This document shows, piece by piece, positions 1-53,958 of a DNA stretch of 53,958 nt. The notes below the pieces were generated by a model. It had not been told where the DNA came from. It saw only the letters and a program-made list of their open reading frames with translations, and searched no databases. The stretch is from an uncultured Burkholderiales bacterium (lineage in GTDB: Bacteria; Pseudomonadota; Gammaproteobacteria; Burkholderiales; Burkholderiaceae_C). The stretch spans positions 1 through 53,958 of the forward strand of contig CAIVLE010000151.1 of NCBI GenBank assembly GCA_903906635.1. The letters run 5' to 3'. How positions within the stretch are numbered: the stretch's first letter is position 1; the number at the start of each line of letters is the position of its first letter. The translations under genes were made by a program, and so were the position numbers.

Positions 1-516
1 AACTGCCGCAAACAAGTTCACAATCACTTGTGCGCCCCAGTAGGACATTTGGCCCCACGGCAACAAGTAACCCATGAAGGCTTCGGCCATCAAGCACAAA
101 AAGATGGCGCATCCAAACACCCACACCAGTTCGCGGGGCTTGCGGTAAGAACCGTAAATCAGGCCGCGGTACATGTGCATGTACACCACGATGAAAAACG
201 CCGAAGCGCCGGTGGAGTGCATGTAGCGAATCAACCATCCCCAGGGCACATCACGCATGATGTACTCCACCGAGCCAAATGCCAAAGCAGCATCGGGCTT
301 GTAATGCATGACCAAAAAGATACCGGTCACAATTTGGATCACCAGCACCAACAGCGCGAGCGAGCCAAAGAAGTAAAAGAAGTTGAAGTTCTTGGGCGCG
401 TAGTACTCAGACAGGTGCTCTTTGTACAACTTGGACGCCGGAAAACGGTTGTCCACCCAGTTGAGCAGCTTTTCGCCAGCACTGGCGTTGGGAGAGATTT
501 CTTTGAATTCAGCCAT
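1..516 (-). CDS. petB: Cytochrome b of the bc1 complex (partial, N-terminal 172 residues)
   Basis: Membrane subunit of ubiquinol:cytochrome c oxidoreductase that carries both b hemes and the quinone sites. The frame opens with ATG at 516 (MAEFKEISPNASAGEKLLNW) and runs off the window at base 1, so the C-terminal part is missing. Visible hallmarks are the first membrane helix after residue 45, the heme-ligand helix with MHSTGAS and MHMYRG, and LPWGQMSYWGA of the Qo region. An AGGA ribosome-binding site sits just before the ATG. It starts 11 bases after the petA stop, so petA and petB are one operon; petC (cytochrome c1) is expected next, outside the window. Confidence 0.96.
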   Translation of the reverse strand, partial: MAEFKEISPNASAGEKLLNWVDNRFPASKLYKEHLSEYYAPKNFNFFYFFGSLALLVLVIQIVTGIFLVMHYKPDAALAFGSVEYIMRDVPWGWLIRYMHSTGASAFFIVVYMHMYRGLIYGSYRKPRELVWVFGCAIFLCLMAEAFMGYLLPWGQMSYWGAQVIVNLFAAV

Positions 517-527
517 GGTGTGTCCTA

Positions 528-1127
528 TCAGGCTTTTTTGTCTTCACCGATCAACAACTTGGTGTCGGAGAGGTACATGTGGGGTGGGACTTCGAGGTTG
601 TCTGGTGCAGGTTTGTTCTTGAACACGCGTCCCGCCATGTCAAAGGTGGATCCATGGCAAGGACACAGAAAACCACCTTGCCAATCGTCTGGCAAGGAGG
701 GTTGAGCACCCAATGTGAATTTGTCGGAAGGCGAGCACCCCAAGTGGGTGCAAATACCCACACCAACGAAGATTTCAGGCTTGATGGAACGCGCTTGGTT
801 GCGAGCGTAGGCAGGCGTGAGTTCTGCAGGCTTGCGCTCAGACTTGGGGTCGGCCAGTTGGGGCTCGGTCTTGTTGAGCGCCGCCAATTGCTCGGGGGTG
901 CGCTTGATGATCCAAACAGGCTTACCGCGCCATTCCACGGTCATTTTTTCACCGGGTTTGAGGGCTGAAATATCAACTTCCACTGCCGCTCCGGCGGCTT
1001 TGGCCTTTTCAGAAGGCTGGAAAGTACTCACAAAGGGGACAGCAACTGCCGCTCCGCCAACTGCACCGGCGCAGGTGGATGCGATCAGCCACGTGCGTTT
1101 GCTGGTGTCTACTGGGGTGTCACTCAT
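528..1127 (-). CDS. petA: Rieske iron-sulfur subunit of the cytochrome bc1 complex
   Basis: Carries the [2Fe-2S] cluster that takes electrons from ubiquinol to cytochrome c1. The 199-residue protein has a single N-terminal membrane anchor (about 13-33), then the Rieske fold with box I CTHLGC (C126, H128, C131) and box II CPCHGS (C155, C157, H158), the full set of cluster ligands and disulfide cysteines. The ATG at 1127 is chosen because it gives the usual MSDTPVDTSKRTWL start; a longer frame up to 1220 adds unrelated sequence. The export signal reads KRTWL, with a Lys-Arg rather than Arg-Arg pair. Rieske proteins are normally Tat substrates, and tatABC lies 4 kb upstream. Confidence 0.97.
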   Translation of the reverse strand: MSDTPVDTSKRTWLIASTCAGAVGGAAVAVPFVSTFQPSEKAKAAGAAVEVDISALKPGEKMTVEWRGKPVWIIKRTPEQLAALNKTEPQLADPKSERKPAELTPAYARNQARSIKPEIFVGVGICTHLGCSPSDKFTLGAQPSLPDDWQGGFLCPCHGSTFDMAGRVFKNKPAPDNLEVPPHMYLSDTKLLIGEDKKA

Positions 1128-1168
1128 GGAATTCCTCAAACAATTGTCACTGGTTGGGTTAACCCCAT

Positions 1169-1197
1169 ATTGTAGCTGACAGCCATGCGGTCTTCGA
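1169..1197 (-). promoter_or_regulatory. Predicted petABC promoter
   Basis: On the minus strand TACAAT (bases 1169-1174) matches a sigma-70 -10 box at five of six positions. A weak -35 (TCGAAG, 1192-1197) lies 17 bases upstream. It sits in the 89-base gap between the pdxA stop and the petA start, the largest gap in this part of the cluster, so petABC probably has its own promoter besides readthrough from pdxA. The weak -35 limits confidence. Confidence 0.4.
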
Positions 1198-1216
1198 GTG
1201 CACCGCAGGCTAATGT

Positions 1217-2278
1217 TCACCCGCCAGATAAGCGCCGGGCCATGGCCAGCGCTTCGAGCAAGCTGGATGGATCGGCTCGACCCGTTCCCGCCAAATCAAA
1301 GGCCGTCCCATGGTCTGGACTTGTTCGAACCAAAGGCAGTCCCAAGGTCACATTGACCCCTTGCTCCACGCCCAGATACTTGACTGGAATCAGTCCTTGG
1401 TCGTGGTACATCGCGATCACCACGTCAAACTCACCTGGACTGCCGTTTTTGGCACGTGCCCGCATGAACACCGTGTCAGGCGCAAACGGTCCGCTCACCT
1501 GCAGCCCCTCTGCCCGCGCTTGCAGCAACGCAGGCACGATGATGTCAAGCTCCTCGCGGCCTAGCAGCCCACCCTCTCCGGCATGCGGATTCAAGCCCGC
1601 CACGCCCATGTGCGGCGCGCGACCCGTGGCCGCCAATTCGGCAGCGTGGGTGATGCGCAAGGTTTGCAAAATATTTTCAACCGTCACCGCCTCTATGGCT
1701 TGGCGCAAGGGCACGTGAATGCTCACGAGCACCGTGCGCAGCTCTCGGTTGGCCAGCATCATGCGCACGGGCATGTGCTCAACAGGCACCCCCACATGCG
1801 CTGCCGCACAGGCTTGAAGCATTTCGGTGTGTCCCGGAAATGGCACTCCGGCGGCAGACAAAGCCTCTTTGTGCAAAGGCGCCGTCACCACCGATGACAA
1901 CTCCCCTCGCAGGGCGGCTTGAGCCGCCCACAACACCGCATCAGCTGCCAGTGCGCCAGCGGCTGCATTGATTTGGCCCCAGACAGGCAATTGCGTACTT
2001 GCTAAAGGCTTACCCACCTGCAAAACAGGCAAGGCCATGCGTGGCAAATCACGGGGAAGCTCAGACAACTGAGATAGCGGCAAAAGCGTCAGTCGTTCAG
2101 CTCGGGGATGGACTGCGGCCAACACATCTGCAGCACGCTGCATCACGGCCACATCCCCGACCACCACACAACCCTGCACAGATTGTGGAGCGTCACGAAA
2201 AGCCATTGCCACGATTTCAGGACCAATGCCCGCAGCGTCTCCCAAAGTCAGCGCGATGGGCTTGAAGTCGGCAACCAT
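1217..2278 (-). CDS. pdxA: 4-hydroxythreonine-4-phosphate dehydrogenase
   Basis: NAD-dependent oxidation of 4-phosphohydroxy-L-threonine in the DXP-dependent pyridoxal 5'-phosphate pathway; a cytosolic, metal-dependent dimer. The 353-residue protein has the family landmarks TLGDAAGIGPE near the N-terminus and the metal-binding histidines in GHTEM, NPHAGEGG and YHDQGLIP. The ATG at 2278 is preferred over an in-frame TTG at 2284. The start lies 2 bases past the stop of the upstream Nif3-like gene, so translation is probably coupled. Confidence 0.96.
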   Translation of the reverse strand: MVADFKPIALTLGDAAGIGPEIVAMAFRDAPQSVQGCVVVGDVAVMQRAADVLAAVHPRAERLTLLPLSQLSELPRDLPRMALPVLQVGKPLASTQLPVWGQINAAAGALAADAVLWAAQAALRGELSSVVTAPLHKEALSAAGVPFPGHTEMLQACAAAHVGVPVEHMPVRMMLANRELRTVLVSIHVPLRQAIEAVTVENILQTLRITHAAELAATGRAPHMGVAGLNPHAGEGGLLGREELDIIVPALLQARAEGLQVSGPFAPDTVFMRARAKNGSPGEFDVVIAMYHDQGLIPVKYLGVEQGVNVTLGLPLVRTSPDHGTAFDLAGTGRADPSSLLEALAMARRLSGG

Positions 2279-2280
2279 CG

Positions 2281-3054
2281 TCAAGCCGGGTTGTCGATGT
2301 CGATGAACTGATGCGTCAACCCCAACTGAGTTGCCACATGGGCCGCAACTGCAGGGGCTCCAAAACGTTCAGTGGCGTGGTGCCCACACGCTAAAAATGC
2401 CACACCGGTCTCCCGCGCCAAATGGGCTTGAGGTTCAGAAATTTCGCCTGTGATGAATGCGTCAACACCAACAGCAATGGCCGCCTCAAAAAACCCTTGC
2501 GCTGCGCCCGTGCACCAAGCGATGCGGCGAATGGGTCGACCTTGCCCATGCACCACCACTGGGACCCTGTGCAAGACTTGCGCCAAGACGTTCGCCAAAG
2601 CATCGACTGTTTCAAAGGTTTGACCGTCTCTGGGCTGCCCCCACAAACCCAGGTTTTGATCGCCAAACGTGCCTTGCACCATCAAACCCAAACGCAACCC
2701 AAGTTGCGCGTTGTTACCCAACTCTGGGTGTGCGTCCAGTGGCAGGTGGTACGCCAGCAAGTTGATGTCATGCGCCAACAACAAAGCGAGCCGCTGCTTC
2801 ATCCAGCCCGTTATCGCACCATCCTGCCCACGCCAAAATAAGCCGTGGTGCACAAAAATTGCATCTGCTTTGGCTTCAATCGCGGCCTCAATCAGCGCGC
2901 GACTGGCTGTCACACCGGACACGATGTGATGGAGATGCGCTTTGCCTTCCACCTGCAAGCCATTGGGGCCATAGTCTTTGAAAAGCGCGGGTTGCAACAA
3001 TGCGTTGCAGGTCTGGAGCAGCATGTGGCGGGGCACACCCAAAGGTAAGCTCAT
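2281..3054 (-). CDS. Nif3-like dinuclear metal center hexameric protein
   Basis: Member of the Nif3/YbgI family, conserved toroidal hexamers with a two-metal site; a GTP cyclohydrolase I type 2-like role has been proposed but the function is unsettled. Length (257 residues) is typical. Visible metal-site motifs are FVHHG, YHLPLDAH, TGEISE and CGHHATE. The start overlaps the protease gene by ATGA (3051-3054), and pdxA follows after 2 bases, placing it in a tat-protease-nif3-pdxA transcription unit. Confidence 0.92.
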   Translation of the reverse strand: MSLPLGVPRHMLLQTCNALLQPALFKDYGPNGLQVEGKAHLHHIVSGVTASRALIEAAIEAKADAIFVHHGLFWRGQDGAITGWMKQRLALLLAHDINLLAYHLPLDAHPELGNNAQLGLRLGLMVQGTFGDQNLGLWGQPRDGQTFETVDALANVLAQVLHRVPVVVHGQGRPIRRIAWCTGAAQGFFEAAIAVGVDAFITGEISEPQAHLARETGVAFLACGHHATERFGAPAVAAHVATQLGLTHQFIDIDNPA

Positions 3055-4193
3055 CGCTGTACCGCCTTGCTTTTGGCACGTTGCGTAGGCGTGACCTCCA
3101 AGCTCAAAGCTTGATTGCGGCGCACAACATCCAACTTAACCGGCACGCCTGGCGGCAAGGCCGCAATGCGCGTCAACAACTCCCCCACATGGCGCACTGG
3201 CTCACCAGCCACTCGCACCAACACATCGCCAGGGCGAACACCCGCTTTGGCAGCAGGTGCGTTTTGCAACACACCGGTGATGAGCACGCCCTCGACATCC
3301 TTCAAGCCAAAGGTTTGCGCCATCTCAGGGGTGAGCTCATCGGGCTCGATGCCCACCCAACCCCGGGTCACTTGGCCATCTCGCACGATCCCTTCAAGCA
3401 CTTGACGCGCCGTGGAGACGGGAATGGCAAAGCCAATGCCCATATTGCCCCCTGAACGTGAATAAATGGCCGTATTAATGCCCAACAAGCTGCCATTCAC
3501 ATCGACCAATGCGCCACCCGAATTGCCGGGGTTGATGGCGGCATCTGTTTGAATGAAGTTCTCAAACGTATTGATGCCCAATTGGTTGCGCCCCAAAGCC
3601 GACACAATGCCACTGGTCACGGTTTGCCCCACCCCAAAAGGGTTGCCAATGGCCAGCACTTTGTCGCCCACTTGAGCCGTGTCGGAGTTTCCTAGCGTGA
3701 TCACGGGCAAACGGTCCAGTTGGATTCGCAAAATGGCCAGGTCAGTCTCAGGGTCGGTCCCCACCACCGTGGCAAGCGCCCTTCGGCTGTCGCTCAAGGT
3801 GACCTCAATTTCGTCGGCCCCCTCGATCACGTGGTTGTTGGTCAAGATATAGCCCTCGGGGCTGACGATCACGCCACTGCCCAACCCAGCTTGAGGCGCC
3901 TCGCTGTCGCGCTCGCCATGAAAGAACTGAAACCAAGGATCGTTCGACTGAGGTGTTTTCTTGGCCGCCTGCGTGGTGGCAATACTGACTACAGCAGGGG
4001 CAGCTCGCTTGGCGGCCGGACTCAAACTGCCAGGCATCACCGCACCGGGCGCGAGCGGCGGCGCCTCTTGCAGACTCACACCATTGAGGCGAGGCGCCAG
4101 ACTCAACCACTGAGGCTTGAGCGTTGCCACGACAAACCACAGCGCCACAGCCACAGTGACGAGTTGGGAAAAAAGCAACCAATGACGTTTCAT
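3051..4193 (-). CDS. DegS/DegQ-like periplasmic trypsin-like serine protease with one PDZ domain
   Basis: Envelope quality-control or stress-sensing protease of the HtrA family (S1C). The 380-residue product starts MKRHWLLF with one hydrophobic N-terminal segment (about 5-23) that acts as anchor or signal. The catalytic triad is visible: His121 (TNNHVI), Asp151 (ETDLAIL) and Ser225 (GNSGG). A single PDZ domain fills about residues 275-370, so the layout is closer to DegS than to two-PDZ DegP/DegQ. The ATG at 4193 was chosen because upstream codons to 4319 lie inside tatC in another frame and look non-coding. It lies 16 bases after tatC and overlaps the nif3-like gene. Confidence 0.93.
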   Translation of the reverse strand: MKRHWLLFSQLVTVAVALWFVVATLKPQWLSLAPRLNGVSLQEAPPLAPGAVMPGSLSPAAKRAAPAVVSIATTQAAKKTPQSNDPWFQFFHGERDSEAPQAGLGSGVIVSPEGYILTNNHVIEGADEIEVTLSDSRRALATVVGTDPETDLAILRIQLDRLPVITLGNSDTAQVGDKVLAIGNPFGVGQTVTSGIVSALGRNQLGINTFENFIQTDAAINPGNSGGALVDVNGSLLGINTAIYSRSGGNMGIGFAIPVSTARQVLEGIVRDGQVTRGWVGIEPDELTPEMAQTFGLKDVEGVLITGVLQNAPAAKAGVRPGDVLVRVAGEPVRHVGELLTRIAALPPGVPVKLDVVRRNQALSLEVTPTQRAKSKAVQR

Positions 4194-4209
4194 GGGGCTT
4201 TCAACCGGT

Positions 4210-4980
4210 TCACTCAGCGTCTGGCGCTTGGGTATGCTTGATGAACAACTGGGCAGCCCAGATGCCAATTTCGTACAACACGCACATGGGAATGGCCAAA
4301 GCCAGTTGCGACACCACATCTGGGGGCGTCACGATGGCCGCCACGATGAAGGCCAACACCACGAAATAAGAACGAAATCCTTTGAGTTTTTCAATGCTCA
4401 CCACATTCATGCGTGCCAAGACGATCACCACAATGGGTACCTCAAAAGCCAAGCCAAATGCGATGAACATCGTCAAGACGAAACTCAAATAGGCCTCGAT
4501 GTCAGGGGCAGCCGTGATGCTTTTGGGGGCAAAACTTTGGATGAACTTGAACACCTGGCCAAACACAAAGAAATAGCAAAAAGCCACGCCAATCATGAAA
4601 AGCACAGTGCTCGAGACCACCAGGGGCAAAACCAACTTTTTCTCGTGTGAATACAAACCCGGCGCCACAAACGCCCACACCTGATAGAGCACCACCGGCA
4701 AGGCCAACAAAAAAGCGGCCATCAACAAAATTTTGAGCGGCACCAAAAACGGCGAAATCACCGACGTCGCAATCAACGTGGCACCTGCAGGCAGCTGCGC
4801 CACCAAAGGCGCAGCCAACAAGTCATACAGGTCTGCGGGGCCAGGGAAGATCGCTAGCACGGCGCCAGCCACTGCCACCGCAATGGTGGCCTTGACCAAG
4901 CGGTCTCGCAACTCGATCAAGTGCTGAACAAAGGGTTGCTCGGTGCCGGCGAGTTCGTCTTGGGATGGGGTATCAGACAT
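4210..4980 (-). CDS. tatC: Sec-independent protein translocase subunit TatC
   Basis: Core receptor of the twin-arginine translocase in the inner membrane; binds RR signal peptides together with TatB. The 256-residue protein carries the family N-terminus [16 protein letters not shown] followed by six hydrophobic segments and FEVPIVV in the middle of the protein. The start overlaps the end of tatB by 8 bases. Two predicted Tat clients, PetA and MsrP, are encoded in the same window. Confidence 0.97.
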
Positions 4981-5443
4981 CAGGCCTCACAGCGGGACGA
5001 AAACGCGCCACACGGGCTGCGCTAGACAAGGCCTTGGTGCGAACACCTTGGCGGGCTTTGTACCACTGGGGCACGCTGCCTCGTTTGAGACGCCACTTCT
5101 TACCGGGGTGCTGGTAGCTCAGTGGGGGGGGTTCAAGTGGGGTGTACTCGTGACCGGCCAGGCCAGAGGTGGCCTGCGCCCAGTCTTTTTCAAAGTCACT
5201 GCTGGCGGTTTGCACCGAATGCTCCACATCGCGAGCCGCACTTTCCACCGTATCTTTCATTTTTTTGAGCTCATCGAGCTCCATCGATCGGTTGACCTCA
5301 GCTTTGACGTCCGCCACATAGCGTTGCGCTTTGCCAATCAGTGCCCCCACTGTTCTGGCCACACGTGGCAGCTTCTCAGGGCCAATGACGATCAGCGCCA
5401 CGGCGCCAATCAGCGCAATTTTGGATATACCCAGATCAATCAC
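4973..5443 (-). CDS. tatB: Sec-independent protein translocase subunit TatB
   Basis: Single-span subunit that partners TatC in the Tat receptor complex. Starts [20 protein letters not shown], then the conserved [13 protein letters not shown] hinge and amphipathic helix, with a long basic and proline-containing tail to residue 156. It lies between tatA (19 bases upstream) and tatC (8-base overlap), the standard tatABC order. Confidence 0.96.
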
Positions 5444-5462
5444 AGCAAACGATCAATGTGCA

Positions 5463-5693
5463 TCAGGACTTGTGCTTGGCTTCAACGTCGATGGTGGTCT
5501 TGGCAGCTTCATGAGCGGCATTGACTTGAGCAGCAGGCTTGTCCTCAGGCGTTGAACCCTCTTTCATGCCATCCTTGAAGCCTTTTACAGCCCCACCCAA
5601 ATCACCGCCTAAGTTTTTCAGCTTCTTGGTGCCAAACACCATGATGACGATCAACAAAACGATCAGCCAATGCCAAATTGAAAACGAACCCAT
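5463..5693 (-). CDS. tatA: Sec-independent protein translocase subunit TatA
   Basis: Pore-forming subunit of the Tat system. The 76-residue protein shows the canonical short membrane helix ([20 protein letters not shown]), the [10 protein letters not shown] hinge and an amphipathic helix ending in [10 protein letters not shown], with a charged tail. It follows the HIT gene by 30 bases and precedes tatB. Confidence 0.97.
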
Positions 5694-5723
5694 GTGCTTC
5701 TCCTTGAATACGGGGAATTCTAA

Positions 5724-6080
5724 TCAGCCACGCAACCATGGGCGCGGTCCGCCCATGACATGCCAGTGCAAATGGTGGACTTCTTGTCCTCCCTCCGCAC
5801 CGGTGTTGGTCACCAGGCGAAAACCGCCCTCTGGATAAGGTCTTGCGCCTTCTTGCACTGCCAGCTTAGGGGCCAGCAACATCATGCGCCCCAATAGGCC
5901 TTCATGCTCAAGGCCTACGTGCGCCATCGAGGGAATATGCAACTTGGGGATCATCAAAAAATGGATGGGGGCCCAAGGGTTGATGTCATGAAAAGCAAAG
6001 ACCTCATCGTCTTCGTAGACTTTGCGAGAGGGAATTTGCCCGGCAATGATTTTGCAAAAAATACAGTTATCACTCGTCAT
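5724..6080 (-). CDS. Histidine triad (HIT) family purine nucleotide hydrolase, HinT-like
   Basis: Small cytosolic phosphoramidase/nucleotide hydrolase of the HinT branch. The 118-residue protein begins [18 protein letters not shown] (a Cys pair typical of bacterial HIT proteins) and ends with the histidine triad H103-L-H105-W-H107. The ATG at 6080 is preferred to an in-frame GTG at 6089. The start overlaps the end of the membrane protein gene by 11 bases. It sits between hisE and tatA. Confidence 0.94.
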   Translation of the reverse strand: MTSDNCIFCKIIAGQIPSRKVYEDDEVFAFHDINPWAPIHFLMIPKLHIPSMAHVGLEHEGLLGRMMLLAPKLAVQEGARPYPEGGFRLVTNTGAEGGQEVHHLHWHVMGGPRPWLRG

Positions 6081-6489
6081 GCTGATCACTTTGAAGAACG
6101 AATTCGTCCATGGGTTGCTGCTTGTTCATACGAACCAAGCCCAACACGATACGGTAGAGAAACCAAATCGAAATCAAAATCCAGGCAATCCAGCCTGGAA
6201 TCAAAAACAAAAACCACAGAGGTGCAGTCACCACGTACAAGACGGCTGCCAACAATACGGTACGAATGCGGTAGCGAAAGTGCGAAGCCTGCCAGGTACC
6301 ACGGGCGTCTTCTCGTTTCACCAAATCCAAAATCAGCGCCACCACCAACAAAACCGGGCCCACTTGCGCCCCCGGAATGACGGCGCTCACCGCCACGATC
6401 AGGTGCAGCACATAGCTGACCCAACTGACGGCTTGCAAGGCATCACTTTGTCCAGACGAGGGAGATGGCAGCGCCATAGATTGCGTCAT
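6070..6489 (-). CDS. Small membrane protein, DUF4870-like
   Basis: 139 residues with a polar Ser-rich N-terminus, then three or four hydrophobic segments (about 25-45, 45-60, 75-97 and 98-118) and a charged C-terminus. The SHFRYRIRT segment before the third helix resembles DUF4870-type membrane proteins. No catalytic motif is seen and the function is unknown. It overlaps hisE by ATGA and the HIT gene by 11 bases, so it is co-expressed with the end of the his operon. Confidence 0.8.
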
Positions 6490-6878
6490 TCGCCCGACTG
6501 TTCGCGGGCCTGGGCTTTGCGGAGTGCTTTTTCTTCCAAGCCGCTGAGCCCTTCTCGGCGGGCCAACTCACTCACCACATCGGCAGGCGTCAAGCCATAG
6601 TGAGCCAGTGCAATCATGCTGTGAAACCACAAGTCAGCCACCTCGTACACCAGTTTGGCGGGGTCACCACCATGGTCCACGTCTTTTGCAGCCATCACGG
6701 TTTCGGTGGCTTCTTCGCCAATTTTTTTCAAAAAAGCATCTGGCCCTTTGTGGAGCAAGCGTGACACGTAGCTCTTCTCAGGGTCACCGCCATGGGCGGG
6801 CTTGCGACTTTCAATCACCGCCGCGAGGCGCTGCAAGGTGTCTAAATTGTTGACGTCGGTCGAACTCATGGCGGTCAT
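6486..6878 (-). CDS. hisE: Phosphoribosyl-ATP pyrophosphatase
   Basis: Second step of histidine biosynthesis: hydrolyses phosphoribosyl-ATP to phosphoribosyl-AMP. All-alpha MazG-like fold with [16 protein letters not shown] and [20 protein letters not shown] as metal-binding helices. 130 residues from the ATG at 6878, which overlaps the hisI stop (ATGA); an ATG at 6869 is the alternative. hisE and hisI are separate genes here, not fused as in enterobacteria. Confidence 0.96.
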
Positions 6879-7264
6879 TTATAAATCGATTCGGGGTCTT
6901 TGAGCACGGGCTCACAGGCTTGCCAGTCGTCGCCTTCCAAGCGTTGGAAAAAACAACTGTGTCGCCCAGTATGGCAGGCTATGCCTGGCGTGTGCCCCAG
7001 CTGTGTCACACGCAGCAACACCACGTCGTTGTCACAGTCCAGGCGGATGTCGTGCACGTTTTGCACGTGGCCCGACTCCTCACCTTTGAACCACAACTTG
7101 TTGCGCGAGCGGCTGAAGTACACCGCCCGCTTGAGCTCGGCTGTTTTTTGCAGCGCTTCACGGTTCATCCAGGCAAACATGAGCACATCGCCGCTGTCGT
7201 TTTCTTGGGCGATGACGGGCACCAAGCCCTTGTCGTCCCATTTGATTGTGTCTAGCCAATTCAT
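6875..7264 (-). CDS. hisI: Phosphoribosyl-AMP cyclohydrolase
   Basis: Third step of histidine biosynthesis: opens the adenine ring of phosphoribosyl-AMP, a zinc and magnesium enzyme. 129 residues with [13 protein letters not shown] (metal-binding aspartates) and [16 protein letters not shown] (zinc cysteines), both diagnostic. It lies 108 bases after hisF, the largest gap in the his operon, which contains a stem-loop. Confidence 0.96.
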
Positions 7265-7342
7265 AAGGGGTGATCTTACTCAGTAGCGCGATCTCAACCG
7301 GGCAATTTCTCATCGATCCATCCACCGCCAGCCATTTGGGGT

Positions 7343-7367
7343 GACTTGCTCAGCGCATGAGCAAGTC
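7343..7367. repeat. Perfect 9-base inverted repeat between hisF and hisI
   Basis: GACTTGCTC (7343-7351) and GAGCAAGTC (7359-7367) pair perfectly around a 7-base loop, 5 bases after the hisF stop. Neither strand has a U-run after it, so it is not a standard intrinsic terminator. It may be an mRNA stability or processing hairpin in the operon transcript. Function is inferred only from position. Confidence 0.6.
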
Positions 7368-7372
7368 CAACG

Positions 7373-8173
7373 TCACAAGCGCACCGGTATTCCTCGCTCA
7401 CGCATGCGTTGTTTGGCTTGTTGCACCGTGTATTCACCATAGTGAAAAATGCTGGCTGCCAGCACTGCATCGGCACCGCCTTGCTGCACGCCATCGGCTA
7501 AATGATCCAGGTTGCCCACACCACCCGAGGCAATGACAGGCACTGACACAGCATCGGCCACGGCGCGGGTCAATGCCAAATCAAAGCCTGACTTGGTGCC
7601 GTCACGGTCCATGCTGGTGAGCAAAATTTCACCGGCCCCGTGCTCGGCCATTTGGGTGGCCCAAGCCACCGCATCCAGGCCCACGTTTTTACGCCCACCA
7701 TGGCTAAATACATCCCAGCCAGGCCCCAATGGCTGGCCACGCGCATCCAAACGATGTTCTTCGTCGGCAGTGCGGCGCTTAGCATCGATGGCCACCACGA
7801 TGCACTGGGCGCCATATTTGGCCGAGGCATCGCGAATCACCTGGGGGTTGGCAATGGCGGCCGAGTTGAAGCTCACCTTGTCGGCCCCGGCGTTGAGCAA
7901 GCGGCGGACATCGTCGACCACGCGTACACCGCCACCGACTGTGAGCGGAATGAACACTTGGCTGGCCACCGCCTCGATGATGTGCAAAATCACATCACGC
8001 GCGTCGCTGGTGGCGGTGATGTCCAAAAACGTCAACTCATCGGCCCCTTGCTCGTTGTAGCGAGCGGCAATTTCCACCGGATCGCCAGCATCCCGCAGCT
8101 CCACAAAGTTGACGCCTTTGACCACGCGACCACCGGTCACGTCCAGGCAAGGAATGATGCGTTTAGCAAGCAT
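7373..8173 (-). CDS. hisF: Imidazole glycerol phosphate synthase cyclase subunit
   Basis: TIM-barrel lyase that uses ammonia from HisH to turn PRFAR into imidazole glycerol phosphate and AICAR. 266 residues starting [12 protein letters not shown]. The two catalytic aspartates are present (D11 in CLDV, D130 in VAIDAKR), with LTVGGGVR and VIASGGVG phosphate-binding loops. It is separated from hisA by the mutarotase gene, whose stop-proximal end lies 21 bases upstream. Confidence 0.97.
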
Positions 8174-8194
8174 AGAGTTCCAGCAAATAAATTC

Positions 8195-9034
8195 TCAAGA
8201 AACAGTCAAACGTTGCCAGCCCAACCACTGGCCGGCTGCGGGCACATGGATGGGCTCAAACACCTGCGCGGCCTCCACGCACAGCATGCGCGCAAAGCCG
8301 TCACAGGGCATGTCTTTCAAGGTCGCGCATTTCTCGGAGCCAGGGTTCCAAACCACCGATTGGCCCCAAGACGGACTTTGCTCAACACACACCACGCCGC
8401 TGCCATCTTGCACCTGCAACGGGCCCGCTGCGCCAGCGTAGACACGGTCAAACTCGCCATCAAAGTACAGGGTCTCGTCGGCCACACCGTGCACATCGGA
8501 CACGGCGTCCCATTCGGCTTGACCGTGCAACCCGGTCAGATCCGTCAAATCAATGTCATCCACCGCCAAGTAAGTGTGCAAAGCCCCCGTGAAAGCCAAA
8601 GGCTCAACGTCGGTGTTGTGCACCGACAAGCTCAATGTCATTTGACCGGGCGCGAGTTGCACGCGCAGTTGCGCGACAAATTGCTGCGGCCAAATGGCTT
8701 GCGTGTGGGCATTCGACGCCAATACGAAGTCAAAGTGTGCCTGAGTGTCCTTGGATGACGAATCAGCCAAAGACCACATCACGTTGCGGGCAAAGCCATG
8801 CTTGGGCAAGGGGCCGCGTTGGTTGAATTGCGGAAAACAAACCGGCACGCCACCACGGATGGCCGACTGACCATCCCACAGATTGTCTGGACTCAAAAAT
8901 AAACGCTCTGTGCCCTGGCTGACCCAAGACAGCACATGGGCACCTTGCAAGGCCACCAACACGGTGTCGCCGCAAGGCAAGCTCAGGCGATGACAGGCCA
9001 GACCTTGAAAAACTTCCGTGTTGAACATGGGCAT
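8195..9034 (-). CDS. D-hexose-6-phosphate mutarotase (aldose 1-epimerase-like, YeaD family)
   Basis: Predicted to interconvert the anomers of hexose 6-phosphates, by family. 279 residues with a galactose-mutarotase beta-sandwich signature: IRGGVPVCFPQF, LPKHGFARN, ALHTYLAV and SVVWNPGSEK. It sits inside the histidine operon between hisA and hisF with the same orientation and small gaps (45 and 21 bases), which is unexpected for its function. The ATG at 9034 is used; a second ATG lies two codons later. Confidence 0.88.
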   Translation of the reverse strand: MPMFNTEVFQGLACHRLSLPCGDTVLVALQGAHVLSWVSQGTERLFLSPDNLWDGQSAIRGGVPVCFPQFNQRGPLPKHGFARNVMWSLADSSSKDTQAHFDFVLASNAHTQAIWPQQFVAQLRVQLAPGQMTLSLSVHNTDVEPLAFTGALHTYLAVDDIDLTDLTGLHGQAEWDAVSDVHGVADETLYFDGEFDRVYAGAAGPLQVQDGSGVVCVEQSPSWGQSVVWNPGSEKCATLKDMPCDGFARMLCVEAAQVFEPIHVPAAGQWLGWQRLTVS

Positions 9035-9079
9035 GGCCCCAACCCTCAGGCGCGTGCCGACGCATCGGCGAGTGAGGCG

Positions 9080-9820
9080 TTAACCATTGAGCTCATCGGC
9101 GCGGGCTTGGGCTTGTTCAAAATCCAAATCACCGCTGTAAATGGCGCGGCCACAAATCACGCCTTCCACGCCTTCGTCTTCCACGGCACACAACTGGTCG
9201 ATGTCGGCCATGTTGGACAAACCACCTGAGGCGATGACCGGAATGGTCAGGGCCTGTGCCAGTTTCACGGTGGCTTCGATGTTGATGCCGCTGAGCATGC
9301 CGTCACGCCCAATGTCGGTGTAGATGATGGACTCCACACCGTAGTCTTCAAACTTCTTGCCCAGATCTGCCACTTCGTGACCAGTGAGTTTGCTCCAACC
9401 GTCGGTAGCCACTTTGCCGTCTTTGGCATCCAAGCCCACGATGATGTGGCCGCCAAACGCACTGCAGGCATCGCGCAAGAAACCTGGGTTTTTCACCGCA
9501 GCCGTGCCGATGATGACGTAGCGCAAACCCGCGTCGATGTATTTTTCAATCGTATCCAAGTCACGGATGCCGCCACCGAGCTGCACCGGGATGTCCTGCC
9601 CCACGGCTTTCAAAATGGCTTTGATCGCCAGGTTGTTTTGCGGCTTGCCCGCGAAAGCACCGTTCAAGTCCACCAGGTGCAAACGTCGCGCCCCTTTGGC
9701 GACCCAGTTCAACGCCATTTGCGCGGGGTCTTCGCCAAACGTGGTGGCCTGGTCCATGTCGCCCTGTTTGAGGCGCACGCAATGTCCGTCTTTGAGGTCA
9801 ATCGCAGGAATAAGTAGCAT
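9080..9820 (-). CDS. hisA: Phosphoribosylformimino-5-aminoimidazole carboxamide ribotide isomerase
   Basis: Fourth step of histidine biosynthesis, an Amadori rearrangement of ProFAR to PRFAR. 246 residues of a TIM barrel starting [12 protein letters not shown] with the catalytic Asp at position 8; phosphate loops LGGGIRD and VIASGGLSN are visible. The ATG at 9820 gives the conserved family start; the frame also holds a TTG at 9838. It lies 40 bases after hisH. Confidence 0.96.
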
Positions 9821-9860
9821 GTTGGCAAAGGGCTTCAAGCAGGCCCGGTGAGGTGAAAGA

Positions 9861-10511
9861 TCAGGGTGTCCAGTGCAGAAAATTGCGGTACAGGGCTAGG
9901 CCATGCGCGGCGCTTTTTTCTGGGTGAAATTGTGTCGCAAAAATATTATCGCGTGACACGGCGCAAGTGAACAAACCGCCGTAGTCTGTTTGCGCCGCAG
10001 AATGGGCCAAGTCTTTGGGTCGTGCATAAAAGCTGTGCACGAAATAAAAGTAGCTGTTGTCAGGCACGTCTTGCCACATGGCGTGGGCGCGGGTTTGAAG
10101 CACTTGGTTCCAGCCCATCTGGGGCACTTTGAAGCGGCTGCCATCGGCCTGGGTGCGCCCAGCCAAATCAAACTTCACCACCTCACCCGCAATCAAGCCC
10201 AAGCCTGGGGTGTCACCCTCTGCGCTGTGGTCGAGCAGCATTTGCATGCCCACGCACACACCAAACAGGGGTTTTTTGTGCGCAGCATCCAGCACGGCGT
10301 CCATCAAACCTGACTCGCGCAACTCGCGCATGCAATCGGGCATGGCACCTTGGCCCGGCAAGACCACGCGGTGTGCATCACGCACCACCTGCGGGTCGGA
10401 GGTGACCACCACGTCGGCATGGTCTACCAGCGAGGCGGCGTGCATCACCGCCTGCGCCACGGAGCGCAGGTTACCCATGCCGTAATCCACAACTGCGACT
10501 TTGTTGTTCAT
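9861..10511 (-). CDS. hisH: Imidazole glycerol phosphate synthase glutamine amidotransferase subunit
   Basis: Releases ammonia from glutamine and channels it to HisF. Class I glutaminase fold, 216 residues, with DYGMGNLRS at the N-terminus, the nucleophile elbow FGVCVGMQ (Cys86) and the His-Glu pair in QFHPEKS near the C-terminus. Its partner hisF lies two genes downstream. Confidence 0.97.
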
Positions 10512-10524
10512 GAGAGCCGGCGCA

Positions 10525-11118
10525 TCACAAACTGCCCTTGGTAGAGGGGATCATGCCCACCGAGCGTGGGTCCAGTTCCAAGGCTGCACGCAGGGCGCGG
10601 GCAAACGCCTTGAACACCGTTTCGGCCTGGTGGTGGGCGTTCTCGCCGCGCAGGTTGTCAATGTGCAAGGTTACCAACGCGTGGTTTACAAAGCCCTGAA
10701 AAAACTCAAACGCCAACTGGCTGTCGAATTCGCCGATCATGCCGCTCTTGAACGGCACATGCATCACCAAGCCAGGGCGTCCTGAAAAGTCCACCACCAC
10801 GCGGCTCAGGGCTTCATCGAGGGGCACGTAGGCATGGCCATAGCGACGAATGCCCTTTTTGTCACCCACGGCTTTGGCAAATGCTTGACCCAAGGTGATG
10901 CCCACGTCCTCGACCGTGTGGTGGCCATCGATGTGCAAATCGCCTTGGGCATGGATGTCCAAATCGATCAAGCCATGGCGCGCAATTTGGTCCAGCATGT
11001 GGTCAAAAAAACCAATGCCAGTGGACAGCTTGGACTGACCTGTGCCATCGAGGTTGACCTTGACGGTGATGCGGGTCTCAGCGGTGTTGCGGCTGACTTC
11101 AGCGGTACGAGCGGTCAT
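10525..11118 (-). CDS. hisB: Imidazoleglycerol-phosphate dehydratase (monofunctional)
   Basis: Manganese-dependent dehydration of IGP to imidazole acetol phosphate. 197 residues with two repeats that carry metal-binding histidines ([24 protein letters not shown], and [12 protein letters not shown] with the terminal repeat). There is no histidinol-phosphatase domain, so unlike the E. coli HisB fusion a separate phosphatase must exist elsewhere. It lies 9 bases after hisC. Confidence 0.97.
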
Positions 11119-11127
11119 GCGGGGCTT

Positions 11128-12240
11128 TCAAGAAAGAGCAGAGGTCAAGGCCGCCAACAATTGCGCATTCTCATTCGGTGTTCCCACCGTCAAGCGCAAG
11201 CAATTGGCCAGCAATGGATGCATTTTAGAAACGTTCTTCACCAACACGTGGCGCGCTTTGAGCGCGGCAAACACGCGACTGGCGGCGCTGTCTATGTCGC
11301 CCTGTGGCGCCGCAAAACGCACCAGCATCATGTTGGCGTCGCTGGCATAGGGCGTCACCCCCGGCAACTGCTGCAGCGCTTTGAACAACACCTCGCGCTC
11401 AGCGCGGATGGTGGCCGCCTGCACCGCAAACACATCGGCGTGTTCTAAGGCGAACAGCGCGCACTCGGCGTTGAGCACGCTCACGTTGTAGGGAGGGCGC
11501 AGTTTGTCGACTTCATGCACCAGCGCCGTGGGGCCCACCATGTAGCCCAAGCGAATACCAGCCAAACCAAACTTGGACAAGGTGCGCATCAACAGCACCT
11601 GCGCATTGGCTGCTGGGTGCTGGCGGATTTCATCCAACCAACTGCGGCTCGAAAAGGGTTGGTAGGCCTCGTCCATGACCACCAAGCCGCCGTAAGCGCT
11701 GACTTGGGCGATGAGGCGGCGAATCACCGACTCGTCCCACAAATTGGCCGTGGGGTTGTTGGGGTAAGCCAGGTACACAATGGCTGGTTCGTGCTGTGCA
11801 ATTGCAGCGGACATGGCCGGCTCGTCCAACTCAAAGTCGGCCGTCAAAGGCACGCCGATGTAGGGCAAGCCTTGCAGCTGTGCGCTCATGGCATACATCA
11901 CAAAGCCGGGTTCTGGCGCAAGCACTTTGGCGCCTGGGATAGCGCAGGCCATCGACAACAAGGAAATCAACTCGTCAGAGCCGTTGCCCAACATCAGCGT
12001 CAAGCCTGCTGGCAATTCAACATAACGCGCCAGCGCATGCTTGAGATCGTCGATCCGCGCACCGGGGTAGCGGTTGACCTCAACCGCACCCAAACGCGTA
12101 CCCAATTGCGCTTGCAATTCAGACGAGAGGGTGAAGGGGTTCTCCATCGCGTCGAGCTTGACCATGCCCGCCGAATGCTGCACGGCATAAGCATGCATGG
12201 CCTGGACGTCGGGGCGGATGAAACGCAAGGGCGTGCTCAT
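11128..12240 (-). CDS. hisC: Histidinol-phosphate aminotransferase
   Basis: PLP-dependent transamination of imidazole acetol phosphate with glutamate. Fold type I, 370 residues: KLDAMENPF near the N-terminus, [18 protein letters not shown], the [13 protein letters not shown] Asp, and the Schiff-base lysine K223 in [13 protein letters not shown]. The start overlaps the hisD stop by ATGA (12237-12240). Confidence 0.96.
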
Positions 12241-13586
12241 TCGGTATCTTTCTTCAAACGGAACTCGGCAGCCATGGCGTGGGCTTGCAGGCCTTCGCCA
12301 TAGGCCAACACGGCGGCTATCTTGCCCAGCGTCTGCGCCCCCTGCTCGCTCACCTCGATCAGGCTGCTGCGCTTTTGAAAGTCGTAGACACCCAAAGGAG
12401 AGCTGAAACGCGCGGTGCCACTGGTGGGCAACACATGGTTGGGGCCGGCACAGTAGTCGCCCAGACTCTCGCTGGTGTAGGCCCCCAAGAAGATGGCCCC
12501 CGCGTGCTTGAGCAGCGGCTCCCAGCGGTGGGGCTCGTGGCTCGACACCTCCAAGTGCTCAGGCGCAATGCGGTTGCTGATGGCACAGGCCTCTTCCATG
12601 CTGCGGGTGTGGATCAACACCCCGCGGCCATTGAGAGACTTCTCGATGATGTCGCGCCGGGGCATCTGTGGCAGCAGTCGTTGGATTTCGGCTTGAACGC
12701 GGTCTATGTAGGCCTCGTCGGGGCACAACAACACGCTTTGAGCCAACTCATCATGCTCGGCTTGGCTGAACAAATCCATCGCGACCCAATCAGGCGGAGT
12801 GGAGCCATCGGCGAGCACCAAAATTTCGCTCGGTCCCGCAATCATGTCTATGCCTACGGTGCCAAACACTCGGCGCTTGGCAGCCGCCACATAAGCGTTG
12901 CCAGGTCCAGTGATTTTGTCCACCGCGGGCACGGTGGCCGTGCCGTAGGCCAATGCCGCCACCGCTTGCGCGCCGCCAATGGTGAAGGCACGGCTGACCC
13001 CGGCCACATAGGCAGCGGCCAGCACCAAAGGGTTGCGTTCACCCTGAGCAGCATTGGCTGCGTGTTTGTCGCGCGCGGGCGTGGGCACCACCATGATGAT
13101 TTCGCCCACCCCAGCGACGTGAGCGGGGATGGCGTTCATCAACACGCTCGATGGGTAGGCGGCTTTGCCACCCGGCACGTAAATGCCCACACGGTCAAGC
13201 GGTGTGACCTTTTGGCCCAACAAGGTGCCATCGGCGTCGCGGTAACTCCAGCTCTCGCCACTGGCTTTGCGCTGTGCTTCGTGGTAGCTGCGCACCCGGG
13301 CCGCCGCCGCCTGCAAGGCGTCGCGCTGCTCAGTAGGCAAGCTGTCAAAAGCCGCTTTGAGTTCGGTCTGCGTCAGCTCCAAGGCTCCCATGCGCTCGGC
13401 CTTCAAGCCGTCAAAGCGGTGGGTGTATTCCAGCACGGCGGCGTCCCCGCGCGCGCGCACATCGGCCAAGATCTCGGCCACACGTTGCTCAATGGCAGCA
13501 TCGGTGTCGGCCGACCAATGCAGGCGCGCTTTGAAATCGGCTTCAAAGGTTGGGCTTGCAGTCGAGAGACGTAGCGGTTGTGCCAT
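12237..13586 (-). CDS. hisD: Histidinol dehydrogenase
   Basis: Last two oxidation steps of histidine biosynthesis, from L-histidinol to L-histidine; zinc and NAD dependent. 449 residues with [24 protein letters not shown] and [11 protein letters not shown], and the catalytic pair Glu343-His344 in RIAPEHLEV. It starts 26 bases after hisG. Confidence 0.97.
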
Positions 13587-13612
13587 GGCGAGTCGGTGTC
13601 AGAAGTTGGGAT

Positions 13613-14296
13613 TTAACGGGCAGCAGGCAAGGCGGCTTCAAACGCATCGATGATGCGGCGAATGGCAGCTTGCTTCAATTTGAGGGCAGCTTGGTTGACC
13701 ACCAAGCGCGAGCTGATGTCCATGATGCGCTCAACCTCCACCAAGTGGTTGGCCTTGAGCGTATTGCCTGTGGACACCAAGTCGACAATGGCATCGGCCA
13801 AGCCGGTGAGAGGTGCCAACTCCATCGAGCCATACAGCTTGACCATGTCCACGTGAACCCCCTTGGAGGCAAAAAAGTCACGCGCAATCGCGGTGTATTT
13901 GGTGGCCACCTTCAGCCGTGCACCTTGCTTGACCTGGGCTGCGTAGTCAAAGTCAGCCCGTACTGCCACGCTCATGCGGCACTTGGCAATTTGCAAATCT
14001 AGCGGCTGGTACAAACCGGCAGCTACCACACCGTTGGCATAACCACCGCCGTGTTCGATCAAGGTGTCCAGACCTGTCACGCCCAGATCAGCACCGCCGT
14101 ACTGCACATAGGTGGGCACATCCGAGGCGCGCACCAACACCACACGCACGTTGGCGTGGTTGGTGGGCAAGATCAGCTTGCGCGATGTTTCGGGGTCTTC
14201 TAACACCTCAATGCCAGCGGCTTTGAGCAGCGGCAGGGTTTCATCAAAGATGCGACCTTTGGAGAGCGCGAGTGTGATCATGTCATTTGCTTTCAT
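13613..14296 (-). CDS. hisG: ATP phosphoribosyltransferase, short form
   Basis: Committed step of histidine biosynthesis: joins ATP and PRPP. 227 residues, the short HisG type that lacks the C-terminal regulatory domain and needs a HisZ partner (not in this window). Landmarks are [28 protein letters not shown] and the PRPP loop [12 protein letters not shown]. The ATG at 14296 is used; an ATG at 14281 giving MITLALSKG is equally plausible since neither has a clear ribosome-binding site. It starts 13 bases after murA, so no histidine leader peptide or attenuator fits between them. Confidence 0.95.
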
Positions 14297-14309
14297 GGCG
14301 TGGGGGCCA

Positions 14310-15587
14310 TTATTTGACTCTTTCAATGTCAGCGCCAATGGCGCGCAGCTTGGCTTCCATCTTGTCGTAGCCTCGGTCGAGGTGGTAGATGCGGTCGACC
14401 AAGGTCTCACCTTCAGCGACTAAGCCCGCAATCACCAACGAGGCTGAAGCCCGCAAGTCGGTGGCCATGACGGTCGCGCCCGACAACCGGGGCACACCTT
14501 CAAGCACCGCCACCTTGCCATCGATCTGGATGTGAGCGCCTAGGCGCACCAACTCGTTGACGTGCATGAAGCGGTTCTCAAAAATGGTCTCCGTGACCTT
14601 GGAGGCTCCCTGAGCAATGGCATTGAGGACCATGAACTGCGCTTGCATGTCGGTGGGGAAACCGGGGTATTCGGTGGTGCGAAAGTTTTGCGCCTTGAGG
14701 TACGAAAACGCGGGGGCTGCACATTGAATGCGAATGCCCCCGAGATGGGCCGTGACAGTGGCACCTGCATCGCGCAGCTTGTCGATCACCGCATCCAAAT
14801 GGTCGGCTCGGGCATGGTGTAACAAGACATCACCCCCCGTGGCCGCCACGGCGCACAAAAAGGTGCCGGCTTCGATGCGATCGGCAACCACCTGATGGTG
14901 ACAGCCGTTCAAGCGCTCGACACCTTGGATGTGGATACGGCTGGTGCCATGGCCTTCAATTTTGGCCCCCATGGCGATCAACATTTCAGCCAAGTCTGGA
15001 ATTTCGGGCTCTTGAGCGGCGTTCTCCAACACTGTCTCGCCATCGGCCAGCGCCGCAGCCATCAGAAAATTCTCTGTGCCCGTGACCGTCACCATGTCGG
15101 TGGCAATGCGGGCACCCTTCAAACGCGTCAACCCCGGTTTGAGCTTGGCGAGCATGTACCCATGCGCCACCTCAATCTCGGCCCCCATGGCCTGCAAGCC
15201 CTTGATGTGCTGATCCACAGGACGCGAGCCAATGGCGCACCCCCCGGGCAAGGACACCTTGGCGTGGCCAAAGCGGGCCAGCAAAGGCCCCAAGGCCAGC
15301 ACCGAGGCACGCATGGTTTTGACCAGCTCATACGGGGCTTCGGGGTTGTTCAAGCTCACAGCATTCAAATGCACAGCACCGGCATCGTCTCGTTCAGCCG
15401 TGACCCCCATGTTGCGGATCAACTTGAGCATGGTGGCCACGTCTTGGAGTTGCGGCACATTGCCCAACACCACCTCTTGGTCGGTCAGCAAGGCCGCGCA
15501 CAGCTCGGGCAAAGCGGCGTTCTTAGCCCCTGAAATCACCACCTCGCCGCTCAAGGTGCGACCGCCGCGAATCAATAATTTGTCCAT
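14310..15587 (-). CDS. murA: UDP-N-acetylglucosamine 1-carboxyvinyltransferase
   Basis: First committed step of peptidoglycan precursor synthesis, transferring enolpyruvate to UDP-GlcNAc; target of fosfomycin. 425 residues, typical length. Starts [27 protein letters not shown] in two short motifs; the active-site Cys117 is retained in [15 protein letters not shown]. It lies 12 bases after ibaG and directly ahead of hisG. Confidence 0.97.
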
Positions 15588-15599
15588 ACAGTTTTAGGT

Positions 15600-15857
15600 T
15601 CAGGCGCGCTCAGCAGCAGGCAAGGCGCGCCACTCGGCGGGGGTGTAGGTTTTCATCGACAAGGCATGGACCTCGTCGTTGTGCATTTTTTGGCCCAGCG
15701 TGGCATACACCCGCTGGTGACGCTGAATCAGGCGCTTGCCCTCAAACTCGCTCGACACCAAGGTGGCGTACCAGTGGCGGCCATCGCCATTGACGTGCAA
15801 GTGCTCGCAAGGCAATTGGGCTGCAATCAATGCTTGTATTTCTTGTGCGGTGATCAT
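15600..15857 (-). CDS. BolA/IbaG family iron-sulfur metabolism protein
   Basis: Small BolA-fold protein (85 residues, MITAQEIQALIAAQLPCEHLHV) with the class-specific HNDEVHALSMKTYTP C-terminal segment. It resembles IbaG, which acts with monothiol glutaredoxin in iron-sulfur handling and is commonly next to murA. The ATG at 15857 is chosen; upstream codons to 15956 lie inside the permease gene. It follows that gene by 5 bases. Confidence 0.9.
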   Translation of the reverse strand: MITAQEIQALIAAQLPCEHLHVNGDGRHWYATLVSSEFEGKRLIQRHQRVYATLGQKMHNDEVHALSMKTYTPAEWRALPAAERA

Positions 15858-15862
15858 GCGGT

Positions 15863-16642
15863 TTAGCCTCGAATTTTGTACCCTGTGCGCAGCAAATGCA
15901 GCGCCACACCGGAGACCGTTAACAAGCAACTCACCACCAAAGCCAGACTGAGCCACGGTGACACATCGCTTTGGCCAAAAAAGCCATAACGGAACCCGTC
16001 AATCATGTAAAAGAAAGGGTTGAGGTGACTCACGCTTTGCCAAAAGCTGGGCAATGAATGGATGGAATAAAACACACCGCTCAAAAACGTCATGGGCATG
16101 ATGACAAAGTTCTGAAATGCTGCCATTTGGTCAAACTTATCTGCCCACAAACCTGCAATCAGGCCAAGCCCGCCGAGCATGGCAGCGCCACACGCAGCAA
16201 ATACCAAAGCCCACAGCGGATGGGCTGGCCACAGCGACACGCTCAGCACCGAGGATTGCCACACAAACAGGCTGGTCACCAGCAATACGCCCACGCCTAC
16301 CACCAAGCCCCGCGCCATGGCCGACAAGGTGTAAGCAAAAAACCAACTCCAATGAGACAACGGGGTGAGCAACAAAAACACCAAGTTGCCCATGATTTTG
16401 CTTTGCACCAGCGACGAGGAGCTGTTGGCAAAAGCGTTTTGCAACACGCTCATCATGACCAAGCCCGGAATCAAGAAAGCCGTGTAGCTCACGCCGCTGT
16501 AGACCTGAACGCGGTCTTCCAACACATGGCCAAAAATCAGCAGGTACAGCACAGCGGTCAGCACAGGTGCCGCAACGGTTTGGAAACCCACCTTCCAAAA
16601 GCGCAGCACTTCTTTGTAAAACAAAGCGGTCCAGCCAGTCAT
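15863..16642 (-). CDS. ABC-2 type transporter permease (YadH-like)
   Basis: 259-residue integral membrane subunit with about six hydrophobic segments and the ABC-2 pattern: a YKEVLRFWKVGFQ amphipathic start, the NSSSSLVQSKI loop and a FLSGVFYSIHSLP motif before the last helices. It pairs with the ATPase gene upstream (4-base ATGA overlap) to form a two-gene exporter of the YadGH type; the substrate is unknown. Position between mla genes and murA suggests an envelope role by inference. Confidence 0.88.
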   Translation of the reverse strand: MTGWTALFYKEVLRFWKVGFQTVAAPVLTAVLYLLIFGHVLEDRVQVYSGVSYTAFLIPGLVMMSVLQNAFANSSSSLVQSKIMGNLVFLLLTPLSHWSWFFAYTLSAMARGLVVGVGVLLVTSLFVWQSSVLSVSLWPAHPLWALVFAACGAAMLGGLGLIAGLWADKFDQMAAFQNFVIMPMTFLSGVFYSIHSLPSFWQSVSHLNPFFYMIDGFRYGFFGQSDVSPWLSLALVVSCLLTVSGVALHLLRTGYKIRG

Positions 16643-17559
16643 ACGCGCACCTCGTCAGAATGTGCCGCCATCACGTCCAAGAACACGTCTTCCAGATCGG
16701 CTTTGCGGATTTCGATGTCTTCGGCGACCAAGCCTGCTTCACGAACCGCCGCCAAATAGCGTTCAATCTCTAGCGCATCACTGGCGGGCAATTGCACAAT
16801 GCGCCCCGTGACGCGTGCCTTGACGGCCAACGCGGCGGGCAATTGCGCATCCAATTTGAAGCGCAACACGTTGCTGGAGGCCGCTTTGAGTAACTCGCTG
16901 GTGTTCTCTAGCGCCACCACCTTGCCCTGCTTGAGCATGGCAATGCGGCTACACAAAGCCTCGGCCTCTTCTAAATAATGTGTGGTCAACAACACGGTAT
17001 GGCCTTGTTTGTTGAGCTTGGCAATGAATTGCCAAAGGGTTTGGCGCAACTCCACATCCACACCCGCCGTGGGTTCGTCAAGCACGATGACGGGTGGCTT
17101 GTGCACCAAGGCCTGGGCCACCAACACGCGACGCTTCATACCACCCGAGAGTTGCCGCATGTTGTGGTGGGCTTTGTCAGCCAGCCCGAGGCTGTGCAAC
17201 AACTCGTCAATCCAGTCGTCGTTGTGCTTGACGCCAAAGTAGCCAGATTGAAAGCGCAGCGCTTCGCGCACATTGAAAAAAGGATCAAACACCAACTCTT
17301 GCGGCACCACGCCCAGTTGACGGCGCGCCTGGGCAGCCTGGGTGTTGACATCAAAGCCGTGCACGACCACCGCCCCGGCGCTGGCTTTGGACAAGCCCGC
17401 CAGAATGCTGATCAGGGTGGTTTTTCCTGCTCCATTGGGTCCGAGCAAGCCAAAGAACTCGCCGGGCTGGATGTCAAAGCGCACACCGTCCAAGGCCTTG
17501 AAGGGGCCTCGGGCAGTGACGTAGGTTTTGGAAACGGATTGAAAAGAGATGGCTGGCAT
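16639..17559 (-). CDS. ABC transporter ATP-binding protein (YadG-like)
   Basis: 306-residue ATPase. Walker A GPNGAGKTT near residue 40, ABC signature LSGGMKRRV, Walker B VIVLDEPTAGVD and the switch histidine in LLTTHYLEEAE are all present. A C-terminal tail of about 80 residues follows the nucleotide-binding domain. It overlaps the permease gene by ATGA and starts 50 bases after mlaB. Confidence 0.93.
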   Translation of the reverse strand: MPAISFQSVSKTYVTARGPFKALDGVRFDIQPGEFFGLLGPNGAGKTTLISILAGLSKASAGAVVVHGFDVNTQAAQARRQLGVVPQELVFDPFFNVREALRFQSGYFGVKHNDDWIDELLHSLGLADKAHHNMRQLSGGMKRRVLVAQALVHKPPVIVLDEPTAGVDVELRQTLWQFIAKLNKQGHTVLLTTHYLEEAEALCSRIAMLKQGKVVALENTSELLKAASSNVLRFKLDAQLPAALAVKARVTGRIVQLPASDALEIERYLAAVREAGLVAEDIEIRKADLEDVFLDVMAAHSDEVRV

Positions 17560-17609
17560 GGGAAGCCTTATATTTTAAGGCTTTGCCAGTACCCTTGGGG
17601 CAACAACGT

Positions 17610-17900
17610 TCAGCCGATCAACTCAGTCACGCCATAAACGCGCGCCAAGGCCTGGGCACGTGCAGGCAAACCGAGCACTTGGAGCTGCCCGCCTTGTGCC
17701 AACACGGCACGGCGACAAGCCAGCACCACCGCCAACGCAGAGGAATCAAACTGCGTCAGGGCAGACGCGTCGAGCACCGCCTGGGCACCTTGCGCCACAT
17801 GGCCAAGCAGCTCCTTGACCAAGGCATGCGCGAGCGATTGGGCTTGCGCTTGGGTCAAGATGGCAGGCAATGCCACGGGGCGCACAACAGGGGTGGTCAT
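17610..17900 (-). CDS. mlaB: STAS-domain subunit of the Mla phospholipid transporter
   Basis: Cytoplasmic STAS protein (96 residues) that stabilises the MlaF ATPase. The STAS core LDASALTQFDSSALAVVLACRR, with the helix-capping FDSSAL motif, is clear although the rest is divergent. It lies 3 bases after mlaC. The identity rests on the motif plus its place as last gene of the mla cluster. Confidence 0.85.
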   Translation of the reverse strand: MTTPVVRPVALPAILTQAQAQSLAHALVKELLGHVAQGAQAVLDASALTQFDSSALAVVLACRRAVLAQGGQLQVLGLPARAQALARVYGVTELIG

Positions 17901-17903
17901 GGC

Positions 17904-18599
17904 TTATTTGGCGTCCGCTTTGCGCACGCTGTTGGATTTGTTGCGTTCCGCCAGACTCGCAATCAGCCCATCCACCCCTTTGGCATTGATTTCTTGGGCA
18001 AACTGGGTGCGGTAGTTATCAACCAGCCACACACCCATGACGTTGAGGTTGTAAATGCGCCAACCCGACGGGGCATCGGGGGATTTCTCCACCCGGTAAT
18101 CGAGCTGAATCGGGTCTCCCTTGCCACGCACTTCGGTGCGCACAATCAGCTCCTTGTCGTCTGAAGCCGCGCGCGAAGGCTTGACCACGATCGACTGGTC
18201 GCTGACTTGGTTGACCGCTCCAGCGTAGGTGCGAACCAACAAGGCTTTGAACTCCTCTTGCAGACGCTTTTGCTGCTCGGGGGTGGCTTGGCGCCAGCCT
18301 GGGCCCACCGCGGAAGCGGTCATACGCTGAAAGTTCAGATGGGGCATGACACGCTGGTCGACCAGCACCGAGATTTTGTTGATGTCACCTGACAAGATCG
18401 TTTTGTCGGCTTTGACGGTGTCTAGCAAATCGGTAGATAGGCGTTTGATGAAAGCGTCAGCGCTGTCGTCAGCCGCCCAGGCCGCGGGGCTCAGGGTCAT
18501 GCTGCCAAGCAGCGCAATGGCCAAGGCAGCCATGGCACGGGTGAAGTCAAGTCGGTTCAAAGAAAAACGGGGCATTGGGTTCAAGTCCATCGATAACAT
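17904..18599 (-). CDS. mlaC: Periplasmic phospholipid-binding protein MlaC
   Basis: Shuttle that carries phospholipids between the MlaA outer-membrane site and the MlaFEDB inner-membrane complex. A signal peptide is visible (FTRAMAALAIALLGSMTLSPAAWA, in two parts around residues 19-42) with cleavage after AWA, followed by the MlaC fold including FKALLVRTYAGAVNQ and GWRIYNLNVMGVWLVDNYR. 231 residues from ATG 18599; ATGs at 18590 and 18575 are alternatives that leave the signal peptide intact. Confidence 0.94.
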   Translation of the reverse strand: MLSMDLNPMPRFSLNRLDFTRAMAALAIALLGSMTLSPAAWAADDSADAFIKRLSTDLLDTVKADKTILSGDINKISVLVDQRVMPHLNFQRMTASAVGPGWRQATPEQQKRLQEEFKALLVRTYAGAVNQVSDQSIVVKPSRAASDDKELIVRTEVRGKGDPIQLDYRVEKSPDAPSGWRIYNLNVMGVWLVDNYRTQFAQEINAKGVDGLIASLAERNKSNSVRKADAK

Positions 18600-18621
18600 G
18601 TGGTTTCAACGCGCTGGCGTG

Positions 18622-19371
18622 TCACTTGGCCGACTCAGGCTCGATGCTGTAGTCAGGCTCGTCTTCCTCTGGCGGGTTGCCGTCGTAAATTTGCGAGCGT
18701 CGGTATTGCAAAAACGCGTCGCGCGTGAAACTGTATTTGTCCAAAGAAGCCTCTTCCAGCAAGTTGCCCGCGTCCAAGAGGCCCGCTCGCTTGTCCACCA
18801 AGCGCAAGGCGGTGGTTTGGTTACGGGTAGAGACATCGCTGATGCCATGCACCGCATCGGTGGTGGCGTCGACGACGAAACCGCCCGTATCACGCACGGT
18901 CGAGGGGCCAAACAATGGCAACACCACATAAGGGCCGCTGCCCATGCCCCAATAGCCCAAGGTTTGCCCAAAGTCTTCGTTGTGACGCTGAAGCTTGATT
19001 TCAGTGGCCACATCGAACACGCCGTAAATTCCAAACACCGTGTTGACCACGACGCGCATGAACGACTCGGCCGTGTCTTTGCCCTTGAGTTGCAGGCCAC
19101 TGTTGACGGTGGTGCGGACATCGGACAGGTTATTGAAAAAATTATGCAGTCCGGTTTGCAAAGGCTTGGGCGTGTAATCTCGGTAACCACGTGCCAAGGG
19201 CTGGGTCACGTTTTCGTCGACGCGGTCGTTGAAGAGGGAAATCTTGCGGTTGATCGGCTCCAACGGATCCTTGGGGTTGGCGTTGGGGCCGCTCGCACAC
19301 CCCGAGAGCAGCGAGATGGCGCAGGCACACAGCAGCGTGCCAATTTGACGCTTAGAGGGCAGCATGCTCAT
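18622..19371 (-). CDS. mlaA: Outer-membrane phospholipid-removing lipoprotein MlaA (VacJ)
   Basis: Lipoprotein that takes mislocalised phospholipids from the outer leaflet. The signal ends in the lipobox LLSGC (Cys about residue 25), followed by the MlaA pattern DPLEPINRKISLFND and GYWGMGSGPYVVLPLFGPS. 249 residues. The gene lies between mlaD (ATGA overlap) and mlaC, so the outer-membrane partner is in the same operon as the inner-membrane transporter, unlike E. coli where vacJ is unlinked. Confidence 0.95.
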   Translation of the reverse strand: MSMLPSKRQIGTLLCACAISLLSGCASGPNANPKDPLEPINRKISLFNDRVDENVTQPLARGYRDYTPKPLQTGLHNFFNNLSDVRTTVNSGLQLKGKDTAESFMRVVVNTVFGIYGVFDVATEIKLQRHNEDFGQTLGYWGMGSGPYVVLPLFGPSTVRDTGGFVVDATTDAVHGISDVSTRNQTTALRLVDKRAGLLDAGNLLEEASLDKYSFTRDAFLQYRRSQIYDGNPPEEDEPDYSIEPESAK

Positions 19372-19850
19372 TTGGCAGCACCTTGGGGTGGGGCTGGGTC
19401 GGCCGCTTTGTTGTAGAGGAATTGGCTGATCAAGTTCTCCAAGACCACGGCCGATTGGGTGGATTGGATGCGGTCGCCTGAGGCCAGGTTTTCCGCCTCA
19501 GAGCCGGCTTCAATGCCAATGTATTGCTCGCCCAACAAGCCGCTGGTCAAGATTTTCAACGAGCTATCTTTGGGAAATTTGTAGCGACTCTCCATGGCCA
19601 TCGTGACCGTGGCTTGGAAGGTTTTGTCATCAAACGTGACTGACTCCACGCGACCGACCACCACGCCCGAGCTTTTCACAGCGGCTTGACGTTTGAGGCC
19701 TCCGATGTTGTCAAAACGCGCACTCACCGAGTAAGTGGATTGAAAGTTCAAACTCAGTAAATTGGCCGACTTGAGGGCCAAAAACAAAATAGCTGCTGCC
19801 CCCAACAGGACAAACAAACCCACCCACACATCATTTTTTGAGCGTTGCAT
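19368..19850 (-). CDS. mlaD: Mla complex MCE-domain subunit MlaD
   Basis: Inner-membrane anchored MCE protein that forms a hexameric ring to handle lipids. 160 residues: short cytoplasmic start (MQRSKNDVWVG), one membrane helix (LFVLLGAAAILFLAL) and an MCE domain with SARFDNIGGLKRQAAVKSSGV and LLGEQYIGIEAG. It overlaps mlaA by ATGA and is 15 bases from mlaE. Confidence 0.95.
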   Translation of the reverse strand: MQRSKNDVWVGLFVLLGAAAILFLALKSANLLSLNFQSTYSVSARFDNIGGLKRQAAVKSSGVVVGRVESVTFDDKTFQATVTMAMESRYKFPKDSSLKILTSGLLGEQYIGIEAGSEAENLASGDRIQSTQSAVVLENLISQFLYNKAADPAPPQGAAK

Positions 19851-19865
19851 TGCGTCGCCTCGAAT

Positions 19866-20642
19866 TTAAATACTGAACATCATGGCTGTCAGAACAAAGT
19901 CCAACGCCAACACGGCCAAAGAAGCCACCACCACCGTGCGGGTGGTGGCACGCGAGACGCCTTCCGGCGTGGGCTGCGCTTGATAGCCTTGCAGCAAAGC
20001 CACAAACGTCACGGTGACGCCAAAGACAAAACTTTTCACCACCCCGTTGCCCACGTCTTTCCAAACATCCACACCGCCTTGCATTTGGCTCCAAAACGAG
20101 CCGGCATCAACGCCGATCATGAGCACGCCCACCATCCAGCCCCCCAGCACACCCACGGCACTGAAGACGCCAGCCAGCAAAGGCATGGTGATGACACCCG
20201 CCCAAAAGCGCGGCGCCAAGATGCGGCGCACGGGGTCCACGGCCATCAAGTCCATGGCGCTGAGTTGTTCGCCTGCCTTCATAAGACCAATCTCCGCCGT
20301 CAACGACGTGCCAGCACGGCCCACAAACAACAAGGCACTCACCACAGGGCCCAGCTCTCGCACCAAGCTCAAGGCAACCAACAAACCCAGCGCCTCTGAG
20401 GAACCATAGCGCTGCAAGGTGTAGTAGCCCTGCAAACTGAGCACAAAGCCCACGAACAAGCCCGACACGGCAATGATGGCCAGGGAGTAATTGCCCAAAA
20501 AATGAATCTGATCACGCACCAAGCCAAAGCGGCGCAGGCTGTCGCCCAGCAGGCTGAGCAAGCGCACAAACAACCGAGTGGCCTGGCCCAAGTCGGCCAA
20601 GTAAGTGCGAATGGCAAAACCAATGTTGGCGATGAACTTCAT
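19866..20642 (-). CDS. mlaE: Mla complex permease MlaE
   Basis: Polytopic permease of the phospholipid transporter. 258 residues with the MlaE family landmarks [29 protein letters not shown] (split around [14 protein letters not shown] and VGRAGTS), [21 protein letters not shown] and a C-terminal [14 protein letters not shown] segment. It overlaps mlaF by ATGA (20639-20642). Confidence 0.96.
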
Positions 20643-21472
20643 GCCAAACCTCGAACACCAAAATCTTGTGCCACCGAGGGCCCTGGGTAATGAAAGCGCA
20701 CCGGACCTTCAGGCGCCGCACTGACGAACTGGTGCACCAAGGGGTCGGTGCTGTGACGCACTTCGTCGGGCGTGCCCTGCGCGGCAATCTTGCCGTTGGC
20801 CAGCACGATCACTTGGTCGGCAATGTGAAAAGTCTCATCCAAGTCGTGCGAGACGATGACACTGGTCAGCCCCAGGGTGTCGTTGAGTTGGCGAATCAAA
20901 CGCGCGGCGGTGCCCAAAGAGATCGGGTCCAAGCCTGCAAACGGCTCGTCGTACATCACCAGTTGCGGATCCAACGCCATGGCACGTGCCAAGGCGACAC
21001 GCCGCGCCATGCCACCTGAGACTTCAGAGGGCATCAGCTCGCGAGCGCCACGCAGCCCCACCGCTTCAAGCTTCATGAGCACGATGTCGCGCACCATGGA
21101 TTCGCTCAAGTCGGTGTGCTCGCGCAAGGGAAAGGCCACGTTGTCAAACACGCTCAAGTCGGTGAACAAAGCGCCAAACTGAAACAGCATGCCCATGCGA
21201 CGGCGAACGGCATACAGGCCCGCTTGGTCGAGGGTCGAAATTTCTTGCCCATCAAACGTCAAACTGCCCGACTGGGCACGGTACTGGCCGCCAATGAGGC
21301 GCAAGACCGTGGTTTTGCCACCGCCAGAAGCACCCATCAAGGCCGTGACTTTGCCGCGCGGCACGGTCAAGCTGATGCCATCCAAAATGACGCGCTCGCC
21401 ATAGCCAAAGCGGATGTCGCGCAATTCGACCAAGGGCGTCATGTCTGAGGAAAGATTTAATGGGAAAGTCAT
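20639..21472 (-). CDS. mlaF: Mla complex ATP-binding protein MlaF
   Basis: ATPase that powers phospholipid transport. 277 residues: Walker [11 protein letters not shown], signature VSGGMARRV, Walker [14 protein letters not shown] and the switch [11 protein letters not shown]-terminal extension ends in [12 protein letters not shown]. First gene of the mla cluster, with 78 bases between it and gltD that hold the gltD terminator and a palindrome, so a promoter probably lies here. The ATG at 21472 is used; an ATG at 21442 starts just before PLVELRDI and may be the true one. Confidence 0.95.
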
Positions 21473-21481
21473 AGCACAGCA

Positions 21482-21503
21482 AAAGCCGGGGGATACCGGC
21501 TTT
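21482..21503 (-). terminator. Predicted intrinsic terminator after gltD
   Basis: AAAGCCGG (21482-21489) and CCGGCTTT (21496-21503) form an 8-base perfect stem with a 6-base loop. On the minus strand the stem is followed by a short U-tract (CTTTTG), so it fits an intrinsic terminator for gltBD, though the U-run is short. It lies about 48 bases past the gltD stop. Confidence 0.6.
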
Positions 21504-21523
21504 GCGATTTTAAAACCAAGTCG

Positions 21524-21537
21524 TTACAAACTTGTAA
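21524..21537. repeat. 14-base palindrome between gltD and mlaF
   Basis: TTACAA and TTGTAA face each other around a 2-base centre, a perfect 6-base inverted repeat. It lies between the gltD stop and the gltD terminator, upstream of mlaF. Shape and position suit a repressor or activator half-site pair, but no matching regulator family is recognised. Confidence 0.4.
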
Positions 21538-21550
21538 AGATGGGTATAGG

Positions 21551-23032
21551 TCAGCGCGGCAAATCGCTCACGCCCATCAAAAACGCGTCGACTGCCCGTG
21601 CAGCCTGGCGACCTTCTCGGATGGCCCACACCACCAAGGATTGACCGCGACGCATGTCGCCCGCTGCAAACACCTTGGCCACATTGGTGGCATAGCCCCC
21701 CGCGTCCTCGGTGCTGGCCTTGGCGTTGCCACGGGCATCTTTGTCCACACCAAAGGCGTCGAGCACGGTCGAGACAGGATTGACAAAGCCCATGGCCAGC
21801 AGCACCAAGTCGGCCTTGATGGTTTCTTCCGTACCCGCCACCTCCACCATCTTGCCGTCTTTCCACTCGACACGAACGGTTTTCACCCCGGTGACATGGC
21901 CTTTTTCACCAACAAACTCTTTGGTCGAAATCGCAAACTCGCGCTTGAGCAAACCTTTTTCAGCGCTCTCGTCATGGCTGGAGCTGGTACGCAGCTTGAG
22001 CGGCCAGTAGGGCCACACCAAGGGTTTGTTTTCTTGCTCAGGGGGCATGGGCATGACCTCGAACTGCACCACTGCTGCAGCACCATGGCGGGTGCTGGTG
22101 CCCACGCAATCGCTGCCCGTGTCGCCCCCCCCAATCACCACCACATGCTTGCCATCGGCGCGCAGCTGGTCTTTGAGCTTGTCGCCCGCATTGACCTTGT
22201 TTTGCTGAGGCAAAAATTCCATGGCGAAATGAATGCCTGCCAAGTCACGCCCAGGCGCTGGCAAATCACGCGACTGCTCAGAGCCCCCCGTCAACAACAC
22301 GGCGTCAAAGTCTTTTTTGAGTTGCTCTGGCGTGATGGTCTCAACCGCCCAATTGGTGACTTTGGAGTCCTTGGGCAACTCACCCACCATCACCCCGGTG
22401 CGGATGGTCACGCCCTCGGCTTGGAGCTGTTTGGCACGTCGATCGATGTGCGACTTTTCCATCTTAAAGTCTGGAATACCGTAGCGCAGCAAGCCACCAA
22501 TGCGGTCGTTCTTTTCAAATAAGGTCACGTCGTGGCCCACACGCGCCAGCTGTTGAGCAGCGGCCATGCCTGCAGGGCCCGAGCCCACCACCGCCACTTT
22601 TTTGCCCGTCTTGTGCTTGGGCACTTGCGGCGTCACCCAGCCCTCAGACCAGGCCTTGTCGATGATGGCGTGCTCGATGGATTTGATACCCACCGCATCG
22701 CCATTGACGTTGACCACGCAAGCGGCTTCGCAGGGAGCTGGGCAAATGCGGCCTGTGAACTCAGGGAAATTATTGGTGCTGTGCAGCACCTCGATGGCAT
22801 TCTTCCAATCGCCTTGGTACACCAAGTCGTTGAAATCGGGAATGATGTTGTTGACCGGGCAGCCGTTGTTACAAAACGGCGTGCCGCAATCCATGCAACG
22901 TGCGCTTTGGTCTTTGGCTTGTTTGTCGTCTAGGCCGATGACGAATTCTTTGTAATGCTTCACACGCTCAGGTACGGGCTTGTAGCCCTCCTCGATGCGC
23001 TCAATTTCCATGAAGCCGGTGACTTTTCCCAT
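21551..23032 (-). CDS. gltD: Glutamate synthase small (beta) subunit
   Basis: NADPH-dependent electron-input subunit of GOGAT; oxidises NADPH on FAD and passes electrons through iron-sulfur clusters to GltB. 493 residues. Cysteine clusters are C46/C49/C54/C58 and C97/C101/C105 in the N-terminal ferredoxin-like domain; FAD motif [14 protein letters not shown] and NADPH motif [11 protein letters not shown] follow. It lies 35 bases after gltB and is followed by a terminator. Confidence 0.97.
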
Positions 23033-23067
23033 GATGTATGTCCTTGTGCTCTAACGTGCGGATTGGC

Positions 23068-27831
<4,764 letters not shown>

Positions 27832-27864
27832 GGCGCGTTCCTCTAAATATTCAGCGGGGGTGTG

Positions 27865-27893
27865 AGGATACTGCACTGCACCATTTGTGCCAA
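27865..27893 (-). promoter_or_regulatory. Predicted gltBD promoter with overlapping sigma-70 and sigma-54-like elements
   Basis: On the minus strand TTGGCA (27888-27893), a 17-base spacer and TATCCT (27865-27870) form a fair sigma-70 promoter. The same stretch (27877-27893) reads TTGGCACAAATGGTGCA, which keeps the invariant GG and GC of a -24/-12 sigma-54 promoter at 10-base spacing, with one mismatch in the -12 TTGC. The gltB ATG is about 34 bases downstream of the -10. Which sigma factor is used cannot be told from sequence; nitrogen control makes sigma-54 sensible. Confidence 0.5.
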
Positions 27894-27898
27894 GAAAA

Positions 27899-27923
27899 TT
27901 AATTGGGGTCAGAACCCAATTAA
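27899..27923. repeat. RAYT element terminal repeat, gltB side
   Basis: Begins TTAATTGGGGTCAGAACC. It is also an internal hairpin: TTAATTGGG (27899-27907) pairs with CCCAATTAA (27915-27923) around a 7-base loop, as in REP-type palindromes. A shortened third copy, TTAATTGGGGACAGG, occurs at 27948-27962 and contains the transposase stop codon. Confidence 0.85.
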
Positions 27924-27947
27924 TGAAAATTTAAGGAATTCACCAAA

Positions 27948-28655
27948 TTAATTGGGGACAGGTTTACCGCCACTGGCAAAAGGCCGTCCCGCCTTGGTTT
28001 TACTCAAACGACGCTCGGTTTGTGCTTGCAGACTGTCCTTGAAAGCATCGTCACCCAATGCCCAACCACTGAGCGTGGCGTGGGTCAATGCACCCTGTTG
28101 GTCCGCACTGATCCCGTCTTGCACCAATTCGGCGTACGCTGCCTCACGTGCAAACGGGGTGTTGCCCAAGGCCCAATACAGGGCGTGGGGGGTGACCAAA
28201 CGATCGCTGCGTTGGCCGCTGTAATGCCGATAGCTCGACCACACGTAGTCCTGCGGTTGCGCCACCAAGTGGGCACGCACGGGATTGAGGTCGATGTAGG
28301 CCATGCAGGCCAGCAAGTAACGTTCGGGCTGAATCACGGTGCAGCGGTAACGCCCCTCCCACAAGGTGCCCGTGCGGCCATGCACTTTGTTGAACACCTG
28401 CACATAGCTGCGGCCCACCGCCTGCATCATCTTGGGCAAGGCCTGGTCTTGTTGGGGCGTGACCAGCAGGTGCAGGTGGTTGCTCATCAGCACATAGGCG
28501 TGGATATCGACTTTTTGCACGCGGCTGTGCTCGAACAGCAAATCGAGCATGCGCTGGTCATCCGCTGTGGCTTTGAAAATATCTTGGCGGTTGTTGCCCC
28601 GCAAGATGACATGGTGCGGGTAGCCGGGGACGGTGAGACGGGGAAGGCGTGCCAT
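27948..28655 (-). CDS. REP-associated tyrosine transposase (Y1_Tnp family)
   Basis: Single-strand-specific HUH endonuclease of the IS200/IS605-like Y1 family. 235 residues; MARLPRLTVPGYPHHVILRGN is the standard start (two short segments), with the HUH motif H60-L-H62 in SNHLHLLVTP and the likely nucleophile Tyr84 in AVGRSYVQVFN, then GTLWEGRYR and AYIDLNPVRA. The reading frame is intact. Its last codons and stop lie within an AATTGGGGACAGG-type motif of the element end. Such proteins cut and join REP palindromes. Confidence 0.93.
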   Translation of the reverse strand: MARLPRLTVPGYPHHVILRGNNRQDIFKATADDQRMLDLLFEHSRVQKVDIHAYVLMSNHLHLLVTPQQDQALPKMMQAVGRSYVQVFNKVHGRTGTLWEGRYRCTVIQPERYLLACMAYIDLNPVRAHLVAQPQDYVWSSYRHYSGQRSDRLVTPHALYWALGNTPFAREAAYAELVQDGISADQQGALTHATLSGWALGDDAFKDSLQAQTERRLSKTKAGRPFASGGKPVPN

Positions 28656-28664
28656 CTCGCCATG

Positions 28665-28689
28665 TTAATGAGGTTCTGACCCCAATTAA
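28665..28689. repeat. RAYT element terminal repeat, methyltransferase side
   Basis: Read on the minus strand it begins TTAATTGGGGTCAGAACC and is identical to the other end except for two bases near its inner side. Bases 28686-28688 are the TAA stop of the methyltransferase gene. Confidence 0.85.
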
Positions 28690-29552
28690 ATTTTGAAACG
28701 CGTGTGTGACAGCTCTTGCAAGCCAAACTCTTCCAACAAGGCCTGCAAACGCTCGGCAGCACTGCGCTTTTTCTGTCCGGTGTACTTGGCCAAGATGAGT
28801 TCGTTTTTCATGCTGTGCTCCCAACCCACCAGCTCGGTGACGGTGACCTGGTAGCCCTGGGCCTCCAAGTACAAACAACGCAGCACGTTGGTGAGTTGGC
28901 TGCCCATCTCGCGGGTGTGCAGCGGATGACGCCACAGCTCAGCCAAGGGGGTGCGCTGCAAGTTCAGGGCTTTGTGCTGGTTGAGCACACGCGCCAGCTC
29001 GGCCTGGCAGCAAGGCACCAGCACCATGTGTTGGGCCGTCTTTTGCAAGCCAAACGAGATGGCGTCATCGGTAGCGCTGTCGCAGGCATGCAGCGCGGTG
29101 ACCACATCGATGTGCTCAGGCAGCGCATCACTGTGCGCCGACTCGGCCACGCTGAGGTTGAGAAACTGCATGCGCTCAAACCCCAAACGCTGCGCCAAGG
29201 CCTCAGAAGAGGCCACCAATTCAGCCCGGGTTTCTATGCCGTAAATGTGGCCCCGACCCAGCGCTTTAAAAAACAGGTCGTAGACGATAAAACCCAAATA
29301 CGACTTGCCTGCGCCGTGGTCTGCCAAGCTCGGTCCCGCCTCGCTCAAAGGCAGCTCTTTCAGCAACTTGTCGATGAACTGATACAGGTGGTAGACCTGC
29401 TTGAGTTTGCGACGCGAATCTTGGTTGAGCTTGCCATCACGTGTGAGGATGTGCAGCTCTTTGAGCAGCTCAATGGATTGGCCCGCACGCAGCTCAAGCT
29501 GGTGACTTGCATCTTGGGGCTTGGTGGCGGGGGCGGGTTTGTGTTTAGACAT
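28686..29552 (-). CDS. Class I SAM-dependent methyltransferase (Methyltransf_32-like)
   Basis: 288 residues. SAM-binding motif I is LADHGAGKSYLGF (about 77-88), with YGIETRAELV as motif II and LHACDSATDDAI as motif IV-like; VPCCQAEL follows, a pattern shared with the METTL25-like/Methyltransf_32 group. The substrate is not known. It begins 5 bases after the DUF1415 gene, last of the aroK-to-here operon. Its final codons run into the RAYT repeat, so the C-terminus may have been trimmed or extended by that insertion. Confidence 0.8.
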   Translation of the reverse strand: MSKHKPAPATKPQDASHQLELRAGQSIELLKELHILTRDGKLNQDSRRKLKQVYHLYQFIDKLLKELPLSEAGPSLADHGAGKSYLGFIVYDLFFKALGRGHIYGIETRAELVASSEALAQRLGFERMQFLNLSVAESAHSDALPEHIDVVTALHACDSATDDAISFGLQKTAQHMVLVPCCQAELARVLNQHKALNLQRTPLAELWRHPLHTREMGSQLTNVLRCLYLEAQGYQVTVTELVGWEHSMKNELILAKYTGQKKRSAAERLQALLEEFGLQELSHTRFKI

Positions 29553-29557
29553 ATAAC

Positions 29558-30214
29558 TTAACGATCGCTTTGATTTTGTTCGCTCAACCGGGGAGTGGGC
29601 GTCATCCCATCCACCACCTCAACACCGTCTTTCAACGGGTAAGTTTGCGCAACGGGCGCCACCAACCGCCCCCGAACACCCAGCGCAAGCCAGCCTTCAT
29701 GACCCAACGTGTTCAACACCTCGATGTTTCGCTCAAAGATGAGCGACGCATCCGGGTAGGCTTGCACCGCCTTGTCAATGCTTGACTCGCGCAACACATG
29801 CAGCGTGGGGTAAGGCGTGCGGTTGGTGAAGTTCTCAACGTCATCTGCATCTGTGCCGCCAAATTGATAACGCGGGTGAAAGTCGGCCACTTGCAGCACG
29901 CCGTCTAACCCAAGGTCGCCAAGCACCTGATCGCAATCGCCCAAAAAATCGTTGAAATCTAAAAAGTCAGGCAAAGCATGCGGCGCAATCAGCAAGGTGG
30001 TGTCAAGTTGCTGCGGGTCTGTGGAGGCCAAGTGTTGGAGCTCTTCGCGCAACATGGCCAACAGGTCGACCGGATCGGCAGAGGTGCACACGCGGTAACG
30101 CACCATGTCTTTGACCACCACGGCTTTGGCAAATGGACACAGGTTCAAGCCCACCACGGCTTGCATCAACCAGGTTTGGGTGTCTTCAATGGCGATGCGT
30201 TCGGTATCGGTCAT
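29558..30214 (-). CDS. DUF1415 family protein
   Basis: 218 residues of a conserved proteobacterial family of unknown function. Features are TQTWLMQAVVGLNLCPFAKAVV (an NLCPFA motif near residue 25), DFLDFNDFLGDCDQVL and DVENFTNRTPYPTLHVLRE. No membrane segment or signal peptide. It overlaps the MFS gene by ATGA. Confidence 0.85.
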   Translation of the reverse strand: MTDTERIAIEDTQTWLMQAVVGLNLCPFAKAVVVKDMVRYRVCTSADPVDLLAMLREELQHLASTDPQQLDTTLLIAPHALPDFLDFNDFLGDCDQVLGDLGLDGVLQVADFHPRYQFGGTDADDVENFTNRTPYPTLHVLRESSIDKAVQAYPDASLIFERNIEVLNTLGHEGWLALGVRGRLVAPVAQTYPLKDGVEVVDGMTPTPRLSEQNQSDR

Positions 30215-31443
30215 GGCTGGCTTTGACCCCCACGCGGGGCGACCGCACGCAGCGCCCGATCAATGGCCACGGCCAACCCCATACCCACCACGCAACAACT
30301 GCCGGTGACGGCCCAGGTCCATTGCCAGCCGCCCATGCTGGCGGCGACCCAAGCCACCACAGGCGGGCCAAAGAACTGCCCGGTGGCCGACCACTGCTGC
30401 ATCCAACCCACAGTGGTGGAGAGTGTGTCTGGGCTGGGTGCCAAGCGCATGGACAGCGCAAACAAGGTGCCCGGTATCAACCCGCCCACCGCCGAGAGCA
30501 TGATGACTGAGGCATACCGCCCGGCCATCGGCAAGCCCCAACCCTGCCACTCGCCAAATGCACCCAACGCCCCCAAGCCCATGGCACCAAAGCCAATAAA
30601 CAACAGCCAGCGGCTTTGCCAGCCGCGCTGCAGCAATCGCCCAGAGGCCAAGTTGCCTGTCATGTTGGCCAGCGCCACGCCTGCGGTGAGCAAACCCGAC
30701 ACCCCTTTGTCCACCCCCAGCCCTGCGTACATGGTGGGCAAGAAACCAATCACTGACAGCCACTGTGCGGCATAGACCCCAAAAGTCAGCGACAACAACC
30801 AAGGCCCGCGTGAGCGCAGGGTTTGGCTCAGGCGTCGCTGCCAGCCTTCATCGCCTGATGACTGCACTCTGGGGTAGAGGGCATCTGGCGCCAAGCCCGT
30901 CCACACCATCCACCAGGCCAGGGCAGACACGCCACTCATGAGCCACCACCACACATGCCACGTCCACACCGACAAGACCCATGCACCCAACAGCAAAGCG
31001 GCGGCAGTGCCAAGCGGCATGTAAGCACTCCATTGCCCCATGCGGGTGTTGATCTGTGCCGGGGGCACACAGCGACGAATCAAGGCCGGTCCGGGCATGA
31101 CGACCCACAAAAAACCAAAGCCTTCAATGGCACGCAAAACCAACAAGGCTTGGATGCCCGAAGCCAAACCACCCAAAGCGCTAGAGACCGTGAGCAGGCT
31201 CAAGCCCAGCAAGACGCTACGCCGCAAACCGATGCTGTCCACACTCAAGCCCACGGCCAAGCCCAGCGTCATGCCCCCAAGCTGCACCATGGACAACAAG
31301 AACCCCGCTTGCACCAAGCTCAACGACAAAGCAGCTTGCAGCACAGGCAGGGCTGGCGGAATTTTTCCCACATGCAACGCTGCACACACAGCTGCGAGCA
31401 CCACCACCCATGCAGGATGAATCAAAGCGCGGGGTGTTGTCAT
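30211..31443 (-). CDS. MFS transporter (CynX/NimT-like)
   Basis: 410 residues with about twelve hydrophobic segments; the central loop carries polar sequence (VQSSGDEGWQRRLSQTLRS) between the two six-helix halves. The inter-helix motif GLSVDSIGLRRSVLLG fits the MFS signature after helix 2. The substrate cannot be told from sequence. It overlaps dgt and the DUF1415 gene by ATGA on each side. Confidence 0.87.
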   Translation of the reverse strand: MTTPRALIHPAWVVVLAAVCAALHVGKIPPALPVLQAALSLSLVQAGFLLSMVQLGGMTLGLAVGLSVDSIGLRRSVLLGLSLLTVSSALGGLASGIQALLVLRAIEGFGFLWVVMPGPALIRRCVPPAQINTRMGQWSAYMPLGTAAALLLGAWVLSVWTWHVWWWLMSGVSALAWWMVWTGLAPDALYPRVQSSGDEGWQRRLSQTLRSRGPWLLSLTFGVYAAQWLSVIGFLPTMYAGLGVDKGVSGLLTAGVALANMTGNLASGRLLQRGWQSRWLLFIGFGAMGLGALGAFGEWQGWGLPMAGRYASVIMLSAVGGLIPGTLFALSMRLAPSPDTLSTTVGWMQQWSATGQFFGPPVVAWVAASMGGWQWTWAVTGSCCVVGMGLAVAIDRALRAVAPRGGQSQP

Positions 31444-32579
31444 GCGGTCAATCGTGCGTGTTCACGGGTCGCAAAACGGTCTGTCATGCCTGAGAGGTAG
31501 TCGGCCACCGCGCGCGCCACATCAGGGCGTTGGGCGTAAGCAGCAGGCATTTCGTGGGGCTTGGCGAGGTAAGCGTCAAACAACTCGCGCACCACGTCTC
31601 GGGCCCAATCGGTGGTCTGCATCACCTGAGGGTGGCGGTACAGGTTGCGAAATAAAAATGCCTTCAGTTCCTTGGACTGCGCTCGCATCTCTTGGCTGAA
31701 CTGAACCAAGGGAGGGCAGGCTCTGGCTGCATCGGCGCTGTCAGGCGCGTGTTGCACCAGCGCTGCTTGGGTGGCAGCCACCACGTCGTAGACCTGATCG
31801 CTCAACATACGGCGAATGGTTTCGTACAACACACGGCGGCCTTGCAATTGGGGGTACTCGGCCAGGGTTTGTTCGCAGTAGCGGGCAAACAAGGGCACCT
31901 CTTGAAGTTGCGCCATGCTCAACAACCCCGAGCGAACACCATCGTCGATGTCGTGTGCGTTGTAGGCAATTTCATCGGCCAGGTTACACAACTGAGCTTC
32001 CAAGCTGGGTTGCGTGCCGTTCAAAAAGCGAGCGGCCACACCTGCGGGCTCTTGCGCCTCGATCAACTCAGCGTTGCGCCGCGCGCAGTGCTTTAAGATG
32101 CCCTCGCGGGTTTCAAAGCTCAGGTTCAAGCCGTTGAAAGCGGGGTAGCGCTCTTCCAGTTCGTCCACCACACGCAGGCTTTGCAGGTTGTGCTCAAAAC
32201 CGCCGAAGGGCGCCATGCAGGCATTGAGTGCGTCTTGTCCAGCGTGGCCAAAGGGCGTGTGACCCAAGTCATGGGCCAGGGCCACCGCCTCGACCAAGTC
32301 TTCGTTCAAGCGCAGCGCACGGGCAATGGAGCGCCCCAACTGCGCCACCTCCAGCGAGTGGGTCATGCGGGTGCGAAACAAGTCGCCTTCGTGGTTCAAG
32401 AACACCTGGGTCTTGTAGACCAAACGGCGAAATGCGGTGGAGTGAACGATACGGTCACGGTCACGTTGGTGAGGGTTGCGCACGTTGGGCGCCATCAAAG
32501 GCGCTTCAACTTCCCTGTGGCGACGACCGCGTGAGTGCTCCGCGTCGCAAGCAAACACCGCAAGGGCTGGGTTGTTCAT
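31440..32579 (-). CDS. dgt: Deoxyguanosinetriphosphate triphosphohydrolase-like protein
   Basis: HD-superfamily dNTPase that converts dGTP (or other dNTPs) to nucleoside plus triphosphate. 379 residues from ATG 32579, which makes an ATGA overlap with aroB; a GTG at 32591 is the alternative. Metal site motifs are visible: [13 protein letters not shown] (His), [13 protein letters not shown] (HD pair) and [16 protein letters not shown]. Its usual neighbours aroB and gltB are both present. Confidence 0.93.
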
Positions 32580-33679
32580 CCTTGGCAACACGCGGTAATG
32601 ACCTCGGCCACCAATTCATCGGGGGCACCACGCACCAAGGCACTGCCGGGCTGGTTGATCAGCACAAAACGGATATTGCCCGCTTGGGCTTTCTTGTCCA
32701 CCCGCATGTGGTGCAGATACACGTCAACGTCCAGCTGTGGGCCCACCGTGGGCAAGCCCGCTCGCGCCAGCAAGGCAGTCAAGCGGCTGACAAAGGCGGC
32801 ATCAACCAGCCCCAGGCGTAGTGACAATTGCGCCGCCATCACCATGCCACAGCCTACGGCCTCGCCGTGCAACCAAACACCAAAGCCCAAACCCGCTTCA
32901 ATGGCATGACCAAAGGTATGGCCAAAGTTGAGGATGGCGCGCAAGCCTGACTCGCGTTCGTCTTGTCCCACCACCCAGGCCTTGATTTCGCAACTGCGTT
33001 GCACCGCATGGGCCAGTGCGTGGGGGTCGCGTGCCATCAGGGCATCCAAGTTGGCCTCGATCCAGTCGAAAAACACCATGTCGGCAATGGGTCCGTACTT
33101 GATGATCTCGGCCAAGCCCGCGCTCATTTCACGCGCAGGCAAAGTTTGCAGGGTGTCTAAATCACACACCACACGCTGAGGCTGGTAAAAGGCCCCAATC
33201 ATGTTTTTGCCCAGTGGATGGTTGATGGCGGTTTTGCCACCGACGGAGGAATCCACCTGCGCCAGCAAGGTGGTGGGTACCTGCACGAAGGGCACACCGC
33301 GCATGTAGCACGCACCAGCAAATCCGGTCATGTCCCCCACCACACCGCCGCCCAGGGCAAACAACACGGTTTTGCGATCACAGCCTTTGGCCAGCAAGAG
33401 GTCAAAAATTTGGTTCAGCGTGGGCCAGTCTTTGTGGCTTTCGCCATCGGGCAAGACCACCGTGTGAATCTTCGTGTAGTGGTCCGTCAAGGCGGTTTGC
33501 AATCGAGCCAAATACAAGGGGCCCACGGTGTCGTTGGTGACGATCACGGCGCTGCTGGCACGCGGCAAGTCGGCCCAGGTGCTGGGGGCATCGAGCAGTT
33601 GGGTACCAATCAAGATCGGGTAGCTGCGCTCCCCCAGATCAATGGACACAGACACTGCAGGCACGGTGGAAACAGACAT
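32576..33679 (-). CDS. aroB: 3-dehydroquinate synthase
   Basis: Second step of the shikimate pathway: cyclises DAHP with transient NAD oxidation and a divalent metal. 367 residues with [42 protein letters not shown] (NAD and substrate loops) and the metal histidines in [12 protein letters not shown] and WLHGEAVG. It follows aroK by 18 bases. Confidence 0.97.
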
Positions 33680-33697
33680 GGCAAACGCCCTTAAATT

Positions 33698-34249
33698 TCA
33701 AACAACGGAAGAAGACGGCGGGGGCGCAGTCAGGGCATCGAGTTGGCCAGCCAACTCCAATTGCGTCACGATCATGTTGACCAGCGAAGCCACCGTGGGG
33801 CGCCCGGTCTCAATCACATAGTGCGCAGCCTCGCGGTACAGCGGGTCGCGCAGGGCAAACAATTCGCGCAAGCGCCCCAACGGGTCGGCCACTTGCAGCA
33901 GCGGGCGGTTTTGGTCGTGCCGCAAACGGCGAAAAACCTCTTCCGGGGTGGAGCGCAAATAAAACACCTGGCCGCGTTCGCGCAGACGCTCGCGGTTTTC
34001 AGAGCGCAAGACCGAGCCACCACCGGTTGAGAGCACGCCGCGTGGACGCTGACTCAAGACATCAAGCACCTCAGCCTCTACGTCGCGAAAGCGGTCTTCC
34101 CCTTCGCGCTCGAAAAAATCGCGAATCGAACAGCCCAGACGCTGCTCGATCGCATGATCCGAATCAACAAAAGGAATAGAGAGCCGTCGAGCGAGTTGTC
34201 GCCCCACGGTAGATTTGCCAGACCCTGGCAGACCGACCAAAACCAACAA
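33698..34249 (-). CDS. aroK: Shikimate kinase
   Basis: Phosphorylates shikimate at the 3-hydroxyl. 183 residues; P-loop GLPGSGKST (about 6-14), the DSDHAIEQR shikimate aspartate and TGGGSVLRSENR loop are intact. The only credible start is TTG at 34249, with purine-rich AAGAAAG six bases before it; no in-frame ATG exists before the upstream stop at 34292. The pil genes that usually precede aroK are absent. First gene of the aroK-aroB-dgt operon. Confidence 0.94.
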   Translation of the reverse strand: MLVLVGLPGSGKSTVGRQLARRLSIPFVDSDHAIEQRLGCSIRDFFEREGEDRFRDVEAEVLDVLSQRPRGVLSTGGGSVLRSENRERLRERGQVFYLRSTPEEVFRRLRHDQNRPLLQVADPLGRLRELFALRDPLYREAAHYVIETGRPTVASLVNMIVTQLELAGQLDALTAPPPSSSVV

Positions 34250-34446
34250 GGTGTGCTTTCTTAGTGTGCAAATGCAGTTTAGACAATCATTTTAGAGGTT
34301 AGCCACGACCTCACAGCATATTGGCGCGTTGGTAGGACAACGGTTTGAAAGCCTCTTTCTGAGGCAAGTCCCTCTCAAAAACTGCGTTTTCATCGAGCTC
34401 GCACAAGCCAGGACTGGCCCGCAATGTGTGGTCACACGGCGGTTTT

Positions 34447-34452
34447 TATAAT
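34447..34452 (+). promoter_or_regulatory. Consensus -10 box (TATAAT) 11 bases before mrcA
   Basis: A perfect TATAAT lies 11 bases upstream of the mrcA ATG. Transcription would start about 5 bases before the ATG, leaving nearly no leader, and no Shine-Dalgarno is seen. No good -35 is found at 16-18 bases. The rest of the 214-base gap between aroK and mrcA (34250-34463) holds no gene I can support; an aroK promoter should also be there. Confidence 0.45.
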
Positions 34453-34463
34453 TCCATTCACTT

Positions 34464-36833
34464 ATGGCCCACAAGCACCCCCCTGAAAGTTCGCAAGAAC
34501 AAGCCGCTGCCCCCGCAGCCCCCCGCTCTTTGGCTGCTCAGTTGCTGATGTGGGCCTTGGGCATTGCCGCGGCGGGCATGCTGGTGGTGGCCTTGTTGGT
34601 GGGCTTGGCATTGGCGATGGCTTACCCGCAACTGCCCGATGTGAGCGACCTCTCGGATTACCGACCCAAGCTGTCGATGCGCGTGTACTCGGTTGAGGGG
34701 ACACAGATTGGGGAGTTTGGCGAAGAGCGTCGTAACCTCACGCCCTTTAAAGACATCCCCAAGGTCATGAAAGACGCGGTGCTGGCCATCGAGGACGCAC
34801 GCTTTTACCAACACGGCGGCGTGGATTACATCGGCTTGCTGCGCGCGAGCTTGGCCAACCTGGGGCGTGCCAAAAGCCAAGGCGCATCGACCATCACCAT
34901 GCAGGTGGCGCGCAATGTGTACCTGTCGTCAGAAAAAACCTTCACCCGCAAAATCTATGAAATCTTGCTGACCACCAAGCTCGAGCACATGCTCAGCAAA
35001 GACCAAATTTTTGAAATCTACTTGAACCAAATTTATTTGGGCAACCGCGCCTATGGCTTTGCGGCGGCCTCAGAGGCCTACTTTGGCAAGCCGCTCAAAA
35101 ACATCAGCATTGCCGAAGCGGCCATGCTGGCGGGCTTGCCCAAAGCACCTTCGGCGTACAACCCGATCGCCAACCCCAAACGGGCTCGCTCGCGCCAGCT
35201 CTACATCATTGAGCGCATGGAAGAAAACGGCTTCATCACCAAAGCAGAAGCCGTGGCTGCCAAACAAGAGGAGTTGAAAATTCGCACCGCGACCAGCAGC
35301 CTCAACACCCACGCCGAGTACGTGGCTGAGATGGCACGTCAGCTGATGTTTGCGCAATACGGAGCCGAGATTTACACCCGTGGCCTGAATGTGTACACCA
35401 CCATCCGAGCCAGCGACCAACAAGCGGCTTACTTTGCGCTGCGTCGCGGCATCATGGATTACGAACGACGCCAGCACTACCGGGGACCCGAGAAATTCAT
35501 CAACTTGCCCAGCACCCCCGCGGAACAAGAAGACGCCATTGATGACGCATTGATCGAACAGGGCGACAAAGGCGATTTGCTGGCCGCTGTGGTGCTGGAA
35601 GCAGGGCCGAAAAAAGTGCGCGCTGTGCGCCAAAACAGCGAAGTGCTAGAGATCACCGGAGAAGGCCTGCAACCCGTGCAATCGGGCCTGTCTGATAAAG
35701 CTCCTCCCAACATCCGCTTACGCCCAGGTGCCTTGATTCGCGTGACCAAAACCGCCAAAGGCGCTTGGGAAATCACCCAACTGCCCGAGGTCGAAGGCGC
35801 ATTTGTGTCGCTCGATCCTCGTGATGGCGCCATCCACGCCCTGGTCGGTGGCTTTGACTTTGACAAAAACAAGTTCAACCACGTGACCCAAGCTTGGCGT
35901 CAACCAGGCTCAAGCTTCAAACCCTTTATTTACTCTGCGGCTTTAGAAAAAGGCTTCACACCGGCGACCGTGGTGAACGATGCCCCGCTGTTTTTTGACG
36001 CCAGCGTGACGGGAGGGCAGCCGTGGGAGCCGAAGAACTACGACGGAACCTTTGATGGCCCCATGACGCTGCGCAAGGGTTTGGCCAAGTCCAAAAACAT
36101 GATCTCGATTCGCCTGCTTCAAGCCGTGGGCGCGCAAAATGCCCAGCAGTGGATCACCCACTTTGGCTTTGAAGCCGACAAGCACCCGCCCTACCTGACC
36201 ATGGCGCTGGGCGCAGGATCGGTCACTCCGATGCAAATGGCCACCGGTTACTCGGTGTTTGCCAATGGCGGCTACCGCGTCAACCCCTACCTGATCAGCA
36301 AGGTCACCGACCAAACGGGCAAAGTGCTGTCTGAGTTCACACCGCCTGAACTCGACGAGTCCGTGCGAGGCATCGATGCACGCAACGCGTTTGTGATGAC
36401 GAGTTTGTTGCAAGAGGTCACCCGCTCGGGCACAGCGGCGCGCGCCCAAGCCACCTTGAAGCGCCCTGACGTTTACGGCAAGACGGGTACCACCAACGAC
36501 TCGATGGATGCCTGGTTTGCGGGCTTTCAACCCACCCTCACGGCGGTGACATGGATTGGCTACGACACCCCGCGCAAGCTAGGTGACCGAGAAACCGGAG
36601 GGGGACTGAGCCTGCCCGTGTGGATCAGCTACATGCAGCATGCGCTGCAAAACGTCCCCGTGAGCGAACCCACACCACCTGCGGGCCTCACGCACGAAGG
36701 AGGCGAGTGGTTTTACAGCGAATACAGCCGAGGCGGTGGCGTGAGCAGTTTGGGGCTTGAGAGCAAATCTGCGCCCAGCGAGTTGCCCGCCAACGACGAG
36801 AAAAAACGCATCCTCGATTTGTTCAAAAACTAG
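34464..36833 (+). CDS. mrcA: Bifunctional penicillin-binding protein 1A
   Basis: Inner-membrane peptidoglycan glycosyltransferase and transpeptidase. 789 residues: cytoplasmic tail, one membrane helix (about 27-50), GT51 domain with catalytic Glu110 (AIEDARFYQHGG) and GASTITMQVARN, an inserted OB-like region (about 330-440), then the transpeptidase with SSFK (Ser483), SKN in AKSKNMIS and KTG at 673-675. All three penicillin-binding motifs are intact. It is transcribed away from aroK. Confidence 0.97.
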   Translation: MAHKHPPESSQEQAAAPAAPRSLAAQLLMWALGIAAAGMLVVALLVGLALAMAYPQLPDVSDLSDYRPKLSMRVYSVEGTQIGEFGEERRNLTPFKDIPKVMKDAVLAIEDARFYQHGGVDYIGLLRASLANLGRAKSQGASTITMQVARNVYLSSEKTFTRKIYEILLTTKLEHMLSKDQIFEIYLNQIYLGNRAYGFAAASEAYFGKPLKNISIAEAAMLAGLPKAPSAYNPIANPKRARSRQLYIIERMEENGFITKAEAVAAKQEELKIRTATSSLNTHAEYVAEMARQLMFAQYGAEIYTRGLNVYTTIRASDQQAAYFALRRGIMDYERRQHYRGPEKFINLPSTPAEQEDAIDDALIEQGDKGDLLAAVVLEAGPKKVRAVRQNSEVLEITGEGLQPVQSGLSDKAPPNIRLRPGALIRVTKTAKGAWEITQLPEVEGAFVSLDPRDGAIHALVGGFDFDKNKFNHVTQAWRQPGSSFKPFIYSAALEKGFTPATVVNDAPLFFDASVTGGQPWEPKNYDGTFDGPMTLRKGLAKSKNMISIRLLQAVGAQNAQQWITHFGFEADKHPPYLTMALGAGSVTPMQMATGYSVFANGGYRVNPYLISKVTDQTGKVLSEFTPPELDESVRGIDARNAFVMTSLLQEVTRSGTAARAQATLKRPDVYGKTGTTNDSMDAWFAGFQPTLTAVTWIGYDTPRKLGDRETGGGLSLPVWISYMQHALQNVPVSEPTPPAGLTHEGGEWFYSEYSRGGGVSSLGLESKSAPSELPANDEKKRILDLFKN

Positions 36834-36898
36834 GCTTGGGCGCGCCACACCTGCGGCCCTTGCCTCAATCGTGAGAGGGTTGGTGCCGCTGACTCGGC

Positions 36899-37228
36899 TC
36901 ACGCCGTGAAAGCCAGCGCCAGCCCCGACTGGGTGCTGGCGTCTTGGGTCAAGCGCTGAAAAAACTCGCCTTGCCCTTTGGTGTCAGCCCACTGCTGACC
37001 ATCCCAGCGGAAGTGATAGCCGCCTGACCTTGCTGCCAACCACACCTCGTGCAAAGGCTTTTGCAAGTTGATGATGATTTGGCTGCGGTTGGCAAAGACC
37101 AGGGTGATCATTCCGCCCGTGCGCTGGTTGTCGATGTCGGCATCGCTTTCATCGTTGATGCGGTCACAAGCCAGCTCCACCGAGCGCAGGAGTTGTTCAG
37201 CGTGGTCCAAGAATTCAAGATCGGTCAT
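36899..37228 (-). CDS. cyaY: Frataxin-like iron donor protein CyaY
   Basis: Iron-binding regulator of iron-sulfur cluster assembly. 109 residues starting [18 protein letters not shown], with the acidic helix ([16 protein letters not shown]) and the conserved [24 protein letters not shown] core in two parts. ATG at 37228 is used; an upstream ATG at 37243 (MAQIVMTD) is possible and would overlap the lptM start on the other strand. A minus-strand TAGAAT (37260-37265) may be its -10 box. Confidence 0.93.
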
Positions 37229-37234
37229 TACAAT
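37229..37234 (+). promoter_or_regulatory. Possible -10 box (TACAAT) 7 bases before lptM
   Basis: TACAAT ends 7 bases before the lptM ATG, so a transcript starting at the normal distance would begin at or next to the start codon. There is no Shine-Dalgarno and no clear -35. It lies in the 13-base gap between the cyaY and lptM start codons. Confidence 0.3.
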
Positions 37235-37241
37235 TTGCGCC

Positions 37242-37499
37242 ATGGGTATTGAGCAAAAGATTCTAGTCAGGGCCATTGCCCATGGTGGCCGTGTGGCCGC
37301 ATGTGCCTGTCTCATGGCGTTGTTGGTGGCATGCGGACAAAAGGGGCCCTTGCAGTTGCCCAACGACCCCGAGTTTCAACAGCGCGCCACCTTGCCCGAC
37401 ATCTTGCGCCGCCAGTTGCCCGGTGGCGTGTCGTCCAATGCCCCATCGCCAACACCTGCCGCCTCGGCACCCGTCAGCGCCGCATCGTCGGGTCGCTGA
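37242..37499 (+). CDS. lptM: LPS translocon maturation-type small lipoprotein (LptM/YifL-like)
   Basis: 85-residue lipoprotein. A hydrophobic signal ends in LMALLVAC and the mature protein starts [12 protein letters not shown], the diagnostic LptM sequence; in E. coli LptM helps LptD assemble into the outer membrane. The tail is Pro/Ala/Ser-rich and low complexity. ATG at 37242 gives a long n-region; an in-frame GTG at 37293 is an alternative start. It is followed by lysA after 28 bases, the usual pairing. Confidence 0.85.
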
Positions 37500-37527
37500 T
37501 TTTTTGTCCTCTTTCACGAGCCGTTTG

Positions 37528-38805
37528 ATGTCACACCCCACGCTTGCCGGTGCCCCGTTCATTGCCTACCAAGACCACGCCCTCTACCTTGAGGGCGTGA
37601 AACTGGCCGACCTGGCCGCGCAGCACGGCACGCCTTTGTTTGTGTACTCCAAAGCGGCGATGCTCAACGCCTTGGCCGCGTACCAACGTGGCTTTGAGGG
37701 ACGCCAGGCACGTATCTGCTACGCCATGAAAGCCAACTCATCCTTGGGCGTGTTGCAGGTGTTCGCCCAAGCCGGATGTGGCTTTGACATTGTCTCGGGA
37801 GGCGAGTTGGCACGCGTCATCGCCGCCGGAGGCGACCCGGCCAAAGTGATTTTTTCAGGCGTGGGCAAAACCCGCGCCGAAATGCGCCAAGCCTTGCACG
37901 CGGGCATCGCCTGCTTTAACGTGGAGAGCGATGCCGAACTGGAAGTGTTGAGCGATGTAGCACATGCTTTGGGCTTGCGCGCACCGGTGAGTATTCGCGT
38001 CAACCCCAACGTTGACGCCAAAACCCACCCCTACATCTCTACCGGCCTCAAGGGCAACAAATTTGGCGTGGCACACGAACAAGCCCTGCAGACCTACCAG
38101 CGCGCGGCGGCTCTGCCTGGCTTGAAGGTGGTGGGCATTGATTGCCACATTGGCTCGCAAATCACCGAGGCGACGCCCTACCTTGATGCGATGGACCGTG
38201 TGCTCGATTTGGTCGACGCCATCGAAGCCGCAGGCATTCCCATTGCCCACATCGACTTTGGCGGTGGCTTGGGCATCGACTACAACGGCGACACCCCGCC
38301 CGCAGCCGATGCACTGTGGGCGCAATTGCTGGCCAAACTGGATGCACGTGGCTATGGCCAGCGCCAGCTGATGATCGAACCGGGTCGCTCGCTGGTGGGC
38401 AATGCCGGCGTGTGCCTGAGCGAGGTGCTTTACCTCAAGCCCGGCGAGCAAAAAAACTTTTGCATCGTCGACGCTGCCATGAACGACTTGCCCCGCCCCG
38501 CCATGTACGAGGCCTTCCACCAAATCGTGCCGCTCACGCCCCGCACCGGCGACAGCGTCTGCTACGACGTGGTGGGCCCGATTTGCGAGAGCGGCGACTG
38601 GCTCGGTCGCGACCGCCAGCTCGTGGTGCAAGCCGGCGATGTGCTGGCCGTGCTGTCGACCGGTGCTTACTGCATGGCCATGGCCAGCAACTACAACACG
38701 CGTGGACGAGCGGCGGAGGTATTGGTGGAGGGCACCCAGGCCCACGTGATTCGCCGTCGCGAATCAGCCGTTGAACAAATGGCTCAGGAGTGCTTGGTCG
38801 GTTAA
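37528..38805 (+). CDS. lysA: Diaminopimelate decarboxylase
   Basis: Last step of lysine biosynthesis, PLP-dependent decarboxylation of meso-diaminopimelate. 425 residues, fold type III: PLP lysine K68 in CYAMKANSS, the SGGELARVIAAG segment, HIGSQITE, DFGGGLGIDY, EPGRSLVGNAG and the dimer-completing CESGDWLGRDRQL and YCMAMASNYN. ATG at 37528 matches the family start; the open frame upstream overlaps lptM and is not used. Confidence 0.96.
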   Translation: MSHPTLAGAPFIAYQDHALYLEGVKLADLAAQHGTPLFVYSKAAMLNALAAYQRGFEGRQARICYAMKANSSLGVLQVFAQAGCGFDIVSGGELARVIAAGGDPAKVIFSGVGKTRAEMRQALHAGIACFNVESDAELEVLSDVAHALGLRAPVSIRVNPNVDAKTHPYISTGLKGNKFGVAHEQALQTYQRAAALPGLKVVGIDCHIGSQITEATPYLDAMDRVLDLVDAIEAAGIPIAHIDFGGGLGIDYNGDTPPAADALWAQLLAKLDARGYGQRQLMIEPGRSLVGNAGVCLSEVLYLKPGEQKNFCIVDAAMNDLPRPAMYEAFHQIVPLTPRTGDSVCYDVVGPICESGDWLGRDRQLVVQAGDVLAVLSTGAYCMAMASNYNTRGRAAEVLVEGTQAHVIRRRESAVEQMAQECLVG

Positions 38806-38885
38806 GCCAAACTCCATGGCAATCAACGCCGGAGGCTCACTTGGCGTTGGTTTAGCGGCCAATCCATGGGCTTGCGTGAGGCTTT

Positions 38886-39506
38886 TTACAGGGTTCGCTT
38901 GAATCTGCGCATCCAGCGCCAGCCCAGCAATCCAGCCAGCACGATGCCATACACCCATACCTCGGCAAAGTTGTGCTTGCCCGCACGCATCCAGTAAAAG
39001 TGCAACACCGCAAGGGCTGCCACCAGATACACCGCCTGGTGCAGGGTTTGCCAACGCTTGGCACCCAAGCCTCGAATGGCGGCATTGAACGACGTGCCCG
39101 CCAATGGCGTGAGCAGCACAAAGGCTGAAAAGCCCACCCAGATGAACGGGCGCTTGGCAATGTCGTGGGCAATATCGCCCCACTCAAACCCCATGTCGAG
39201 CCAGCTGTAACACAGCAAGTGCAGCACCACATAGCCATACACCGTGAGCCCCAACATGCGACGAAAGCGCACGAGCTCGGGCCAGCCCAAACTCACGCGC
39301 AAGGGGGTGACTGCCAGCGTCAGACACAAGGCGCGCAAGGTCCAGTCACCCGTAGAACGGATCAGATATTCCGCCGGATTGGCCCCCAGGGCATCGTTGA
39401 ATGCGCCCCACAGCAACCACGCCAAGGGCAGCAGCAACAAGACCCACAGCAGCGGCTTGGCAGCCGCGTGACGCAAGGCGGTGCGTACAGTCAGGGTCGC
39501 AGTCAT
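38886..39506 (-). CDS. msrQ: Heme-binding membrane subunit of the periplasmic methionine sulfoxide reductase
   Basis: Cytochrome b-type membrane protein that passes respiratory-chain electrons to MsrP. 206 residues with six hydrophobic segments; conserved segments are FRRMLGLTVYGYVVLHLLCY, KRPFIWVGFSAFVLLTPLA and AKRWQTLHQAVYLVAALAVLHFYW, containing histidines suited to heme ligation (HLL, LHQ, LHF). ATG at 39506 follows msrP by 14 bases. Confidence 0.94.
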   Translation of the reverse strand: MTATLTVRTALRHAAAKPLLWVLLLLPLAWLLWGAFNDALGANPAEYLIRSTGDWTLRALCLTLAVTPLRVSLGWPELVRFRRMLGLTVYGYVVLHLLCYSWLDMGFEWGDIAHDIAKRPFIWVGFSAFVLLTPLAGTSFNAAIRGLGAKRWQTLHQAVYLVAALAVLHFYWMRAGKHNFAEVWVYGIVLAGLLGWRWMRRFKRTL

Positions 39507-39520
39507 AGCGAGCGTTGAAT

Positions 39521-40537
39521 TTAGAAAAACTTGCTCAAGTCCATGCCCTTGTAGAGCTGGCCCACTTGCGCTTCGTAGCCGTTGAACATGAGGGTTTTGC
39601 GCTTTTTGGCAAACAAGCCGTCTTCGCCAATGCGTCGCTCCGTGGCCTGGCTCCAGCGTGGGTGGTCCACGCTGGGGTTGACGTTGGAATAAAAGCCGTA
39701 TTCCTGAGGTGCCGAGCGACCCCACGAATTGATAGGCTGCTTGTCGACAAATCGGATCTTGACCAAACTCTTGGCGCTTTTGAAACCGTATTTCCAAGGC
39801 ACCACCAAGCGCACAGGCGCGCCACTTTGGTTGGGGAGCACTTCGCCATACATGCCAAAACTCAACAAGGTCAACGGGTGCATGGCCTCGTCCAAGCGCA
39901 GCCCTTCCACGTAAGGCCAATCGAGCACACGCGAGCCCACGCCCGGCATGGTTTTGGGATCGGCCAAGGTGACGAACTCCACATACTTGGCGCTGCCCAA
40001 TGGCTCAACACGCTTGATCAGCTCGGACAAGGAGTACCCCACCCAGGGGATGACCATTGACCAACCTTCGACACAACGCAGTCGGTAAATGCGCTCTTCC
40101 ATCGAACTGAGTTTGAGCAAATCTTCCAAGTCGATAGGCCCGGGCTTTTTGACCAAGCCTTCGATCTCGACACGCCAGGACTGGGTCTTGAGGGTGTGGG
40201 CGTATTTGGCAGGATCGGCTTTGTCGGTGCCGAACTCGTAGTAATTGTTGTAGCTGCTGGCGTCTGCATAAGGTGTGACCTTCTCCATCGTGCTCGCGCC
40301 AGCTTGGCGGCTCACCGCCCCCGCCAAGGGGCTGAGCTTGCCCGGCCTTGGGGTTGTTGCGGCCTGGGACCAAGCTTCTCGGCCCGCCCAAGCGGCCAAC
40401 GCAGCGCCGCTGGCCCCGGCCGCAAGCTGTTTCAACCAGTCACGCCGCTGCACATAGGCTGACAGTGGCGTGATCTCGCTGCTGTGGGGGTGAGTAAATC
40501 CTGAATCACTGTGGGCTGAAAAAAGGTGGCGCGACAC
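39521..40537 (-). CDS. msrP: Periplasmic protein-methionine-sulfoxide reductase, molybdopterin subunit
   Basis: Repairs oxidised methionines in envelope proteins with a Mo-molybdopterin center. 338 residues; a Tat signal is clear, with Arg31-Arg32 in [21 protein letters not shown]. The molybdenum-ligand Cys155 is in [15 protein letters not shown], followed by GYSLSELI and [19 protein letters not shown]. It starts with GTG at 40537 behind a strong AGGAG. msrQ follows after 14 bases; the Tat machinery is encoded in this window. Confidence 0.95.
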
Positions 40538-40647
40538 GATATCTCCTGGTGGTCATGTGTGACATTGTGCGGTGCTTGGCGACAACGTGCAAAACCACAC
40601 CTCAAAGGCCAAACTGATGCAAAGGAGGTTCGGGCAAAGTTAAAGCC

Positions 40648-40677
40648 AAAAAAAAGCTGGCTCTCGGCCAGCTTTTT
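40648..40677 (-). terminator. Strong intrinsic terminator after the cytochrome c4 gene
   Basis: An 11-base perfect stem (40651-40661 with 40667-40677), GC-rich at its core (GCTGGC/GCCAGC), with a 5-base loop. On the minus strand it is followed by eight or more T, ending transcription about 18 bases past the cytochrome gene. The remaining 110 bases up to msrP hold only the msrP ribosome-binding site and presumably its promoter. Confidence 0.9.
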
Positions 40678-40694
40678 CCAATCGTCAGTTTAAA

Positions 40695-41321
40695 TCAGCG
40701 AAGACCAGCCATGTAGTCGGCCACAGCCTTGATTTCACGGTCGTTGAGTTTGGCTGCCACTTGGGCCATTTGCACGCTGTTTTTACGCACGCCGTCACGG
40801 AACGCTGTGAGCTGTGCTGCGGTGTATTCCGCATGTTGACCCGACAGTCGAGGGTACTGGGAAGGAATGCCCGCGCCATTGGGTGTGTGACAACCCGCGC
40901 AAGCGGCAATTTGACGGTCAGCAATGCCGCCGCGGTAAATGCGCTCACCCAAAGTGACCAACTCTTTGTCCTTGGCAAAGCCTGTTTTGGCTTTCTTAGA
41001 ACCCACCCAAGCGGCGATGTTCTTCATGTCGTCTTCGCTGAGCGTGGCGGCCATGCCGCTCATCACGGCATTGGCTCGCTTGCCAGACTTGAACTCCTGG
41101 AGCTGTTTGACGATGTACTCAGGGTGTTGCTGGGCCAATTTGGGGTTGACGGGGGTGCCAGAGTTGCCATCGGCACCATGGCAAGCCGCGCACACCGCAG
41201 TAAAGCTGGCTTCGCCCTTGGCCAAATCGGGCTTGGCTACTTTGGCAGGTTCATTGGCATGTGCAGACACAACGGGAGCCACCAAGGCGGCAGCGATCAG
41301 CAAAGAGGCAAACAATTTCAT
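40695..41321 (-). CDS. Diheme cytochrome c4
   Basis: Periplasmic or membrane-attached electron carrier, typically from the bc1 complex to terminal oxidases. 208 residues: signal peptide MKLFASLLIAAALVAPVVSA with cleavage near AHA, then two class I heme domains with CAACH (C44, C47, H48) and CAGCH (C141, C144, H145) and methionine ligand candidates in NAVMSGMA and NSVQMAQ. ATG at 41321 is chosen as it gives the signal peptide. Divergent from engB, followed by a strong terminator. Confidence 0.95.
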   Translation of the reverse strand: MKLFASLLIAAALVAPVVSAHANEPAKVAKPDLAKGEASFTAVCAACHGADGNSGTPVNPKLAQQHPEYIVKQLQEFKSGKRANAVMSGMAATLSEDDMKNIAAWVGSKKAKTGFAKDKELVTLGERIYRGGIADRQIAACAGCHTPNGAGIPSQYPRLSGQHAEYTAAQLTAFRDGVRKNSVQMAQVAAKLNDREIKAVADYMAGLR

Positions 41322-41368
41322 AAAAGTGCTTTGGTAAATGACGCGCAAAGACGGTGAAAACTCTGCAG

Positions 41369-41378
41369 ATTCTACAAT
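41369..41378. promoter_or_regulatory. Overlapping divergent -10 boxes between cytochrome c4 and engB
   Basis: On the plus strand TACAAT (41373-41378) lies 5 bases before the engB ATG. On the minus strand TAGAAT (41369-41374) can serve the cytochrome gene with a leader of about 40 bases. The two share bases 41373-41374, so the promoters may exclude each other. Neither has a good -35. Confidence 0.4.
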
Positions 41379-41383
41379 GCTGT

Positions 41384-42115
41384 ATGAATCAGCCTGACAC
41401 ACAAGCCACACCCGCTCCTGAAGACACCCCACAGGATGGCGCGCCCACGGTCTTGGCCCCGCCCCCACTTGCCTCCCCCGCCCTGAGTCCAGCCCAACAG
41501 GCCAAGCACGCCATGGGCTGGTTGCACACCGCCCGGTTCTTGACCACTGCCGCTCAACTGCACCACCTGCCCGCCTACGAACTGCCCGAGATTGCCTTTG
41601 TGGGTCGCTCCAACGCCGGCAAATCGACCTGCATCAATGTGCTGACGCAGCAAAAGCGTTTGGCCTATGCGTCCAAAACACCCGGGCGCACCCAACACAT
41701 CAACTTGTTTGCCTTGGGGCGCCAGGGCCAAACCGATGCGGTGCTGGCCGACTTGCCTGGCTACGGCTATGCCGCGGTGCCCAAGCAAGACAAAATTCGC
41801 TGGCAACAGGTGATGGCCAACTATTTGTTGACCCGCGAAAACCTGCGCGCCGTGGTGCTGCTGTGCGACCCGCGCCATGGCTTGACCGATTTGGACGACA
41901 TCTTGCTCGACGTGATTCGCCCCCGTGTGGAAGATGGCTTGAAGTTCTTGGTACTGCTGACCAAGGCCGACAAACTCAACCGAAACGAAGGTGCCAAAGC
42001 CCTCTCGATTGCTAAGCTACAAGCCGGTGGCGGCCAAGTCAAACTGTTCTCCGCCCTCAAAAAACAAGGCGTGGACGAAGTGGCCACCTTGCTCTACGAC
42101 TGGATGCATCCTTGA
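41384..42115 (+). CDS. engB: Ribosome biogenesis GTPase EngB (YihA/YsxC)
   Basis: GTPase needed for large ribosomal subunit assembly and linked to division. 243 residues with an extra Pro/Ala-rich N-terminal stretch of about 45 residues. GTPase motifs: G1 GRSNAGKS (74-81), a G2-region Thr in KTPGRTQHI, G3 DLPGYGYA and G4 TKADKL. Start ATG 41384 has no Shine-Dalgarno and lies just after a -10-like box. The stop overlaps the next gene's TTG start (TTGA). Confidence 0.94.
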   Translation: MNQPDTQATPAPEDTPQDGAPTVLAPPPLASPALSPAQQAKHAMGWLHTARFLTTAAQLHHLPAYELPEIAFVGRSNAGKSTCINVLTQQKRLAYASKTPGRTQHINLFALGRQGQTDAVLADLPGYGYAAVPKQDKIRWQQVMANYLLTRENLRAVVLLCDPRHGLTDLDDILLDVIRPRVEDGLKFLVLLTKADKLNRNEGAKALSIAKLQAGGGQVKLFSALKKQGVDEVATLLYDWMHP

Positions 42116-43089
42116 TTCAAACGCACACACATACCCTGGCGCATGGCATTGCCTTGAGTTGCCGGGTCTGTGGTGAGCCGGGAAGACCGGTGCTGATGTT
42201 TTTGCACGGTTTTCCGGAGGCTGCTTTTGTGTGGGATGCGCTCTTGAGCTACTTTGCACAACCCGAGCATGGCGGCTACCGCTGCGTGGCGCCCAACCTG
42301 CGCGGCTATGAACACTCGAGCCGCCCGGCACAAGTCAGCGACTACCGCGCCAAGCATTTGGTGCAAGACATCCTGGACTTGGCCGCCTTAGAGAGCCCCG
42401 AGGCTCCCCTGGCAGGCTTGGTGGCGCATGACTGGGGCGGCGCGATTGCATGGAATTTTGCCAACCAACACCCCACCCGGCTGCGCCGCTTGGTCATCCT
42501 CAACGCGCCGCACCCTGGGACTTTTTTGCGTGAACTGCAAAACAACCCGTCTCAGCAAGCTGCCAGCGCGTACATGAATTTTTTGATCCGTCCCGATGCA
42601 CAAGCGCTGCTGGCCCAAGACGACTACCGCCGGCTGTGGGAGTTTTTCACCAACATGGGAGCTACCCAGGGCAAGCATGCCTGGCTCAATGAAGCCCTCA
42701 AAGACCAATACCGCGCCTTGTGGCGTCAGGGCTTGGACGGCGCATTGAACTATTACCGAGCCTCGCCCATGCGCCCGCCACGACTGGGTGATTCGGCCGC
42801 ATCTGGTTTGCATCTGTCGCAAGACAAGCTGCGGGTGGAGGTGCCCACCTGTGTGATCTGGGGCATGCAAGACACGGCCTTGCCCGCAACGTTGATCGAT
42901 GGGTTGAGTGACTACATCGCCAAGCTAACTGTGCACCGCATCAAAAACGGCACGCATTGGTTGGTGCATGAGCAACCTGCTCGCGTGAGGCAACTGGTGG
43001 CTGATTTTTTGAGCCAAGACAAAGCCGGCCGCACCGCCGGTGAACGCACCACGCGCATCAGCGCGCGGGCACACGACGGGCATCAGTAA
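42112..43089 (+). CDS. Alpha/beta hydrolase, epoxide hydrolase-like
   Basis: 325 residues with the oxyanion motif LHGFPEAAFVWD (HGxP type), the nucleophile elbow AHDWGGAIAW (Asp107, which points to an epoxide hydrolase or haloalkane dehalogenase rather than an esterase), the acid in WGMQDTALP and the catalytic His in NGTHWLVHEQP. The only N-terminus that keeps the first beta strand starts at TTG 42112, overlapping the engB stop. It ends overlapping the convergent acyltransferase gene by 7 bases. The physiological substrate is unknown. Confidence 0.85.
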   Translation: MIQTHTHTLAHGIALSCRVCGEPGRPVLMFLHGFPEAAFVWDALLSYFAQPEHGGYRCVAPNLRGYEHSSRPAQVSDYRAKHLVQDILDLAALESPEAPLAGLVAHDWGGAIAWNFANQHPTRLRRLVILNAPHPGTFLRELQNNPSQQAASAYMNFLIRPDAQALLAQDDYRRLWEFFTNMGATQGKHAWLNEALKDQYRALWRQGLDGALNYYRASPMRPPRLGDSAASGLHLSQDKLRVEVPTCVIWGMQDTALPATLIDGLSDYIAKLTVHRIKNGTHWLVHEQPARVRQLVADFLSQDKAGRTAGERTTRISARAHDGHQ

Positions 43090-43949
43090 AGTTCTGGCGC
43101 GCCGGGTGGGCGTGTTTTGAAACGCTTGTGCACCCAGAAGTACTGCGCGGGCATGACGTCGATCAATCCCTGCAAACGCAAGTTCATGGTGGCGGTATCA
43201 GCTAGCACATCGTCCGTGGGGAACTCGGGCCATGCCGGGTGCACCGTCACCTCATACCCCGAGGGAGTCATGCGCGTGATCACCGGCACCACCCGAGCCC
43301 GCCCGAGTTTGGCAAACCGTGACAACGAAGGCACCGTGGCCGCTGGCTCACCATAAAACGGCACAAAGATGGACTCGCTGGGGCCAAAGTTCATGTCTGG
43401 CAAAAGATACAGCAATTCATGCTGGCGTAATGCGCTCACGATGGGCTTGACACCGTCTTCCCGGCGAAACAATCGCACCTGACCAAAACGCGAGCGTCCC
43501 TTGGCCACCCAGGCATCGACCACGGCATTGGACTGCGGTGTGAAGATGGTGGTGAAGTGCAAAGGCAAGTTCAAGGTCAACGCCGTCCAGCCCACATCCA
43601 AACCCACAAAATGCGGCGCAAACAACACCGTGGGTTGGTCGTCAGACAAGCTGGCCACATCGCCGCCGAGCGTCACCCGCGCTTGAATGCAAGTTGGTGA
43701 GCGGTGCCACAACCAACTGCGGTCCAGCCAAGCCTGTGCAAAGTGCACAAACGTCTGACGCGCCAAGGTGTGCCGCTGCGCTGCACTCAGGCTTGGAAAG
43801 CAGGTGCGTAAATTCGTCAACACCACATGCCGGCGATCACGCACCACGGCGAACAACAACAGCCCCAATGCCGCACCCAATGCGCGAAGAACCGTCAAAG
43901 GCAAATAGCCCAAGCCGCGCAGCAACCCAAGTCCCAGTTGCGAGGCCAT
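43083..43949 (-). CDS. Lipid A biosynthesis lauroyl/acyltransferase family protein (HX4D)
   Basis: Inner-membrane acyltransferase of the LpxL/LpxM (HtrB/MsbB) family, which adds secondary acyl chains to lipid A. 288 residues with an N-terminal membrane segment (about 8-35), the catalytic HX4D motif H113-FVGL-D118, and DMNFGPSESIFVPFYGEPA in the centre. It lies 3 bases after a second family member. Which acyl position it serves cannot be assigned. Confidence 0.9.
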   Translation of the reverse strand: MASQLGLGLLRGLGYLPLTVLRALGAALGLLLFAVVRDRRHVVLTNLRTCFPSLSAAQRHTLARQTFVHFAQAWLDRSWLWHRSPTCIQARVTLGGDVASLSDDQPTVLFAPHFVGLDVGWTALTLNLPLHFTTIFTPQSNAVVDAWVAKGRSRFGQVRLFRREDGVKPIVSALRQHELLYLLPDMNFGPSESIFVPFYGEPAATVPSLSRFAKLGRARVVPVITRMTPSGYEVTVHPAWPEFPTDDVLADTATMNLRLQGLIDVMPAQYFWVHKRFKTRPPGAPELY

Positions 43950-43952
43950 GGC

Positions 43953-44819
43953 TCAGCCCTCGCCCCGTGGTGACTTGTCGCGGGCATAACTCCACAGGTA
44001 TTGACCAGGGGCCTCGCGCACCAAAACTTCAACCCCTCGGTTGACGGCAGCGGCTGCCAACTCGGGCGAACACGTCGCGTCCATCAACTCAGGGGCATGC
44101 AAAGGCCGCATGTGCATGCAAAAGCCTTGGCCTGGTGCCAAGCGCTCGCACCAAGTCAAGATCACGGTTGCGCCAGTTTGTTGGGCCAACTTGCCCAGCA
44201 GCGTCATCGTGTAGACATCTCGACCAAAAAATGGCGCCCACACGCCTTGCCCCAAGGGCGGCACTTGATCGGGCAAGATCGCGGTGTAGCCTCCTGAACG
44301 CAAGGTGCGAATCAAGGTGCGAACGCCCGCCAAGGAAGTGGGGGCGGAGGCCAAATAAGGACGCGTGCGCGCTTGCGCCACCAAGGGCTCAAGCCACGCT
44401 TTGCGGGCGGGTCGGTACAGCGCCACCAAGGAGCCGAATCGGGGCCCGAATTTTTCGGCAATCGCTTGCGCACCAATTTCCCAGCAGCCCAAATGGGGGG
44501 ACATCACAATGGCGCCCTTGCCTGCCAGCATGGCGGCTTCAAAGTGCTCAGCACCTTCCCAACGCACCACATCTGCCAAGGGTTGGGCGCTAGAACGCAT
44601 CCACACCCACGGCAGTTCAGCCACCATCATGCCCATGGCGGCAATGGCGCCGCGGGCCTCGCGCCAAGTCAGCCCAGCAGCGTGCACATTGGTGTTGAAG
44701 TGGTGCCGATAACGCGGCGACACAGCCCAGACCAACCAACCCAGCACGGCGCCTGCGCGTTGCATCCATGGCAGCGGTACACGCGATAAGCACTGGAACA
44801 AACGGGTGACAGGGGCCAT
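43953..44819 (-). CDS. Lipid A biosynthesis acyltransferase family protein (HX4E)
   Basis: Second LpxL/LpxM-family protein, also 288 residues, with motif H109-LGCW-E114 (Glu in place of Asp, also seen in the family) and ILPDQVPPLGQGVWAPFFGRD. ATG at 44819 is used; the open frame extends to 44981 through the metK leader on the other strand and is not coding there. It is transcribed away from metK and its promoter must share the 41 bases up to the metK transcription start. Confidence 0.9.
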   Translation of the reverse strand: MAPVTRLFQCLSRVPLPWMQRAGAVLGWLVWAVSPRYRHHFNTNVHAAGLTWREARGAIAAMGMMVAELPWVWMRSSAQPLADVVRWEGAEHFEAAMLAGKGAIVMSPHLGCWEIGAQAIAEKFGPRFGSLVALYRPARKAWLEPLVAQARTRPYLASAPTSLAGVRTLIRTLRSGGYTAILPDQVPPLGQGVWAPFFGRDVYTMTLLGKLAQQTGATVILTWCERLAPGQGFCMHMRPLHAPELMDATCSPELAAAAVNRGVEVLVREAPGQYLWSYARDKSPRGEG

Positions 44820-44847
44820 GAGGCTGATTGAAACGATAAAAGTTGAA

Positions 44848-44853
44848 TACAAT
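44848..44853 (+). promoter_or_regulatory. Predicted metK promoter -10 box
   Basis: TACAAT with a -35 region that is poor (TTGAAA at 44828-44833 is only 14 bases away). Transcription from this box would begin near 44860, exactly where the first riboswitch stem starts, which supports the assignment. Confidence 0.5.
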
Positions 44854-44860
44854 GTGGATT

Positions 44861-44945
44861 GTCGCTGAGTTAACAGAGCAACTTGCAGAGCGACAACCCC
44901 ACCCAGGTGGGTCCCGGATCGGTCAAGGCCGAACCATCTGCTAAA
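44861..44945 (+). promoter_or_regulatory. Candidate SAM-II-type riboswitch with enlarged loop, metK leader
   Basis: The RNA can form an H-type pseudoknot. P1: GTCGCT (44861-44866) with AGCGAC (44889-44894), six perfect pairs. P2: TTGCAG (44883-44888) with CTGCTAA (44938-44944), with one U bulged. The first loop reads GCTGAGTTAAC and the 3' strand GCTAAA, both close to conserved SAM-II segments as I remember them. Between P1 and P2 the usual short loop is replaced by two hairpins: CCCAC/GTGGG (44898-44911) and TCGGT/GCCGA (44919-44932). The gene downstream makes SAM, so negative feedback is the obvious role. I could not run a covariance-model search. Confidence 0.65.
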
Positions 44946-44956
44946 GCGTTCGCCGG

Positions 44957-45005
44957 GCTCCTTCGGGGTTGGCAACGCCAACCATCAACCTTAGGAGCTT
45001 TTTTC
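44957..45005 (+). promoter_or_regulatory. metK expression platform: anti-Shine-Dalgarno and alternative hairpins
   Basis: The ribosome-binding site AGGAGC (44993-44998), 7 bases before the ATG, is perfectly complementary to GCTCCT at 44957-44962. Between them lies a 7-base perfect hairpin, GGTTGGC/GCCAACC (44967-44983). The anti-Shine-Dalgarno bases can instead form a small stem closed by a UUCG tetraloop (44960-44967). The two folds exclude each other, as expected for a translational switch. Confidence 0.6.
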
Positions 45006-46190
45006 ATGTCTCTCGACTATCTGTTCACTTCCGAATCTGTCTCAGAAGGCCACCCCGACAAAGTGGCGGACCAAATTTCTGACGCTATTTTGGACGCCAT
45101 CTTCGCTCAAGACCCACGCTCACGCGTGGCCGCCGAGACCCTGACCAACACCGGTCTGGTCGTGTTGGCTGGCGAAATCACCACCCAAGCCAACGTGGAC
45201 TACATCCAAGTTGCGCGCGACACCATCAAGCGCATTGGCTACGACAACACCGACTACGGCATCGATTACAAGGGCTGCGCTGTCATGGTCTGCTATGACA
45301 AACAGTCCAACGACATCGCCCAAGGCGTGGACCATGCCAGTGACGACCACCTCAACACCGGTGCCGGTGACCAAGGCCTGATGTTTGGGTATGCGTGCAG
45401 CGAAACTCCTGAGCTGATGCCTGCCCCCATCCACTACGCCCACCGCTTGGTCGAGCGTCAAGCCCAGTTGCGCAAAGACGGCCGCCTGCCTTTCTTGCGC
45501 CCCGATGCGAAAAGCCAAGTGACCATGCGCTATGTGGATGGCAAGCCCCACAGCATTGACACCGTGGTGCTGTCAACCCAACACAGCCCCGACCAAAGCG
45601 AGTCGGCGACCAAGATGAAGGCCAGCTTCACCGAAGCGATCATCGAAGAAATCATCAAACCCGTGCTGCCCAAAGAGTGGCTGCAAGACACCAAGTACCT
45701 GATCAATCCCACGGGTCGTTTTGTCATTGGCGGCCCACAAGGCGACTGTGGCCTGACTGGGCGCAAGATCATTGTGGACACCTACGGTGGCGCTTGTCCC
45801 CACGGCGGCGGCGCCTTCTCAGGCAAAGATCCCTCCAAGGTCGACCGCTCTGCAGCCTACGCTGCACGCTATGTGGCCAAGAACATCGTGGCTTCGGGTT
45901 TGGCCAGCAAGTGCCAAATTCAAGTGGCGTATGCGATTGGCGTGGCCCGTCCGATGAACATCACGGTCAACACCGAAGGCACGGGCGTGATCAGCGACGA
46001 GAAGATCGCCGCCTTGGTGGCCGAGCACTTTGACCTGCGCCCCAAGGGCATCATTCAAATGCTCGACTTGCTGCGCCCCATCTACAGCAAGACCGCAGCC
46101 TATGGCCACTTCGGTCGCGAAGAGCCCGAGTTCACCTGGGAGCGCACCGACAAGGCGGCTGCACTGAAGGCCGCAGCTGGCTTGAAGTAA
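45006..46190 (+). CDS. metK: S-adenosylmethionine synthase
   Basis: Makes SAM from methionine and ATP; cytosolic tetramer with Mg and K. 394 residues starting [23 protein letters not shown] (two segments, methionine and ATP His in EGHPDKVAD). Signature hexapeptide region [12 protein letters not shown] and the glycine-rich [19 protein letters not shown] are present. Probably controlled by the leader RNA at 44861-45005, and ended by a strong terminator. Confidence 0.98.
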
Positions 46191-46212
46191 CCGCTCTGAG
46201 CATTGTGCATTG

Positions 46213-46245
46213 AAGGCCTCTCGTGGTTGACGAGAGGCCTTTTTT
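46213..46245 (+). terminator. Intrinsic terminator after metK
   Basis: AAGGCCTCTCG (46213-46223) pairs perfectly with CGAGAGGCCTT (46231-46241) around a 7-base loop and runs into T residues. It begins 22 bases past the metK stop. The remaining bases to 46393 hold another small hairpin (GGGCG/CGCCC at 46248-46261) and no gene I can support. Confidence 0.95.
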
Positions 46246-46393
46246 GTGGGCGCTGACGCCCAACATACTCACACCCTTGATCCTCATTCCCCGCCTCTTG
46301 GGGGTGGGTTGAGGCAGGGCGTTTGGAGTGCACCGCCCGTGCTTCGCAACACCGGCAAAGGCCCCTCAGCGAGAACCGCAACGACAAAGGTGC

Positions 46394-48205
46394 TCACACC
46401 TCAGAGGACTGCTGCAGGGCCCACATCTGCGCATACCGACCATTGAGCGCCAACAAAGCTGCATGCGATCCGCGCTCAACAATGCGCCCGCCATCCAACA
46501 CCAAAATCTCGTGCGCCTCCACCACCGTCGACAAACGGTGTGCAATCACCAAGGTGGTTTTATTGTGTGCCGCGCTTTGCAGCTCTGCTTGAATCGCACG
46601 CTCATTGGCGCTGTCCAAGGCCGAGGTGGCTTCGTCAAAAATCACAATCGGTGGGTTCTTGAGCAAGGTGCGCGCAATCGCCACGCGCTGCTTCTCACCG
46701 CCAGAGAGCTTCAAGCCACGCTCGCCCACCATGGTGTCGTACCCCTTAGGGGTGGCGCAGATGAAGTCATGGATGTGGGCAGCACGGGCCGCTTGCTCCA
46801 CCTCTTGCTCCGTGGCGCCGGTGCGGCCATAGGCGATGTTGTAGCGCACCGTGTCGTTGAACAACACCGTGTCTTGAGGCACGATGCCCAAGGCACGGCG
46901 CACGCTGTGCTGGGTGACACGCCGAATATCTTGCCCGTCGATGGTGATGTGGCCACTACCCACGTCGTAAAACCTAAACAACAAACGCGCCAGCGTGGAC
47001 TTACCCGAGCCCGAGGGCCCCACCACTGCCACGGTTTTGCCAGCCGGGATTTCAAAGCTGATGCCATGCAAGATGGGCCGCGCAGCCTCGTAGGCAAACA
47101 CCACCGAATCAAAGCGCACTGTGGGCGGACCACTGACTTGCAGATCGGGCGCGCTCGGATCATCGGCGACTTCACGTTCTTTTTCCAACAAGCTGAACAT
47201 GCGGTCCAAGTCGGTCAAGCTTTGTTTGATTTCGCGGTAGAGCACGCCCAAGAAATTGAGGGGGATGTAGAGCTGGATCATGAAGGCATTGATCATCACC
47301 AAGTCCCCCAAGGTCATGCGCCCGTCCACCACCCCCACGGTGGCGCGCCACAGCATGGTGACCAATGCGATGGCGATGATGAGTTGCTGACCGGTGTTGA
47401 GCAGCGACAAAGAGGTTTGCGACTTCAAGCGCGCACGGCGCAGCTGGTCTAGGCTCGTGTCATAACGCTTGGCCTCAAAGCTCTCGTTGTTGAAGTATTT
47501 GACGGTTTCATAGTTGAGCAACGAATCCACGGCTTTGGTGTGCGCAGCCGAGTCAAACTCGTTGGCTTGACGGCGAAAGTGGGTGCGCCATTCGGTGACG
47601 CTGACCGTGAAGACGATGTAAATGGCCAAGGCCAAAAGGGTGATCCCGGCAAACCACACATCGAACTTCACCGCCAGGATGGACAGCACCAAGGTCACCT
47701 CGATCAGGGTAGGCACGATGCTGTAGAGCGAATACGAAATCAAGGACTCGATGCCACGCACGCCGCGTTCAATGTCACGCGTCATGCCCCCCGTTTGACG
47801 CTCGAGGTGAAATCGCAAACTCAAGCCGTGCAAGTGCTGAAAGGTTTCTAGGGCAATTTGCCGTGCCGCACCTTGCGTAGCTTTGGCAAACACCAACTCA
47901 CGCAACTCGGTGAAGGCTGAAGCAGACAAACGCAACACGCCATAAACCAACAACAACGAGACCGGCACCACCAACACCGCCGTGGGGTCACTGGGTTTGA
48001 AGGACATGGTGTCGATCAGCTCTTTGAGCAACAAGGGCACTCCCACGTTGGCCAACTTGGCGCCCACCATGAACCCCAAGGCCGCCATGACGCGCCACTT
48101 GTACTGCCACAGATAAGGAAACAGTCGTTTGAGCGTGGCGCTGTCCGAGCGCGGCGTGCCGGTATGGGCAGCAGAAGGAGGAGTAGAGGGCGCGTGGTGA
48201 CGCAT
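46394..48205 (-). CDS. ABC exporter, ATM1/HMT type (fused permease and ATPase)
   Basis: 603-residue half-transporter: six-helix exporter domain (about 45-320) and a C-terminal nucleotide-binding domain with Walker A VGPSGSGKSTLARLLFRF, Q-loop IVPQDTVLFNDT, signature LSGGEKQRVAIAR, Walker B IVIFDEATSALDS and switch VIAHRLSTV. The membrane sequence (NVGVPLLLKELIDTM, SLRFHLERQTGGMTRDIERG in parts) resembles the ATM1/HMT1 group, which export glutathione-linked sulfur or metal compounds. ATG at 48205 is preferred to a TTG at 48220. Confidence 0.9.
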   Translation of the reverse strand: MRHHAPSTPPSAAHTGTPRSDSATLKRLFPYLWQYKWRVMAALGFMVGAKLANVGVPLLLKELIDTMSFKPSDPTAVLVVPVSLLLVYGVLRLSASAFTELRELVFAKATQGAARQIALETFQHLHGLSLRFHLERQTGGMTRDIERGVRGIESLISYSLYSIVPTLIEVTLVLSILAVKFDVWFAGITLLALAIYIVFTVSVTEWRTHFRRQANEFDSAAHTKAVDSLLNYETVKYFNNESFEAKRYDTSLDQLRRARLKSQTSLSLLNTGQQLIIAIALVTMLWRATVGVVDGRMTLGDLVMINAFMIQLYIPLNFLGVLYREIKQSLTDLDRMFSLLEKEREVADDPSAPDLQVSGPPTVRFDSVVFAYEAARPILHGISFEIPAGKTVAVVGPSGSGKSTLARLLFRFYDVGSGHITIDGQDIRRVTQHSVRRALGIVPQDTVLFNDTVRYNIAYGRTGATEQEVEQAARAAHIHDFICATPKGYDTMVGERGLKLSGGEKQRVAIARTLLKNPPIVIFDEATSALDSANERAIQAELQSAAHNKTTLVIAHRLSTVVEAHEILVLDGGRIVERGSHAALLALNGRYAQMWALQQSSEV

Positions 48206-48243
48206 ATTGCACAATGCCAAGAAGTTAACCTTTGATTGTGCCT

Positions 48244-48654
48244 ATGTCTTCGCATTCCTTCGCCACGGTGGTGACACTGCCCACCGACCAAGAGTTGGTA
48301 CTCAAGGTGATTCCCATGCCAGGCGACTGCAATGCCAATGGCGATATTTTTGGTGGCTGGGTGATGGCTCAGGTGGACTTGGCTGGGGCTGTGCTACCTG
48401 CGCGCTATGTGCGCGGTCGCATGGCCACGGTCGCGGTCAACGAGTTCATCTTTAAGCAAGCGGTGAAAGTGGGGGACATCTTGAGTTTTTTCGCCAAGCT
48501 CAACCGCATCGGGCGCACCTCCATCAGCGTGGATGTGGAGGTCTATGCCGAGCGCTTCAACCGCCAAGGACAGTACATCAAGGTCACCCAAGCCACGCTG
48601 ACCTATGTCGCCATTGACGACCAAGGCAGACCACGCCCCATTCCCAAAGACTGA
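48244..48654 (+). CDS. Acyl-CoA thioesterase, YciA-like hotdog protein
   Basis: 136 residues of the hotdog/acyl-CoA hydrolase family. KVIPMPGDCNANGDIFGGWVMAQVDLAGA is the family signature (in two parts around GDIFGGW), and VNEFIFKQAVKVGDIL and GRTSISVDVEVYAER follow, as in YciA-type enzymes that hydrolyse a broad range of acyl-CoAs. ATG at 48244 is preferred over a TTG at 48232. It converges on a second thioesterase gene with only 2 bases between stop codons. Confidence 0.92.
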   Translation: MSSHSFATVVTLPTDQELVLKVIPMPGDCNANGDIFGGWVMAQVDLAGAVLPARYVRGRMATVAVNEFIFKQAVKVGDILSFFAKLNRIGRTSISVDVEVYAERFNRQGQYIKVTQATLTYVAIDDQGRPRPIPKD

Positions 48655-48656
48655 AC

Positions 48657-49136
48657 TCAAGACACGATGTAGGCCCCGCTGCCAGCGGCCACCATGTGGC
48701 CATCGGGGTCCACAAAATCCATGCGCGTGGTCCCCACACGCGAGCCAATGCGCAACACCTCGGCACGCATGTCAAAAAACTCACCAATCCCTTGTCGCAG
48801 GTAGTCAATGCGCAAATCAATGGTGCCGACCTTGAGAAAAAAGTCGAGCCGCTGCGCCGGCGTTTGGTCCATGTGCCGCGCCGCTTTGGCGACCAAGCAA
48901 GCCACCCCACCCAAAGCATCCAAGCTTGCGCTGATGACGCCCCCATGCACGCGGTTGTAGGCGAAATGCCCCACCAACTCGGGGCGCATGGGCAAACGCG
49001 CAGTCACCACCGTGGGCGTGATGTCGACCAATTGCACGCCCAAAATTTGGTTAAAGACAATTTTTTTTTCAAAGATCGCACGCACGCCTTCGACAAACTC
49101 GGGCTCAAAGTGACCATCAGGTGAGAGGCGTTTCAT
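48657..49136 (-). CDS. PaaI-like hotdog-fold thioesterase
   Basis: 159 residues. The hotdog core has FNQILGVQLVDITPTVVTARLPM, HFAYNRVHGGVISASLDALGGVA (the HGG helix start) and FFLKVGTIDLRIDYLRQG. It belongs to the PaaI/DUF4442-like side of the superfamily rather than the YciA side. ATG at 49136 is used. It lies 13 bases after the enoyl-CoA hydratase gene, so both probably act on acyl-CoA intermediates. Confidence 0.85.
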   Translation of the reverse strand: MKRLSPDGHFEPEFVEGVRAIFEKKIVFNQILGVQLVDITPTVVTARLPMRPELVGHFAYNRVHGGVISASLDALGGVACLVAKAARHMDQTPAQRLDFFLKVGTIDLRIDYLRQGIGEFFDMRAEVLRIGSRVGTTRMDFVDPDGHMVAAGSGAYIVS

Positions 49137-49149
49137 CAAAACAAGGCTT

Positions 49150-49914
49150 TCAAAGTTTGGAAAAGTCAGGGCGTCGTTTGTCCATGAAAGCACCAAACGC
49201 CTCGCGTGCAGCAGGCGCTTGCAACATGCGACCAAAGCTCGCGGCCTCGGCCTCTATCTGCGCCAAGACCTGCGCGGACTGGCCCATCTTCATGAGCCGC
49301 TTGGTCTCCACCAAAGAACTCAGGGGCTTAGTAGCCAGTTTGCGCGCCTGCGCCTGGGCATAGCTGTTGAGCTCGGTGGGGGGCACCACGCGGTTGACCA
49401 AGCCGACCTCTTGCGCCGCCTCGGCCATGAAGGGCTCCCCCATGAGCAAGGCCTCAGCCGCGCGGTGGTAGCCCATCATCTGCGGCACCAAGATGCTGGA
49501 GGCAGCTTCTGGGCACAGGCCTAAATTCACAAAAGGCATCGAAAACGCGGCGTTGTCACCGGCGTACACCAAGTCACAATGAAACAACAAGGTGGTACCA
49601 ATGCCCACGGCTGGCCCCGCCACAGCGGCCAACAAAGGTTTACTGAAACCAGCGATGGCGCGCAAAAAGCGAAACACGGGCGCATCATGACCTGAGGGCG
49701 GTTGATTCAAAAAGTCTGCAATGTCGTTGCCAGCGCTGAAGATGGTTTCATGCCCTTGGATGAGCACCACGCGCACTTGGTCGTTGGTTTGGGCGAGCTC
49801 CACAGCTTGGGCCAAACTGGCGTACATGGCCGCGGTGATGGAGTTCTTTTTATCCAAGCGGTTAAAAGTCAGCGTCATCACGCCTTGGTCAATGTGTTGC
49901 AAGATGTCGGTCAT
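49150..49914 (-). CDS. Enoyl-CoA hydratase/isomerase family protein
   Basis: 254-residue crotonase-fold protein. The oxyanion-hole loops are SAGNDIADF (residues about 60-68) and GPAVGIGTTLLFHCDLVYA; a Glu is kept in LGLCPEAASS, where hydratases have one of the two catalytic acids, while the first acid position (HCDLVY region) is less typical, so isomerase activity is possible. ATG 49914 is preferred to a GTG one codon earlier. Neighbours indicate fatty-acid breakdown. Confidence 0.87.
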   Translation of the reverse strand: MTDILQHIDQGVMTLTFNRLDKKNSITAAMYASLAQAVELAQTNDQVRVVLIQGHETIFSAGNDIADFLNQPPSGHDAPVFRFLRAIAGFSKPLLAAVAGPAVGIGTTLLFHCDLVYAGDNAAFSMPFVNLGLCPEAASSILVPQMMGYHRAAEALLMGEPFMAEAAQEVGLVNRVVPPTELNSYAQAQARKLATKPLSSLVETKRLMKMGQSAQVLAQIEAEAASFGRMLQAPAAREAFGAFMDKRRPDFSKL

Positions 49915-49932
49915 CACAAATCTCGGTTGGGT

Positions 49933-50379
49933 TTATTGAATGCGCTGCCAAATTTGCGTGCGGTAAAACGGCCCAATGTAGCCCCGCAATTGCAAGCGTT
50001 TGCCGCCTTCAAGCGGCACCATGCGCACGGTGTATTCCTTGCCGTTTTCGGGGTCGAGGATTTTGCCGCCTCCCCCCCAGCGCTTGTCTTCGGGTTCGAA
50101 CTTGACGCCACGGATGATCTCCATGCTCACAATGAGCTGGCCTTTGCGATCGTCTTTGCACTCCTCACAAGTTTTGACCGCCTTGGGGTCTGAATCGAGT
50201 GACTTGACCACACGCCCATAGAGCACGCCTTGTCGCTCCACGATGTCGATCTCGGCACGGGCCTCGCCCGTGTTGTCATCCACGGTGCGCCACAAGCCCA
50301 CCGGCGTCATCTGCGCGTGTGCGCCCAGCATTGCGCCACACATCACGCCAGTCATCCAAACACCACGCCAACTCAACAT
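49933..50379 (-). CDS. DUF2147 family secreted protein
   Basis: 148 residues with a signal peptide (about 1-22, ending GAHA) and the DUF2147 pattern PVGLWRTVDDNTGEARAEIDI, GRVVKSL, KTCEECKDDRKGQ and a WGGGGKILDPENGKEY segment. Predicted to be a small periplasmic beta-barrel or lipocalin-like protein; function unknown. Two cysteines in CEEC might form a disulfide. Confidence 0.85.
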   Translation of the reverse strand: MLSWRGVWMTGVMCGAMLGAHAQMTPVGLWRTVDDNTGEARAEIDIVERQGVLYGRVVKSLDSDPKAVKTCEECKDDRKGQLIVSMEIIRGVKFEPEDKRWGGGGKILDPENGKEYTVRMVPLEGGKRLQLRGYIGPFYRTQIWQRIQ

Positions 50380-50421
50380 ACCCGCTCCTTGAAATTGCTT
50401 GGCATTGTCGCCGCCTTGAAC

Positions 50422-52218
50422 TTAGGCAAACACCGCATCGGTGTCCATCAACACGGCTGAGCCCGCGCGTGCGGTTTGCATCAGAGAAGCCGTTTCTGGG
50501 AACAACTTCGCAAAGTAAAAGCGCGCCGTTTGAAGTTTGGCTTGGTAGAACGCATCACGCTTACCGGCCGCGATCTGCTGCAAGGCCACCTGGGCCATGC
50601 GGGCCCAAAAGTAACCAAAGACCAAGTGCCCTGCGACGCGCAAATAGTCCACCGCCGCAGCACCCACCTCGTCGGCATTTTGCAAGGCTTTGTAACCCAG
50701 CTCGCCCGTGAATTGCGTCATTTGCTGGCCCAGTTTGGCCAAGGGCTGGATGAACTCGGCCATGTCCTCGTTGCCTTGTTCGGCCATCACCAAGGCGGTG
50801 ATGAGTTCGCCAAACTTTTTCAGCGAAGCCCCTTGGTTGCCCAAAACCTTGCGGCCCAACAAGTCCAGGCTTTGGATGGTGTTGGTGCCTTCGTAAATCA
50901 TGTTGATGCGCGCGTCACGCACATACTGCTCCATGCCCCACTCACGGATGAAACCGTGCCCGCCCAGCACTTGCATGCACGCCGAAGTGGCGCTCCACGC
51001 GTTGTCGGTGATGAAGGCCTTGACAATAGGGGTGAGCAACGCCACTTGCTCGGCAGCTTGCCCGCGCACCCCGGGGTCGGGGTGGTTCAACTCTTGATCG
51101 ACCAACAAAGCGCAATGCAAGCTCAGCGCACGACCGCCTTCAGCATAGGCTTTGGCGGTGAGCAGCATCTTGCGCACATCGGGGTGCACCAAGATGCTGT
51201 CAGCGGCTTGCTGGGGCGACTTCACCCCCGTCAAACTGCGCGACTGGATGCGGTCTTTGGCATAGGCCAGTGCATTTTGGTACGCCACCTCGGTCAAGCC
51301 CAAAGACTGCATGCCCACTCCGATGCGTGCCACGTTCATCATGACAAACATCGCCGCCAGTCCTTTGTGGGGCTCTCCCACCAAAGTGCCCAAGGCGCCA
51401 TCGAGCACCATTTGGCAAGTGGCGTTGCCATGGATGCCCATCTTGTGCTCAAGGCCACCACAGTAAATGCTATTGCGTTCCCCCAAACTACCATCCTCAC
51501 GCACTAAGAACTTTGGCACCACAAACAAGCTGATGCCTTTGCTGCCCGCAGGCGCATCGGGCAAGCGCGCCAGCACCAGATGGACGATGTTGCTGACCAT
51601 GTCGTGCTCGCCCGCGCTGATGAAAATTTTGTTGCCCGTGAGGCGATAGCTGCCGTCTGCTTGGGGCTGTGCCTTGGTGCGTAACAGCCCGAGGTCGGTG
51701 CCGCAATGGGGCTCGGTCAAACACATGGTGCCGCTCCACTCACCGCTGGTGAGCTTGGGCAAGTAACACTGCTTTTGGGCCTCGGTGCCGTGGGCATGCA
51801 AAGCCTCATAGGCACCGTGTGTGAGCCCAGGGTACATGGTCCAGGCCTGGTTGGCGCTGTTGAGCATTTCGTAAATACATTGGTTCACCACGATCGGCAG
51901 CCCTTGGCCGCCGAAAGCCCGATCGCAACTGAGCGATGGCCAGCCGCCTTGCACATACTGTGCATAAGCGGCTTTGAACCCCGTTGGAGTTTTGACCTCG
52001 TGCGTGACAGGGTCGAGTTGGCAACCTTCTTGGTCGCCGACTGGGTTGAGCGGAAAAATCACTTCCGCCGCAAATTTACCCCCCTCTTGCAAAATGGCTG
52101 ACAAGGTCTCGGCATCGATGTCCGCATGCGCGGGCATGGCCCTCAACACAGCGGGAGCTTGCAGCACCTCATGCAGCAAAAATTGCATGTCTCGCAACGG
52201 AGGGGTGTAACTGGGCAT
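50422..52218 (-). CDS. Acyl-CoA dehydrogenase with N- and C-terminal extensions
   Basis: FAD-dependent oxidation of acyl-CoA. 598 residues, longer than the usual 380, with the N-terminal AcylCoA_DH_N segment, the core (TMCLTEPHCGTDLGLLRTKA, NKIFISAGEHDM), the Glu-containing IYEGTNTIQSLDLLGRKVLG catalytic loop and a C-terminal extension, matching the DmdC/FadE-like branch. The C-terminus gives YFWARMAQ. It lies 10 bases after the TetR gene and is probably controlled by it. Confidence 0.92.
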   Translation of the reverse strand: MPSYTPPLRDMQFLLHEVLQAPAVLRAMPAHADIDAETLSAILQEGGKFAAEVIFPLNPVGDQEGCQLDPVTHEVKTPTGFKAAYAQYVQGGWPSLSCDRAFGGQGLPIVVNQCIYEMLNSANQAWTMYPGLTHGAYEALHAHGTEAQKQCYLPKLTSGEWSGTMCLTEPHCGTDLGLLRTKAQPQADGSYRLTGNKIFISAGEHDMVSNIVHLVLARLPDAPAGSKGISLFVVPKFLVREDGSLGERNSIYCGGLEHKMGIHGNATCQMVLDGALGTLVGEPHKGLAAMFVMMNVARIGVGMQSLGLTEVAYQNALAYAKDRIQSRSLTGVKSPQQAADSILVHPDVRKMLLTAKAYAEGGRALSLHCALLVDQELNHPDPGVRGQAAEQVALLTPIVKAFITDNAWSATSACMQVLGGHGFIREWGMEQYVRDARINMIYEGTNTIQSLDLLGRKVLGNQGASLKKFGELITALVMAEQGNEDMAEFIQPLAKLGQQMTQFTGELGYKALQNADEVGAAAVDYLRVAGHLVFGYFWARMAQVALQQIAAGKRDAFYQAKLQTARFYFAKLFPETASLMQTARAGSAVLMDTDAVFA

Positions 52219-52228
52219 GGAAGGCTCC

Positions 52229-52912
52229 TTATTTTTTCAAAGACTTTTTTTCTGTCGCTCTTGGGTCAGGTTCGCGCTTTGTGGCCGCACCGTAACGCGC
52301 CAACAAGTTCTCAAAACCTAAAGCAGTTCGCTGCAACGACTGGCCTGAGCGTAAAAAACGCGCTTCATACTGCAGCGCCAAGATCAAGCCATGAATCTCA
52401 AAGACCATTTGCTCGGCATCCATATCGCTCGCCAAGTGGCCCTCATCGCGCGCTTGCAACACGGCTCGCAAAACGGCAGCCAGCCAGGTTTTGACCGAAC
52501 TGGCCAAGGCATCACGCACGGGACCTGGACGGTCGTCAAACTCCGCGGCGCCACTGATGTACAGGCAGCCCGAGTCAATCTCTGCCGAGGTGCGTTGGGT
52601 CCAGTTGGCAAACAACTGCTGCAACCTCGGCAAACCCCGTGCAGCCTGCATGGCGGGGTAAAACACCTCAGCCTCAAAACGCTCGTGGTATTCGCGCACC
52701 ACCGACAACTGCAGCTCTTCACGGGAACCAAAATGGGCAAACACACCCGATTTGCTCATGCGCGCGACCTCGGCCAAAACGCCGATGCTCAATCCCTCTA
52801 GGCCGATTTGCGTGGCAAGCCCCAATGCAGCGTCCACAATGGCCGCTTTGGTTTGCTGACCCTTTTGGATGGCCCGGCTCTCAGAGGCTGGCAATTTGGG
52901 TGAATCGGTCAT
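52229..52912 (-). CDS. TetR family transcriptional regulator
   Basis: 227 residues. The helix-turn-helix is at about 22-68 (AAIVDAALGLATQIGLEGLSIGVLAEVARMSKSGVFAHFGSREEL in short segments), and the ligand domain follows to a Lys/Glu-rich tail. It is first in a two-gene unit with the acyl-CoA dehydrogenase; a palindrome lies just upstream of its start. Repression released by an acyl-CoA is likely from neighbourhood, not proven by sequence. Confidence 0.92.
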   Translation of the reverse strand: MTDSPKLPASESRAIQKGQQTKAAIVDAALGLATQIGLEGLSIGVLAEVARMSKSGVFAHFGSREELQLSVVREYHERFEAEVFYPAMQAARGLPRLQQLFANWTQRTSAEIDSGCLYISGAAEFDDRPGPVRDALASSVKTWLAAVLRAVLQARDEGHLASDMDAEQMVFEIHGLILALQYEARFLRSGQSLQRTALGFENLLARYGAATKREPDPRATEKKSLKK

Positions 52913-52927
52913 GGCTCACTTAAAAAA

Positions 52928-52941
52928 AGTACGATCGTGCT
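52928..52941. promoter_or_regulatory. Candidate TetR operator
   Basis: AGTACGATCGTGCT is an inverted repeat matching at 12 of 14 positions around the perfect core ACGATCGT, and lies 16 bases before the TetR start codon. Flanking A and T runs extend the symmetry. It sits in the 80-base divergent gap with the phosphatase gene, so autoregulation and possibly control of both genes fit. Confidence 0.55.
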
Positions 52942-52992
52942 ATTTTGCATGAAATCACACCCCCCCATCTTCTCCTTCTAAACTCATCCCCC

Positions 52993-53643
52993 ATGCAAGC
53001 GACTCGAATTTTGGCCATTCGCCATGGTGAAACCTCATGGAATGTGGACACTCGCATCCAAGGACAACTCGACATTGATCTCAACGAGACCGGACTGTGG
53101 CAAGCGCAACAGCTGGGCCTGGCGCTGAGCGACGAAGACATTCAAGTGGTCTACAGCAGCGATTTAAAGCGTGCCTACCAAACAGCCCAAGCCATTGCGC
53201 AAGCCCCGACCCGCACTCAGCCATTGCCTCTGAGCGCGACACCCGCGCTGCGAGAACGTCACTTTGGACATCTGCAAGGGCAAACCTGGGCGGCCATTGA
53301 AGCCGGGTGGCCCGAGGACGCCAAACTGTGGCGCACGCGAGACCCCCACTGGTCGCCACAAGGTGGTGAGTCCTTGTATGCGTTGCGCCAACGCATTGCG
53401 GCTTGCGTGAGCGAATTGGCCAGCCAGCACATTGGAGAACACATTGTGTGGGTGGCGCACGGAGGCGTGATGGATGTGCTCTACCGCTTGGCCACACAGC
53501 AAGATATTCAAGCCCCGCGCACCTGGCATTTGGGCAATGCCGCCATCAACCGCTTGTTGTGGACGCCTCAGGGCTTGAGCTTGGTGGGCTGGGGAGACGT
53601 GTCGCACTTGGCCCGTGAGTCCAAGGACGAATCAAGCGTCTGA
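52993..53643 (+). CDS. Histidine phosphatase family protein (phosphoglycerate mutase-like)
   Basis: 216 residues; the phosphohistidine motif RHGETSWN near residue 10, [22 protein letters not shown] and the second histidine in [14 protein letters not shown] are all present. Family members include GpmB-type mutases, cobalamin and acid phosphatases; the exact substrate cannot be assigned. ATG 52993 has no Shine-Dalgarno; TAAACT at 52979-52984 might be a -10 box. The 3' end overlaps ruvB by 12 bases on the other strand. Confidence 0.88.
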
Positions 53644-53958
53644 CAACACATCGCCATTGGCACTGGGTGGCGTCACGCCCAAATGGCGGTAGGCCGCCAA
53701 GGTGGCAATGCGGCCTCGGGGGGTGCGCTGCAAATAGCCTTGCTGGATCAAGTAGGGCTCGATCACATCTTCGATGGTGTCGCGTTCTTCGCCAATGCTG
53801 GCCGCGATGTTGTCCAACCCGACCGGACCGCCATCAAAACGGTGGATCACCGCCTCCAGCAGTTTGCGGTCCATCAAGTCAAAGCCTTGGGGGTCCACGT
53901 CCAACATAGCGAGAGCGCGTTTGGCAATGTCTTGGGTGATGCGTCCGGAACCTTTGAC
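53632..53958 (-). CDS. ruvB: Holliday junction branch migration helicase RuvB (partial, C-terminal 108 residues)
   Basis: C-terminal end of the RuvB ATPase, which drives Holliday junction migration with RuvA. Only the winged-helix part is here: [21 protein letters not shown], then [48 protein letters not shown] in pieces, and a tail ending NGDVLSDA. The frame is open at the window edge; the N-terminal AAA+ domain lies outside. Confidence 0.95.

Follow-up and report, generated by a model that had tools for sequence, protein, structure and literature searches.

A putative SAM-II-like riboswitch in the metK leader of a Burkholderiales bacterium, predicted to act as a translational off switch

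The metK gene of an uncultured Burkholderiales bacterium, studied here within a contig stretch of 53,958 nucleotides (the window), is preceded by an H-type pseudoknot at positions 44859–44945. Our reading of this leader, to which we give a probability of about 0.83 on the basis of sequence comparison, is that the metK mRNA begins with a SAM-II-like riboswitch that works as an off switch of translation. Comparison of related leaders supports the pseudoknot, an extra helix (P2a), an anti-Shine–Dalgarno helix, the complementarity between two further leader elements (elements 1 and 3) and the residues of the ligand pocket.

RESULTS

The metK gene (45006–46190, plus strand) encodes SAM synthetase, as indicated by three Pfam S-AdoMet_synt domains. 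The intergenic stretch 44820–45005 has metK on one side and a divergent gene on the other, the latter on the minus strand with a likely start at 44819 and tentatively labelled acyltransferase-like. According to a preliminary description, metK of this betaproteobacterium is preceded by a SAM-II-type aptamer whose long loop contains additional hairpins, and comparative data back this. The perfect P1 given there (44861–44866/44889–44894) is present base for base and proved to be two pairs longer, its full extent being 44859–44866/44889–44896 (8 bp). P2, in which TTGCAG (44883–44888) pairs with CTGC-T-AA (44938–44944), the first loop, starting GAGTTAAC, and GCTAAA at 44940–44945 all lie where they had been described. 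The third loop, estimated at about 43 bases with two hairpins, runs from 44895 to 44937, exactly 43 bases, and both hairpins were found. All features are listed in Table 1.

Table 1. Predicted features of the metK leader and the metK gene in the window (window positions)
Feature	Position	Strand	Remarks
-10-like box TACAAT	44848..44853	+	Transcript then starts near first base of P1
P1 5' strand TTGTCGCT	44859..44866	+	8 bp with 44889–44896; both-side changes in 4/6 counted pairs among relatives
L1 third strand GAGTTAA	44867..44873	+	G44869 at SAM-II U10 place; T44870, T44871 at U11, U12
P2a 5' strand GAGC	44876..44879	+	Partner 44948–44951; one pair A-U to G-C in 13/32 relatives
P2 5' strand TTGCAG	44883..44888	+	All cells paired; both-side changes at two pairs
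P1 3' strand AGCGACAA	44889..44896	+	8 bp with 44859–44866
L3 hairpin A, optional insertion	44898..44911	+	5 bp; both-side changes in 2/5 pairs, 19 near relatives
L3 hairpin B, optional insertion	44916..44935	+	7 bp; fold of insert; alignment too poor for pair count
P2 3' strand and pocket CTGCTAAA	44938..44945	+	T44942 = U44, A44945 = A47 of SAM-II
Element 1 GCGTTCGCC	44946..44954	+	Holds P2a 3' strand (44948–44951); can pair with element 3
Element 2, anti-Shine–Dalgarno GGGCTCCT	44955..44962	+	Pairs with 44993–45000 in predicted minimum fold; covaries, 94 leaders
Element 3 GGCAACGC	44971..44978	+	8 pairs with element 1
Element 4, Shine–Dalgarno AGGAGCTT	44993..45000	+	Partner of element 2
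metK, SAM synthetase	45006..46190	+	Three Pfam S-AdoMet_synt domains

MetK was used to gather 80 named loci and to search 61 genomes (58 with MetK), from which 30 metK loci were kept, including the window's own locus (L088); the named and unnamed loci overlap in part. A readable upstream stretch was available at 110 metK loci, and 97 of these, L088 included, match the core pattern, representing 82 distinct cores; some of the 13 misses are due to a contig end or to the 220-base cut being too short, and one mis-parsed row (L094) enters the counts as a mismatch. As the core pattern itself imposes part of the core, conservation is quoted below from model-aligned rows, which are themselves model-fitted.

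A covariance model (R1), trained on 32 relatives with the window left out, gave a single match in the window (44859–44955, E 1e-8) and none other up to E 10, its next-best match across the window's whole genome having E 0.97. Of the 80 named metK loci it matched 74, each with an E-value of at most 2.3e-5, and of the 48 outside the training set it matched 42; the matched named loci include those of Curvibacter, Variovorax, Acidovorax, Polaromonas, Cupriavidus, Ralstonia, Massilia, Undibacterium, Burkholderia, Bordetella, Polynucleobacter and Dechloromonas. No R1 match was obtained at six named loci (L039, L051, L058, L081, L085 and L087), two of which are labelled Gallionella. R1 matches were present in 310 of 399 Burkholderiales genomes (E 0.05; any downstream gene) and in 173 of 369 genomes of the class (E 0.01), counts that include SAM-II-like copies before other genes, the gene having been read for part of them only.

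Covariation was scored over P1, P2 and P2a together in the alignment of 32 short-loop metK leaders, all from the named set, on which R1 was built. Pairs form in 96.7 % of cells, and double changes occur in 58 cells, where shuffles average 19.7 and none of 500 is as high; when partners were slid, 0–8 double-change cells were seen and 35.7–44.1 % of cells were paired. Within P2, 11 rows have G-C in place of A-U at one pair, and eight have A-U in place of G-C at another. The number of pair types, one of five measures applied to these 32 relatives, was not above shuffles (199/500), and in near relatives alone the double-change cells exceeded shuffles (0/500) and the count of pairs with double changes did not (250/500). 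The covariation in P1 and P2 that had been proposed as a check is thus found in the 32 aligned leaders, and across these sequences the extra helix P2a covaries too.

The third loop varies from 3 to 93 bases across leaders and is only 3–6 bases long in 32 of 97, so that a long loop is no hallmark of the group. The insert of the window folds better than its own shuffles (P 0.010), as do 57 of the 65 L3 inserts of at least 18 bases (P<0.05), and at least two hairpins are predicted in 38 of these 65. Of the covariation suggested for both hairpins, that in hairpin A was borne out, at two of five pairs; hairpin B is not alignable for a pair count. The two L3 hairpins are therefore real but optional. 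These observations bear on a reading in which there is no RNA switch, and what is conserved upstream of metK is an operator, a promoter or a region coding for a leader peptide. Such a region would explain strong sequence conservation beside a promoter-like box, but compensatory pairs in the pseudoknot, on which a leader peptide or operator was rejected, together with this variation in one loop and residue-by-residue agreement with a known aptamer, leave it extremely improbable.

An Rfam match, whose absence had been named beforehand as grounds for refutation, was not obtained for the window itself: within 44500–45200 none of the models for SAM-II, SAM-V, SAM/SAH or SAH (RF01057) matched up to E 10, a result on which SAM-V, SAM/SAH and SAH were rejected as the identity of the element. 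RF00521 (SAM-II, SAM_alpha) matched neither the window nor its locus, and at 4 of 20 loci scanned it gave sub-threshold matches at the metK leader (L016, 19.9 bits; L018, 19.6; L025, 22.1; L024, 20.0), with no other SAM_alpha match in those 20 loci; relatives of the window thus reach 19.6–22.1 bits, the cut-off being 36 bits. The L016 alignment covers the whole model and agrees with it strand by strand at 19.9 bits. We used motif order and the RF00521 alignment to transfer SAM-II residue numbering.

The pocket residues listed for SAM-II are U11, U12, U20, U21, G22, C23, G42, C43, U44, A45, A46 and A47 (PMC3764141), and the window retains every one. In the columns with letters among 52 non-training model-aligned matches, U11, U12, U20, U21, G22, C23, G42 and A47 have no exceptions, and among non-training rows with letters C43 and U44 are each kept in 32 of 34, A45 in 31 of 32 and A46 in 32 of 33. 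The only fully conserved listed pocket residue that is altered is U10, described as completely conserved in SAM-II (PMC3764141), which is G in the window and in 39 of the 41 non-training model-aligned rows with a letter there. An apparent departure at pocket position 19 was dropped, as the RF00521 consensus itself has C. For SAM-II, a homopurine pair, either A-A or G-G, has been described within L1 (PMC2258182); at what, judging from sequence, are probably the same positions, the window has A-A, and A-A or G-G occurs in 172 of 177 distinct aptamers (five P1 pairs required) or in 204 of 211 when a P2 filter is applied.

The element shares with SAM-II (RF00521) the P1 and P2 H-type pseudoknot, the L1 third strand GAnUU, the UUGC and GCUAAA strands, the pocket residues, the homopurine pair and a predicted transcript start near P1. 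It differs in having G for U10, a short P2a (GAC/GUC or GAAC/GUUC), the long hairpin-bearing L3 of the window, a predicted translational platform, a sub-threshold score and metK downstream. The earlier proposal of a long-loop SAM-II member or a relative of the same fold is supported, whereas the missed RF00521 cut-off and the G at position 10 mean that it is not a formal RF00521 member. With SAM-V (SAM-II with long loops) it shares pocket, fold, a third-loop hairpin (two in the window, optional among relatives) and, on our model, translational control (PMC6061858); SAM-V differs in having U at the G10 place and is known from marine alpha-proteobacteria and Bacteroidetes, and its Rfam model, as stated, did not match. 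SAM/SAH (RF01727) is likewise a small pseudoknot upstream of metK (PMC2864571), but as described is confined to Rhodobacterales.

The loci found with R1 yielded 177 distinct aptamers, of which 95 have the G-G pair, 77 have A-A and five have neither, proportions that are no census because the loci were picked by R1 score (120 of 140 drawn-up sites were retrieved). A T-run lies within 70 bases after 79 of the 95 G-G versus 17 of the 77 A-A aptamers, and G10 is present in 50 of the 77 A-A versus 4 of the 95 G-G aptamers; the window is of the A-A, G10 type with no terminator-like site. Of 100 Burkholderiales genomes, 17 have an RF00521 match above the cut-off and 46 have one with an E-value no higher than 0.01. 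The best 30 of 69 listed matches had U10 in all 30 and the G-G pair in 29, the next gene being metX in 13, metZ-like in 11, another gene in six and metK in none, so that, of the two subtypes, the Rfam model detects in this sample that of metX/metZ and overlooks that of metK. These classical metX/metZ copies have the same fold and pocket, and occur in the same order of bacteria, as the metK variant, but differ in U10 and the G-G pair in those best 30 of 69 and, for G-G copies, in mostly being followed by a T-run. Classical SAM-II copies were seen at metX and metZ leaders among loci L343–L372 and L194–L220, some over the Rfam cut-off. A SAM-II-like pattern was present upstream of metX in 11 of 30 searched metX loci, with one further (L203) by eye; the stretch upstream of metX in the window's genome (L205, C80:7984–9060) lacks it.

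Tandem SAM-II-like aptamers were seen at 13 loci (L135, L136, L140, L142, L148, L283, L288, L290, L295, L298, L314, L320 and L323), the first being mostly of the U10/G-G, terminator type and the second A-A with U10 or G10; these are possibly two-level switches of transcription plus translation. That G10 would be a signature of metK itself is made less likely by tandems preceding other genes, whose second aptamer can also carry G10, and by some gammaproteobacterial metK leaders with U or A at this position. Five of ten rows classed as 'MetK, T' (L165, L182, L186, L187 and L190) start oddly and are probably false pattern starts.

The downstream genes at other SAM-II-like copies are varied. A family of small proteins (95–114 aa, starting MYDC or MFDC) lies directly 3' of one or two SAM-II-like aptamers at 17 fetched Burkholderiales loci (L288:306–602, L290, L295, L297, L302, L310, L312, L313, L314, L316, L317, L318, L320, L322, L323, L324 and L328), followed at several by a MATE-transporter-like ORF; an alignment of 16 members gave no Pfam match at E 0.1 and one stray NCBIfam match (E 0.062). 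SAM-II-like leaders also precede ORFs resembling, by eye, MoxR-type AAA ATPases (L140, L141, L285 and L191), HD-domain RelA/SpoT-like proteins (L224 and L307), MetE (L246 and L270) and MetH (L353 and L370), as well as MetF-like ORFs (L149 and L234), identified by tblastn with a locus ORF that was itself named by eye.

What the G at position 10 means for the ligand can be approached through SAM-V, in which the corresponding base is the donor of a single hydrogen bond to the uridine paired with the adenine of SAM (PMC6061858). As guanine also has donors, G10 need not mean loss of SAM binding, and by analogy it may still give a hydrogen bond to U44. An unlikely alternative is that the fold is SAM-II-like and still controls metK, but that the G10 pocket reads another ligand, or SAM and SAH alike. 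The near-constancy of G10, the contact of the matching SAM-V base with the adenine-reading uridine and two over-cut-off SAH riboswitches in the window's genome (C232:1237–1330 and C261:9712–9791; L001 and L002), by which SAH sensing exists there, would fit this. Yet both sulfonium-facing uridines, U11 and U21, are kept, position 10 varies in SAM-II-like copies before other genes and is U or A in some gammaproteobacterial metK leaders, and the metK product makes SAM. We infer that the ligand is SAM, a judgement made from sequence. As a separate observation, seven relatives (L046, L055, L066, L072, L075, L080 and L083) have one SAH riboswitch 3' of metK, in the same orientation.

In the window, the hairpin predicted for the ligand-free RNA lengthens P1 through pairing of GAGTT with AACTT, with G10–C19 in the middle. 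Folding predictions give such a hairpin as the minimum fold for 48 of 113 G10/A-A aptamers (and not for the other 65), for 2 of 26 U10/A-A and for 1 of 89 U10/G-G aptamers. With P1 extended in this way, the third strand would be buried together with part of P2, which offers a lead to what G10 may do.

At the 5' edge, 83 of 88 distinct leaders carry a box with at least five of six matches to TATAAT immediately 5' of P1, compared with 17.1 expected from shuffles, an arrangement also described for SAM-II (PMC1273637); a two-hexamer promoter scan of the window gave no promoter at the -10-like box. Downstream of the aptamer, the anti-Shine–Dalgarno duplex of 94 distinct leaders has a mean energy of -14.85 with its own partner and -11.61 (SD 0.26) with swapped partners, the best of 2000 swaps reaching -12.66, and the own partner has a median rank of 0.23 among all partners. 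Examples are L074, with CAGACTCCA opposite TGGAGTCTG, and L016, with CGCAGG and CTC opposite GAG and CCTGCG. For the element 1/3 duplex the corresponding means are -13.11 (own), -11.69 (swapped; best of 2000, -12.16) and -8.23 (shuffled), and shuffles are beaten at P<0.05 in only 52 and at P<0.1 in 71 of the 94 leaders; in both sets of statistics the leaders are counted equally, ignoring kinship. For the platform of the window alone, the predicted Shine–Dalgarno-masked fold has -22.6 and the forced element 1/3 form, with the Shine–Dalgarno sequence open, -17.1, in predictions that cannot display the pseudoknot.

Most known SAM-II switches are transcriptional (PMC6061858), and the T-runs that follow most G-G aptamers accord with this; SAM might be bound here with control falling on transcription, for example by Rho or pausing, and the anti-Shine–Dalgarno helix merely following. 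Such a course is very unlikely for metK, as the stretch 44780–45040 holds no terminator-like site, on which a terminator in the leader was rejected, T-runs are infrequent after A-A aptamers, and the covariation involves the Shine–Dalgarno region.

DISCUSSION

The direction of switching is one that we infer from the order and overlap of the elements, the competing helix reusing the 3' edge of the aptamer, which leads to the off-switch model. When SAM is plentiful, the ligand would bind the P2 triplex pocket and lock P2 and P2a; element 1 would thereby be held, leaving element 2 to pair with the Shine–Dalgarno sequence so that metK translation stops. When SAM is scarce, P2 would open and element 1 would pair with element 3, which is transcribed ahead of the Shine–Dalgarno sequence; the stem so formed would catch element 2 inside it, and the free ribosome site would allow translation. 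The L3 hairpins would be a peripheral insertion. With ample SAM in the cell, the metK leader switch thus probably stops more of it from being made.

A wider reading, which we offer as speculative and consider rather doubtful, is that SAM-II comprises two subtypes with matched platforms, that G10 is not neutral and that the aptamer has been retuned for a SAM-making enzyme. One subtype would be U10/G-G, transcriptional and associated with metX and metZ; the other, A-A and mostly G10, would be translational and the main, so far unrecognized, metK regulator in Burkholderiales. In the ligand-free state, G10–C19 pairing within the extended P1 hairpin would make both the third strand and the P2 strand inaccessible, and the aptamer would thereby have two states, its affinity or SAM/SAH discrimination being retuned.

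SAM-II in beta-proteobacteria as such is already known: a Bordetella example was shown by Corbino (2005; PMC1273637), and Barrick & Breaker (2007) reported beta-proteobacterial SAM-II with terminators, in a text that makes no mention of metK (PMC2258182). A literature search of open-licence papers did not find a metK SAM-II subtype. Leyn et al. (2014) sought metK regulation in beta-proteobacteria without success (PMC4239095). As Burkholderiales metX/metZ leaders carry classical SAM-II, the 'novel metXZ RNA element' of the same report is probably classical SAM-II.

For most of the metK loci examined, the motif described here would be a direct and testable answer to the gap left by Leyn et al. 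(PMC4239095). One subtype of SAM-II is detected by RF00521 and another is overlooked, and the metK variant is a natural test of a pocket base that has been called invariant. The comparison also ties the subtype of an aptamer to the type of its expression platform.
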